Assembly (NCBI GenBank): GCA_016875095.1
Contig: VGSG01000036.1
Span: forward strand, 1-37,611
DNA: 37,611 nt
From: Deltaproteobacteria bacterium
GTDB taxonomy: Bacteria > Desulfobacterota > Desulfomonilia > Desulfomonilales > Desulfomonilaceae
Direction: 5' to 3'
Part shown: in pieces, positions 1 through 37,611 of the stretch
Position numbering within the stretch: the stretch's first letter is position 1
Layout: each line of letters starts with the position of its first letter
Notes under the pieces: generated by a model
Seen by the model: the letters and a program-made list of their open reading frames with translations, nothing else
Databases searched by the model: none
Told to the model about the DNA's origin: nothing
Program-made: the position numbers and the translations under genes

Positions 1-227
1 GACTTACCTCCGGCGAGTCAAATATATAACTTCTTCTAAAAGAACAAGCACTTAAATCGTGCGCGATTTCGCGCGGTTAGTGCCCATAAGAGGTTTTGCA
101 ACCAGCTCTAGTGTGCTGTCCCCTTGATTCCTTGCATAAACATCTGCCGAACGAGGCGTCTGTGCCTAGGCTTGATTCGGCCCATTATGCAGCGTAGTTG
201 AGGGACAGGACACTAGAAGGCTATGCA
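1..227. other. left-edge non-coding stretch
   Basis: No convincing reading frame was seen here. It contains a short perfect dyad at 61-74 (GCGCGA, TT, TCGCGC) of unknown role. The sequence just before 228 carries a GAAGG ribosome-binding-like motif for the following gene. No gene cut by the left edge could be identified. Confidence 0.4.
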
Positions 228-692
228 ATGAAGCAAGAGATGGGCTGGTGGCGCTTACTCAGGCCGTGGGGGCGAACGTGGAAATATGCCTGGAGCTATC
301 ACGTGTATTCTGAAACACATAAACTGATCCACGAGGTACGTCTTCCGGCGCGATCTAAATTGCTGGGTTATCGTGGCGATATCTCTAATGCCCCCTGTCC
401 AGCCGCTAAATTCTCCTTTGATAACGAAGACGTGGTAATATGGACGATTGCCAATCCCACTGGAGGAGATCTCTCTGGCGAACTGGCGTACCGCTGGGAA
501 TCGCCCTATGGGGCTCCTATTACGCTCTTTGTTTCCTCTATTCTCCTGACACTGCTCATTACAGTTTACTTCTTCAGAATCAACCAGTCCCCGTTTCAAT
601 GGTCCTCGGTACTGGAAATTTCCGGCTTGGTTTTCATCGGTGTTTTGATTACGTTCTTGTTGATGAAAGTGACCTTGCCAAGTTTTCGGTAA
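228..692 (+). CDS. small membrane protein of unknown function
   Basis: I do not recognise a family. From the ATG at 228 the product is 154 residues. The first ~95 residues are soluble and aromatic-rich (W/Y-rich start). Two strongly hydrophobic segments follow at about residues 97-116 and 127-147, so the protein is probably anchored in the inner membrane by its C-terminal half with both helices near the end. The frame stays open upstream to a TTG at 198, but ATG 228 is preferred because GAAGG lies about 8 nt upstream. The soluble part has a beta-rich look (short alternating hydrophobic runs near residues 34-90). There is no neighbour on the same strand close enough to form an operon. Confidence is moderate that this is a real gene, because two clear membrane helices in a frame are unlikely by chance. 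Confidence 0.5.
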   Translation: MKQEMGWWRLLRPWGRTWKYAWSYHVYSETHKLIHEVRLPARSKLLGYRGDISNAPCPAAKFSFDNEDVVIWTIANPTGGDLSGELAYRWESPYGAPITLFVSSILLTLLITVYFFRINQSPFQWSSVLEISGLVFIGVLITFLLMKVTLPSFR

Positions 693-955
693 CGGTTCGA
701 TGACAAGAGTCGCGCCTTTCCCTCTGATGAGTTCCGCGCATGTGCTTTGAGGGGAGTTCTGGCGCGCAAATCAGCGTTGTCATGACTGGCGTTGAGTCCT
801 TCATCGCTTGTCCGTGGGCAGTGCAACACTTTCACCCCTTCTCTTGCTCGTCCCACAATACCGGCTCCGTTTCGGTAGCAGAAAGATGCATACCGTGAAG
901 GTACCGGGCGGCCTCGTCACTGAGTTGACCTTTCAGCACCCGGTTCTAGAGGTCC
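693..955. other. intergenic stretch without a recognisable gene
   Basis: Several short frames cross this stretch in different phases, but none has a recognisable product or a ribosome-binding site. The last ~20 nt lead into the degenerate tetR-like remnant that starts at 956. It may be older, decayed duplication material. Confidence 0.4.
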
Positions 956-1022
956 GTGAAGGTTCCCCTCCTCAAAGTGGTCTGGCGTGCCTTCGGCGAA
1001 TTGCGGATGTCATGGGGCGACC
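956..1022 (+). pseudogene. degenerate 5' remnant of the tetR gene (older copy)
   Basis: By eye this stretch aligns with the segment of the intact tetR gene that begins at its internal Met codon (3246). Conceptual translation starts MKVPLLKVVWRAFGEL, compared with MKARILKVARRVFGEY in the intact regulator, and the shared nucleotide run cttcggcgaat is obvious. One inserted base after that run shifts the frame, and the similarity fades after about 1022. It lies exactly 190 nt upstream of the GTG of the first hicB, the same distance as the second remnant from the second hicB. It is a non-functional relic of a duplication. It is more diverged than the copy at 1693 and therefore probably older. Confidence 0.6.
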
Positions 1023-1145
1023 GTGAATCTGACTCTCCCCGTCGTGCGCAGGGCGCGTTCGTGGGACCCGTTGACCTGCATCTGACTCAGTCATGTACTG
1101 GAGCAAGCAATTGTTCATCCGGGGAAGAAACCGAATGAGGAGAGT

Positions 1146-1328
1146 GTGGTCAGGATGAGATACTTCACAGCGATAGTAGAAAGGCGCCCAGACACCGGCT
1201 TGTATGTGGGCCATGTGCCGGGATTTCCAGGAGCCCATTCTCAGGGCGAGACACTGGACGAGCTTAACCGTAACCTGCGAGAAGTCATCGGGATGCTTCT
1301 TGAGGAGAGCGAACCTGAGAAACCGTAG
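1146..1328 (+). CDS. HicB-type antitoxin, orphan copy 1
   Basis: A 60-residue protein of the HicB/UPF0150 antitoxin family. It has the beta-strand start MRYFTAIVE, the characteristic G-L-Y-V-G-H-V-P-G-F-P-G-A-H-S-Q-G-E-T segment, and the helix L-D-E-L-N-R-N-L-R-E-V-I. HicB proteins neutralise the HicA mRNA interferase. No HicA is encoded next to this copy, so its present role is unclear. Start: GTG at 1146 has GAGGAG just upstream; an ATG at 1155 is the alternative. Compared with copy 2 it is one substitution different over the first ~48 residues but stops earlier and lacks the usual C-terminal strand. It sits in a tandemly duplicated block behind a tetR remnant. Confidence 0.75.
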   Translation: MVRMRYFTAIVERRPDTGLYVGHVPGFPGAHSQGETLDELNRNLREVIGMLLEESEPEKP

Positions 1329-1386
1329 AATCCGATCAACGCAAGGAACCGGTTCTTGCCTGCATTCCTCTTGCCCACCATGCATA

Positions 1387-1405
1387 GACAGGCGGGACGC
1401 CTGTC
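1387..1405. repeat. REP-like palindrome
   Basis: Perfect 7-bp arms GACAGGC / GCCTGTC around a GGGAC loop. It belongs to the same family as the palindromes at 1462, 1508 and 2991. Confidence 0.65.
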
Positions 1406-1461
1406 CCACCGAAGCCTAATACCAGTTCGCTTTCAGACAAGTAATATCCTGTTCTTGGTGG

Positions 1462-1480
1462 GACAGGCATCTTGCCTGTC
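1462..1480. repeat. REP-like palindrome
   Basis: Perfect 7-bp arms GACAGGC / GCCTGTC around ATCTT, the same loop as in the element at 2991-3063. Such short palindromes are typical of intergenic REP elements that are usually mobilised by RAYT transposases. No RAYT gene lies in this window. Confidence 0.65.
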
Positions 1481-1507
1481 GTTTTCGGGCCGGCAACCGT
1501 CCGGTAG

Positions 1508-1527
1508 GGCCGGCGTCCCTGCCGGCC
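1508..1527. repeat. REP-like palindrome
   Basis: Arms GGCCGGC / GCCGGCC around GTCCCT. It is the third element of a cluster of three between the first hicB and the second tetR remnant. Confidence 0.6.
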
Positions 1528-1657
1528 ACATTTTCATCCTTGCACCGGTGGCGGCCATTGCCGATGTCTCTTCTTTGATCGCGCAGCAGTATAATGCAGT
1601 CCCGGACGCCACTTCTTTTTTCTCTTGACCACCTGGTGTGGTTTGCGCGATGGTTCT

Positions 1658-1671
1658 CCATCATTTGATGG
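1658..1671. promoter_or_regulatory. CCATCA-TT-TGATGG dyad (copy upstream of tetR remnant)
   Basis: Perfect 6-bp inverted repeat with a 2-bp spacer, preceded by a TTGACC box at 1625-1630. The same dyad and TTGACC box precede the intact tetR gene (3168-3181), so this site was carried along in the duplication. It is a candidate operator of the TetR protein, by position only. Confidence 0.4.
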
Positions 1672-1692
1672 AAACCCCTGCTGGAAACAGCG

Positions 1693-1809
1693 ATGGCAAC
1701 GCCTCTGGAAAGGGCCCGCAAAGACCCGGACTCCATGAAGGCCCGCATCCTCAAGGTCGCGAGGCGTGTCTTCGGCGAATGCGGGTATCATGGCGCAACC
1801 ACGCGCTAA
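1693..1809 (+). pseudogene. truncated 5' copy of the tetR gene
   Basis: An ATG-initiated frame of 38 codons and a TAA. It reproduces the first 38 residues of the intact regulator at 3204, with two amino-acid changes (K7R, Y30C). By hand alignment I count 7 nucleotide differences over 114 nt. It breaks off exactly where the HTH recognition region would begin, at the T-T-R that precedes M-I-A-E-E-A. The upstream dyad and TTGACC box are duplicated too. The peptide cannot form a complete DNA-binding domain, so I treat it as a relic rather than a gene. Confidence 0.8.
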
Positions 1810-1924
1810 ATTGCCCCTGTTGTCAGGACGCTACGTTAGTAGAAACCGTTGACCTCCATCGGACTCAATCATATAGTAGTCCAAAGGAATCGTGCATAAG
1901 CCGAAGGAACCGAACAAAGAAACC

Positions 1925-2143
1925 GTGGTCAGGATGAGATACTTCACAGCGGTAGTAGAAAGGCGCCCAGACACCGGCTTGTATGTGGGTCATGTGCCGG
2001 GATTTCCAGGAGCCCATTCTCAGGGCGAGACACTGGACGAGCTTAACCGTAACCTGCGAGAGGTCATCGGGATGCTGCTTGAGGATGGCGAACCCGATCT
2101 CGAGACCGAATTTATCGGTGTCCAACAAGTGGCGGTTGCGTAG
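1925..2143 (+). CDS. HicB-type antitoxin, orphan copy 2
   Basis: Second copy of the HicB/UPF0150 antitoxin. It is almost identical to the copy at 1146 for the first ~48 residues, but it retains a longer C-terminus ending F-I-G-V-Q-Q-V-A-V-A, the usual final strand of this family. The GTG at 1925 corresponds to the start of copy 1. The frame stays open to 1892, and an ATG at 1934 is a further option. Directly after the stop lies a 12-codon frame that looks like the beginning of a hicA gene (2146-2184), so this copy probably once belonged to a hicBA operon whose toxin has been lost. Confidence 0.75.
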   Translation: MVRMRYFTAVVERRPDTGLYVGHVPGFPGAHSQGETLDELNRNLREVIGMLLEDGEPDLETEFIGVQQVAVA

Positions 2144-2145
2144 CT

Positions 2146-2184
2146 ATGGGCAGAGTGCCTGTTTTCGAACTCATAAACAATTAA
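2146..2184 (+). pseudogene. possible hicA toxin remnant
   Basis: Two nucleotides after the hicB stop, an ATG opens a short frame reading M-G-R-V-P-V-F-E-L-I-N-N-stop. Many HicA proteins located behind hicB start with a similar Met-Gly-x-hydrophobic-Pro-hydrophobic stretch followed by an E-L-I helix. The internal part and the conserved His of HicA are absent. This is a weak, position-supported call and the resemblance could be accidental. Confidence 0.3.
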
Positions 2185-2241
2185 GACTTCCGCTCTGGCG
2201 CCCCAAATTCTTCACCAGGGCCTTGGAAGGGGTTTCGTGCT

Positions 2242-2655
2242 CTATTCATGAAGGGAAACGACTTTGCAGAGATCGGTCCGGTGTATCGGTTTGCGTTTCT
2301 TTTCTACAGTGACCAGCTGGTCCGCACCACAATGAGCCGCGGCCACTATGTGCAGTGCATCCAAAGCGGCTAGACCACTCTTCTTGGCCTCTTCCAACGC
2401 TTCCTGGAGCAGCTCATCCGTGAAGACGCACCAATGGTCCACAGATTCAAAGAACGTCTCGTAAAATTCGATTTCTCCTTTTTCCTCGTAAAAAACAGGC
2501 TTTGGCAAGACCTCCAGTTTCACGAATATGCTGGACGCAAACTCCCTCTCGACACCCCCGAGTATCCGAAAGGCCGCTGTCGAGTCCGGTTCGTTCCCTC
2601 TGAACGCAGCAATGAGGACGCCCGCATCAACGAACGTTATCTTCTTCGTATTCAC
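2242..2655 (-). CDS. PIN-domain toxin (VapC family)
   Basis: A PIN-domain ribonuclease, the toxin half of a VapBC-type system. Counting from the GTG at 2655 (start N-T-K-K), it opens with the classic strand I-T-F-V-D-A-G-V-L. The acidic residues expected for the metal site are all present: Asp in F-V-D-A-G, Glu in K-L-E-V-L, Asp in A-A-L-D-A-L-H-I-V-A, and a final T-V-E-K segment. Length (~137 aa) is normal. GTG 2655 is preferred because GTGGAG lies ~9 nt upstream and the PIN strand usually begins within a few residues. The frame is open to a GTG at 2670. It overlaps the 3' end of the upstream antitoxin gene, implying translational coupling. Its specific RNA target cannot be read from the sequence. 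Confidence 0.8.
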   Translation of the reverse strand: MNTKKITFVDAGVLIAAFRGNEPDSTAAFRILGGVEREFASSIFVKLEVLPKPVFYEEKGEIEFYETFFESVDHWCVFTDELLQEALEEAKKSGLAALDALHIVAAAHCGADQLVTVEKKRKPIHRTDLCKVVSLHE

Positions 2656-2848
2656 GAGTGTGCGCTCCACCCCTGCGTTCGGCTATTTCCCGTTCCAACT
2701 CTACGCGTGTCAAGAGCTTGCCGCCGTGGGCAATGAAGTTCTTGCGGATTTCCATTAATCGTTTGCCAAGAGGTGATAGTTCGAAATCCCCGACACGATC
2801 CCCCGTGGCAGCCGTTCCGGCCCTGGTTTCTTCGGATTCGTGAATCAT
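2627..2848 (-). CDS. VapB-like antitoxin of the PIN toxin
   Basis: A 73-residue protein encoded directly upstream of, and overlapping, the PIN toxin gene. I do not recognise a named DNA-binding fold with certainty. It has a flexible polar N-terminus and two helix-like stretches, L-G-K-R-L-M-E-I-R-K-N-F and T-R-V-E-L-E-R-E-I-A-E-R-R, then a charged tail (R-E-Y-E-E-D-N) of the type that wraps around the toxin. ATG 2848 is chosen over the upstream GTG (2863) because GGAGAGAGG lies 4 nt upstream of it. The antitoxin assignment rests on position, size and overlap. Confidence 0.65.
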   Translation of the reverse strand: MIHESEETRAGTAATGDRVGDFELSPLGKRLMEIRKNFIAHGGKLLTRVELEREIAERRGGAHTREYEEDNVR

Positions 2849-3167
2849 AACGCCTCTCTCCACGGACTATGCTGCAGGTCGGTCAGCGAGCCTTCTGTTG
2901 ATAGGCATCATAACTCAACGCGGGAGTATAGGCCAGCCCCTCTGTAACCACTCACTTACGCGCGGCGGGGCACTGGGGCGCCAAACTCTTAGTAGGACCG
3001 GCATCTTGCCGGTCCCCGCACCACACGGATGAGACACGTGACCGGCAAGATGCCGGTCCTACTGTTCCGGAGGCGCAACCGTCCACGATTTGTCCCGCGT
3101 AACTGAATAGTTGCCAGCCCCACGTTTTTTTCTCTTGACCGCCTCCTACGGTTTGCGCGATGCTCCT
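2849..3167. other. intergenic region with REP-like element
   Basis: This separates the divergently transcribed toxin-antitoxin pair and tetR. Apart from the palindromic element at 2991-3063 and the TTGACC box at 3135-3140, I see no gene. Confidence 0.45.
2991..3063. repeat. double-hairpin REP/BIME-like element
   Basis: A perfect 24-bp inverted repeat (2991-3014 against 3040-3063) separated by 25 nt. Each arm is itself a small hairpin, GACCGGC-ATCTT-GCCGGTC. This nested arrangement is typical of paired REP elements. It may also act as a transcriptional barrier between the - strand toxin-antitoxin genes and tetR. Confidence 0.75.
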
Positions 3168-3181
3168 CCATCATTTGATGG
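3168..3181. promoter_or_regulatory. CCATCA-TT-TGATGG dyad upstream of tetR
   Basis: Perfect inverted repeat ending 22 nt before the tetR ATG, downstream of a TTGACC box (3135-3140). TetR-family repressors usually bind dyads overlapping their own promoter, so this is a candidate autoregulatory operator. A convincing -10 box was not found at normal spacing, so the promoter itself is uncertain. Confidence 0.45.
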
Positions 3182-3203
3182 AAAGCCCCGCTGGAATATC
3201 TCG

Positions 3204-3824
3204 ATGGCAACGCCCCTGGAAAAGGCCCGAAAAGACCCGGACTCCATGAAGGCCCGCATCCTCAAGGTCGCGAGGCGTGTGTTCGGCGAATACGGGTATC
3301 ATGGCGCCACCACGCGGATGATCGCTGAAGAAGCAGGGATCGACATCTCAACTCTGTATTACCACTGGGGGGAGAAGAGCGACCTGTACCAAGGGGTTGT
3401 CCAGGACGTTTTCGACGATTTGCGGCACAAACTCCAGGAAGTGGAACGGGTCATTCATGGCAGGCCGTTCGCTGACCGCATGGAAATCGCAATCGACCTG
3501 ACCACGGAATATCTTTTTGAAAACCCCGAAATTTCAAATCTGGTGCTTCTTCGATATTTCGGCAAGACCCGTGACGAGTCGATCCTGGACATCTACGTGC
3601 CGGACTTTATTTCCGACATCGCCTATTCCATGGGACTGTGCAAGAATAAGAAGGCTGTGCCCAAGGGAGTCTCATTGCAGATCCTGGCGATGATGAACTC
3701 GATCCACAACTTCATTTCCGGTGAAGGTTTTTTTCGGTCCATGCTGACCATGGAGCGTGAAGAATACGTGTCTCGCGTTAAAGAGACGCTGAAGTTCATC
3801 CTCATACCTGCATTCAACACATAA
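3204..3824 (+). CDS. TetR/AcrR-family transcriptional regulator
   Basis: A 206-residue one-component regulator, first gene of the acyl-CoA cluster. The N-terminal HTH spans about residues 17-63: I-L-K-V-A-R-R-V-F, G-Y-H-G-A-T-T-R-M-I-A-E-E-A-G-I and S-T-L-Y-Y-H-W, which is the standard TetR signature. The remaining ~140 residues form the variable ligand-binding and dimerisation part, whose ligand is unknown. Members of this family that precede fatty-acid genes commonly respond to acyl-CoA, and the 21-nt gap to the next gene makes a role in controlling this cluster likely. ATG 3204 is chosen rather than the upstream open frame from 3111, because the ATG is preserved in the duplicated remnant and the upstream part overlaps the dyad. 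Partial copies of the 5' end lie at 956 and 1693. Confidence 0.88.
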   Translation: MATPLEKARKDPDSMKARILKVARRVFGEYGYHGATTRMIAEEAGIDISTLYYHWGEKSDLYQGVVQDVFDDLRHKLQEVERVIHGRPFADRMEIAIDLTTEYLFENPEISNLVLLRYFGKTRDESILDIYVPDFISDIAYSMGLCKNKKAVPKGVSLQILAMMNSIHNFISGEGFFRSMLTMEREEYVSRVKETLKFILIPAFNT

Positions 3825-3845
3825 ACGTCGTCATGGAGGAACTCG

Positions 3846-5987
3846 ATGGCTCTGAATCTTGATTCCATCGGGAAGAAGATCGGCCCGCTGACCAAAGAGT
3901 ACGGTTGGAAGGATGTGATTCTGTACGCATTGGGCGTGGGCGCGGGCTTCGACGAACTGGAATACTGCTACGAAAATCGGCTCAAGGTGATACCGAGTTT
4001 CGCGATTGCCGCGATCTTCGATTTCCTTGCGCAGGCCGGGCTCACGTCCAACGTGAACCTTGCGGGAGTGCTCCACGGCGAGCAGGACCTGATCTTTCAC
4101 AATCCGATTCCGCCGGAAGGGAAGCTGATCACCGAAGGCGCGATCACCCACATGTACGATAAGGGTAAGGAAAAGGGTGCGCTCGTAATCGCGGAAGGTG
4201 ACACATACCATTCCAACGGCCAGAAGCTATTCACGAATATCCTCACGATCTTCGGCCGTTTGGATGGCGGTTTCGGCGGGCCGGAATCTCCCAAGGAGAC
4301 GGTGGAATTCCCCGATCGGCCGCCCGACTTTGAAGAGATTGCGTATCCGTCCGAAAATCAGCCGCTGATTTATCGGTTGAGCGGCGACATTTTCGCGCTG
4401 CACGTTGACCCGGACTTTGCCAAGGCCAGCGGCTTTGAAAAGCCGATCATGCACGGCCTTTGCACGCACGGGTATGCATGTCGGGCAGTGATCAAGCACC
4501 TCTTTCCCGGTGAGCCCGAGCGCATGACCCGCTTCCGGAATCGCTTTTCTCGGACACTTTACCCTGGGGCGCCGATCAAGACACAAATTTGGAAGATTGA
4601 GGAAGGCAAGGCGCTCTTCAGGACCCTGAACGCGGACACGGGCGACGTGGCCATAGATCGCGGCATCGCGGAATGGGTCAGCAAGGCTGAGCTGGAAAAG
4701 CGCTCCAAAGGCGGCTGGATCAGATTTGACGATAGAGTGGCGATTGTGACAGGCGCGGGCGGTGGCCTGGGCAAGGCTTATGCGCTGGAATTGGCTGAGC
4801 GAGGCGCGAAGGTTGTGGTGAATGACCTAGGCGGAGCGAGGGACGGCACCGGCGCAGGAACGAGCATGGCTGACGCTGTGGTGGCTGAAATCAAGGCCGC
4901 GGGCGGCGAAGCGGTGGCAAACTACGATTCAGTGAGCACTCCCGAAGGCGGGGATGCCATTGTGAAGGCCGCGGTCGATGCGTTCGGCCGAGTGGACATC
5001 CTGATCAACAATGCAGGAATCCTGCGGGACAAGAGCCTGATCAAGATGGAGCCGTCCGAATGGGACGCGATCATGGCCGTGCACCTCAACGGCGCATACA
5101 ACGTGACCCGGCCTGCGTTCATCAAGATGCGTGAGCAGGGCTACGGCCGTATCATCATGACCACGTCCGCGGCGGGTCTGTACGGCAACTTCGGCCAGTG
5201 CAACTATTCAGCTGCCAAAATGGCGCTTATCGGCATGGTGAATACGCTCAAGGCGGAAGGTGAAAAGCACAACATCAAAGTGAACGCGATTGCGCCTGTT
5301 GCCGCGACGCGACTGACCGACGATATCCTGCCACCCGACTTGCAGGATAAACTCAAGCCTGAGTTTGTCACGCCGCTGGTTTTGTATCTCTGTTCCGACA
5401 AGTGCCCGGTGACCGGAGCGGTGTACAACTCGGGCATGGGTTGCTACAACAAGGCGGAAGTCATCACGGGCCCTGGAGTGACGCTGGGAAGCGCGGATAA
5501 GCTCCCGACACCGGAAGAAGTGGCTGCGCACATGGATGGAATCAAGTCGCTGCAAGGGGCCAAGCTGTACGCAAATGCCACTGCGGCTGTGGGCGCCTTG
5601 TTCGATGCGGTTGCGGCAGGTCCGACTCAGGCTACGCCGGCTCCTCCTGCGGCAGAGCAGAAGCCGCAGCTCACGGTGCAAGGTGTCTTCGACAACATCG
5701 GGAACGCGTTCCGCTCAGACAAGGCCGCGGGTGTGGACGTGGTCTTCCAGTTCAAAATTTCCGGCCCGACCGGCGGCGATTGGCATGTAATCGTGAAAGA
5801 TCAGAAGTGCCAGGTGTCGTCGGGCGCTCATGCCAAGCCGACCACGACCATCGTTATGGGTGACGAGGATTTCGTCGCCATGATCGGCGGCAAGCTCAAT
5901 GCGATGCAGGCGTACACTTCGGGCAAACTCAAGATCGAAGGCGACCTGATGAAGTCCCAACTCATCGAGAAACTGTTCAAGTTCTAA
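3846..5987 (+). CDS. MaoC-type hydratase / SDR dehydrogenase / SCP2 fusion (MFE-2-like)
   Basis: A 713-residue multifunctional enzyme resembling peroxisomal MFE-2 but with a different domain order. Residues ~1-285 are a double-hotdog 2-enoyl-CoA hydratase 2 with the motif Y-R-L-S-G-D-I-F-A-L-H-V-D-P (catalytic D181, H186) and H-G-L-C-T-H-G (203-209). Residues ~294-535 are a short-chain dehydrogenase with T-G-A-G-G-G-L-G (302-309), N-N-A-G (388-391) and catalytic S441, Y454, K458. An Ala/Pro-rich linker (~592-606) leads to an SCP2 sterol-carrier-type domain (~608-713). Expected chemistry is hydration of an enoyl-CoA and oxidation of the 3-hydroxyacyl-CoA, in the cytoplasm. Eukaryotic MFE-2 is ordered SDR-hydratase-SCP2; here the hydratase comes first. 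GGAGGA lies 5 nt before the ATG. It is 21 nt downstream of tetR and 18 nt upstream of the next fusion gene, hence one operon. Confidence 0.9.
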   Translation: MALNLDSIGKKIGPLTKEYGWKDVILYALGVGAGFDELEYCYENRLKVIPSFAIAAIFDFLAQAGLTSNVNLAGVLHGEQDLIFHNPIPPEGKLITEGAITHMYDKGKEKGALVIAEGDTYHSNGQKLFTNILTIFGRLDGGFGGPESPKETVEFPDRPPDFEEIAYPSENQPLIYRLSGDIFALHVDPDFAKASGFEKPIMHGLCTHGYACRAVIKHLFPGEPERMTRFRNRFSRTLYPGAPIKTQIWKIEEGKALFRTLNADTGDVAIDRGIAEWVSKAELEKRSKGGWIRFDDRVAIVTGAGGGLGKAYALELAERGAKVVVNDLGGARDGTGAGTSMADAVVAEIKAAGGEAVANYDSVSTPEGGDAIVKAAVDAFGRVDILINNAGILRDKSLIKMEPSEWDAIMAVHLNGAYNVTRPAFIKMREQGYGRIIMTTSAAGLYGNFGQCNYSAAKMALIGMVNTLKAEGEKHNIKVNAIAPVAATRLTDDILPPDLQDKLKPEFVTPLVLYLCSDKCPVTGAVYNSGMGCYNKAEVITGPGVTLGSADKLPTPEEVAAHMDGIKSLQGAKLYANATAAVGALFDAVAAGPTQATPAPPAAEQKPQLTVQGVFDNIGNAFRSDKAAGVDVVFQFKISGPTGGDWHVIVKDQKCQVSSGAHAKPTTTIVMGDEDFVAMIGGKLNAMQAYTSGKLKIEGDLMKSQLIEKLFKF

Positions 5988-6005
5988 AGATAAGGGGAGC
6001 CAACC

Positions 6006-8744
6006 ATGATCGGCATCGTTTCATACGGCGGTTACATTCCCAAGTTGCGACTGAACCGCATGAGCATATTCCAGAGCATGGGCTGGTTTGCCCCCGCCAT
6101 CATCATGGTGGCTCAGGGCGAGCGGTCGTTCTGCAACTGGGACGAGGATACCCTGACCATGGCGGTTTCCGCGGCTCAGGATTGCCTCAAGGGATTGGAC
6201 AAGAAGGCGGTGGATGCGATCTACCTCTGTTCGACCACGTTGCCCTTCCTTGACCGTCTCAATGCGGGAATCGTCAAGACTGCGCTCAACTTGCGGGACG
6301 ACATGGTCGCGCAGGATGTGGCTTCCAGCCTGCGAGCGGGAACCACAGGCCTGATCACCGCGCTCTCCACCATCGGCAAGAACGGCAATTCGCGGGCGCT
6401 GGTCGTGGCTGCGGACAAACGTGAAGCCAAGGCCGCATACTTCTACGAGATGTGGTTCGGTGACGGCGCGGCTTCCATGCTCGTGGGCGATTCGGACGTG
6501 ATTGCGGAATTCAAGGGCTCGCACTCGGTCGCTCACGATTTCGTGGACCATTTCCGCGGAGAAGGCAAAACCTATGACTACATGTGGGAAGAGCGCTGGG
6601 TCCGTGACGCGGGGTACTCCAAGATCATTCCCGAGGCTGTAACCGGGCTCTTCAATAAGCTCTCCATATCGATGGACGATGTGGACAAGTTCGTCTTCCC
6701 CTGCTTCTTCAAGGCGGAACACCGCAAGATCGCATCACAGCTCGGCGCGCGTGGCGACAAGCTCGTGGACAACATGCACGAAGTCTGCGGCGAAACAGGC
6801 GCCGCGCATCCGCTGGTCATGCTCTCGCAGACTTTAGAGCAAGCCAGGCCGGGAGATCGTATTCTGCTCGCCAGCTTCGGTCAGGGGTGCGATGCGCTCT
6901 ATTTTCAAGCGACGGACAAGATCCTGGACCTGCCCACTCGCACGGGAATCAACGGGTCCCTGGAGAACAAGAAGTCTGTGGATAATTACGCGAAATTCCT
7001 TAAATTCAGGGACCTCATCCAAACTGAAATGGGTATCCGGGCCGAGTGTCCAACACAGACCGCGATGACGGTGATCTGGCGTAAGCGCAAAATGCTCCTG
7101 GGCATGGTGGGCGGCAAGTGCGCCCAGTGCGGCACGCCTCAATTCCCTAGCATGGATATCTGCGTCAATCCTGACTGTCACGCGGCGTACAGCCAGGAAG
7201 ACTACGAGTTTGCGGAAGTGCCGGCCAGGGTGAAGAGTTTCACCGGGGATCTCCTCGCGGTTTCTCTGGACCCGCCTGCGATTTACGGCATGGTCCAGTT
7301 CGAGGGTGGCGGCCGGTACATGGCGGATTTCACCGATTGCGAGCTTGACGATGTGCGTGTGGGGCAGCCGGTGAAACTCGCGTTCAGGAAGCGATACACC
7401 GACAGGGAACGTGGCTTCTCCGGCTATTTCTGGAAGGCGATTCCTCTACCGATGGAAGCTGCGGAAGAGGCTGGGGAAGAAGGCCCCGCGATCGCGTTCG
7501 AAGGCAAGGTCGCGGTGGTCACGGGCGCGGGCGCGGGACTGGGCCGCGCGTATGCCCTGGAGCTGGCAAAACGCGGCGCGAAGGTGGTGGTGAACGACCT
7601 GGGCGGCGCAAGAGACGGAACCGGGTCAGGCTCCGCGGCTGCGGATGCGGTAGTCGCGGAAATCAAGGCCCTGGGCGGGGAGGCCGTGGCGAACTACGAT
7701 TCGGTTTCCACACCCGAAGGCGGTCAGGCGATTATCAAGACTGCGATGGATGCCTTCGGCCGGGTGGACATCCTGATCAACAATGCGGGAATACTCCGAG
7801 ACAAGACCATCGCCAAGATGGATCCCGCGGACTGGAACGCAGTTATGGCCGTGCATCTGAACGGCGCGTACAACGTGACCAGGCCGGCGTTTACCCAGAT
7901 GCGGGAACAGGGCTATGGCCGCATCATCATGACCACGTCGTCCGCGGGCTTGTACGGTAATTTCGGCCAAACCAACTATTCCGGCGCGAAGATGGGCTTA
8001 GTGGGCCTGATGAATACGCTCAAGCTGGAAGGCGACAAGTACAACATCAAGGTGAACTGTATCGCTCCGACCGCGGGCACTCGGCTCACCGAAGACGTGC
8101 TGCCCCCCGATCTGTACGAACGGCTCAAGCCCGAATATGTCACGCCAATGGTGCTGTATCTCTGCTCGGATCGGTCCACGGAAACGGGTATGGTCTTCAA
8201 TGTGGGCCTCGGCCACTTCGATCGTGCGGCGGTGGTTACCGGCAAAGGAGCGGTTGTTGGTGACGGCGTAACTCCTCCCACCCCGGAAGAGATCCACCAA
8301 AGCTGGGACGCGATCAACTCAATGAGCGGCGCGGCCGAATCGTACAACGCGACCGCGGCCTTGGGAGACATGCTGAATGCCTTCACTCCGAAGGCGGAAG
8401 GCGCGAAGGAGCCGGCCGGCGGAGGGTTGACGGTTAACAGCGTCTTCGACTCCATGCCTCAAGCTTTCCAGGCTGATAAAGCTTCGGGAGTCAATGTGGT
8501 GTTTCAGTACAAGATTTCCGGCCCCGGTGGCGGCGAGTGGCACGTGGAGATCAAGGAAGGGAGCTGCCAGGTGGCTCAGGGCAAGCACGAAAAACCCACC
8601 ACCACGATTCTCATGTCGGATCAGGATTTTCTGGCGCTCATTCGCAAAGAGCTGCCCGCGATGCAGGCGTTCACCACGGGGAGACTGAAGGTCGAAGGCG
8701 ACATCATGAAATCGCAGCTTATCGAGAAGCTCTTCAAGTTCTAG
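6006..8744 (+). CDS. HMG-CoA synthase-like / DUF35 zinc-ribbon OB / SDR / SCP2 fusion
   Basis: A 912-residue four-part protein. Residues ~1-345 resemble thiolase-superfamily condensing enzymes of the HMG-CoA synthase/KAS III type. Residues ~365-480 are a DUF35 acyl-CoA-associated module with a zinc ribbon (C372, C375, C386, C391) followed by an OB-fold. Residues ~498-740 are an SDR (T-G-A-G-A-G-L-G 506-513, N-N-A-G 592-595, S645, Y658, K662), and ~806-912 an SCP2 domain. The SDR-SCP2 half is closely similar to that of the preceding gene. By eye the HMG-CoA synthase nucleophile position falls in S-S-L-R-A-G-T-T (residues 107-114) with no Cys, and the expected Glu and His are not apparent either, so the head may not be a Claisen condensing enzyme. 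An AGGGGAG site precedes the ATG. The SDR and SCP2 assignments are firm. The reaction of the head is unknown. Confidence 0.87.
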   Translation: MIGIVSYGGYIPKLRLNRMSIFQSMGWFAPAIIMVAQGERSFCNWDEDTLTMAVSAAQDCLKGLDKKAVDAIYLCSTTLPFLDRLNAGIVKTALNLRDDMVAQDVASSLRAGTTGLITALSTIGKNGNSRALVVAADKREAKAAYFYEMWFGDGAASMLVGDSDVIAEFKGSHSVAHDFVDHFRGEGKTYDYMWEERWVRDAGYSKIIPEAVTGLFNKLSISMDDVDKFVFPCFFKAEHRKIASQLGARGDKLVDNMHEVCGETGAAHPLVMLSQTLEQARPGDRILLASFGQGCDALYFQATDKILDLPTRTGINGSLENKKSVDNYAKFLKFRDLIQTEMGIRAECPTQTAMTVIWRKRKMLLGMVGGKCAQCGTPQFPSMDICVNPDCHAAYSQEDYEFAEVPARVKSFTGDLLAVSLDPPAIYGMVQFEGGGRYMADFTDCELDDVRVGQPVKLAFRKRYTDRERGFSGYFWKAIPLPMEAAEEAGEEGPAIAFEGKVAVVTGAGAGLGRAYALELAKRGAKVVVNDLGGARDGTGSGSAAADAVVAEIKALGGEAVANYDSVSTPEGGQAIIKTAMDAFGRVDILINNAGILRDKTIAKMDPADWNAVMAVHLNGAYNVTRPAFTQMREQGYGRIIMTTSSAGLYGNFGQTNYSGAKMGLVGLMNTLKLEGDKYNIKVNCIAPTAGTRLTEDVLPPDLYERLKPEYVTPMVLYLCSDRSTETGMVFNVGLGHFDRAAVVTGKGAVVGDGVTPPTPEEIHQSWDAINSMSGAAESYNATAALGDMLNAFTPKAEGAKEPAGGGLTVNSVFDSMPQAFQADKASGVNVVFQYKISGPGGGEWHVEIKEGSCQVAQGKHEKPTTTILMSDQDFLALIRKELPAMQAFTTGRLKVEGDIMKSQLIEKLFKF

Positions 8745-8784
8745 GAACGCTTTCAAGGCCGAGGCGTTTTGGGAAGAATCGGCC

Positions 8785-8818
8785 GGGGAAGCCCCTTTTT
8801 GCAAAAAGGGGCCTCCCC
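8785..8818 (+). terminator. strong 16-bp hairpin downstream of the fusion genes
   Basis: GGGGAAGCCCCTTTTT, a GC loop, then AAAAAGGGGCCTCCCC pair along 16 bp with one mismatch. It lies 41 nt after the stop codon. It lacks a downstream T tract, so it may be a dispersed palindromic repeat or an attenuating/mRNA-stabilising hairpin rather than a classical terminator. Confidence 0.5.
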
Positions 8819-8849
8819 GGACCCCTCCACCAAAAACTCCTAGGCTATG

Positions 8850-8868
8850 CAAGCGCTTCCAGCGCTTG
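8850..8868. repeat. short dyad CAAGCGC-TTCCA-GCGCTTG
   Basis: Perfect 7-bp arms with a 5-nt spacer, in the 256-nt gap between the second fusion gene and the thiolase gene. It could be an operator for the downstream genes; nothing else supports that. The rest of the gap (8745-9000) shows no gene. Confidence 0.35.
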
Positions 8869-9000
8869 AGAGATCGGCGCCGTTAAACGTCAGGAACAAG
8901 TAGTGGAAGTTGCGAATAGGCGTTGTAAGGGCGGGTTTCAAACCGTCTCTCACAAAACCTCTTGAGATCACACGGAAATGACCCGCAGGAGGGTTGAGAT

Positions 9001-10206
9001 ATGGCCACAGGAATCAAAGATAAGGTAGCGATCATCGGCATGGGCTGCACCCGTTTCGGGGAACGGTGGGACGTGGGCGCGGAAGAGCTTATGGTCGAAG
9101 CGTACACCGAATGCCTCAAGGACGCGGGGATCGATCCCAAGGAGATCCAAGCCGCGTGGCTAGGGACGTGCATGGACGAGATCAACGTGGGAAAGAGCGC
9201 TCTGCCGCTCTCCATGACGCTCCGGCTTCCGCTCATACCTGTGACGCGAGTCGAGAATTTCTGTGCGACGGGCACGGAAGCGTTTCGCGGCGCGGTGTAC
9301 GCCGTCGCGTCCGGGGCTTACGACATTGCGCTCGCGCTGGGCGTAGAGAAGCTCAAGGATACCGGTTACGGCGGTCTGCCCAATCCCGGTTCCAACTGGG
9401 GTTCGTTGCAATGGCTGTTCTGGCCTAATGTGACCGCTCCGGGCTCGTTTGCGCAGCTCGCCACGGCATACGCGTCCAAATATCGCATCCCAGCCCAAGA
9501 CCTGAAGCGGGCTATCGCGCACGTCTCGGTCAAGAGCCATGCCAACGGAGCGCTCAACGCCAAAGCGCATCTGCGGAAAACCGTGACCGAAGATCAGGTC
9601 ATGGCCGCGCCCATCATTGCGTATCCTCTCGGGCTCTTCGACTGCTGCGGTGTAAGCGACGGCTCCGCCTGCGCGATCGTCACCACCGTGGAGAAGGCCA
9701 AAGAAATGGGATACAAGGACTTCGTAACGGTCAAAGCGCTGCAACTGTCGCTGAGCAGTGGGGAAGAAATGGGTTACAACAACTGGGACGGGGACCATTT
9801 CATCACCACCGCGAAGTGCAGCTCCAAGGCGTACGAAGAGGCGGGCATCACCAATCCCAAAGAAGAAATCAGCATGATGGAGCTGCACGATTGCTTCTCC
9901 ATCACCGAGCTTGTCACATACGAGGATCTCCACATATCCGAACGAGGGAAAGCGTGGCGAGACGCTCTTGACGGGTTTTACGACCGGGACGGCGGCGCAG
10001 TTCCGGCTCAAGTGGATGGCGGACTCAAGTGTTTCGGGCATCCGATCGGCGCGTCAGGGTTACGCATGTTGTACGAGATGTACCTCCAACTGCACGGACG
10101 AGCCGGTGAGCGCCAAATTGAAAATCCTCGATACGGGCTCACTCATAACTTGGGCGGCGTGCCCTTCATGAACGTATGCTGCATCGCGATCATCGGAAAG
10201 TACTGA
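9001..10206 (+). CDS. SCP2/SCP-x-type thiolase (acetyl-CoA acetyltransferase-like)
   Basis: A 401-residue thiolase of the lipid-transfer/SCP-x branch. Nucleophile region V-E-N-F-C-A-T-G-T-E (C88), H-D-C-F-S (H296) and G-H-P-I-G-A-S-G (H347) are present, so the enzyme looks catalytically competent. The expected role is CoA-dependent cleavage of the 3-oxoacyl-CoA made by the upstream dehydrogenase domains. SCP-x thiolases in other organisms favour branched-chain or steroid side-chain substrates and often work with DUF35 proteins. Here a DUF35 module is inside the preceding fusion protein, although that gene is separated by a 256-nt gap. AGGAGG lies 10 nt before the ATG. A retro-aldolase role of the Ltp2 type is less likely because the nucleophilic Cys is kept. 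Confidence 0.9.
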   Translation: MATGIKDKVAIIGMGCTRFGERWDVGAEELMVEAYTECLKDAGIDPKEIQAAWLGTCMDEINVGKSALPLSMTLRLPLIPVTRVENFCATGTEAFRGAVYAVASGAYDIALALGVEKLKDTGYGGLPNPGSNWGSLQWLFWPNVTAPGSFAQLATAYASKYRIPAQDLKRAIAHVSVKSHANGALNAKAHLRKTVTEDQVMAAPIIAYPLGLFDCCGVSDGSACAIVTTVEKAKEMGYKDFVTVKALQLSLSSGEEMGYNNWDGDHFITTAKCSSKAYEEAGITNPKEEISMMELHDCFSITELVTYEDLHISERGKAWRDALDGFYDRDGGAVPAQVDGGLKCFGHPIGASGLRMLYEMYLQLHGRAGERQIENPRYGLTHNLGGVPFMNVCCIAIIGKY

Positions 10207-10332
10207 TAACGGTGTGAGGGCGGCAAAAAGAGAAGATCCAAGATTCCGGGAAACCCTTGTCTTGTGCAAGAAGTGGTTTCCCGGCCCCTTCCCCCAAGAC
10301 TCCCGTGTTCTGGCGCCCCTCGGAGAGGAAAT

Positions 10333-10353
10333 CCCCTCCCCTAGTGGGAGGGG
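10333..10353. repeat. C-rich palindrome flanking the DUF559 gene (left)
   Basis: CCCCTCCC, CTAGT, GGGAGGGG: perfect 8-bp arms. Related palindromes occur at 10733, 10885 and around 21227-21270. Confidence 0.65.
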
Positions 10354-10388
10354 CAGGGGAGGGGGAGGCATCGTTAACGGCACGGCCG

Positions 10389-10766
10389 TTGACAAAGATC
10401 GCCAAGGACCTGCGCCAAGACTCCACTAGAGCGGAGATTATCTTGTGGAGCAGGCTCAAAGCCAAACAACTGGCAGGAATAAAGTTCAGGCGACAACAAC
10501 CTATCGGTCGTTTCATTGTCGATTTCGTCAGTTTTGAAAAACGCGTCATCATCGAGCTGGACGGCGGCCAACATACTGAGAGTCAAGAACGAGACTGCAA
10601 GAGGGATTTCATTGTCGCTGAGGATGGATTCACTGTCCTAAGGTTTTGGAACAACGAGGTGCTGCAGAACCTGGAAGGAGTTCTTGATGCGATCCTGACG
10701 GCCTGCGCTACGCCTCTTTCACCCTCCCCTTCCCCCTCCCATCAAGGGAGGGGAGGTCGGTCTTGA
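10389..10766 (+). CDS. DUF559-domain nuclease-like protein
   Basis: A small protein of the DUF559 family, related to very-short-patch-repair (PD-(D/E)XK-fold) endonucleases. From a TTG start at 10389 it has ~125 residues: R-A-E-I-I-L-W-S-R-L (typical family start), F-R-R-Q-Q-P-I-G-R-F-I-V-D-F (D45) and I-E-L-D-G-G-Q-H (E56, D58, H62), the putative active site. The frame is open to 10257 and the true start is uncertain. The last ~18 residues (S-P-S-P-S-H-Q-G-R-G-G) are the translation of the C-rich palindrome at 10733, so the repeat supplies the C-terminus and stop. DUF559 genes are widespread, poorly understood and often repeat-associated. It interrupts the acyl-CoA cluster and is not expected to take part in it. 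Confidence 0.75.
   Translation: MTKIAKDLRQDSTRAEIILWSRLKAKQLAGIKFRRQQPIGRFIVDFVSFEKRVIIELDGGQHTESQERDCKRDFIVAEDGFTVLRFWNNEVLQNLEGVLDAILTACATPLSPSPSPSHQGRGGRS
10733..10753. repeat. C-rich palindrome flanking the DUF559 gene (right)
   Basis: CCCCTCCC, ATCAA, GGGAGGGG: perfect 8-bp arms, overlapping the 3' end of the DUF559 reading frame. Confidence 0.65.
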
Positions 10767-10884
10767 CGATGCGAGATGTTATTCGAAGGCTGCGCACCTT
10801 TCAGAGACAGCGTAAAGAATGGCCTGCAAAGGCATTCCCAGTGCGGCCTCGCTTGATGAGAAGTCACGGATAGAGAGGATCTCT

Positions 10885-10901
10885 TCTCCCCTGGTGGGAG
10901 A
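10885..10901. repeat. C-rich palindrome, third local copy
   Basis: TCTCCC, CTGGT, GGGAGA with 6-bp arms, embedded in a polypyrimidine-to-polypurine stretch similar to the copies at 10333 and 10733. The surrounding 10767-10991 interval shows no other feature. Confidence 0.55.
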
Positions 10902-10991
10902 GGGTAGGGAGAGGGGGAGCAGGAATCCAAGCAACCTAAGAGGTTTTCACAACAGAGTTATCTCGTCTTCTCGCGTGTGGACGTTGATCCA

Positions 10992-11330
10992 ATGCTTCAG
11001 ATTCGCGTAATCATGAACTCGTCGACCGAAGAGATTCTGGGGTTCAAGACCTGCTGCGGACTTAAGATGTTCGATCAGAATCTGGAAATACTGCTGGCCA
11101 ATCAAGGAAATCAGCCTGTGATCGTGCCGAGCTACTTTGATCTGGAGAGCGAGGCCGGCGCCGAACGCGTCACCGCGGTCATGCCCCACGGCGAACATCG
11201 GATCGAACCGGGCGATATTATGGCCTTCTATTGCACGATGGATGAGTCGAAGTGGAACAAGGCCAGCCGATTGGTGTTCTATGACAGCGGAGGCAATTCC
11301 TATCCGGTGGCTCTCCAAAAGGAGACCTGA
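10992..11330 (+). CDS. conserved-looking small protein of unknown function
   Basis: About 112 residues from the ATG at 10992. A GTG at 10977 and an ATG at 11013 are alternatives, and none has a clear ribosome-binding site. No family is recognised. The sequence alternates hydrophobic and polar residues with many turns (Q-P-V-I-V-P-S-Y-F-D-L-E, I-E-P-G-D-I-M-A-F-Y-C), suggesting an all-beta, soluble cytoplasmic fold. It contains an adjacent Cys pair (K-T-C-C-G-L-K) and no membrane segment or signal peptide. It lies 73 nt before the acyl-CoA dehydrogenase gene on the same strand and may be co-transcribed with it. A role in the pathway is only suggested by position. Confidence 0.6.
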   Translation: MLQIRVIMNSSTEEILGFKTCCGLKMFDQNLEILLANQGNQPVIVPSYFDLESEAGAERVTAVMPHGEHRIEPGDIMAFYCTMDESKWNKASRLVFYDSGGNSYPVALQKET

Positions 11331-11403
11331 GACCAATAGCTTTTCAGACCGAGAAAGAAGATAGCACATACGCCGATTGTAGACCTACCCGCGAGGATCA
11401 GTC

Positions 11404-12546
11404 ATGGAGATCATCAAATACAGCGAAGAGCACCGCATATTCAGGGAAGCGTTACGCAAGTTCTTTGAACGCGAAGTGACCCCTTACGTGGAAGAATGGG
11501 AAGAAGCCGGGATCGTGCCCAGGGCTATCTGGAAAAGGATGGGCGAAAACGGCTTCCTCTGCATGGATGTGCCCGAAGAGTACGGCGGCCTGGGCGCGGA
11601 CTTCCTCTATTCGGTCATCCTCTGTGAGGAACTGGTTCGCACCGGCCATTCGGGGTTGGCTGCCCCTCTCCATAGCGACGTGGTCGTGCCGTATATCACG
11701 GCGTTCGGTTCCGAAGACATCAAGAAGAAGTACCTACCGGGATGCGTTTCCGGCGACATCGTGACAGCGATCGCCATGACCGAACCCAACGCGGGAAGCG
11801 ATCTTGCTGGCATGAGAACCACTGCGGTAGAGGACGGCGACCATGTGGTGATAAACGGCCAGAAGACCTTCATATCCAACGGCATCCTCTGCGACCTGCT
11901 TATCCTCGCAGCCAGAGATCCAAAGGAATCCGATCCCCATCGGGCGATCAGCCTGTACCTGGTGGAGGCGGGGACTCCGGGATTCGATAAGGGCCGGAAG
12001 CTCAAGAAGATAGGCTGGCGCAGCCAAGACACCGCGGAGCTTTTTTTCAACGACTGCCGCATCCCAAAAGAGAATCGTCTGGGCGACAAGGGCGCGGGCT
12101 TCCTGATGATGATGCAGAAGCTCCAGCAAGAGCGGCTCATGGTAGTGGTCTCAGTGGTTCCCGCGGCCGAGTTCATGCTGGAAATGACAATTAAATACTG
12201 CCAAGAACGGACCGCATTCGGTAAACCCATCTCAAAATTCCAGAACTCGCAATTCAAGATCGTGGAAATGGCCACGGAGATCAAGCTGGGCCGAACCTTC
12301 ATGGAAAAACTCGTCATGGACCACATGGAGGGCCGGAACATCGTGGTGGAAGTCTCCATGGCCAAGTACTGGACCACGGAAATGGCCTCTCGCGTGGCCG
12401 ACACCTGCCTGCAACTTCACGGGGGCTACGGATACTGCGAAGAATACCCCATCGCCAGAGCCTGGCGTGACATCAGGGTTACCCAGATTTTTGCCGGCAC
12501 GAACGAAATCATGAAAGGGATCGCGGCAAAATTCATGGGCCTGTGA
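11404..12546 (+). CDS. acyl-CoA dehydrogenase
   Basis: A 380-residue FAD-dependent acyl-CoA dehydrogenase that introduces the 2,3-double bond and passes electrons to electron-transfer flavoprotein. Seen: the flavin/CoA signature A-M-T-E-P-N-A-G-S-D (124-133), Q-E-R-T-A-F-G-K (267-274), and the C-terminal Q-L-H-G-G-Y-G-Y (337-344) and I-F-A-G-T-N-E-I-M (362-370). The position of the medium-chain enzyme's catalytic Glu (E-G-T) is Ala here. As in long-chain and isovaleryl-CoA dehydrogenases, the base is likely supplied by the helix containing E-F-M-L-E-M-T (256-262). This fits bulky or branched substrates. GAGGATC precedes the ATG. It probably catalyses the first oxidation step of the cluster; no etfAB is in the window. 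Confidence 0.93.
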   Translation: MEIIKYSEEHRIFREALRKFFEREVTPYVEEWEEAGIVPRAIWKRMGENGFLCMDVPEEYGGLGADFLYSVILCEELVRTGHSGLAAPLHSDVVVPYITAFGSEDIKKKYLPGCVSGDIVTAIAMTEPNAGSDLAGMRTTAVEDGDHVVINGQKTFISNGILCDLLILAARDPKESDPHRAISLYLVEAGTPGFDKGRKLKKIGWRSQDTAELFFNDCRIPKENRLGDKGAGFLMMMQKLQQERLMVVVSVVPAAEFMLEMTIKYCQERTAFGKPISKFQNSQFKIVEMATEIKLGRTFMEKLVMDHMEGRNIVVEVSMAKYWTTEMASRVADTCLQLHGGYGYCEEYPIARAWRDIRVTQIFAGTNEIMKGIAAKFMGL

Positions 12547-12673
12547 GAGACGTACAGAATTCAGCGGACCCCCTTTTCCCGCAAGATTCCGCACTCGAAG
12601 TGCGCCGTACCATAAGATCAACGGTTTTCAGTGCAACGTGGCTAGCCCACATCAGCCATTGGAGGGAGTGGTT

Positions 12674-14365
12674 ATGGTCTACGACAAGAGCATTTGGCTG
12701 AAATCGTACGATGAAGGGGTGAGGGCAGCGGTTGAGATCCAGCATGAGTCTCTACCGGCCTGCTTCGAGGAGATGCGCCGCGCGTTTGCCGTCAAACCCG
12801 CGATCCACTATCTAGGAGTCACCTTGTCCTTCGACCAGCTCCTGGGGCATGCGGACCGTTTCGCGCAGTGCCTGGCGGACTACGGTATCGGCAAGGGGGA
12901 CGTGGTAGCCATCTGCTTTGTAAACAGTCCGCAGTATCTCATTGGGCTGGTGGGCGGAATGAAGGCAGGTTGTGCCGTGACCGGCATTTCGCCGCTGCTC
13001 ACGGCCAATGAAATCGCGCACCAGCTTAAAGACAGCGGCGCAAAAGTTCTCGTGGTCATGGATGCCATTTTCCAGCACCGGTTTCTGGGCATTGCGGATC
13101 AGACGCCCGATGTAAAGCTCGTGCTGCCCACCGGGATTCTGGATTTCCTGCCCAAGATCAAGCAAGTCGTGGCCAAGTGGCTCAAGAAGGTCCCAACGGG
13201 CAAAATTACGCCTGTGCCGGGAATGAAGGTTCTGCCGTTCATGGAGATGCTTGCCAAGTACCCCGCGCGACCGCCGGAAGTGCAATTGACTCCTGAAGAT
13301 CCGTGCTTTGTTCAATATACGGGTGGAACGACGGGAGTTCCGAAAGGCGCGGTCTGCGTGCACCGGAACATGCTCACCAATGTGGAGCAATGGCTTGAAT
13401 GGCTTCAAGTGAAGAAGGGGCAGGATCTGCTCCTTTCTGCGTACCCCATGTTCCACATCGCGGGACTGTTCACCGCGACGTGCGGTTTGGCCTATGGGAT
13501 CACTCAGGTGCTCATTCCCAACCCTCGCGACACCAAGCACATCGTGAAGGAGATGAATAAGCACCGTCCGCAATGGCTGGCCAATGTGCCTTCCCTTTAC
13601 CTCATGCTGCTCAAGGAGCCGGGATTCCGGGCGTATGACTTCTCCGACCTCGGGGTCTGTGTCTCAGGCGCTGCGCCGTTCCCGGCCGAAGGTATCCGGC
13701 AATTCGAAGAGGTGGTCGGCGCGGGCAAGGTGATCGAAGTCTACGGTATGACCGAGACCTGTGTGCTGGTTACCAGCAATCCGCGCAAGGGTCCCAAGAA
13801 GATCGGGACAGTGGGGATTCCTATGCCGTCAACCGAGGTGAAACTGGTTGACATCGCCACAGGAGAAAAGGAGGTTCCCCTAGGTGAGGATGGTGAAATC
13901 ATCGCGCGCGGCCCACAGATCATGGTGGGATACCATAACAAGCCCGAAGAAACGCGCCTCGCGCTCCGAGAGCATGACGGCAAGCTCTGGATGTATACGG
14001 GAGACATCGGTCGCATGGACGAAGATGGGTACATCACCATCGTAGACCGAAAGAAGGATATGGTCAGCGTCGGTGGCTTCAAGGTCTTTCCTCGGGAAGT
14101 TGAGGAAAAACTCTACGAGCACCCGGCCATAGACGTGTGCGCGATTCTCGGGGCTCCGAACCCGGAGAGACCGGAAACGGAAGTGGTCAAATTGGTGGTG
14201 CAGAAAAGCTCGGCCTACTCGGACAAACCCGATGAGGCAGTGAAAGAAGAGATTCTCGCGTTCGCGCGCGAATCGTTCGCGCCGTACAAGGTGCCGAAGT
14301 TCGTCGAGTTCCGAGAAATACCCTTGACCGCAGCAGGAAAGGTGGATAAGAAACTTCTGCGTTAG
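12674..14365 (+). CDS. acyl-CoA synthetase (AMP-forming), copy 1
   Basis: A 563-residue ANL-superfamily ligase that activates a carboxylic acid to its acyl-CoA via an acyl-adenylate. Motifs: the P-loop-like Q-Y-T-G-G-T-T-G-V-P-K-G (214-225), Y-G-M-T-E-T, the hinge region Y-T-G-D-I-G-R-M-D-E-D-G-Y with V-D-R-K-K-D-M, and the C-terminal catalytic Lys in A-G-K-V-D-K-K (K556). ATG 12674 is chosen over the upstream frame start at 12638 because GGAGGGAG lies ~5 nt before it and because the paralogue downstream begins with the same (M)-x-Y-D-x-x-x-W-L-K motif. It is long-chain FadD-like in overall form; the actual acid cannot be predicted. It is followed 71 nt later by a close paralogue. Confidence 0.9.
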   Translation: MVYDKSIWLKSYDEGVRAAVEIQHESLPACFEEMRRAFAVKPAIHYLGVTLSFDQLLGHADRFAQCLADYGIGKGDVVAICFVNSPQYLIGLVGGMKAGCAVTGISPLLTANEIAHQLKDSGAKVLVVMDAIFQHRFLGIADQTPDVKLVLPTGILDFLPKIKQVVAKWLKKVPTGKITPVPGMKVLPFMEMLAKYPARPPEVQLTPEDPCFVQYTGGTTGVPKGAVCVHRNMLTNVEQWLEWLQVKKGQDLLLSAYPMFHIAGLFTATCGLAYGITQVLIPNPRDTKHIVKEMNKHRPQWLANVPSLYLMLLKEPGFRAYDFSDLGVCVSGAAPFPAEGIRQFEEVVGAGKVIEVYGMTETCVLVTSNPRKGPKKIGTVGIPMPSTEVKLVDIATGEKEVPLGEDGEIIARGPQIMVGYHNKPEETRLALREHDGKLWMYTGDIGRMDEDGYITIVDRKKDMVSVGGFKVFPREVEEKLYEHPAIDVCAILGAPNPERPETEVVKLVVQKSSAYSDKPDEAVKEEILAFARESFAPYKVPKFVEFREIPLTAAGKVDKKLLR

Positions 14366-14436
14366 CGCCGAATTCAGAGCCGAATAGTTTTTCGAAGGTT
14401 TGCGCTCGTGGCGCCCCTCATTGGGGGGAGATTACC

Positions 14437-16131
14437 GTGATCTACGATGACAGACCGTGGCTGAAGCGCTACGACCCGGGGGTGCCTGCGGACGTAGACG
14501 TCCCTGAGATCTCTTTGGTAGAGCGGCTTGACCGGGTGGCGGAGCGATTCCCCGACAATCACGCGCTCTATTTCCTCGGTGTGACTCTCAGTTATCGCGA
14601 GCTCATGGCGATGGCCGACCGTTTCGCTCAGGCGTTGATTCAGAACGGTTGCAAGCCTGGAGACGTGGTCGGCATCCATCTACCCAACATTCCACAATAC
14701 GTGATCGCGCTCATCGGCGCTTGGAAAGCGGGCTGCGCCGTGTCCGGAGTTTCACCGCTCATGACCCCGCGCGAGTTGGCCTACCAGATGAACGACAGCC
14801 AGGCCAGAGCCCTGGTAACCCTTGATGCCTTGTTCGAGCATCGTCTCATGGCCGTGGCGGATCAGTTGCCTCACCTCAAGATCGTGGTGGTAACGGGAAT
14901 TCTGGATTTTCTCTCGCCGATCAAGCGCTTCCTGGGCAAACTCTTGAAGAAGGCCCCTCATGGAAAGGTGAAGCCGCTTTCGGGAAAAGAGGCGCTTTGG
15001 TTCAAAGAAGCGCTGGCCGAGTACCCTGCGGCTAAGCCCGCCTGTACAGTCACTTCCCAAGACCGATGCCTGATCCAGTACACGGGCGGAACCACCGGCG
15101 TGCCCAAAGGCACGGTCCTCACGCACCGCAACCTGATCGCAAACCTCGTGCAGATCGAGGCGTGGGTAAACGCAGACGAGGGGAAGGAAGTGATTCTTTC
15201 AGGTTTCCCCTTTTTCCACCTTGCTGGGCTCGCTTTGGGAGGAGTGGGCCTATGCCTGGGCGCTGCTCAGATCCTGATACCGAATCCGCGGGACACAAAA
15301 CACATCGTGAAGGAGATGATCAAGTGTCGGCCGACCATTCTGGTGAACGTTCCATCCCTTTACATGATGCTCTTGGCCGAGCCGGCGTTTCGCAAGCTCG
15401 ATTTTTCCGGGCTCAAATTCTGCCTTTCCGGTGCGTCCCCGTTTCCCGCGGAATCGATCCGCGAACTGGAGGCGGTCATCGGCGCGGGTAAGCTACTGGA
15501 GGTCTACGGCATGACCGAAACGAGCCCCATTGTGACCATGAATCCTCGTCTGGGCGTCAAGAAAATCGGAACCGTCGGCATGCCGGTTTCCAGCGCCAGG
15601 GTGCGATTGGTTGACCTGGAAAGCGGCGAGAAGCAAGTTCCCGTTGAGGAAGAGGGAGAACTAATCGTAAATGGTCCCCAGGTAATGCAAGAGTATCTGA
15701 ACAAGCCCGAAGAAACCCGGATCGCTCTGCGTGAACACGATGGAGAAATCTGGCTGCACACAGGGGACGTGGCGCGTATGGACGAAGACGGGTATTTCAC
15801 CATAGTGGACCGGGCAAAGGACATGCTCAACGTGGGTGGGTTTAAGGTTTTTTCCCGCGAGGTGGAAGAAAAGCTCTACGAGCATCCGGCTATAGAATTC
15901 TGCGCCATCATCGGCGTGCCGAACATAGAGCGCCCCGGCACGGAGGTGGTGAAGCTGGTGGTCCAAATCAGCGAGGGCCACAAGGAGCGGGATCATGAAA
16001 CGCTCAAGCGGGAAATCGTCTCTTTTGCTCGCGAAAATCTCTCCCCGTATAAGGTCCCCAAAATTGTGGAGATCGTTGACCGGATTCCCCTTACCGCGGT
16101 GGGCAAGGTCGACAAAAAAACGCTCCGATGA
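14437..16131 (+). CDS. acyl-CoA synthetase (AMP-forming), copy 2
   Basis: A 564-residue paralogue of the preceding synthetase, alignable end to end: same start motif, same Q-Y-T-G-G-T-T-G-V-P-K-G (214-225), shared N-P-R-D-T-K-H-I-V-K-E-M stretch, Y-G-M-T-E-T, V-D-R-A-K-D-M and catalytic K557 in G-K-V-D-K-K. The GTG start at 14437 has GGGGGAG about 7 nt upstream. A tandem duplication followed by divergence is likely, so the two may activate different acids or steps (for example the parent acid and a shortened side-chain intermediate). It ends the acyl-CoA cluster; the next gene is 141 nt further on and of unrelated function. Confidence 0.9.
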   Translation: MIYDDRPWLKRYDPGVPADVDVPEISLVERLDRVAERFPDNHALYFLGVTLSYRELMAMADRFAQALIQNGCKPGDVVGIHLPNIPQYVIALIGAWKAGCAVSGVSPLMTPRELAYQMNDSQARALVTLDALFEHRLMAVADQLPHLKIVVVTGILDFLSPIKRFLGKLLKKAPHGKVKPLSGKEALWFKEALAEYPAAKPACTVTSQDRCLIQYTGGTTGVPKGTVLTHRNLIANLVQIEAWVNADEGKEVILSGFPFFHLAGLALGGVGLCLGAAQILIPNPRDTKHIVKEMIKCRPTILVNVPSLYMMLLAEPAFRKLDFSGLKFCLSGASPFPAESIRELEAVIGAGKLLEVYGMTETSPIVTMNPRLGVKKIGTVGMPVSSARVRLVDLESGEKQVPVEEEGELIVNGPQVMQEYLNKPEETRIALREHDGEIWLHTGDVARMDEDGYFTIVDRAKDMLNVGGFKVFSREVEEKLYEHPAIEFCAIIGVPNIERPGTEVVKLVVQISEGHKERDHETLKREIVSFARENLSPYKVPKIVEIVDRIPLTAVGKVDKKTLR

Positions 16132-16272
16132 GCGCGAGATCGCCCAATAGCAGCCTGGGAACGTCATAGCGCCGCACGATTTCTTGGTTGTCTATCGGTG
16201 CTCGAACTGATATTCTACCGGTCACGCTCAATGTAGCCTGCCGAGTCTGAGGGGAAAGGGGGGCTCGGACGA

Positions 16273-17001
16273 GTGCAGTACCCGGAATTTCTGACTGAGC
16301 AACTCTTGGCGGATCTCAACAGGGGAATCTCCGAAGCCGCTCTGCGGGAAAAGTATGGCCTGTCCTCGGAGTTGCTCAGAGAGTTGCTGGATCAATGGAG
16401 GGCCTCCAAAGCGACCCGTGAGTCTGAGCCGGCATCGCCAACGGACCTGTATAATTCGGAATTTGAGATCAGGCATCGATTCACCGGTGAGACCATTTTC
16501 CGAGGCTGGGCCGATTCTCTGGGGTCCCTTGTGCAACTGGCCGCAATTTCAGGCAAGGATCTCTCTGAAGCCTCCCTGAGCAATGCGGACATGGTGGGTC
16601 TCATTCTCGACGGCGCTCTACTAAGCCTGGCAGACTTGACGGAGGCAAATCTTTCGCAAGCAAATCTCAACTGCGCTCGGCTCGTGAATGCGAAACTCAG
16701 TTCAGCGCGACTGAACGGGGCCTCTCTCCGGGGCGCGGATTTGACCGGGGCTGACCTTTCGGATGCTGCTCTAACGGGCGCAAATCTTGCCTGGGCGCGG
16801 TTGAAAAACGCTGACTTGTCCGAGGCGGACCTGACCGGCGCGAATTTGTTCAGCGCGGACTTGAGCGGAGCAAACCTGTTCGAATGCCTCTTGACCGAGG
16901 TAAACCTGGTTGGGGCCAATCTTGAAGGCGCCCTTCTCCTGGGCTGTCGCATGTCAGGCGCTCGACGCACGTGGACAAAAGGGATAGACGAAGAGCGCTA
17001 G
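16273..17001 (+). CDS. pentapeptide-repeat protein with N-terminal helical module
   Basis: A 242-residue protein. Residues ~90-235 are almost uninterrupted A-(D/N)-L-x-x pentapeptide repeats, which fold into a right-handed quadrilateral beta-helix. Residues ~5-45 form a helical module: L-L-A-D-L-N-R-G-I-S-E-A-A-L-R-E-K-Y-G-L, then a Leu-rich helix. A similar module opens the CHASE2 protein at 21594. Between them (~60-85) is a short domain with F-E-I-R-H-R-F-T-G-E-T-I-F. There is no signal peptide or membrane helix, so it is probably cytoplasmic. The start is GTG with AAGGGGGG about 9 nt upstream. It is 13 nt from the following PAS kinase-like gene and likely co-transcribed, suggesting a signalling or scaffold role; the biochemical function is unknown. 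Confidence 0.87.
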   Translation: MQYPEFLTEQLLADLNRGISEAALREKYGLSSELLRELLDQWRASKATRESEPASPTDLYNSEFEIRHRFTGETIFRGWADSLGSLVQLAAISGKDLSEASLSNADMVGLILDGALLSLADLTEANLSQANLNCARLVNAKLSSARLNGASLRGADLTGADLSDAALTGANLAWARLKNADLSEADLTGANLFSADLSGANLFECLLTEVNLVGANLEGALLLGCRMSGARRTWTKGIDEER

Positions 17002-17014
17002 CAGGTTCCAAAGG

Positions 17015-18796
17015 ATGGTTGAGAAGGATCCATCGAAAATCGATCTCGATCTATCGGATTTGGCCCTTGAGCCCCGCCGCATCCCGAGCAGCCCCACTCC
17101 TACGGAAACAATCGATCTGGACAAACTCTTCGGCGGAGACGTCACGCAATCAGGCAGCTTCGATCTGCGGGGAGTCCAAGCTACTTCGCTGGAGAAGCTG
17201 CTCGACGCCCTGCCTACACGAACGCTCCTGGTGGAAAGCTCAGGTCGGGTCTTCTTTGCGAACGACGCATGGCGGCGGGCCGAAGAGCAAGAGGAAAAAC
17301 TGGAAGGCCGGCTACTCACTGATCTTTTTCCCTACCCTGCGTACGCGTCCAAGATCGAGGCCCTCCTCGATCAGGTTCTCGCGGAACGTTCACCCCAGGT
17401 CACCGAGGCGGTTGTCGTAGTCGGCGCGCAGAAGATCTGGGGGCGCGTCCACATGAGATCGATCAGATTGGCTCATCAAAGAGCCATACTGATCCTCATC
17501 GAGGACCTGACTCCGGAGAAGAGGCAGTTGCTCCTCCAGAAAAGGCACCAGAAGGAGCTGAAACAGACCCGTGATGATCTTCAGAAATGGGCTGTCCAGC
17601 GCGGAGAGGAGCTGGAAGCGGTAAGCGCCCGACTCAAAGATGAGGTAACCCAGCGTCAAACGACCCAGGAGGCCCTTCGGCAGAGCGACCTGCGGTATCG
17701 CAGTCTCATGGAGGACAGTTTCGACGGCGTTATCGTCCATAAGGGCGGCAAGATACTCTTCGCCAATTCCCGTCTCTACGAGATGCTGGGCTATCAACCG
17801 GGGGAGTTGGAGGGGGTTGAGCACTGGATGATCTGCCATTTTGATGACCAACTGACGGTGCGGCAGAGAGCCTTGGCCCGCCTCAGAGGAGAGGAGGTTC
17901 CGGTCAAGTACGATATCAGGCTTCAGCGTAAGGACGGATCAACTTTTGATGTGGAATTGCACGCCCGCACAGTAAGATTCGGCAATGATGCGGCCATCCA
18001 GGCTATCGTCAGAGACCCTGGGCGCCGAGAGCGTTCGCAAGATCACATGATCCGGACCGACCGTCTGAACATGATAACGGATATGGCTTCCGGAGCGGCT
18101 TACAGTTTCAGCGCTTTGCTCGATATGATCTTGAGAGGGGCGCAGGCGGCCCTAACTCATCTGGAAAGAGGAGAGCTACAGGAAGTAAAGGATATCCTCG
18201 GAGGAATCTCCGAGAGCGGCGACCGGGGAATGTCCGCAGTGAAGGGGCTTCAGCGCTTCGCTCGACTCCGAAGCGATCAGCCGGGTGAATCCTCCGAAGT
18301 CTTCGATATGTCGGAAATTGTTCAGCAGGCCATCGGTCTGTGCGAACCTTGGTGGCAGGCCGACCCGGTGAGGCAAGGGGCCACGATCCGTGTGCAGCAG
18401 GCCCTGGAACCGGGGTGCCTGGTGAAGGGGGCCGAAAGCGAACTCCTCGAAGTTGCGGTGAACCTGATCAAGAATGCGGCTGAGGCGATACTCGGCAGCG
18501 GAGAAATCAAGGTAAAGACGCACTGCGATAATGATAAGGTCATATTCCAGGTTGCGGACAACGGGGCCGGAATCGCCGCGGAAAACCTGGAGAAGGTTTT
18601 TCAGCCGTTTTGGACCACCAAGGGGCCGCGCGGCGTTGGAATGGGGCTCGCGACAAGTTTCGGTATAGTCAGAAAGCACCATGGAACGATTTCCGTCCAG
18701 AGCAGGGAGGGCAAAGGCTCCGTGTTCACGGTCGTCCTTCCTCTGGCCGAACAGAAGGTTGAAGCCGTGGATTCGGAGCGGGAGCCGCCTGGTTGA
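17015..18796 (+). CDS. PAS-domain histidine kinase-like protein lacking the phospho-acceptor His
   Basis: A 593-residue soluble sensor-kinase-like protein. An acidic N-terminus is followed by a PAS-like region (~58-165), a coiled coil (~165-222), a second PAS domain (~223-338, with G-V-I-V-H-K-G-G-K-I-L-F-A-N), a dimerisation-helix region (~345-420) and a HATPase domain (~470-578) with N-L-I-K-N-A-A-E (N483/N487), D-N-G-A-G-I (515-520), P-F-W-T-T-K and G-V-G-M-G-L-A. In the H-box, where the related kinase at 24070 reads G-G-V-A-H-D-F-N-N, this protein reads S-G-A-A-Y-S-F-S-A, so the His is Tyr363. The ATP-binding half looks intact. It may bind ATP and dimerise without autophosphorylating on His. 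No response regulator is adjacent, and it follows the pentapeptide gene by 13 nt. Confidence 0.87.
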   Translation: MVEKDPSKIDLDLSDLALEPRRIPSSPTPTETIDLDKLFGGDVTQSGSFDLRGVQATSLEKLLDALPTRTLLVESSGRVFFANDAWRRAEEQEEKLEGRLLTDLFPYPAYASKIEALLDQVLAERSPQVTEAVVVVGAQKIWGRVHMRSIRLAHQRAILILIEDLTPEKRQLLLQKRHQKELKQTRDDLQKWAVQRGEELEAVSARLKDEVTQRQTTQEALRQSDLRYRSLMEDSFDGVIVHKGGKILFANSRLYEMLGYQPGELEGVEHWMICHFDDQLTVRQRALARLRGEEVPVKYDIRLQRKDGSTFDVELHARTVRFGNDAAIQAIVRDPGRRERSQDHMIRTDRLNMITDMASGAAYSFSALLDMILRGAQAALTHLERGELQEVKDILGGISESGDRGMSAVKGLQRFARLRSDQPGESSEVFDMSEIVQQAIGLCEPWWQADPVRQGATIRVQQALEPGCLVKGAESELLEVAVNLIKNAAEAILGSGEIKVKTHCDNDKVIFQVADNGAGIAAENLEKVFQPFWTTKGPRGVGMGLATSFGIVRKHHGTISVQSREGKGSVFTVVLPLAEQKVEAVDSEREPPG

Positions 18797-18937
18797 TGAG
18801 AAGTCGCGGCGCGGTCCGAGCGAATGAGGAATGCCCGCCTCGGACTATTGAACGGTTACCGCTGAAGAATTCATAGGTATTCAAGGCGTCTGCGCTGTTG
18901 GAAGACCACAGGCAAAGAAAGTTATGGAGGAAGGAAC

Positions 18938-19792
18938 GTGAAAGTCATCAAGCCCAACTTACGCCAAATGCTCTGCACGATGTTGACTCTGTCGCTTGTA
19001 GGCTTGTCCTCTCTGTCGGAGGCTCAGGAACCGGGTAAGACCGCGCTCAAGGTATCGGGCGCGGCCATGTCCTCGGATCAGGTGGATCTCTGGGCCAAGG
19101 AATTCACAAAAGCTAACCCGGCCATATCAATCTTAGTGCAGGGTTACAGTGCAGGAAAAGGTTTCGAAGAGCTCTTGGAGGGACAAACGGACGTGGCCAT
19201 GCTCAGCCGAGTGCTCCAGCCTGAGGAGCAAAAGAAAGCGCGAGAACAAGGGATCAAGCTGGATTCAAGGCTCATCGGCTATTCAGGATTGGCGGTGATC
19301 ACTCACGTGCGCAACCCGGTGAGTGAGCTTACTCTCGACCAAGTGAAGAAGATGTACACTGGAGAGTTTAACAGTTGGCGGGACGTGGGTGGCCCTGCTG
19401 AACCTATACGGGCCCTCACCAGGAAAGTGCCGGAATCCGGAGGCGCGATGTTCTTCCAGGAGGCGGCTCTTCATAACGAGCCTCTTGGTCCAAAGGCAGT
19501 CGTAGTCGACACGTGGACCACTATCGTCAAGATATGCTCCGTCGCGACAGATTTGCCGATCGGAATCTGCCCGGTCCTGAGGCTGAATCCGCAAGTGAAA
19601 GCCATCGCGATAAAACTGGATGATAAAACCCCGGCCGTATTGCCGTCATTGCAAACCTGCGCGGACAGGACGTACCCGTTGGTTCTGCCGTTCTGGTTCT
19701 ATTGGGACAGCAGGACCACTGACGCTCGCATCAAGCCATTTGTGGAATTCTGTGCGAGCGAGGGTCTAGCCGCTCAACGACGAGCGAAGTGA
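18938..19792 (+). CDS. PstS-like periplasmic substrate-binding protein
   Basis: A 284-residue protein of the PstS-like (phosphate/tungstate-type) binding family. It has a signal peptide (basic start, hydrophobic core ~10-24, likely cleavage near residue 29 at S-E-A/Q), then K-V-S-G-A-A-M-S, G-F-E-E-L-L-E-G-Q-T-D-V-A-M-L-S-R, T-L-D-Q-V-K-K-M-Y-T-G-E-F-N-S-W and a segment resembling the usual R-x-x-x-S-G-T site, here R-K-V-P-E-S-G-G-A-M-F-F. Thus it is probably exported and binds a small oxyanion or similar ligand. No permease or ATPase genes adjoin it, so it may feed a sensor instead of a transporter. GGAGGAAGG lies upstream of the GTG start. It converges with the Ser/Thr kinase gene, separated by 9 nt. 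Confidence 0.82.
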   Translation: MKVIKPNLRQMLCTMLTLSLVGLSSLSEAQEPGKTALKVSGAAMSSDQVDLWAKEFTKANPAISILVQGYSAGKGFEELLEGQTDVAMLSRVLQPEEQKKAREQGIKLDSRLIGYSGLAVITHVRNPVSELTLDQVKKMYTGEFNSWRDVGGPAEPIRALTRKVPESGGAMFFQEAALHNEPLGPKAVVVDTWTTIVKICSVATDLPIGICPVLRLNPQVKAIAIKLDDKTPAVLPSLQTCADRTYPLVLPFWFYWDSRTTDARIKPFVEFCASEGLAAQRRAK

Positions 19793-19801
19793 GGGAAAAG
19801 C

Positions 19802-21076
19802 TCAGAATTCTTGCCGACCGGCGTAAAGAACGAATCCTACCAGCGTCCAGATGTCGATCAGTTTTTTCCAGGAGGGATCTCCGGAGGAGAATGCTTGTAA
19901 GAACTCATCCATCGAGGAAAACCGTTCGGCCGGCTTGACCGACAGGGCCCGGTCGAGGGCCGCGGACATCTTCTTGGGCGCGTCGCTGCGGAGATTCCGA
20001 GCCGATTCCATGCGTCCCGTGGGCACATCGCCCGTGAGCATTTCGTACAGCATCACTGCGACCGAGTACTGATCGGCTCGATGGTCAAGGTCCTTGGAAC
20101 CCTTGAGTTGCTCGGGCGCCATGTAATACGCGGTGCCCGTTCCCGCCATGGTCATCGTGACGTGGTCGGAATCGAGCATCCTGGCGATACCGAAGTCCAT
20201 GAGCTTGACCGTTCCATCCTTGCACAGCCACACGTTCTCGGGCTTCACGTCTCGGTGCACACTGTACTGGTGGGCGTACACCAGGGCATCGCAAATGGAC
20301 TTGGCTACCTGCATAACTTCCGGGATACTGAAACGGGTCTTCTGTAGCCTTCGTTTCTTCAGTTCAGAGCGGAGCGAATGTCCTTCCAGCAGCTCCATGG
20401 CGAGGAAAAAGAAGGTTCCCTCTCTCTGAAGGTCAAACACATTCACGATATTGGGATGGCTCAGAGCCACGGAAATTTTCGCTTCCACAAGAAATCGCTC
20501 CCGAGCCACAGCGTTGTCCAAGAAGCGCGGGAGCAGGACCTTAATCGCTATTTGTTTGCCCAAGTTCCGATCGTACGCCCGATAGACCGCGCCCATGCCC
20601 CCGACGCCGAGCAGGTCGAGCACCTCGTACCGGTCCATAAGGACCTGCCCTATTTCCACCCGGTCCATGGCGGGCTTCGTCGAAAGTCGCGGGGCCGGAG
20701 CGGGCCGGTCGGCATCCAACCTCGTTTGTTCCCATGCCTGGGTGGGCTCTTCAGGAGGGGAAGGCCGTTGCTCGAGAGGCGGGGCCGGGGCCGGGCGAGA
20801 GACCGCGGCGATCGGCGAACTTTCTTGGAAAGGAGCTTCCTCCGTGAACGTCCGCTCCGACGGGACTCCCGGATGCCCATCCACCTGCAACGCGGCTCTT
20901 CGCAGAGCTTCCAGCGAGTCCAACTCTCGCCGGAGGCGGGTCTTGGCATCCTGCGCGGTCGCAGCCCGGAGTTCGTCCATCACCTTTTTCCGTCGCTCTT
21001 TGTACGCGGTCTCTATTCTCGAAGGGAGCGCGCCCGAGGCAAGTCCCAAGGCTTGAAGTGCTTCCTCTCTCGTCAT
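19802..21076 (-). CDS. Ser/Thr protein kinase (Hanks type) with J-like N-terminal domain
   Basis: A 424-residue kinase. Residues ~1-65 form a helical domain resembling a DnaJ fold (T-R-E-E-A-L-Q-A-L-G-L, I-E-T-A-Y-K-E-R-R-K, then a helix with L-R-R-E-L-D-S-L-E-A-L-R-R-A), without the HPD tripeptide. A Pro-rich linker (~67-135) follows. The kinase domain (~150-400) has G-V-G-G-M-G-A-V-Y (157-165), K179, E198, H-R-D-V-K-P-E-N (274-281), D-F-G (294-296) and A-P-E (320-322), so it looks active. A final hydrophobic stretch (~406-420) is short for a full membrane helix. ATG 21076 is chosen because GGAG lies 8 nt upstream; the frame is open to 21133. It is transcribed alone. Substrates are unknown. 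Confidence 0.9.
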   Translation of the reverse strand: MTREEALQALGLASGALPSRIETAYKERRKKVMDELRAATAQDAKTRLRRELDSLEALRRAALQVDGHPGVPSERTFTEEAPFQESSPIAAVSRPAPAPPLEQRPSPPEEPTQAWEQTRLDADRPAPAPRLSTKPAMDRVEIGQVLMDRYEVLDLLGVGGMGAVYRAYDRNLGKQIAIKVLLPRFLDNAVARERFLVEAKISVALSHPNIVNVFDLQREGTFFFLAMELLEGHSLRSELKKRRLQKTRFSIPEVMQVAKSICDALVYAHQYSVHRDVKPENVWLCKDGTVKLMDFGIARMLDSDHVTMTMAGTGTAYYMAPEQLKGSKDLDHRADQYSVAVMLYEMLTGDVPTGRMESARNLRSDAPKKMSAALDRALSVKPAERFSSMDEFLQAFSSGDPSWKKLIDIWTLVGFVLYAGRQEF

Positions 21077-21226
21077 CGCGAATTCTCCATGTCTCGCGAC
21101 CTGGGGAACAAAGCGTGCGGGGTGGACTACCACCCAATTACGGATACCCAGTCAAGGCTGCCGATATAGAATGCTGCGTTGAGATCTGCGCCTTTGGATA
21201 AAGCCGGAATCCCCCTCTCCCTTCCC

Positions 21227-21270
21227 TCTCCCGCCAGGGGAGATGGTTTTATGACCCCTCCCTTGATGGG
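21227..21270. repeat. pair of C-rich palindromes
   Basis: TCTCCC-GCCAG-GGGAGA (21227-21243) followed by an imperfect CCCCTCCC-TTGAT-GGG dyad starting at 21255. These are the same repeat type that brackets the DUF559 gene around 10333-10901, here without a nuclease gene between them. Confidence 0.55.
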
Positions 21271-21503
21271 GGGGAAGGGGGAGGGTGACCTTTCGCGCAA
21301 ATCTCAATGCCGTTCACTATAGTGTGGGAAGATTCCGAAAGAGTTCCCCCACAATTCATCCGGGCACACATATGCCGCCATTCCAATCCAATATGGCGAC
21401 TCGATTGCCCTATGGTCAGATCCTATGCCACATGAGGAGAGAGGGCGTCAAGGCCGGGACTCGGAACGCCAGGATCTTGCGGCGCTCGTCACAGCCGAAA
21501 TAC

Positions 21504-21564
21504 GGAACCGGACAATGGTGGGGTCAAGAAATCCGGTTCCAAACTGTCCCGGAACTGATATACT
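21504..21564 (+). promoter_or_regulatory. inverted repeat and -10-like box upstream of the CHASE2 gene
   Basis: GGAACCGGA (21504-21512) and TCCGGTTCC (21532-21540) form a perfect 9-bp inverted repeat with a 19-nt spacer, followed by TATACT (21559-21564), 30 nt before the start codon. A clear -35 box is missing. This arrangement suits an activator- or repressor-controlled promoter but is unproven. Confidence 0.35.
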
Positions 21565-21593
21565 GATGGGCGCCCATTTTTCTGGAGTCGTAC

Positions 21594-23951
21594 ATGTCCA
21601 CGCGAAAGATAAGCGCAAAACAACTGGTCCACGACATCCGTTCGGGCATGGATGACGCGGGCCTGATGCTCAAGTACGGGATCACCGAACCGCAGCTCAG
21701 AGCTCTGCTTAGGAAGCTCGTGGGAATGGGCGCCGTGTCACAGGGCGAGGTCGATTCCCGTCCGTCGCTCAAACACGCGGTTCAAGCGACCGTAGCAATA
21801 GAACTGCTCGAGATCCCCGCGACACAGCTCCTCGATCCCTCCGCCGTGGGACCAGATCGGCGCGCCAAGGTCGAACCGGCCAAGGCTGAGGCGCCTCGAC
21901 CTGCGAAGGGAGCAAAACCCTCGAAAGCTCAACCGCTCGTTCTTCCGAAAGGACAACCGGAAGACCTTCCCCGGACGGAGCGCCCAAAGGAGTTTCACGG
22001 CAGACGATCGGGTAGGATTCTTAACTCGGCCATCGGCGCGCTCTGGTGTCTGGTCGCGTTGGCGCTGATCTACTATTATCCCGAGTTCCCCGAAACGCTC
22101 AACCTTATGATCTACGACGTAAAACTGAATCGTGTCCCGCCTCCGGCGTATCATCGTTCCATAGTGCATTTGGACGTGGATGACGAGGCCATCATGAAAT
22201 TCGGCCCCTGGCCCTGGGATCGCAGCCTGAGCGCCAGGATCGTGGACAAGCTCGCAGAGTTCGGGGCAACGGTGGTGGCCTTCGATATTCTGTTCTGCTC
22301 TCCCGGAAAAAGCCCCGAAGGGAACCAGGCCCTTTTCAAATCAATGAAAAAGGCCGGGAACGTGATTGCCGCCACGGGGCTCGGCATAACCTACGATCCG
22401 GCCGAAAAACTGACGGTGGATCAGAATTCCGATCGCGCCGAAGCGCTGTATGATAAGTCCTGGAAGCTGAGGCGCCCGGGGGCGGGTCTGCTCCCGCGAG
22501 TGGCGCGCTTGAAGGACTCGTACGTCCCACTGACCGGAATCATAATTGACGCCCAAGACGTCGGACATGTGAAGGTCAGCCCTGACCGAGACGGGATTCA
22601 TCGTAGAGCGCCGCTGCTGGTGAAGTTCGAGGACCGCTACATTCCGAGTCTGAGTTTAGCGATTCTCAAAGCGATGTGGAAGCTTGAGCCACAACGGATC
22701 GGTGTCACCGATGCGGGCGAAATCGTGCTTGACGACTCTTCCAAGCGCCCGCGGATCCCGCTTGATCCCAAGGGAATGATGCTGGTGCGCTGGGGGGACG
22801 CGTGGGAAGGTTTTCCTCACTATTCGGTTGTGGATCTGTTGGGAGATAAGCCCGATTCGTCACGGAAGTCCCGGTACGCGAACAAGGTCGTCATCGTGGG
22901 CTTCACAGCTACCGGCAACACGGATGTGGGCGTGACGCCGGTTTCGGTCGAGACGCCGCTGAGCCGAATTCATTCCCACACACTGAACACGGTTCTGAAC
23001 GAAGCTTTCATTGTCCAAATCCCCGCCATCCCCTGGGTGCTGGGCGGCGCCGTCTTGCTGACCGTGATCTTTTCAGTGACTGCGGCAAGGGTGCGCTGGA
23101 GAATCGGCGCCCTGGTAGCCGTGCTCATCTGTGCGCTTGCATTGGCCGCCGCTTCGTTTTGCTTTGTGCTCCAGGGCTGGGAAGTTCCGTTGGCTGAAGC
23201 GCTCATTATCTTCGTTCCCGCGGCGGCAATCTCATTGATAGCCCGCGCGGTCTCCATAGAAATGAAGGCTGCCAAGGCGGCGCGTGTCATGGAACGATAC
23301 CTGAACCCGAGACTGGTCACCAAGCTGTTGGAAGGCGGGAAAGAGCTGGACATTGCGGCGAAACGCAAGGAGCTGACCGTCGTGGTAGCTCACATCGAAG
23401 GCTTTGCAACCGTCGCGGAGACCGTGGATGTGGAGTATGTGCACCGTTTCATGAGCGATTTCCTTGAAGCCATGACAAGAGCGGTCTTTGCGCATGAGGG
23501 GACGATTGACAAATTCCTCGGGGGTGGCCTTCAGGCTTTCTTTGGGGAACCCATTGCCGTGGAGAACCATGCGGAGTCGGCCGTGCTGGCGGCCATGGAG
23601 ATGCAGCGCGAAATGATCAAGCTGAATCAAAGATACGCGAGCTCTGGGATCAACGGGTTCGCAAATGGAATCGAGATTCGCATCGGGATCAGCACGGGCC
23701 CGGTCGTGGTGGGCGATCTGGGCTCCCAACGGCGGGTGGAGTATACCGTGGTCGGGTCAACGGTTCAGGTGGCGGAGAGACTCCAGGCCATTGCCCCGGC
23801 TGGTGGGTTAATCATGAGCGCGAGAACCAGGAATCTTCTTCAACAAGAAGTGGAATGCGAAGGCCCCGACCGTGTGAGACTCAAGGGCTTTGACAGAGAT
23901 ATCGAAGTATACCGTATCTATCCGGACGCGATAAATCCCGAGGGGACGTGA
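21594..23951 (+). CDS. CHASE2-domain protein with degenerate class III nucleotide cyclase domain
   Basis: A 785-residue membrane receptor. Residues ~5-45 are a helical module shared with the pentapeptide protein at 16273 (A-K-Q-L-V-H-D-I-R-S-G, L-M-L-K-Y-G-I). An Ala/Pro/Lys-rich linker leads to a first membrane helix (~143-162), an extracytoplasmic CHASE2 sensor (~165-470; Y-D-V-K-L-N-R, W-P-W-D-R, A-F-D-I-L-F), three membrane helices (~478-550) and a cyclase-like domain (~592-775). In that domain the two metal-binding Asp of class III cyclases appear replaced: the first position reads V-V-A-H-I-E-G-F (H600) and the second F-L-G-G-G-L-Q-A-F-F-G (G644). The usual V-N-x-A-x-R-L reads V-Q-V-A-E-R-L. 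cAMP synthesis is therefore doubtful; it may bind a nucleotide or a partner instead. TGGAG precedes the ATG. Confidence 0.87.
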   Translation: MSTRKISAKQLVHDIRSGMDDAGLMLKYGITEPQLRALLRKLVGMGAVSQGEVDSRPSLKHAVQATVAIELLEIPATQLLDPSAVGPDRRAKVEPAKAEAPRPAKGAKPSKAQPLVLPKGQPEDLPRTERPKEFHGRRSGRILNSAIGALWCLVALALIYYYPEFPETLNLMIYDVKLNRVPPPAYHRSIVHLDVDDEAIMKFGPWPWDRSLSARIVDKLAEFGATVVAFDILFCSPGKSPEGNQALFKSMKKAGNVIAATGLGITYDPAEKLTVDQNSDRAEALYDKSWKLRRPGAGLLPRVARLKDSYVPLTGIIIDAQDVGHVKVSPDRDGIHRRAPLLVKFEDRYIPSLSLAILKAMWKLEPQRIGVTDAGEIVLDDSSKRPRIPLDPKGMMLVRWGDAWEGFPHYSVVDLLGDKPDSSRKSRYANKVVIVGFTATGNTDVGVTPVSVETPLSRIHSHTLNTVLNEAFIVQIPAIPWVLGGAVLLTVIFSVTAARVRWRIGALVAVLICALALAAASFCFVLQGWEVPLAEALIIFVPAAAISLIARAVSIEMKAAKAARVMERYLNPRLVTKLLEGGKELDIAAKRKELTVVVAHIEGFATVAETVDVEYVHRFMSDFLEAMTRAVFAHEGTIDKFLGGGLQAFFGEPIAVENHAESAVLAAMEMQREMIKLNQRYASSGINGFANGIEIRIGISTGPVVVGDLGSQRRVEYTVVGSTVQVAERLQAIAPAGGLIMSARTRNLLQQEVECEGPDRVRLKGFDRDIEVYRIYPDAINPEGT

Positions 23952-24069
23952 CGCGACACACGATCCCCCAGACCTGCGCCCCTGCCCTATAACCGCAGAT
24001 GTTTGAATAGGAGTCTGGAACGTCGCCGCGGCAGCGGATCCCCTGGAAAGACCTGATGAAGGAGACCAA

Positions 24070-26751
24070 GTGACTGAAGAGCAGTATCCTGAAGCCTCGC
24101 TGGAGGGGCTCAGAGACACTCGGATGGTAGCGATAAGAGCCGGTCAGGTCGAGCAGCTCTATGCTCAGGCCCCGGCCGGCATGTACGCTGGTGCGATGGG
24201 CTCAATTATCCTTGTGGTCTCGCTCTGGTGGCAGATACCGCAATGGAAGTCGATCACGTGGCTCTCCCTGTCCCTGAGCGTGCTCACGCTGCGTCTACTC
24301 CTGGTGTGGAGGTATCGGAAAGAGAGGCCCCAGCCTGAGAAGGCGGGCAGGTGGAAGAACTTGTTCGTGCTCGGATCGGCCGCCTCGGGTTTTCTCTGGG
24401 GTTTCACGGCTATTTGGCTCTGGCCTCCGGACAGCGTTCCCCATCAGTGTGGTATAGCGGTATTTCTGGCTGCGGTGGCAGCCACGGCGGCCGCGAACTA
24501 TGCGCCCGTCAAAGAAGCGTACTTAAGCTCAATCCTCTTCGTTCTGCCGCCTCTCCTGGGTCGATTGGTCCTTTCGGGGTCCCCTGTCCTCATCATGCTG
24601 GGAGTGATCGGTGTAACGTACGTCCTTTTCCTCCTGAGGATAGGGTGGTCCACGCACAATCTCATAACGGAATCGATCCGTCTGAGACTGCGTAAGACGG
24701 AACTCATCGACTCGCTGAGGGCAGTGCGGGACCAACTGGAGCTGCGAGTTAAGCAGCGGACCGCCGAACTCCTCGAGGCCAACAGCCGACTCACAGAAGA
24801 GATGGCGGAGCGTCGCCGAGCGGAAGAAGCGGGGCTCCTGGAGAAACGGAAGTTTCAGAGCCTAGCGGATAATACTCCTCTCGGCATAGTCATGATGCGA
24901 CAGGACGGCGCGTTTCAATACATCAACCCCAAGTTCGTGGAATTGTTCGGGTATGAGCCGGAAGAAGTCCCCAATGGAAGGACGTGGCTTAGAAATGCTT
25001 ACCCGGATGATGCGTACCGTAAACAAGTTATCGGAGCATGGTTCGAAGACATGGAAAGATTTCCCATTGGGGAGAGCCGGCCCAGGACATACACCGTCAA
25101 GTGCAAGGACGGCTCCGATAAGATCATACATTTTAGATCCGTACAACTCCCGACCGGTGAGCATATCGTGGCGTGCGAAGACATCACCGTCAGCTACCAG
25201 TCGGAAGAGGAATTGCGCAGATCCGAGAAGAAATACCGGACTATCCTGGAAACTATAGCCGATGGCTACCACGAGGTGGATCTGGCGGGGAATCTGACCC
25301 TGGTCAACGATTCGCTCTGCGAGATCGTGGGAGCAAGCAGAGAAGAACTCATAGGGAGGAATTATCGAGATTTCGTGGTCGTGCCGGACGCCGCGGAGGT
25401 ATATTCCAGGTACAATGAAGTGTATCAAACCGGCCAACCCAACCAGGGCTTTTCGTTCGAAATCGTCCGAAAGGACGGGAAAAGATTGCATGTCTCGGCT
25501 TCCGTGGCTCTGATTCGGGACGAGGCGGGGAATCCGGCCGGCTTCCGAGGGATTTTTCGAGACATCACGGAACAGAGGCGGCTGGCGGAAAAGCTAACCC
25601 ACGCAACAAAAATGGAGGCCATCGGCACACTCGCGGGTGGTGTGGCTCACGACTTCAACAATCTGCTCACTGCCGTGCAAGGGTATGCGGATATCCTGAG
25701 GCGGCAAATGCCCAGTGACAGCCCTTTTATTGAAAAACTGACCCAGATCGGTCGAGCCGCCGAGAGAGCCGCGGGTTTGACTCGGCAGCTCCTGGCGTTC
25801 GGCCGCAAGCAAGTGCTCAACGTGAGCGCGCTGAACCTGAACGACGTTATCGCCGATCTGGAGGAGATGCTCAGGAGGCTGATCGGCGAAGACATTGAAT
25901 TGAACACGGTCTTGACCCCCTCTCTCGGAACGGTCAAAGCGGATGCGGGCCAGATCGAACAGATACTCATGAACCTCGTCGTCAACGCTCGGGACGCGAT
26001 GCCCAAAGGAGGGAAGCTGACCATCGAGACCGCCAACGTGGTCTTGGATCGGCAGTATACGGAGAAGGTTCCCGACTTGGAGCCGGGGCCCTACATCATG
26101 TTTGCCGTGAGCGATAGCGGCGCGGGAATGGATGAGCAGACCCGCTCCCGTATCTTCGATCCCTTCTTTACCACCAAGGATAAGGGGGTGGGCACCGGGC
26201 TCGGTCTTTCCACGGTCTATGGGATCGTGAAGCAGCATCGGGGTCACATCGCCGTGTATACCGAATTGCGACGCGGTTCCACCTTCAAGGTCTACCTCCC
26301 CCTGGAAGAGGCTGAGTCGGTCGAACAGTTGATGAAACCACGACCTGAAGCGCATTCCGCCGGGACCGAAACCGTTCTCGTGGTAGAGGACGAGAAGATT
26401 GTTCGAGATCTGGTCTCAGAAGCGCTCACAATGCTCGGTTACTCGGTCCTGCCGGCTTCAGATCCTGACGAGGCGGTGGCTCTGAGCGCCAATCACACCG
26501 GCCCGATCCATCTGCTCGTAACGGACGTGGTCCTGCCCAAGATGGATGGTAAGTCGCTGTGCAGCTACCTATCGCTGACTCGCCCGGAGATGAAAGTCCT
26601 TTACATATCGGGCTACACGGAGAATTTCATTGTGCATCGAGGAGTCTTGGATCAAGGTGTGCATTTTATGCAGAAACCCTTCACGATCGATGATCTGGCT
26701 GCAAGAGTGAGAGAAGTTCTCGATGATCCCGTGGCGCGGAGAGAGATTTGA
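24070..26751 (+). CDS. membrane hybrid histidine kinase (PAS-PAS-HisKA-HATPase-REC)
   Basis: An 893-residue hybrid sensor kinase. About six hydrophobic segments lie between residues 38 and 190, then a coiled coil (~205-260), two PAS domains (~260-378 and ~385-502), HisKA with [11 protein letters not shown] (H527), HATPase (N-box [10 protein letters not shown] 634-643, D-S-G-A-G-M 682-687, G-V-G-T-G-L-G-L) and a C-terminal receiver (~766-885) with E773/D774, phospho-acceptor D819 in V-T-D-V-V-L-P and K869. All catalytic residues are in place, in contrast to the kinase-like protein at 17015. AAGGAG precedes the GTG start at 24070. Downstream phosphotransfer partners are not encoded nearby. It converges with the ferredoxin gene (34-nt gap). 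Confidence 0.92.
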
Positions 26752-26785
26752 TATCGCCCCTTTATCGCTCTCAGGCGCGAATCAG

Positions 26786-27277
26786 CTATTTTGTCTGTCT
26801 CTTACGTCTTTTCCGTTCGATCTGTTCATGGATTGACGCAGGGTCGCCGAAATATATGCAGTGCGCCAAGCACACATTGTCCGCGCACGCGGGAATCAGC
26901 CCGCGGTCCACTCGATGATGACACAGGTTACATTTGAGGGCTATCTGTTTCTCCTCGTCGAAGCCTACGGAGTCATAGGGACAAGCGTCGATACAATTTC
27001 GGCACCCACTGCATGTATCATAATCGAGAACCACAATTCCGTCGTCCCGCTTGGAAATCGCCGATTCCGGGCAAGCGCCCTCGCATGGAGGCTCGTCACA
27101 ATGCCTACAGACCGTGGGTCGGTGGAAGTATATAAATTCGTTTCCCACCGCTCGCGGCCCGTCTTCTTGGACGTGGATGAACTTGATCTTGTGCTCGTAC
27201 TCCTGTTTGCAGGCTACTTCGCACGTTCGGCATCCCCAACACAGCTCATCGTCTATGATAAGGGAATACTTGCTCAT
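26786..27277 (-). CDS. four-cluster ferredoxin-type electron-transfer subunit
   Basis: A 163-residue iron-sulfur protein of the HycB/DmsB-like type with four Cys sets: C-W-G-C-R-T-C-E-V-A-C (C13, C16, C19, C23), C-R-H-C-D-E-P-P-C-E-G-A-C-P, C-S-G-C-R-N-C-I-D-A-C-P and C-N-L-C-H-H-R-V-D-R-G-L-I-P-A-C. It should bind four [4Fe-4S] clusters and carry electrons between the molybdopterin subunit and an unknown partner. There is no signal peptide or membrane anchor, so it is cytoplasmic. It starts 14 nt after the stop of the molybdopterin gene, with AAGGAG upstream, and must be its partner subunit. A lysine/arginine-rich tail ends the protein. Confidence 0.92.
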   Translation of the reverse strand: MSKYSLIIDDELCWGCRTCEVACKQEYEHKIKFIHVQEDGPRAVGNEFIYFHRPTVCRHCDEPPCEGACPESAISKRDDGIVVLDYDTCSGCRNCIDACPYDSVGFDEEKQIALKCNLCHHRVDRGLIPACADNVCLAHCIYFGDPASIHEQIERKRRKRQTK

Positions 27278-27291
27278 CTTAGGGGTCTCCT

Positions 27292-29439
27292 TCAGGTCTT
27301 CTCCGGATAGATTTTGCAGAGAAGTGTTCTCACGGAACTCGCGCCCATAGCAGGATCGCAGGTTTCGTAGGAATTATCGGTCAGAATGTTGACGTTTGAT
27401 TCAGCCCAACCGTGTCCCGGATCTTTCTTCTCCGGGAACCACCAGGCGTGCTGCGCCGCCACAATTCGCGGGTCCAACCCTGCGAAGAGCATTGCCCTAT
27501 GTCTAATCCGCCCGCGACGTGACTCAATGACCACCCAATCCCCTTGCTTGATGCCCTCTCTCCCGGCTGTATCAGGGTGAATTTCCACGATCGGGTCTCT
27601 GTGGAGTTCTCTCAGACTCGGCGCCTGGCGATTCTCGGTATGAAAGAACCCCGGGAGTCTCTTGCCGGTAATCAAAATATAAGGATATTCCTTGTATACT
27701 TCAGGAGCGCTGTACGGGCTTTCGGGAGTCTCACGGTACTGAGGTAAGGGATCGTAGCCCATTTTCTCCAAGACAGTGGAATAGAGCTCGAATTTCCTCG
27801 TGGGGGTCGAAAAGCCCTCTTCCCTATATTTTTCGTACGCCACCTCGCCCCGTAGGAAGTCCATTTCCTTGAAATCCCGCCACTTCAGCTTCGCGGGTTC
27901 CAAGATCCAGTCGAGAGCCTTCTCGAAGTCGTCCCACCAGTGCTCTCCCATGCCCACGCGATGCGCGAGGTCATTGAGCATTTCATGGTCCGATCGGCAT
28001 TCTCCCACCTGAATCACTTTTCGTCGCGGCAGAATGTAACCGTGTCGTTTCCAAAAATCCGCGATATAGTCCATTTCCAACCAGGTCGCGGCCGGCAAGA
28101 CAATGTCGGCCAATTCCGCGGTCGGCGTGAGAAAGAAGTCCGCGACCGCCATGAAGTCCGCTTTTTCGAGCGCACGATATACCTCTTTGGCGTTGTCTCG
28201 AGTCATGACCGGATTGGAACTGATGAAGAACAGCATTTTTACCGGATAAGGCTTCTCTTCAAGAATCGCGTCCCAGACGCATTTGGGATTTATGATCGAG
28301 AACCGTGAGGCTAAGCGGAACATATCGCCGCCCAAACGTTTGTCTCTCTGTTCCCTGGGAAGCATCCCGTGCGCGCCGAATTGACCCACGTTTCGTATGT
28401 TGGGAGGCCTAAACAATACCTGACCTCCCATCCTATCGATATTGCCGGTAATCCCCATGAGGAGCATCAATACTCGATCATTGTCCGCACAATTGATCTG
28501 TTGTTCGATGGCGACTCCCCATTGAATTGCGGCGGGTTTAATGGTGGCATAGAGCCTTGCCGCTTCTCTGATCTTATCTCGGGGAACCCATGTTATTTCT
28601 TCAACTCGCTCCAAGGGGTACTCATTCACCCGTTGCACAAACGGTTCCCACCCGTGGACGAAGTTTTCAACAAAATCCTTGTCGTAAAGCTCTTCATTGA
28701 CAATCACATTGCACATTCCGAGCGCCAGCGCAGCGTCCGTGCCCGGCCTGAGTTGCAGCCATACATTTGCCCGCGCCGCGGCCCGTGTGAGCCTCGGATC
28801 CACTACGATGAGCTTGGCCCCTTCATCCAGCGCAAGGGAAAAGGGTTCGCCTTTGTAGCAGTCGGGATTACTGATAACCACATTATTGCCCCAAACCATG
28901 ATACATTTAGGGTGGTTTTCGTAATCCACTATGGGGTTGGAACCGCACGTTATAATGCTGGTGGCGATACGAGGGCCGTAACAAAAATGACCGGCCGTGA
29001 GCACATTGGGGCTCCCGAAAAGGTTGGCGAAGCGATAGATGACCGCCTCGTTCTCTCGCCCGGTGCCGTACCCCAATACTACGGATTCCGCGCCGTGCAA
29101 ATCCCTATAACGCAACATCCGTTCCGCAATCGTGTCCAGGGCCTCGTCCCATGTGATGCGTTCCCACTTGCCGCTTCCCTTGGGACCTATGCGCCTTACC
29201 GGGTGCGTGAGGCGGTCCGGATGATAAACAAGCTCGGTGGAAGCCAGACCTTTCGTGCATAATGTCCCGTGATTTATCGGGCAGTCCGGGTCACCCGCTA
29301 TTTTCTTGACCTTGCCGTCCTTTACGTACACGAGCACACCGCACCCGCCGTGGCACATACGGCAATGGCTCTTGACCATTGAATCGTACCCGTAAACCTC
29401 CATCTCACGAGCCCAGTTGGAGTATGTGAACTCGCTCAC
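27292..29439 (-). CDS. molybdopterin (Mo/W) oxidoreductase catalytic subunit, DMSO-reductase family
   Basis: A 715-residue bis-MGD enzyme. The N-terminal [4Fe-4S] ligands are C26, C29, C33 and C61. The probable metal ligand is C153 in G-H-F-C-Y-G-P-R. Typical family segments follow: W-G-N-N-V-V-I-S-N-P, R-P-G-T-D-A-A-L-A-L-G, I-S-S-N-P-V-M-T-R-D-N and A-D-I-V-L-P-A-A-T-W-L-E. No twin-arginine signal is present, so it works in the cytoplasm. In overall feel it resembles acetylene hydratase and the many uncharacterised oxidoreductases around it (shared D-A-A-L-x-L-G-M, N-E-x-L-Y-D-K-x-F-V-E-N stretch), but the presence of a four-cluster partner points to a redox reaction. The substrate is unknown. 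GTG start with AGGAGGA 6 nt upstream. It forms a two-gene operon with the downstream ferredoxin. Confidence 0.92.
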   Translation of the reverse strand: MSEFTYSNWAREMEVYGYDSMVKSHCRMCHGGCGVLVYVKDGKVKKIAGDPDCPINHGTLCTKGLASTELVYHPDRLTHPVRRIGPKGSGKWERITWDEALDTIAERMLRYRDLHGAESVVLGYGTGRENEAVIYRFANLFGSPNVLTAGHFCYGPRIATSIITCGSNPIVDYENHPKCIMVWGNNVVISNPDCYKGEPFSLALDEGAKLIVVDPRLTRAAARANVWLQLRPGTDAALALGMCNVIVNEELYDKDFVENFVHGWEPFVQRVNEYPLERVEEITWVPRDKIREAARLYATIKPAAIQWGVAIEQQINCADNDRVLMLLMGITGNIDRMGGQVLFRPPNIRNVGQFGAHGMLPREQRDKRLGGDMFRLASRFSIINPKCVWDAILEEKPYPVKMLFFISSNPVMTRDNAKEVYRALEKADFMAVADFFLTPTAELADIVLPAATWLEMDYIADFWKRHGYILPRRKVIQVGECRSDHEMLNDLAHRVGMGEHWWDDFEKALDWILEPAKLKWRDFKEMDFLRGEVAYEKYREEGFSTPTRKFELYSTVLEKMGYDPLPQYRETPESPYSAPEVYKEYPYILITGKRLPGFFHTENRQAPSLRELHRDPIVEIHPDTAGREGIKQGDWVVIESRRGRIRHRAMLFAGLDPRIVAAQHAWWFPEKKDPGHGWAESNVNILTDNSYETCDPAMGASSVRTLLCKIYPEKT

Positions 29440-29579
29440 AAATCATCCTCCTATCTCTTGCTCAACTTGCCAAGATAGTAACATCTCGCGTCGTTTATTA
29501 CACCGACGCCTCGGCACCGCCCTTGTGCGATCGGCTTTAGACAAGAAGGCCACAACGGACTTGCCATGAGGGCTTTAGA

Positions 29580-30467
29580 TTATTCACCAGCGGGGGCTTG
29601 GGATACCACCGGCCGAGGCGGGGCCTCTCCCACAGCCGCGCCGGCCTTCACGAACGCGTGGCGCATGGCTTGGTTGTGAGTGCGGGCTAGTTCGATGAAG
29701 TTGCGGATCAATACCGCTCCATGCGGGCTTTCTGCTCGGAATCTCTCAGGATGTCCCTGGACTCCGTACACCGGTCGGTAGGGGTGCCGAATAATCTGCA
29801 TGGGACTGAGTTTATCCGAGGCCAGGATGACGAAACCCGGAGGGAGCACCTTCACCTCGTCGTAATGGCTCTGGGATATTTGCACCCGAGCTTCCAATCC
29901 ACGGGTGATGGGATCGGGAGTGGTAAGAGTGAGCTCAACGAGCCCTGTCTGACGCTCCCGCACGTACGGCATGCAATCGTCTTGCCCACCCCTGATAGGC
30001 CCTACCTTGCCGCCGAAGGCGATCGCCAGAGCCTGATGCCCTCCACAGATACCCAGGATGGGGATATTCAACTGCTCTGCGATGAATGGAACCGTCCAGA
30101 GGAAGTTCTGCAGGGCCACTCCGTCCGTCCCCGTGTACTGACACCACGGAGTTCCCTGGGGCCCGAGGACAACGAAATCGGGTTGCATCGCATCCACCAC
30201 CTCCGGCGTAACCCGGGAAAAGTGCATGATTGCGCCGTTATGGTCCCCGCTCAGTTCCTTGATGAGGTAAAAAAGCCGTTGGCCGCTTGAATAATTTCTG
30301 GGACAGAGGCTGACCATAAGCCAGGAGGCGTTCCCAATCGATGGGGGCAAAGGACGCGCTTCCGCAGCGGGCGCCGCGTTCCGGCCCGCGAACACGAGCG
30401 TCCCGACCAGTAGGAGACACCATACCAGTTTCCGATATCGGGCTTTACGGCAGACCGTCATGACCAT
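29580..30467 (-). CDS. class I glutamine amidotransferase-like protein with signal peptide
   Basis: A 295-residue protein. Residues ~15-36 form a hydrophobic, Ala-terminated signal sequence (C-L-L-L-V-G-T-L-V-F-A ... A-A-P-A-A-E-A). The rest is a class I glutamine-amidotransferase fold with G-I-C-G-G-H-Q-A (nucleophile C141) and V-Q-G-H-P-E-R (H239, E241), i.e. a complete catalytic triad, plus S-Q-S-H-Y-D-E. Amidotransferase domains normally feed ammonia to cytoplasmic synthases, so an apparently exported, stand-alone version is unusual and may act as a peptidase or amidase. The start is ATG 30467; ATG 30461 is an alternative. No neighbour supplies a synthase. The 140-nt interval to the molybdopterin gene shows no clear terminator. 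Confidence 0.83.
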   Translation of the reverse strand: MVMTVCRKARYRKLVWCLLLVGTLVFAGRNAAPAAEARPLPPSIGNASWLMVSLCPRNYSSGQRLFYLIKELSGDHNGAIMHFSRVTPEVVDAMQPDFVVLGPQGTPWCQYTGTDGVALQNFLWTVPFIAEQLNIPILGICGGHQALAIAFGGKVGPIRGGQDDCMPYVRERQTGLVELTLTTPDPITRGLEARVQISQSHYDEVKVLPPGFVILASDKLSPMQIIRHPYRPVYGVQGHPERFRAESPHGAVLIRNFIELARTHNQAMRHAFVKAGAAVGEAPPRPVVSQAPAGE

Positions 30468-30547
30468 TCGCGTCTCATGCGGTTGGGAATTCCTGAATCT
30501 TGTTCGTTATACACCAGGAGGCCGCGGACAAAAAGCGGTTTTGTCTT

Positions 30548-31087
30548 TTAGAGTATGATCTTTGCCGCGCGCTCTTTCTCGCTGTAGACGCAGCCGCAGT
30601 ATTTCTGGCGGTACAGTCCTGTCTTGCGGTATTCTTTCACGCCTACGTTCCAACCTGATCTCCAGTCCTGATAGAGGAAGGGGATGCCATGTTGTTCGGA
30701 AACCGCTTCACCAATCTCTTTGAGCAAATCGTGCTTTTGAAAGCGACTGTAGAGGAGAGTGGTGGAGAACGCGTCGAACCCCTTGGCTTCAGCCAGGCGA
30801 GCGGTCTTGTCCATTCGGATATGGAAGCAGACTCGGCACCGCTGCGCTTCTCGATACACCACTTCACGCAGCCACTCTTCCATGCCGTCGGGGCCGTCTT
30901 CTTCCAGCGCGGGAATTCGATGATCCCGGGTATAGATCCTGAATGCGTCAAGTCTGCGCAGGTATTCCGAATAGGGGTGAATATTGGGATTGAAGAAGAA
31001 CGCGGTGACCTCGATCCCTTGCGAGGTGAGTTCCGCGTACGGATGAACAAGACACGGAGCGCAACAGGTCTGGAGTAGAATTCTCAT
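30548..31087 (-). CDS. queH: epoxyqueuosine reductase QueH
   Basis: A 179-residue protein of the QueH (DUF208) family, which reduces epoxyqueuosine to queuosine in tRNA as the non-homologous alternative to QueG. Diagnostic cysteines are all visible: the adjacent pair C8-C9 with C12 (Q-T-C-C-A-P-C), C84 and C87 (R-C-R-V-C), and C164 and C166 (K-Y-C-G-C). In characterised QueH proteins such cysteines bind a [4Fe-4S] cluster plus a second metal. Other family segments seen are F-F-F-N-P-N-I-H-P-Y-S-E-Y and S-T-T-L-L-Y-S. Full length, cytoplasmic. GGAGGAG lies 11 nt before the ATG. It appears to be transcribed alone, diverging from the small + strand gene at 31178. Confidence 0.93.
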   Translation of the reverse strand: MRILLQTCCAPCLVHPYAELTSQGIEVTAFFFNPNIHPYSEYLRRLDAFRIYTRDHRIPALEEDGPDGMEEWLREVVYREAQRCRVCFHIRMDKTARLAEAKGFDAFSTTLLYSRFQKHDLLKEIGEAVSEQHGIPFLYQDWRSGWNVGVKEYRKTGLYRQKYCGCVYSEKERAAKIIL

Positions 31088-31177
31088 GAAAGGTATTGTC
31101 TCCTCCCGGGCCGCATGGTATGAAGTGTGCCGTCGAGAGCCCGAAACGCCTATTTTGCGCTAGCAGGTTGGCTTCTG

Positions 31178-31666
31178 ATGAAAAGATTCATCTGGTTGTT
31201 CGTGGTCCTTCTGGTTGTCTGCCCGTCCGCGCATAGCGCAGATTGGGCCGTCTTCCTCAATGCCTTTGGCGAAACGGCCACAGCCTACCTTAATGACGCA
31301 TTCCTGCTTATCGGAGCCACCGCGGACGCATTTGTGGCCGGTATCATCGATGAACAGACGGCCGTGGATCACGTAACAAACGTTCAGAAAAGAGTACAAA
31401 TCATCCGCGCGAAAATCAAGGCCGTGTCGGATGCTCGAATAGCAGAGGTGGACCGACAACTCCTTGCGATCCTTGACGGCGGTTACGCCTGCCTGGACCA
31501 TGAAGCCTGGGCGTTGGTTCAGTACGTGAAAGAGAAAAGCCCTGCCTCAGCCAAGCGTTTCGACGAGCAGCGGACAGCGTGTTTTGAACGGTTGAGAACG
31601 GTAGCCGATTTCTATGCCAAGCTGCCCACGTCCCCTCAGCTTCCTGAACCTCTCAGCACCCGCTGA
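31178..31666 (+). CDS. small secreted protein of unknown function
   Basis: A 162-residue protein starting with a clear Sec signal peptide: M-K-R-F-I-W-L-F-V-V-L-L-V-V-C-P, cleavage probably after A-H-S (residue ~20). The mature part is largely helical (D-A-F-L-L-I-G-A-T-A-D-A-F-V-A-G, then amphipathic charged helices) and carries two Cys (C-L-D-H-E and A-C-F-E-R-L) that could form a disulfide in the periplasm. No family is recognised. ATG 31178 is preferred over the upstream open frame because the signal peptide starts there. Its last 31 nt overlap tail-to-tail with the end of selB on the other strand. Confidence 0.7.
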   Translation: MKRFIWLFVVLLVVCPSAHSADWAVFLNAFGETATAYLNDAFLLIGATADAFVAGIIDEQTAVDHVTNVQKRVQIIRAKIKAVSDARIAEVDRQLLAILDGGYACLDHEAWALVQYVKEKSPASAKRFDEQRTACFERLRTVADFYAKLPTSPQLPEPLSTR

Positions 31667-33537
31667 TCGCCGACCCGTATGGTGAACCGCTCTCGATCCA
31701 AGTATTCAAGCAACGGAATATTGTATTTCCTGGATGACCCGGTCACCGCGGCGAACTGAGACGGGGTGAGTGCCCCTTCTTTGTTTATGAACTCCGCAAG
31801 CTTACGTTTCATCGCCTGAATGAATCCAGCCGAGAAGTAAATATCTTCTTTGACTTTGACGATTTTTCCTTCCTTGGCCAGGAGGTCCAACATTGCCTTC
31901 ACTTGCCGACTTCCCACGCCCGCGACTTCGGTCAGATCTTTCACTACGGGCGGCGCATTATCTCCCGTGACGATCAGGTTGAGGAGCTTCTCTTTGAGCC
32001 CTCTTTCTTCGTCTTTGAGCTGAACCTTGTGGTCGGGCGACCGGACGGTGTTGCCTTCGTCGACGATCGCTCCGCCGGCATTGAGCATCTCCAATACCTT
32101 TTTGAAGAGCTTGTCGCCGCCCCCTGCGGCGGATCGAAGATCTTGTTTAGGTATACCCTCTTTGAGCGGGTTTTGAGCGTGAAAAGCCTCAAGCCGCGAG
32201 AGTATCTTCCTGCGCATCAAGTCCACCAGGCCGCGGTGCACGTAACGATCGTCGCCGGGATCGAATCGAACCAGTTTCTGAGCGTTTCGTAAGTGCTCCA
32301 GCATTCGATCGAGGCCCTTCCCGGACATACCGGTGAGCCCCAGCAGTTCGCTCCTGGTGATTCCGTCCAGACCGGCGCCTCGCACCATGGTCTCAAGCAC
32401 TCCGGCGGAGTCTTCCCAGTCCAGCTCCATGAAGGCTTTGGCGGAGCGAGCCCGGAGCTTGGTTCCGCGAGGATTGAGGATTACTCCACCGCCCAGCGTC
32501 ACGGAAGGAGACAAAGCCCTAAGGACGAAACGATCGCCGCCCGCAGGCACGATGGGCGACACCGCGCGCACTTGCGCCACAATTTCTGAGCCCGGCTCTG
32601 CGATCTCCCGGTCGGCAAAGACTACTCGCGCCTCGGCTTCCGTGGTGTAGTGATGGAGGCGCGCCGGTTGCCGATTCCTGATGGGGATGGGTGAACGGGC
32701 AAGCACCTTTAGGCGCACATCCACGATGTACGTCGGGGTAAACTCCCCCGGGTGGGTGAGCACGTCTCCGCGGGCAAGGTCTGACGGCTCCAGTCCTCGA
32801 AGATTTACTGCGGCCCTTTCTCCGGGAAAGGCCTGCTCCTCCTGTTGGTTATGCGACTGAAGCGATCTGACCGAAGAACGCTTCCCACCGGGCAAGATCT
32901 CAATTTCATCGCCCACCTTGATCGTGCCTGAAATAAGAGTGCCGGTGACGATGGTTCCGTGCCCCTTCAGCGTAAAGACCCGGTCGATAGGGAGGCGTAG
33001 AAGGCCGTGCACAGGACGATCATCGGTTTGAAGGGCAAGGTCCGATAGGATTCTCCTCAGCTCGTCGAGTCCTTCACCGGTCCGCGCGGAGACGCGCGCC
33101 ATCGGCGCGCCTTCGAGGAACGTGCCTTTTACGAGATCCCGCGCGTCTTCTTCAGCCAGGAGGGCCAGCTCCTCGTCCACGAGGTCAAGCTTTGTGAGCA
33201 CGACCAGGCCCTTGCGAATCCCGAGCAGGCTCAGGATGTCCAGGTGCTCCACGGTCTGGGGCATGACGCCTTCGTCCAAGGCCACAACGAGCGCGGCCAG
33301 GTCCACGCCTCCCGAACCGGCCACCATCTGGCGCACGAACCGCTCGTGCCCGGGAACATCGATGATCCCAAGACGGACCTGATCTCCGATGTCGAGGAAC
33401 GCGAATCCCAGCTCAATACTGATACCGCGCTCCTTTTCCTCTTTGAGTCGGTCCGTCTCTATGCCGGTCAAGGCGCGGATCAGCTCGGTTTTCCCGTGAT
33501 CGATATGTCCAGCGGTTCCGAGAATAACTCGTTTCAT
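31636..33537 (-). CDS. selB: selenocysteine-specific translation elongation factor SelB
   Basis: A 633-residue translational GTPase that delivers selenocysteyl-tRNA to the ribosome at UGA codons with a SECIS hairpin. The GTPase domain has [11 protein letters not shown] (7-17), D-V-P-G-H-E (60-65) and T-K-L-D (115-118), followed by the EF-Tu-like beta domains and, over the last ~250 residues, the winged-helix repeats that bind SECIS RNA. This distinguishes it from EF-Tu and IF2. The start is taken at the ATG (33537) whose product begins [11 protein letters not shown], the usual SelB start; the frame is open to 33669 but that part is not SelB-like. No selA, selC, selD or evident selenoprotein is in the window. 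Its presence shows the organism uses selenocysteine. Confidence 0.94.
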
Positions 33538-33643
33538 GAAGAGCGCCGATGCGTTTGTCGGAAATTGGCTGTGCGCCTTGTATGTCGGTGCAAATATCGG
33601 CCTTGGGCAAGAACCTGTGCCCGCGAGGGCTCGTGATGAGCGC

Positions 33644-34564
33644 TCAATCGGGCCAGATCTCGATATCACGCATCATAGGGAACGCGTAGGGTGTATCAGG
33701 GCCGTGCCACTTCTGGTAAATCTTCTTCAAGGCGCCGTCTGAAGCCATATCCTGAATAGTAAAATTGATCAGATCCCGCCAGGCCGAATCATTCTGAGGC
33801 AATGCCACCGCGATCCCTTCCACCGTCTCTGACGCCCGCAGCAATTCGAATCGGCCCGACTTGCGGGATACATATTCGAGCAGAACCATGCCCGAATCGA
33901 TCCACGCGGCAACCTTTTCTCGTCCAAGGGCCATAAAACACGACGGCCGATCCGGGTACGAGACCACATTCTTTTCCGCAGCCTCGTCCCCGGCCAGCTT
34001 GAGAATCCGCATCGCCTCTTTTTCCCCGATTGTGCCCTGGACCGCGGCGATCTTCTGGCCTTTTAACTCCGCCGGGTTCTTGACCTTTCCTTTCACCACC
34101 AGAATATGTGGCGCATCGAAGAAATAGGGCACCGAGAAGTCAAACGCGCTCTCCAGAGATCGGGTGTGTCGGACCCTGCAGAAGGCCGCGTCGATTTTGC
34201 CCTCGGAAAGGAGCGTTCCCCAATTGCGGTCACCAACCTTGATCATGTCGAGTTTTCGGCCGATGCGGCGGGCCATTTCCTCGGCCAGATCCACTTCGAA
34301 GCCGACCAGTTGCCCGTTGGGATCAAGAAAACCCTGAGGTATGCGGTTGTACGGAACACCGAATCTAACCGTCCCGGATTTGCCCACCCGATCAAACACA
34401 GGCCCGGCGAGAACCCCATCGCAACACAACAGGGCAACCGCCAAAACACCCAAACAGGCCCACGCCCGAAAACCGCTCCGAGAAAACCTCAGAGCCAAAT
34501 GAAAGTCCCGGGATCTGAACCAAAAAAGAAATGCCCTGTTGTGCGAAGTTCTTTGGGAAATCAT
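33644..34564 (-). CDS. family 3 extracellular solute-binding protein (amino-acid type)
   Basis: A ~306-residue periplasmic binding protein of the type that serves polar amino-acid ABC transporters. A long basic N-region is followed by a hydrophobic core (A-C-L-G-V-L-A-V-A-L-L-C-C) and likely cleavage at V-L-A/G. The mature part shows R-F-G-V-P-Y-N, G-F-E-V-D-L-A-E-E-M-A-R-R-I-G, W-G-T-L-L-S-E-G-K-I-D-A, F-D-F-S-V-P-Y-F and a final helix D-G-A-L-K-K-I-Y-Q-K-W, all standard for the family. ATG 34564 (AGGAAG 11 nt upstream) is preferred to the GTG at 34603. No permease or ATPase gene is adjacent, so it either works with components encoded elsewhere or with a sensor. The gene ends 106 nt upstream of selB. 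Confidence 0.85.
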   Translation of the reverse strand: MISQRTSHNRAFLFWFRSRDFHLALRFSRSGFRAWACLGVLAVALLCCDGVLAGPVFDRVGKSGTVRFGVPYNRIPQGFLDPNGQLVGFEVDLAEEMARRIGRKLDMIKVGDRNWGTLLSEGKIDAAFCRVRHTRSLESAFDFSVPYFFDAPHILVVKGKVKNPAELKGQKIAAVQGTIGEKEAMRILKLAGDEAAEKNVVSYPDRPSCFMALGREKVAAWIDSGMVLLEYVSRKSGRFELLRASETVEGIAVALPQNDSAWRDLINFTIQDMASDGALKKIYQKWHGPDTPYAFPMMRDIEIWPD

Positions 34565-34697
34565 CTGATATGCGAGCTTCCTACGATCGGGTGAGACTGT
34601 CACTTACCAAGCCCGAGAGGCATAACTACGTCACTCGGCTCTCGAAGGCAAGCTGAAAGCCCCGTCGGGTCGAGCCGCGCGAACCTCTGCGCAATCG

Positions 34698-35927
34698 CTA
34701 TTCCCCCGCGGGTGAGCCTGGTCGCGTCCCTGCCTCATACCGGACATCTTCCTTTCTCACCTCGATGATGCTTTCGTCGTCGATTTGCACTGAAACGGTC
34801 TCGGAAAGCGGGTTGTACTTCAGGACAACCCCTGCGCCCTTGGGAGTATTGACCCGCTTGCCCAGCTTTGGCATATCCTGTCGGAAATCCTCGTAGATGT
34901 CATGCTCATAAGCCAGGCAGCACATGAGCCGTCCGCAACACCCCGATATTTTGGTCGGATTGAGAGACAGGTTCTGATTCTTGGCCATCTTAACGGACAC
35001 CGGCCTGAATTCGGAGAGGAACCGCGCGCAACAGAGCTCCTGGCCGCAGCAGGCGATTCCGCCAAGCATCTTTGCCTCGTGTCGCACCCCGATCTGCCGC
35101 ATCTCGATGCGGACCGGGAATCGCGCTACAAGTTGCTTCACCAACTCGCGAAAATCAACTCGACCTTCTGCGGTAAAATAGAAAATAAACTTGCTGCCGT
35201 CGAAAAAGCATTCCACGGCGACCAACTTCATGGGCAAGCCCATAGCATCGATTCGTTCTAGGCAATACGCGCGGGCTTCGGCCTCTCGATGGACGCACCG
35301 GGCCTTCTGATCGAAATCCACCCTCCCGCCTTTCCTGAGAACCTTCCGCAACGATTCAACCTGAGATGCGTCCAGTTCTCGACGTGTCGGCGGAGTGGCC
35401 ACTATTCCGAGGCCCAGACCTTTCTCCGTCTTCACGACCACAGGCTCGCCCATTGACAGATCCAAGTCCGCCGCGTCGAAATTGTAGATCCTTCCGGCCC
35501 TTTCAAAACGGATGCCCACCACATTCACCGTCATCTTTGACGCCTCTGTGGGAGGCGCGGGCCGGGGAGCTGCTTGAGGGGAATCTCGCGGCGCCGTTTC
35601 AGGGGGCGGTTCTGCCAAAGGCGCCTCGAATACCCATTCTTCCGAAGCTGAAGTCTCTACCGAGGGCTCCGATATCTCTTCGGGCTCTGACTGTTCCGGC
35701 GTCGTCCCGCAGTGCGCCGGAGCTGAAGAACTGCCGCTCAGCGGTTTGCCCGAAGGATCTCCTCGCAAATCGGCGCTTTCGGCGCCTGCTTCCAGCGGCT
35801 GGGAATTCGCCGCGTCCTGGATCGCTCCAGTCTCGGACGAAGTTTCGTCGCTCGATCTATCTCTGTATTTGCCTCCGTACGATCGGGGAAGGTAGGGTGT
35901 ATCCCGTTTTTGCCGATTGTCTTCCAT
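34698..35927 (-). CDS. PSP1-domain (RicT/YaaT-like) protein with long acidic N-terminal extension
   Basis: A 409-residue protein. The first ~130 residues are low-complexity, rich in Ser, Pro, Glu and Ala, and probably disordered. The rest is a PSP1 domain of the YaaT/RicT type: N-V-V-G-I-R-F, F-Y-F-T-A-E-G-R-V-D-F-R-E-L-V-K, R-I-E-M-R-Q-I-G-V-R-H-E-A, and two Cys-rich stretches, G-I-A-C-C-G-Q-E-L-C-C and G-C-C-G-R-L-M-C-C-L. In Bacillus this protein binds iron-sulfur clusters as part of the Y-complex affecting RNA maturation and is encoded next to holB, as here. Its ATG overlaps the holB stop by one base (TAATG), so the two are translationally coupled. Confidence 0.9.
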   Translation of the reverse strand: MEDNRQKRDTPYLPRSYGGKYRDRSSDETSSETGAIQDAANSQPLEAGAESADLRGDPSGKPLSGSSSAPAHCGTTPEQSEPEEISEPSVETSASEEWVFEAPLAEPPPETAPRDSPQAAPRPAPPTEASKMTVNVVGIRFERAGRIYNFDAADLDLSMGEPVVVKTEKGLGLGIVATPPTRRELDASQVESLRKVLRKGGRVDFDQKARCVHREAEARAYCLERIDAMGLPMKLVAVECFFDGSKFIFYFTAEGRVDFRELVKQLVARFPVRIEMRQIGVRHEAKMLGGIACCGQELCCARFLSEFRPVSVKMAKNQNLSLNPTKISGCCGRLMCCLAYEHDIYEDFRQDMPKLGKRVNTPKGAGVVLKYNPLSETVSVQIDDESIIEVRKEDVRYEAGTRPGSPAGE

Positions 35928-36955
35928 TACCTGGTTCCTCTGCGGGCTTCCTGAACCGCGCCCATGCCGGGCCCGGCCAAGGCGCGGACCGCCTTGAGGA
36001 GCATCACGTCTACCACGAGATTGCGATTCACATTGATCTCGGATTCTATCAATTCTGAAGCTCGACTCAACTCTTCGTAAACAGCGAGTAACTCCTCATA
36101 GCCCTGATGTTGAGCCCCCAAAGATATTCTGTCAAGAGAATCCCTGTGGATGAAGTCGGACTCGTCGAGTTCCATCTTATGGAAGATCATATCCCTGATG
36201 ATCGTCGCTCCGATCTCAATGGCGTCCAAAGCGGCCTCACGGTCCGAGGAAATGCGGATAGCGCTTTCGAGAAGAGCGCGTATGCCCTCTTTCCCCGGTT
36301 GGAGGAGGAGATCCATCATCAAGTCCTTCAACTCAGCATAATTTCGGCCGTGAATTTCCAGAGCGCGACCGACGCTTCCGTTTCCGAGCGCGGCGAGTGA
36401 CTGGGCTTTCTCGGTCGGGATATTGAGCCGCTCAACGAGAAACTCAGCGAGCGGCTCAAGCGGCAAGGGCTGGAAGGAAATCCGTTGGCATCGCGACCGC
36501 ACGGTGGGCAGCAAGCGCGCAGGCTTGGCCGTAACCAGAATGAGCGCGCGATTCGAAGGCGGTTCCTCGAGGGTTTTCAAGAGGGCATTTTGAGCCTGGC
36601 GGTTCATCAGATGGGCGTCGTCAATGATGGCGACTCGGTATGCTCCTTCAATCGGGGCGTACTTGAAAAACCGATGCATCTCTCTGATCCGTTCGATACG
36701 GATCATGCCCCGCTCAGGCTCGTCCAATGTGACATCAGGGTGCTTTCCTTCGCCGATCCGTCGGCATACCGGACACGACCAATCTTCGTCTTCAGTCCGG
36801 TCAGGGCAATTGAGCATACATGCGAACCGCAGCGCGACCAGCTTCTTGCCCAGACCGTCCGGTCCGGCAAAGAGGTACGCGTGCGCGAGCCGTGCCTGTT
36901 CCACGGCTCTCTCAAGCCTTTTCAGCGCTTTTTCATGTCCTATGATGCGGCCCAT
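35927..36955 (-). CDS. holB: DNA polymerase III delta' subunit
   Basis: A 342-residue clamp-loader subunit. It starts I-I-G-H-E-K-A-L-K-R-L and has a P-loop-like F-A-G-P-D-G-L-G-K-K (29-38), where the usual Thr/Ser after Lys is Lys, in line with delta' subunits that do not hydrolyse ATP. It also has zinc-module cysteines (C50, C61, C64), I-I-D-D-A-H-L-M-N-R-Q-A-Q-N-A-L-L-K-T-L-E-E-P and the S-R-C motif in V-R-S-R-C-Q. Together with delta and tau it loads the beta sliding clamp. No good ribosome-binding site precedes the ATG. It lies 21 nt downstream of secF and overlaps the PSP1 gene, forming a secF-holB-PSP1 transcription unit. Confidence 0.93.
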   Translation of the reverse strand: MGRIIGHEKALKRLERAVEQARLAHAYLFAGPDGLGKKLVALRFACMLNCPDRTEDEDWSCPVCRRIGEGKHPDVTLDEPERGMIRIERIREMHRFFKYAPIEGAYRVAIIDDAHLMNRQAQNALLKTLEEPPSNRALILVTAKPARLLPTVRSRCQRISFQPLPLEPLAEFLVERLNIPTEKAQSLAALGNGSVGRALEIHGRNYAELKDLMMDLLLQPGKEGIRALLESAIRISSDREAALDAIEIGATIIRDMIFHKMELDESDFIHRDSLDRISLGAQHQGYEELLAVYEELSRASELIESEINVNRNLVVDVMLLKAVRALAGPGMGAVQEARRGTR

Positions 36956-36976
36956 CAGCGGGGAGGCAGTTAGAAT

Positions 36977-37611
36977 TTACACGCGTTTCACCGGGACCAA
37001 CCTATCCCAAGCCAGTATCAGAGGAGTAGCGACGAAGATCGACGAAAACATACCGAGAAGGATTCCCACAAAGAGCGCGAAAGCGAAGTCGGCCAGCACA
37101 TTCGTGCCCAAGAAAAAAAGCGCAACGACGACCAGGAGAGTGGCCAATCCGGTGAGAATAGTCCTGGAAAGCGTCTGATTGATGGAGGTATTGAGGATGT
37201 CCCCGAGAGATGTCTTTCGCATGAGTCCGAGATTCTCCCGGATCCTATCGCAAACGACCACAGTGTCGTTCACGTCGTAGCCGATCACCGTCAATATGGC
37301 TGCCAGAATAGTGAGGTTGAATTCCTTGTCGGTCCACACAAAGAGCCCATAGATGATGACGAGGTCGTGGATCAGACAGAGGATGGCCCCCAACGCCATA
37401 CTCACGCCGAAGCGCATGAACCCCACGTATATCAAGAGCATTCCCAGGGCCAGGACGGTAGCCCACACGGCCGCTTCGCGCAGATCCTTGCCGACTTTGG
37501 GACCCACCATCTCCACGTTGCGAATGTCAACGGCGCCTTTGCCCACCTTGTTCTCCAGAAGCTCCTTTACCTGGCTTGACAGCTTCTGCGTCCCCGCCTC
37601 AACAGCCTCGG
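36977..37611 (-). CDS. secF: protein translocase subunit SecF (5' end beyond the window)
   Basis: The 3' two-thirds or so of secF. The frame stays open from the stop to the right edge, so the start lies outside. The visible part has the C-terminal membrane domain with about five hydrophobic helices and the diagnostic motif I-G-Y-D-V-N-D-T-V-V-V-C-D-R-I-R-E-N-L, with further helices at T-G-L-A-T-L-L-V-V-V-A-L-F-F-L-G and the C-terminus. The sequence just inside the edge (K-L-S-S-Q-V-K-E-L-L-E) belongs to the first periplasmic domain. SecF with SecD uses the proton motive force to help pull exported proteins across the inner membrane; secD is expected just upstream, outside the window. Confidence 0.93.
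   Translation of the reverse strand, partial: EAVEAGTQKLSSQVKELLENKVGKGAVDIRNVEMVGPKVGKDLREAAVWATVLALGMLLIYVGFMRFGVSMALGAILCLIHDLVIIYGLFVWTDKEFNLTILAAILTVIGYDVNDTVVVCDRIRENLGLMRKTSLGDILNTSINQTLSRTILTGLATLLVVVALFFLGTNVLADFAFALFVGILLGMFSSIFVATPLILAWDRLVPVKRV

Follow-up and report, generated by a model that had tools for sequence, protein, structure and literature searches.

In Sinorhizobium meliloti, the CHASE2 cyclases CyaD1, CyaD2 and CyaK are reported to respond to a plant protein by making cAMP (PMC13001267). CHASE2 cyclases are known as a kind; judged from its sequence, what is new in the gene described here is the loss of catalytic residues and the addition of an N-terminal module. The gene lies in a stretch of 37,611 nucleotides, the whole of which we call the window. 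The first-pass annotation had singled out positions 23376–23798, which correspond to residues 595–735 of the 785-residue open reading frame at 21594–23951 on the plus strand. The gene and its features are as follows.

21594–23951 (+): whole gene, 785 amino acids, consisting of an N-terminal module, a linker, a transmembrane (TM) helix, a CHASE2 domain, TM segments and a degenerate class III cyclase domain (open reading frame, translation and Pfam)
21606–21761 (+): N-terminal helical module, residues 5–56, a lineage-specific repeated domain (genome matches, profile and AlphaFold2)
22011–22088 (+): hydrophobic segment, predicted TM helix preceding CHASE2, residues 140–165 (Kyte–Doolittle scan)
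22053–23060 (+): CHASE2 domain, residues 154–489, predicted to lie outside the cytoplasm (Pfam PF05226, E = 1.5e-44)
23001–23264 (+): hydrophobic region of about three TM helices following CHASE2, residues 470–557 (Kyte–Doolittle scan)
23364–23912 (+): degenerate class III cyclase domain, residues 591–773 (Pfam PF00211, Guanylate_cyc, E = 1.5e-17; phmmer match to CyaB, PDB entry 3r5g)
23391–23393 (+): His600 (CAC), metal site 1 (alignment with seven homologues; CyaB)
23511–23513 (+): Lys640 (AAA), purine-site Lys, kept (alignment with seven homologues)
23523–23525 (+): Gly644 (GGT), metal site 2 (alignment with seven homologues; CyaB)
23766–23768 (+): Gln725 (CAG), position of the transition-state Asn (alignment with seven homologues; CyaB)
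23778–23780 (+): Arg729 (AGA), transition-state Arg, kept (alignment with seven homologues)

Both parts of the protein that had been recognized earlier, a CHASE2 receptor and a class III cyclase domain, are recovered by Pfam, with 153 bits against a cut-off of 26.3 for PF05226 over residues 154–489 and 64.3 bits against a cut-off of 21.9 for PF00211 over residues 591–773. The receptor half is complete, as had been stated: CHASE2 is flanked by membrane segments and is as conserved as in its relatives. With a 19-residue mean above 1.5 as the Kyte–Doolittle criterion for TM helices, hydrophobic segments are found at residues 140–165 and 470–557, which most likely places the N-terminus as well as the cyclase domain in the cytoplasm. 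The third-position G+C content of the gene is 0.69 and lies within the range of 0.64–0.76 given by eight further long genes in the window. On the 5' side the neighbouring gene, on the opposite strand, encodes a Ser/Thr kinase (19802–21133), and 118 bases beyond the 3' end lies the gene of a PAS hybrid histidine kinase (24070–26751) with matching HisKA, HATPase and receiver domains and a normal H-box, GGVAHDFNN. About 2.8 kb upstream, a PAS-HATPase kinase (17015–18796, +) has the H-box GAAYSFSALL, with Tyr in place of His, and gives no HisKA match by Pfam. This kinase is likely to be a pseudo-histidine kinase, in line with the earlier remark that one occurs in the same stretch.

Using class III structures as a guide, we take the columns of His600, Lys640, Gly644, Ser722, Gln725 and Arg729 to be those of metal site 1, the purine Lys, metal site 2, the second purine site, the transition-state Asn and the transition-state Arg, respectively. 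The seven nearest full-length homologues among the matches listed are 44–51% identical to the window protein over about 640 residues. Six of them (L011–L016) come from other genomes of the family and one, at locus L003 on contig C64, is encoded in the window's own genome; all seven read D/K/D/S/N/R in the six columns. Among solved structures, the best sequence match to the domain is CyaB (PDB entry 3r5g; phmmer E = 2.7e-33, residues 7–194 of the 203 queried), which, unlike the window protein, keeps Asp, Asp and Asn at the two metal sites and the transition-state position. The replacement of both metal-binding Asp residues by His600 and Gly644 and of the transition-state Asn by Gln725, which had been read from the gene alone, is thereby borne out, as is the retention of Lys640 before the second metal site and of Arg729. 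Ser722 is also retained in the window protein. Of the residues that mark an active enzyme, the two metal-binding Asp are therefore absent, the transition-state pair is incomplete (the Arg is present, the Asn is not) and the purine-specifying Lys is present. Conservation of His600 and Gly644 among homologues, which had been proposed as a check, is not found: none of the seven carries either residue and all have Asp at both sites.

An alignment shift that restores acidic residues at both metal sites, a possibility raised at the outset, is ruled out, because no gap occurs near the sites in the eight sequences and CyaB places Asp, Asp and Asn opposite His600, Gly644 and Gln725. A sequencing or frame error is unlikely, with 785 codons open and 14 otherwise invariant sites differing. 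Since all seven close homologues keep the two metal ligands and the transition-state Asn that the window protein has lost, the alignment gives good support to the view that the cyclase domain would be unable to act as an ordinary homodimeric cyclase. The gene product most likely passes its signal on by something other than a cyclic nucleotide. A single-sequence AlphaFold2 prediction of the cyclase domain gave an unusable model (mean pLDDT 35.2).

The loss of catalytic residues appears to be specific to this gene. No closer copy of the window protein is present among the matches listed from all 18 family genomes examined, and a pseudo-cyclase shared by the whole family is ruled out by the seven canonical close homologues. 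The same genome has nine Guanylate_cyc matches among those listed, and all eight besides the window gene have Asp, Asp and Asn. Among the matches listed, which were mostly the best rows of score-ranked lists and are therefore biased towards relatives of the window protein, with much more decayed cyclases missed, 163 of 166 near-complete cyclase domains have both Asp residues, two lack the second only and the window protein alone lacks both; the transition-state Asn is found in 164 of the 166. These domains derive from 198 hits, 170 of them distinct, minus four fragments that cover 42–122 of 193 columns, and two wrong-strand reading frames (L023 and L034) were excluded from the profile behind the search. 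All of this concerns a single gene, from a single genome that is split into 202 contigs.

Some partial departures were seen elsewhere. Two other cyclase domains of the family, in L223 and L230, have only the second metal Asp replaced, by Glu and Ala, respectively, and that in L223 also lacks the Asn and the Arg. A fragmentary cyclase-like reading frame in L022/L090, close to another gene, contains the motif VQLAARL, with Gln in the place of the transition-state Asn, and the Asn-to-Gln change thus occurs elsewhere too.

In the phylogeny, the window gene groups with L011, with ultrafast bootstrap values of 99% for the full protein, 94% for the cyclase domain and 83% for CHASE2. L011, the nearest homologue, comes from a different genus within the family; it has D/D/N and carries no module. 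The simplest history would be that the module was gained and catalysis was lost on the window gene's own branch; the order of these two events cannot be told from one sequence. The paralogue on contig C64 is 49% identical to the window protein (61% in the cyclase domain) and has D/K/D/S/N/R. Within 10 kb, its locus (L068:5142–14975) contains genes for a Ser/Thr kinase with a cyclic-nucleotide-binding domain, a PP2C-type phosphatase and a DUF4384 protein, and from this gene content it looks like a cAMP-to-phosphorylation unit. A short CHASE2 fragment of 162 amino acids is also found there (L068:7051–7539). By eye, the window shows no evident neighbours in common with the 20-kb surroundings of L011 or of the C64 paralogue.

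As the same genome encodes a canonical paralogue whose metal ligands are intact, the window protein can be seen as a C2-like partner, which would either form one composite catalytic site together with the active paralogue or silence the latter by occupying it. In the composite site the metal-binding Asp residues would be supplied by the paralogue, while Lys640, Ser722 and Arg729, the C2-side residues that have been retained, would be supplied by the window protein. According to a review (PMC8815786), class III heterodimers are common and many of them complement missing catalytic residues, and the paralogue is encoded about 6 kb from the kinase with the cyclic-nucleotide-binding domain. The C2 side should, however, retain the transition-state Asn, where the window protein has Gln725, although the Gln in the L022/L090 fragment indicates that this residue is no proof of a dead enzyme. 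The two genes also sit on different contigs, and the drift of other conserved cyclase residues described below is unexpected for an active half-site. We consider a partnership of this kind unlikely.

The drift was assessed with a leave-one-out count over the eight proteins, in which sites are scored that are invariant in the other seven but changed in one. In CHASE2 the window protein is changed at four of 62 otherwise invariant sites (homologues 0–8 of 58–66), and in the cyclase domain at 14 of 72 (homologues 0–6 of 58–64). Fisher tests, which are descriptive here as related sequences are treated as independent and the protein was picked beforehand for its odd residues, give p = 0.04 for the two domains of the window protein, p = 2e-5 for its cyclase domain against the seven homologues pooled (17 of 423) and p = 8e-4 when the catalytic sites, three in number, are left out of this comparison (11 of 69 against 17 of 402). 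The ratio of the tip branches for the cyclase domain and CHASE2 on a fixed tree is 0.68 for the window protein and 0.31–0.43 for the seven homologues. Similar or higher ratios are found for two CHASE2 cyclases that are more distantly related and read canonical D/D/N (L005, 0.88; L078, 0.65), so that a high ratio alone is no proof of loss. By the site counts, the whole cyclase domain appears to be loosened, active site included, and the receptor does not.

Such loosening could reflect plain decay, where the cyclase domain drifts without function and the gene is heading for loss or is kept for its receptor half alone. New residues are found in the window cyclase domain at 19% of the otherwise invariant sites, nearly as often as at the variable ones (21%), compared with 0–9% and 10–20%, respectively, in the seven homologues. 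Nor are the catalytic sites clearly singled out, with three of six changed against 11 of 66 elsewhere (p = 0.08, no significant over-representation). Decay is more difficult to reconcile with a frame that is open over 785 codons, with a CHASE2 domain constrained as in its relatives and with non-catalytic changes that are mostly mild (for example F598V, S605A, L620M, V638I, D652E and V763L). The cyclase domain moreover scores 68.4 bits in a scan of its own genome, above two canonical domains encoded there (57.6 and 52.2 bits), and we give decay a low probability.

It had also been proposed that the cyclase fold serves as a nucleotide sensor or a protein-interaction output, and this may be so. 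As the main function of the protein, however, a pocket that binds nucleotide without metal and reports it is very improbable: Lys640, Ser722 and Arg729 are kept, but conserved residues beside the first metal site have been lost (F598V, S605A and S608A, with N708D later in the domain), and drift across the domain beyond the active site speaks against a nucleotide sensor that is sharply conserved.

As the new output of the window protein, the N-terminal module is a more plausible candidate than the cyclase fold in either of these roles. With its residues 1–75 as the query, 25 matches are obtained in the protein's own genome at E-values up to 0.001 (copies L042–L066), and a second count including neighbouring copies gives 26 distinct reading frames. 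A profile built from own and related copies, the window copy itself among them, matches residues 5–56 with an E-value of 1.8e-25. Using a related copy as the query, 2–71 module matches are found in nine of the 18 family genomes and eight of the 11 genera, and the two named loci that share the module are from Desulfomonile and Desulfomonilaceae metagenome assemblies. None of the seven close homologues of the window protein has the module, and among 42 module and 196 cyclase reading frames in the loci examined the two domains occur together in the window protein only. Other copies precede PQQ-type β-propellers, pentapeptide repeats, a protein kinase domain, DUF4388, the start of an AbiEii-like nucleotidyltransferase and weak zinc ribbons; further contexts are a weak PilZ match (below its cut-off) and, by eye, ankyrin-like repeats. 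For the window copy, Pfam gives no match at E-values up to 10 (HMMER filters on), and no NCBIfam match at E-values up to 1 falls in the module stretch of the window protein.

AlphaFold2 with a nine-row alignment predicts a short helical bundle for the module (mean pLDDT 80.7), with helices at residues 8–16, 21–28, 32–45, 50–54 and 57–63. In a Foldseek search of the PDB most of the top rows are helix-turn-helix (HTH) proteins, these matches being weak (best E-value 1.0). A second fold comparison gives Z-scores of up to 5.6 (SelB, CheF and Lrp-type regulators), in a range below 8 that may reflect a common arrangement only. These comparisons weakly suggest that the predicted fold is HTH-like. With 19.4 bits, short of the cut-off of 25.6, the copy at L055:1141–1893 weakly resembles the dimerisation domain of O-methyltransferases, which hints at a possible role of the module in protein–protein contacts.

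Our preferred reading, which we put forward tentatively, is that the window protein, a CHASE2 receptor, derives from an active CHASE2 cyclase of the adenylate type, has ceased to make a cyclic nucleotide as a homodimer and has moved its output to the N-terminal module. This reading draws on the retention of the receptor, the loss of catalysis, the higher divergence of the cyclase domain and the absence of the module from relatives. CHASE2 would sense something outside the cytoplasm, the change would travel through the TM helices, and the cyclase fold would now be mainly a dimerising and transmitting element. The cytoplasmic HTH-like module could then bind DNA at the membrane or, just as possibly, dock another protein. 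Docking fits better with the occurrence of module copies on β-propellers, pentapeptide repeats, a kinase and zinc-ribbon-like proteins together with the resemblance to a dimerisation domain. That the protein is a receptor cyclase turned round, its C-terminal enzyme lost and its present role that of a membrane-anchored regulator signalling via a clade-specific N-terminal HTH-like module, is doubtful; if true, this role would fall to a module that is joined to dozens of unrelated proteins in the lineage and is absent from public family libraries.

If pseudo-enzymes were well supported among the receptor cyclases of bacteria, they would demonstrate that the output of a CHASE2 receptor can switch while the sensor is kept. 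The change of output is directly testable here, because the genome also encodes the active 49%-identical paralogue and a relative with an intact active site is available from a sister genus. The module offers a second opening: it is small, one genome alone has 25 matches to it, and copies occur in nine of the 18 family genomes. Across 198 sampled genomes of the phylum, which include one other family genome only and where a single-sequence query at an E-value of 1e-6 can miss distant copies, matches at E-values up to 1e-6 are confined to the window's own genome.

No relevant report of a bacterial pseudo-cyclase was found among open-access papers, a scope that does not imply that none has been published. 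Like CyaD1, CyaD2 and CyaK of S. meliloti, the window protein joins a class III cyclase domain to a CHASE2 receptor; unlike them, it lacks both metal-binding Asp residues and the transition-state Asn and has an added N-terminal module. In having a cyclase fold without metal ligands of its own, it resembles the C2 halves of mammalian membrane adenylate cyclases and of other heterodimeric class III cyclases. The C2 half of the mammalian membrane enzymes keeps the transition-state Asn. The window protein differs from C2 halves in having Gln725 at this position, and its partner is only a candidate. Regulators of the ToxR/CadC type consist of an N-terminal DNA-binding HTH domain, a single TM helix and a C-terminus outside the cytoplasm. 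The window protein may be similar to these in its probably cytoplasmic N-terminal domain, for which an HTH-like fold is weakly predicted, followed by a TM helix and a sensor domain predicted to lie outside, and differs from them in about three further TM segments and a C-terminal domain that is most likely returned to the cytoplasm.
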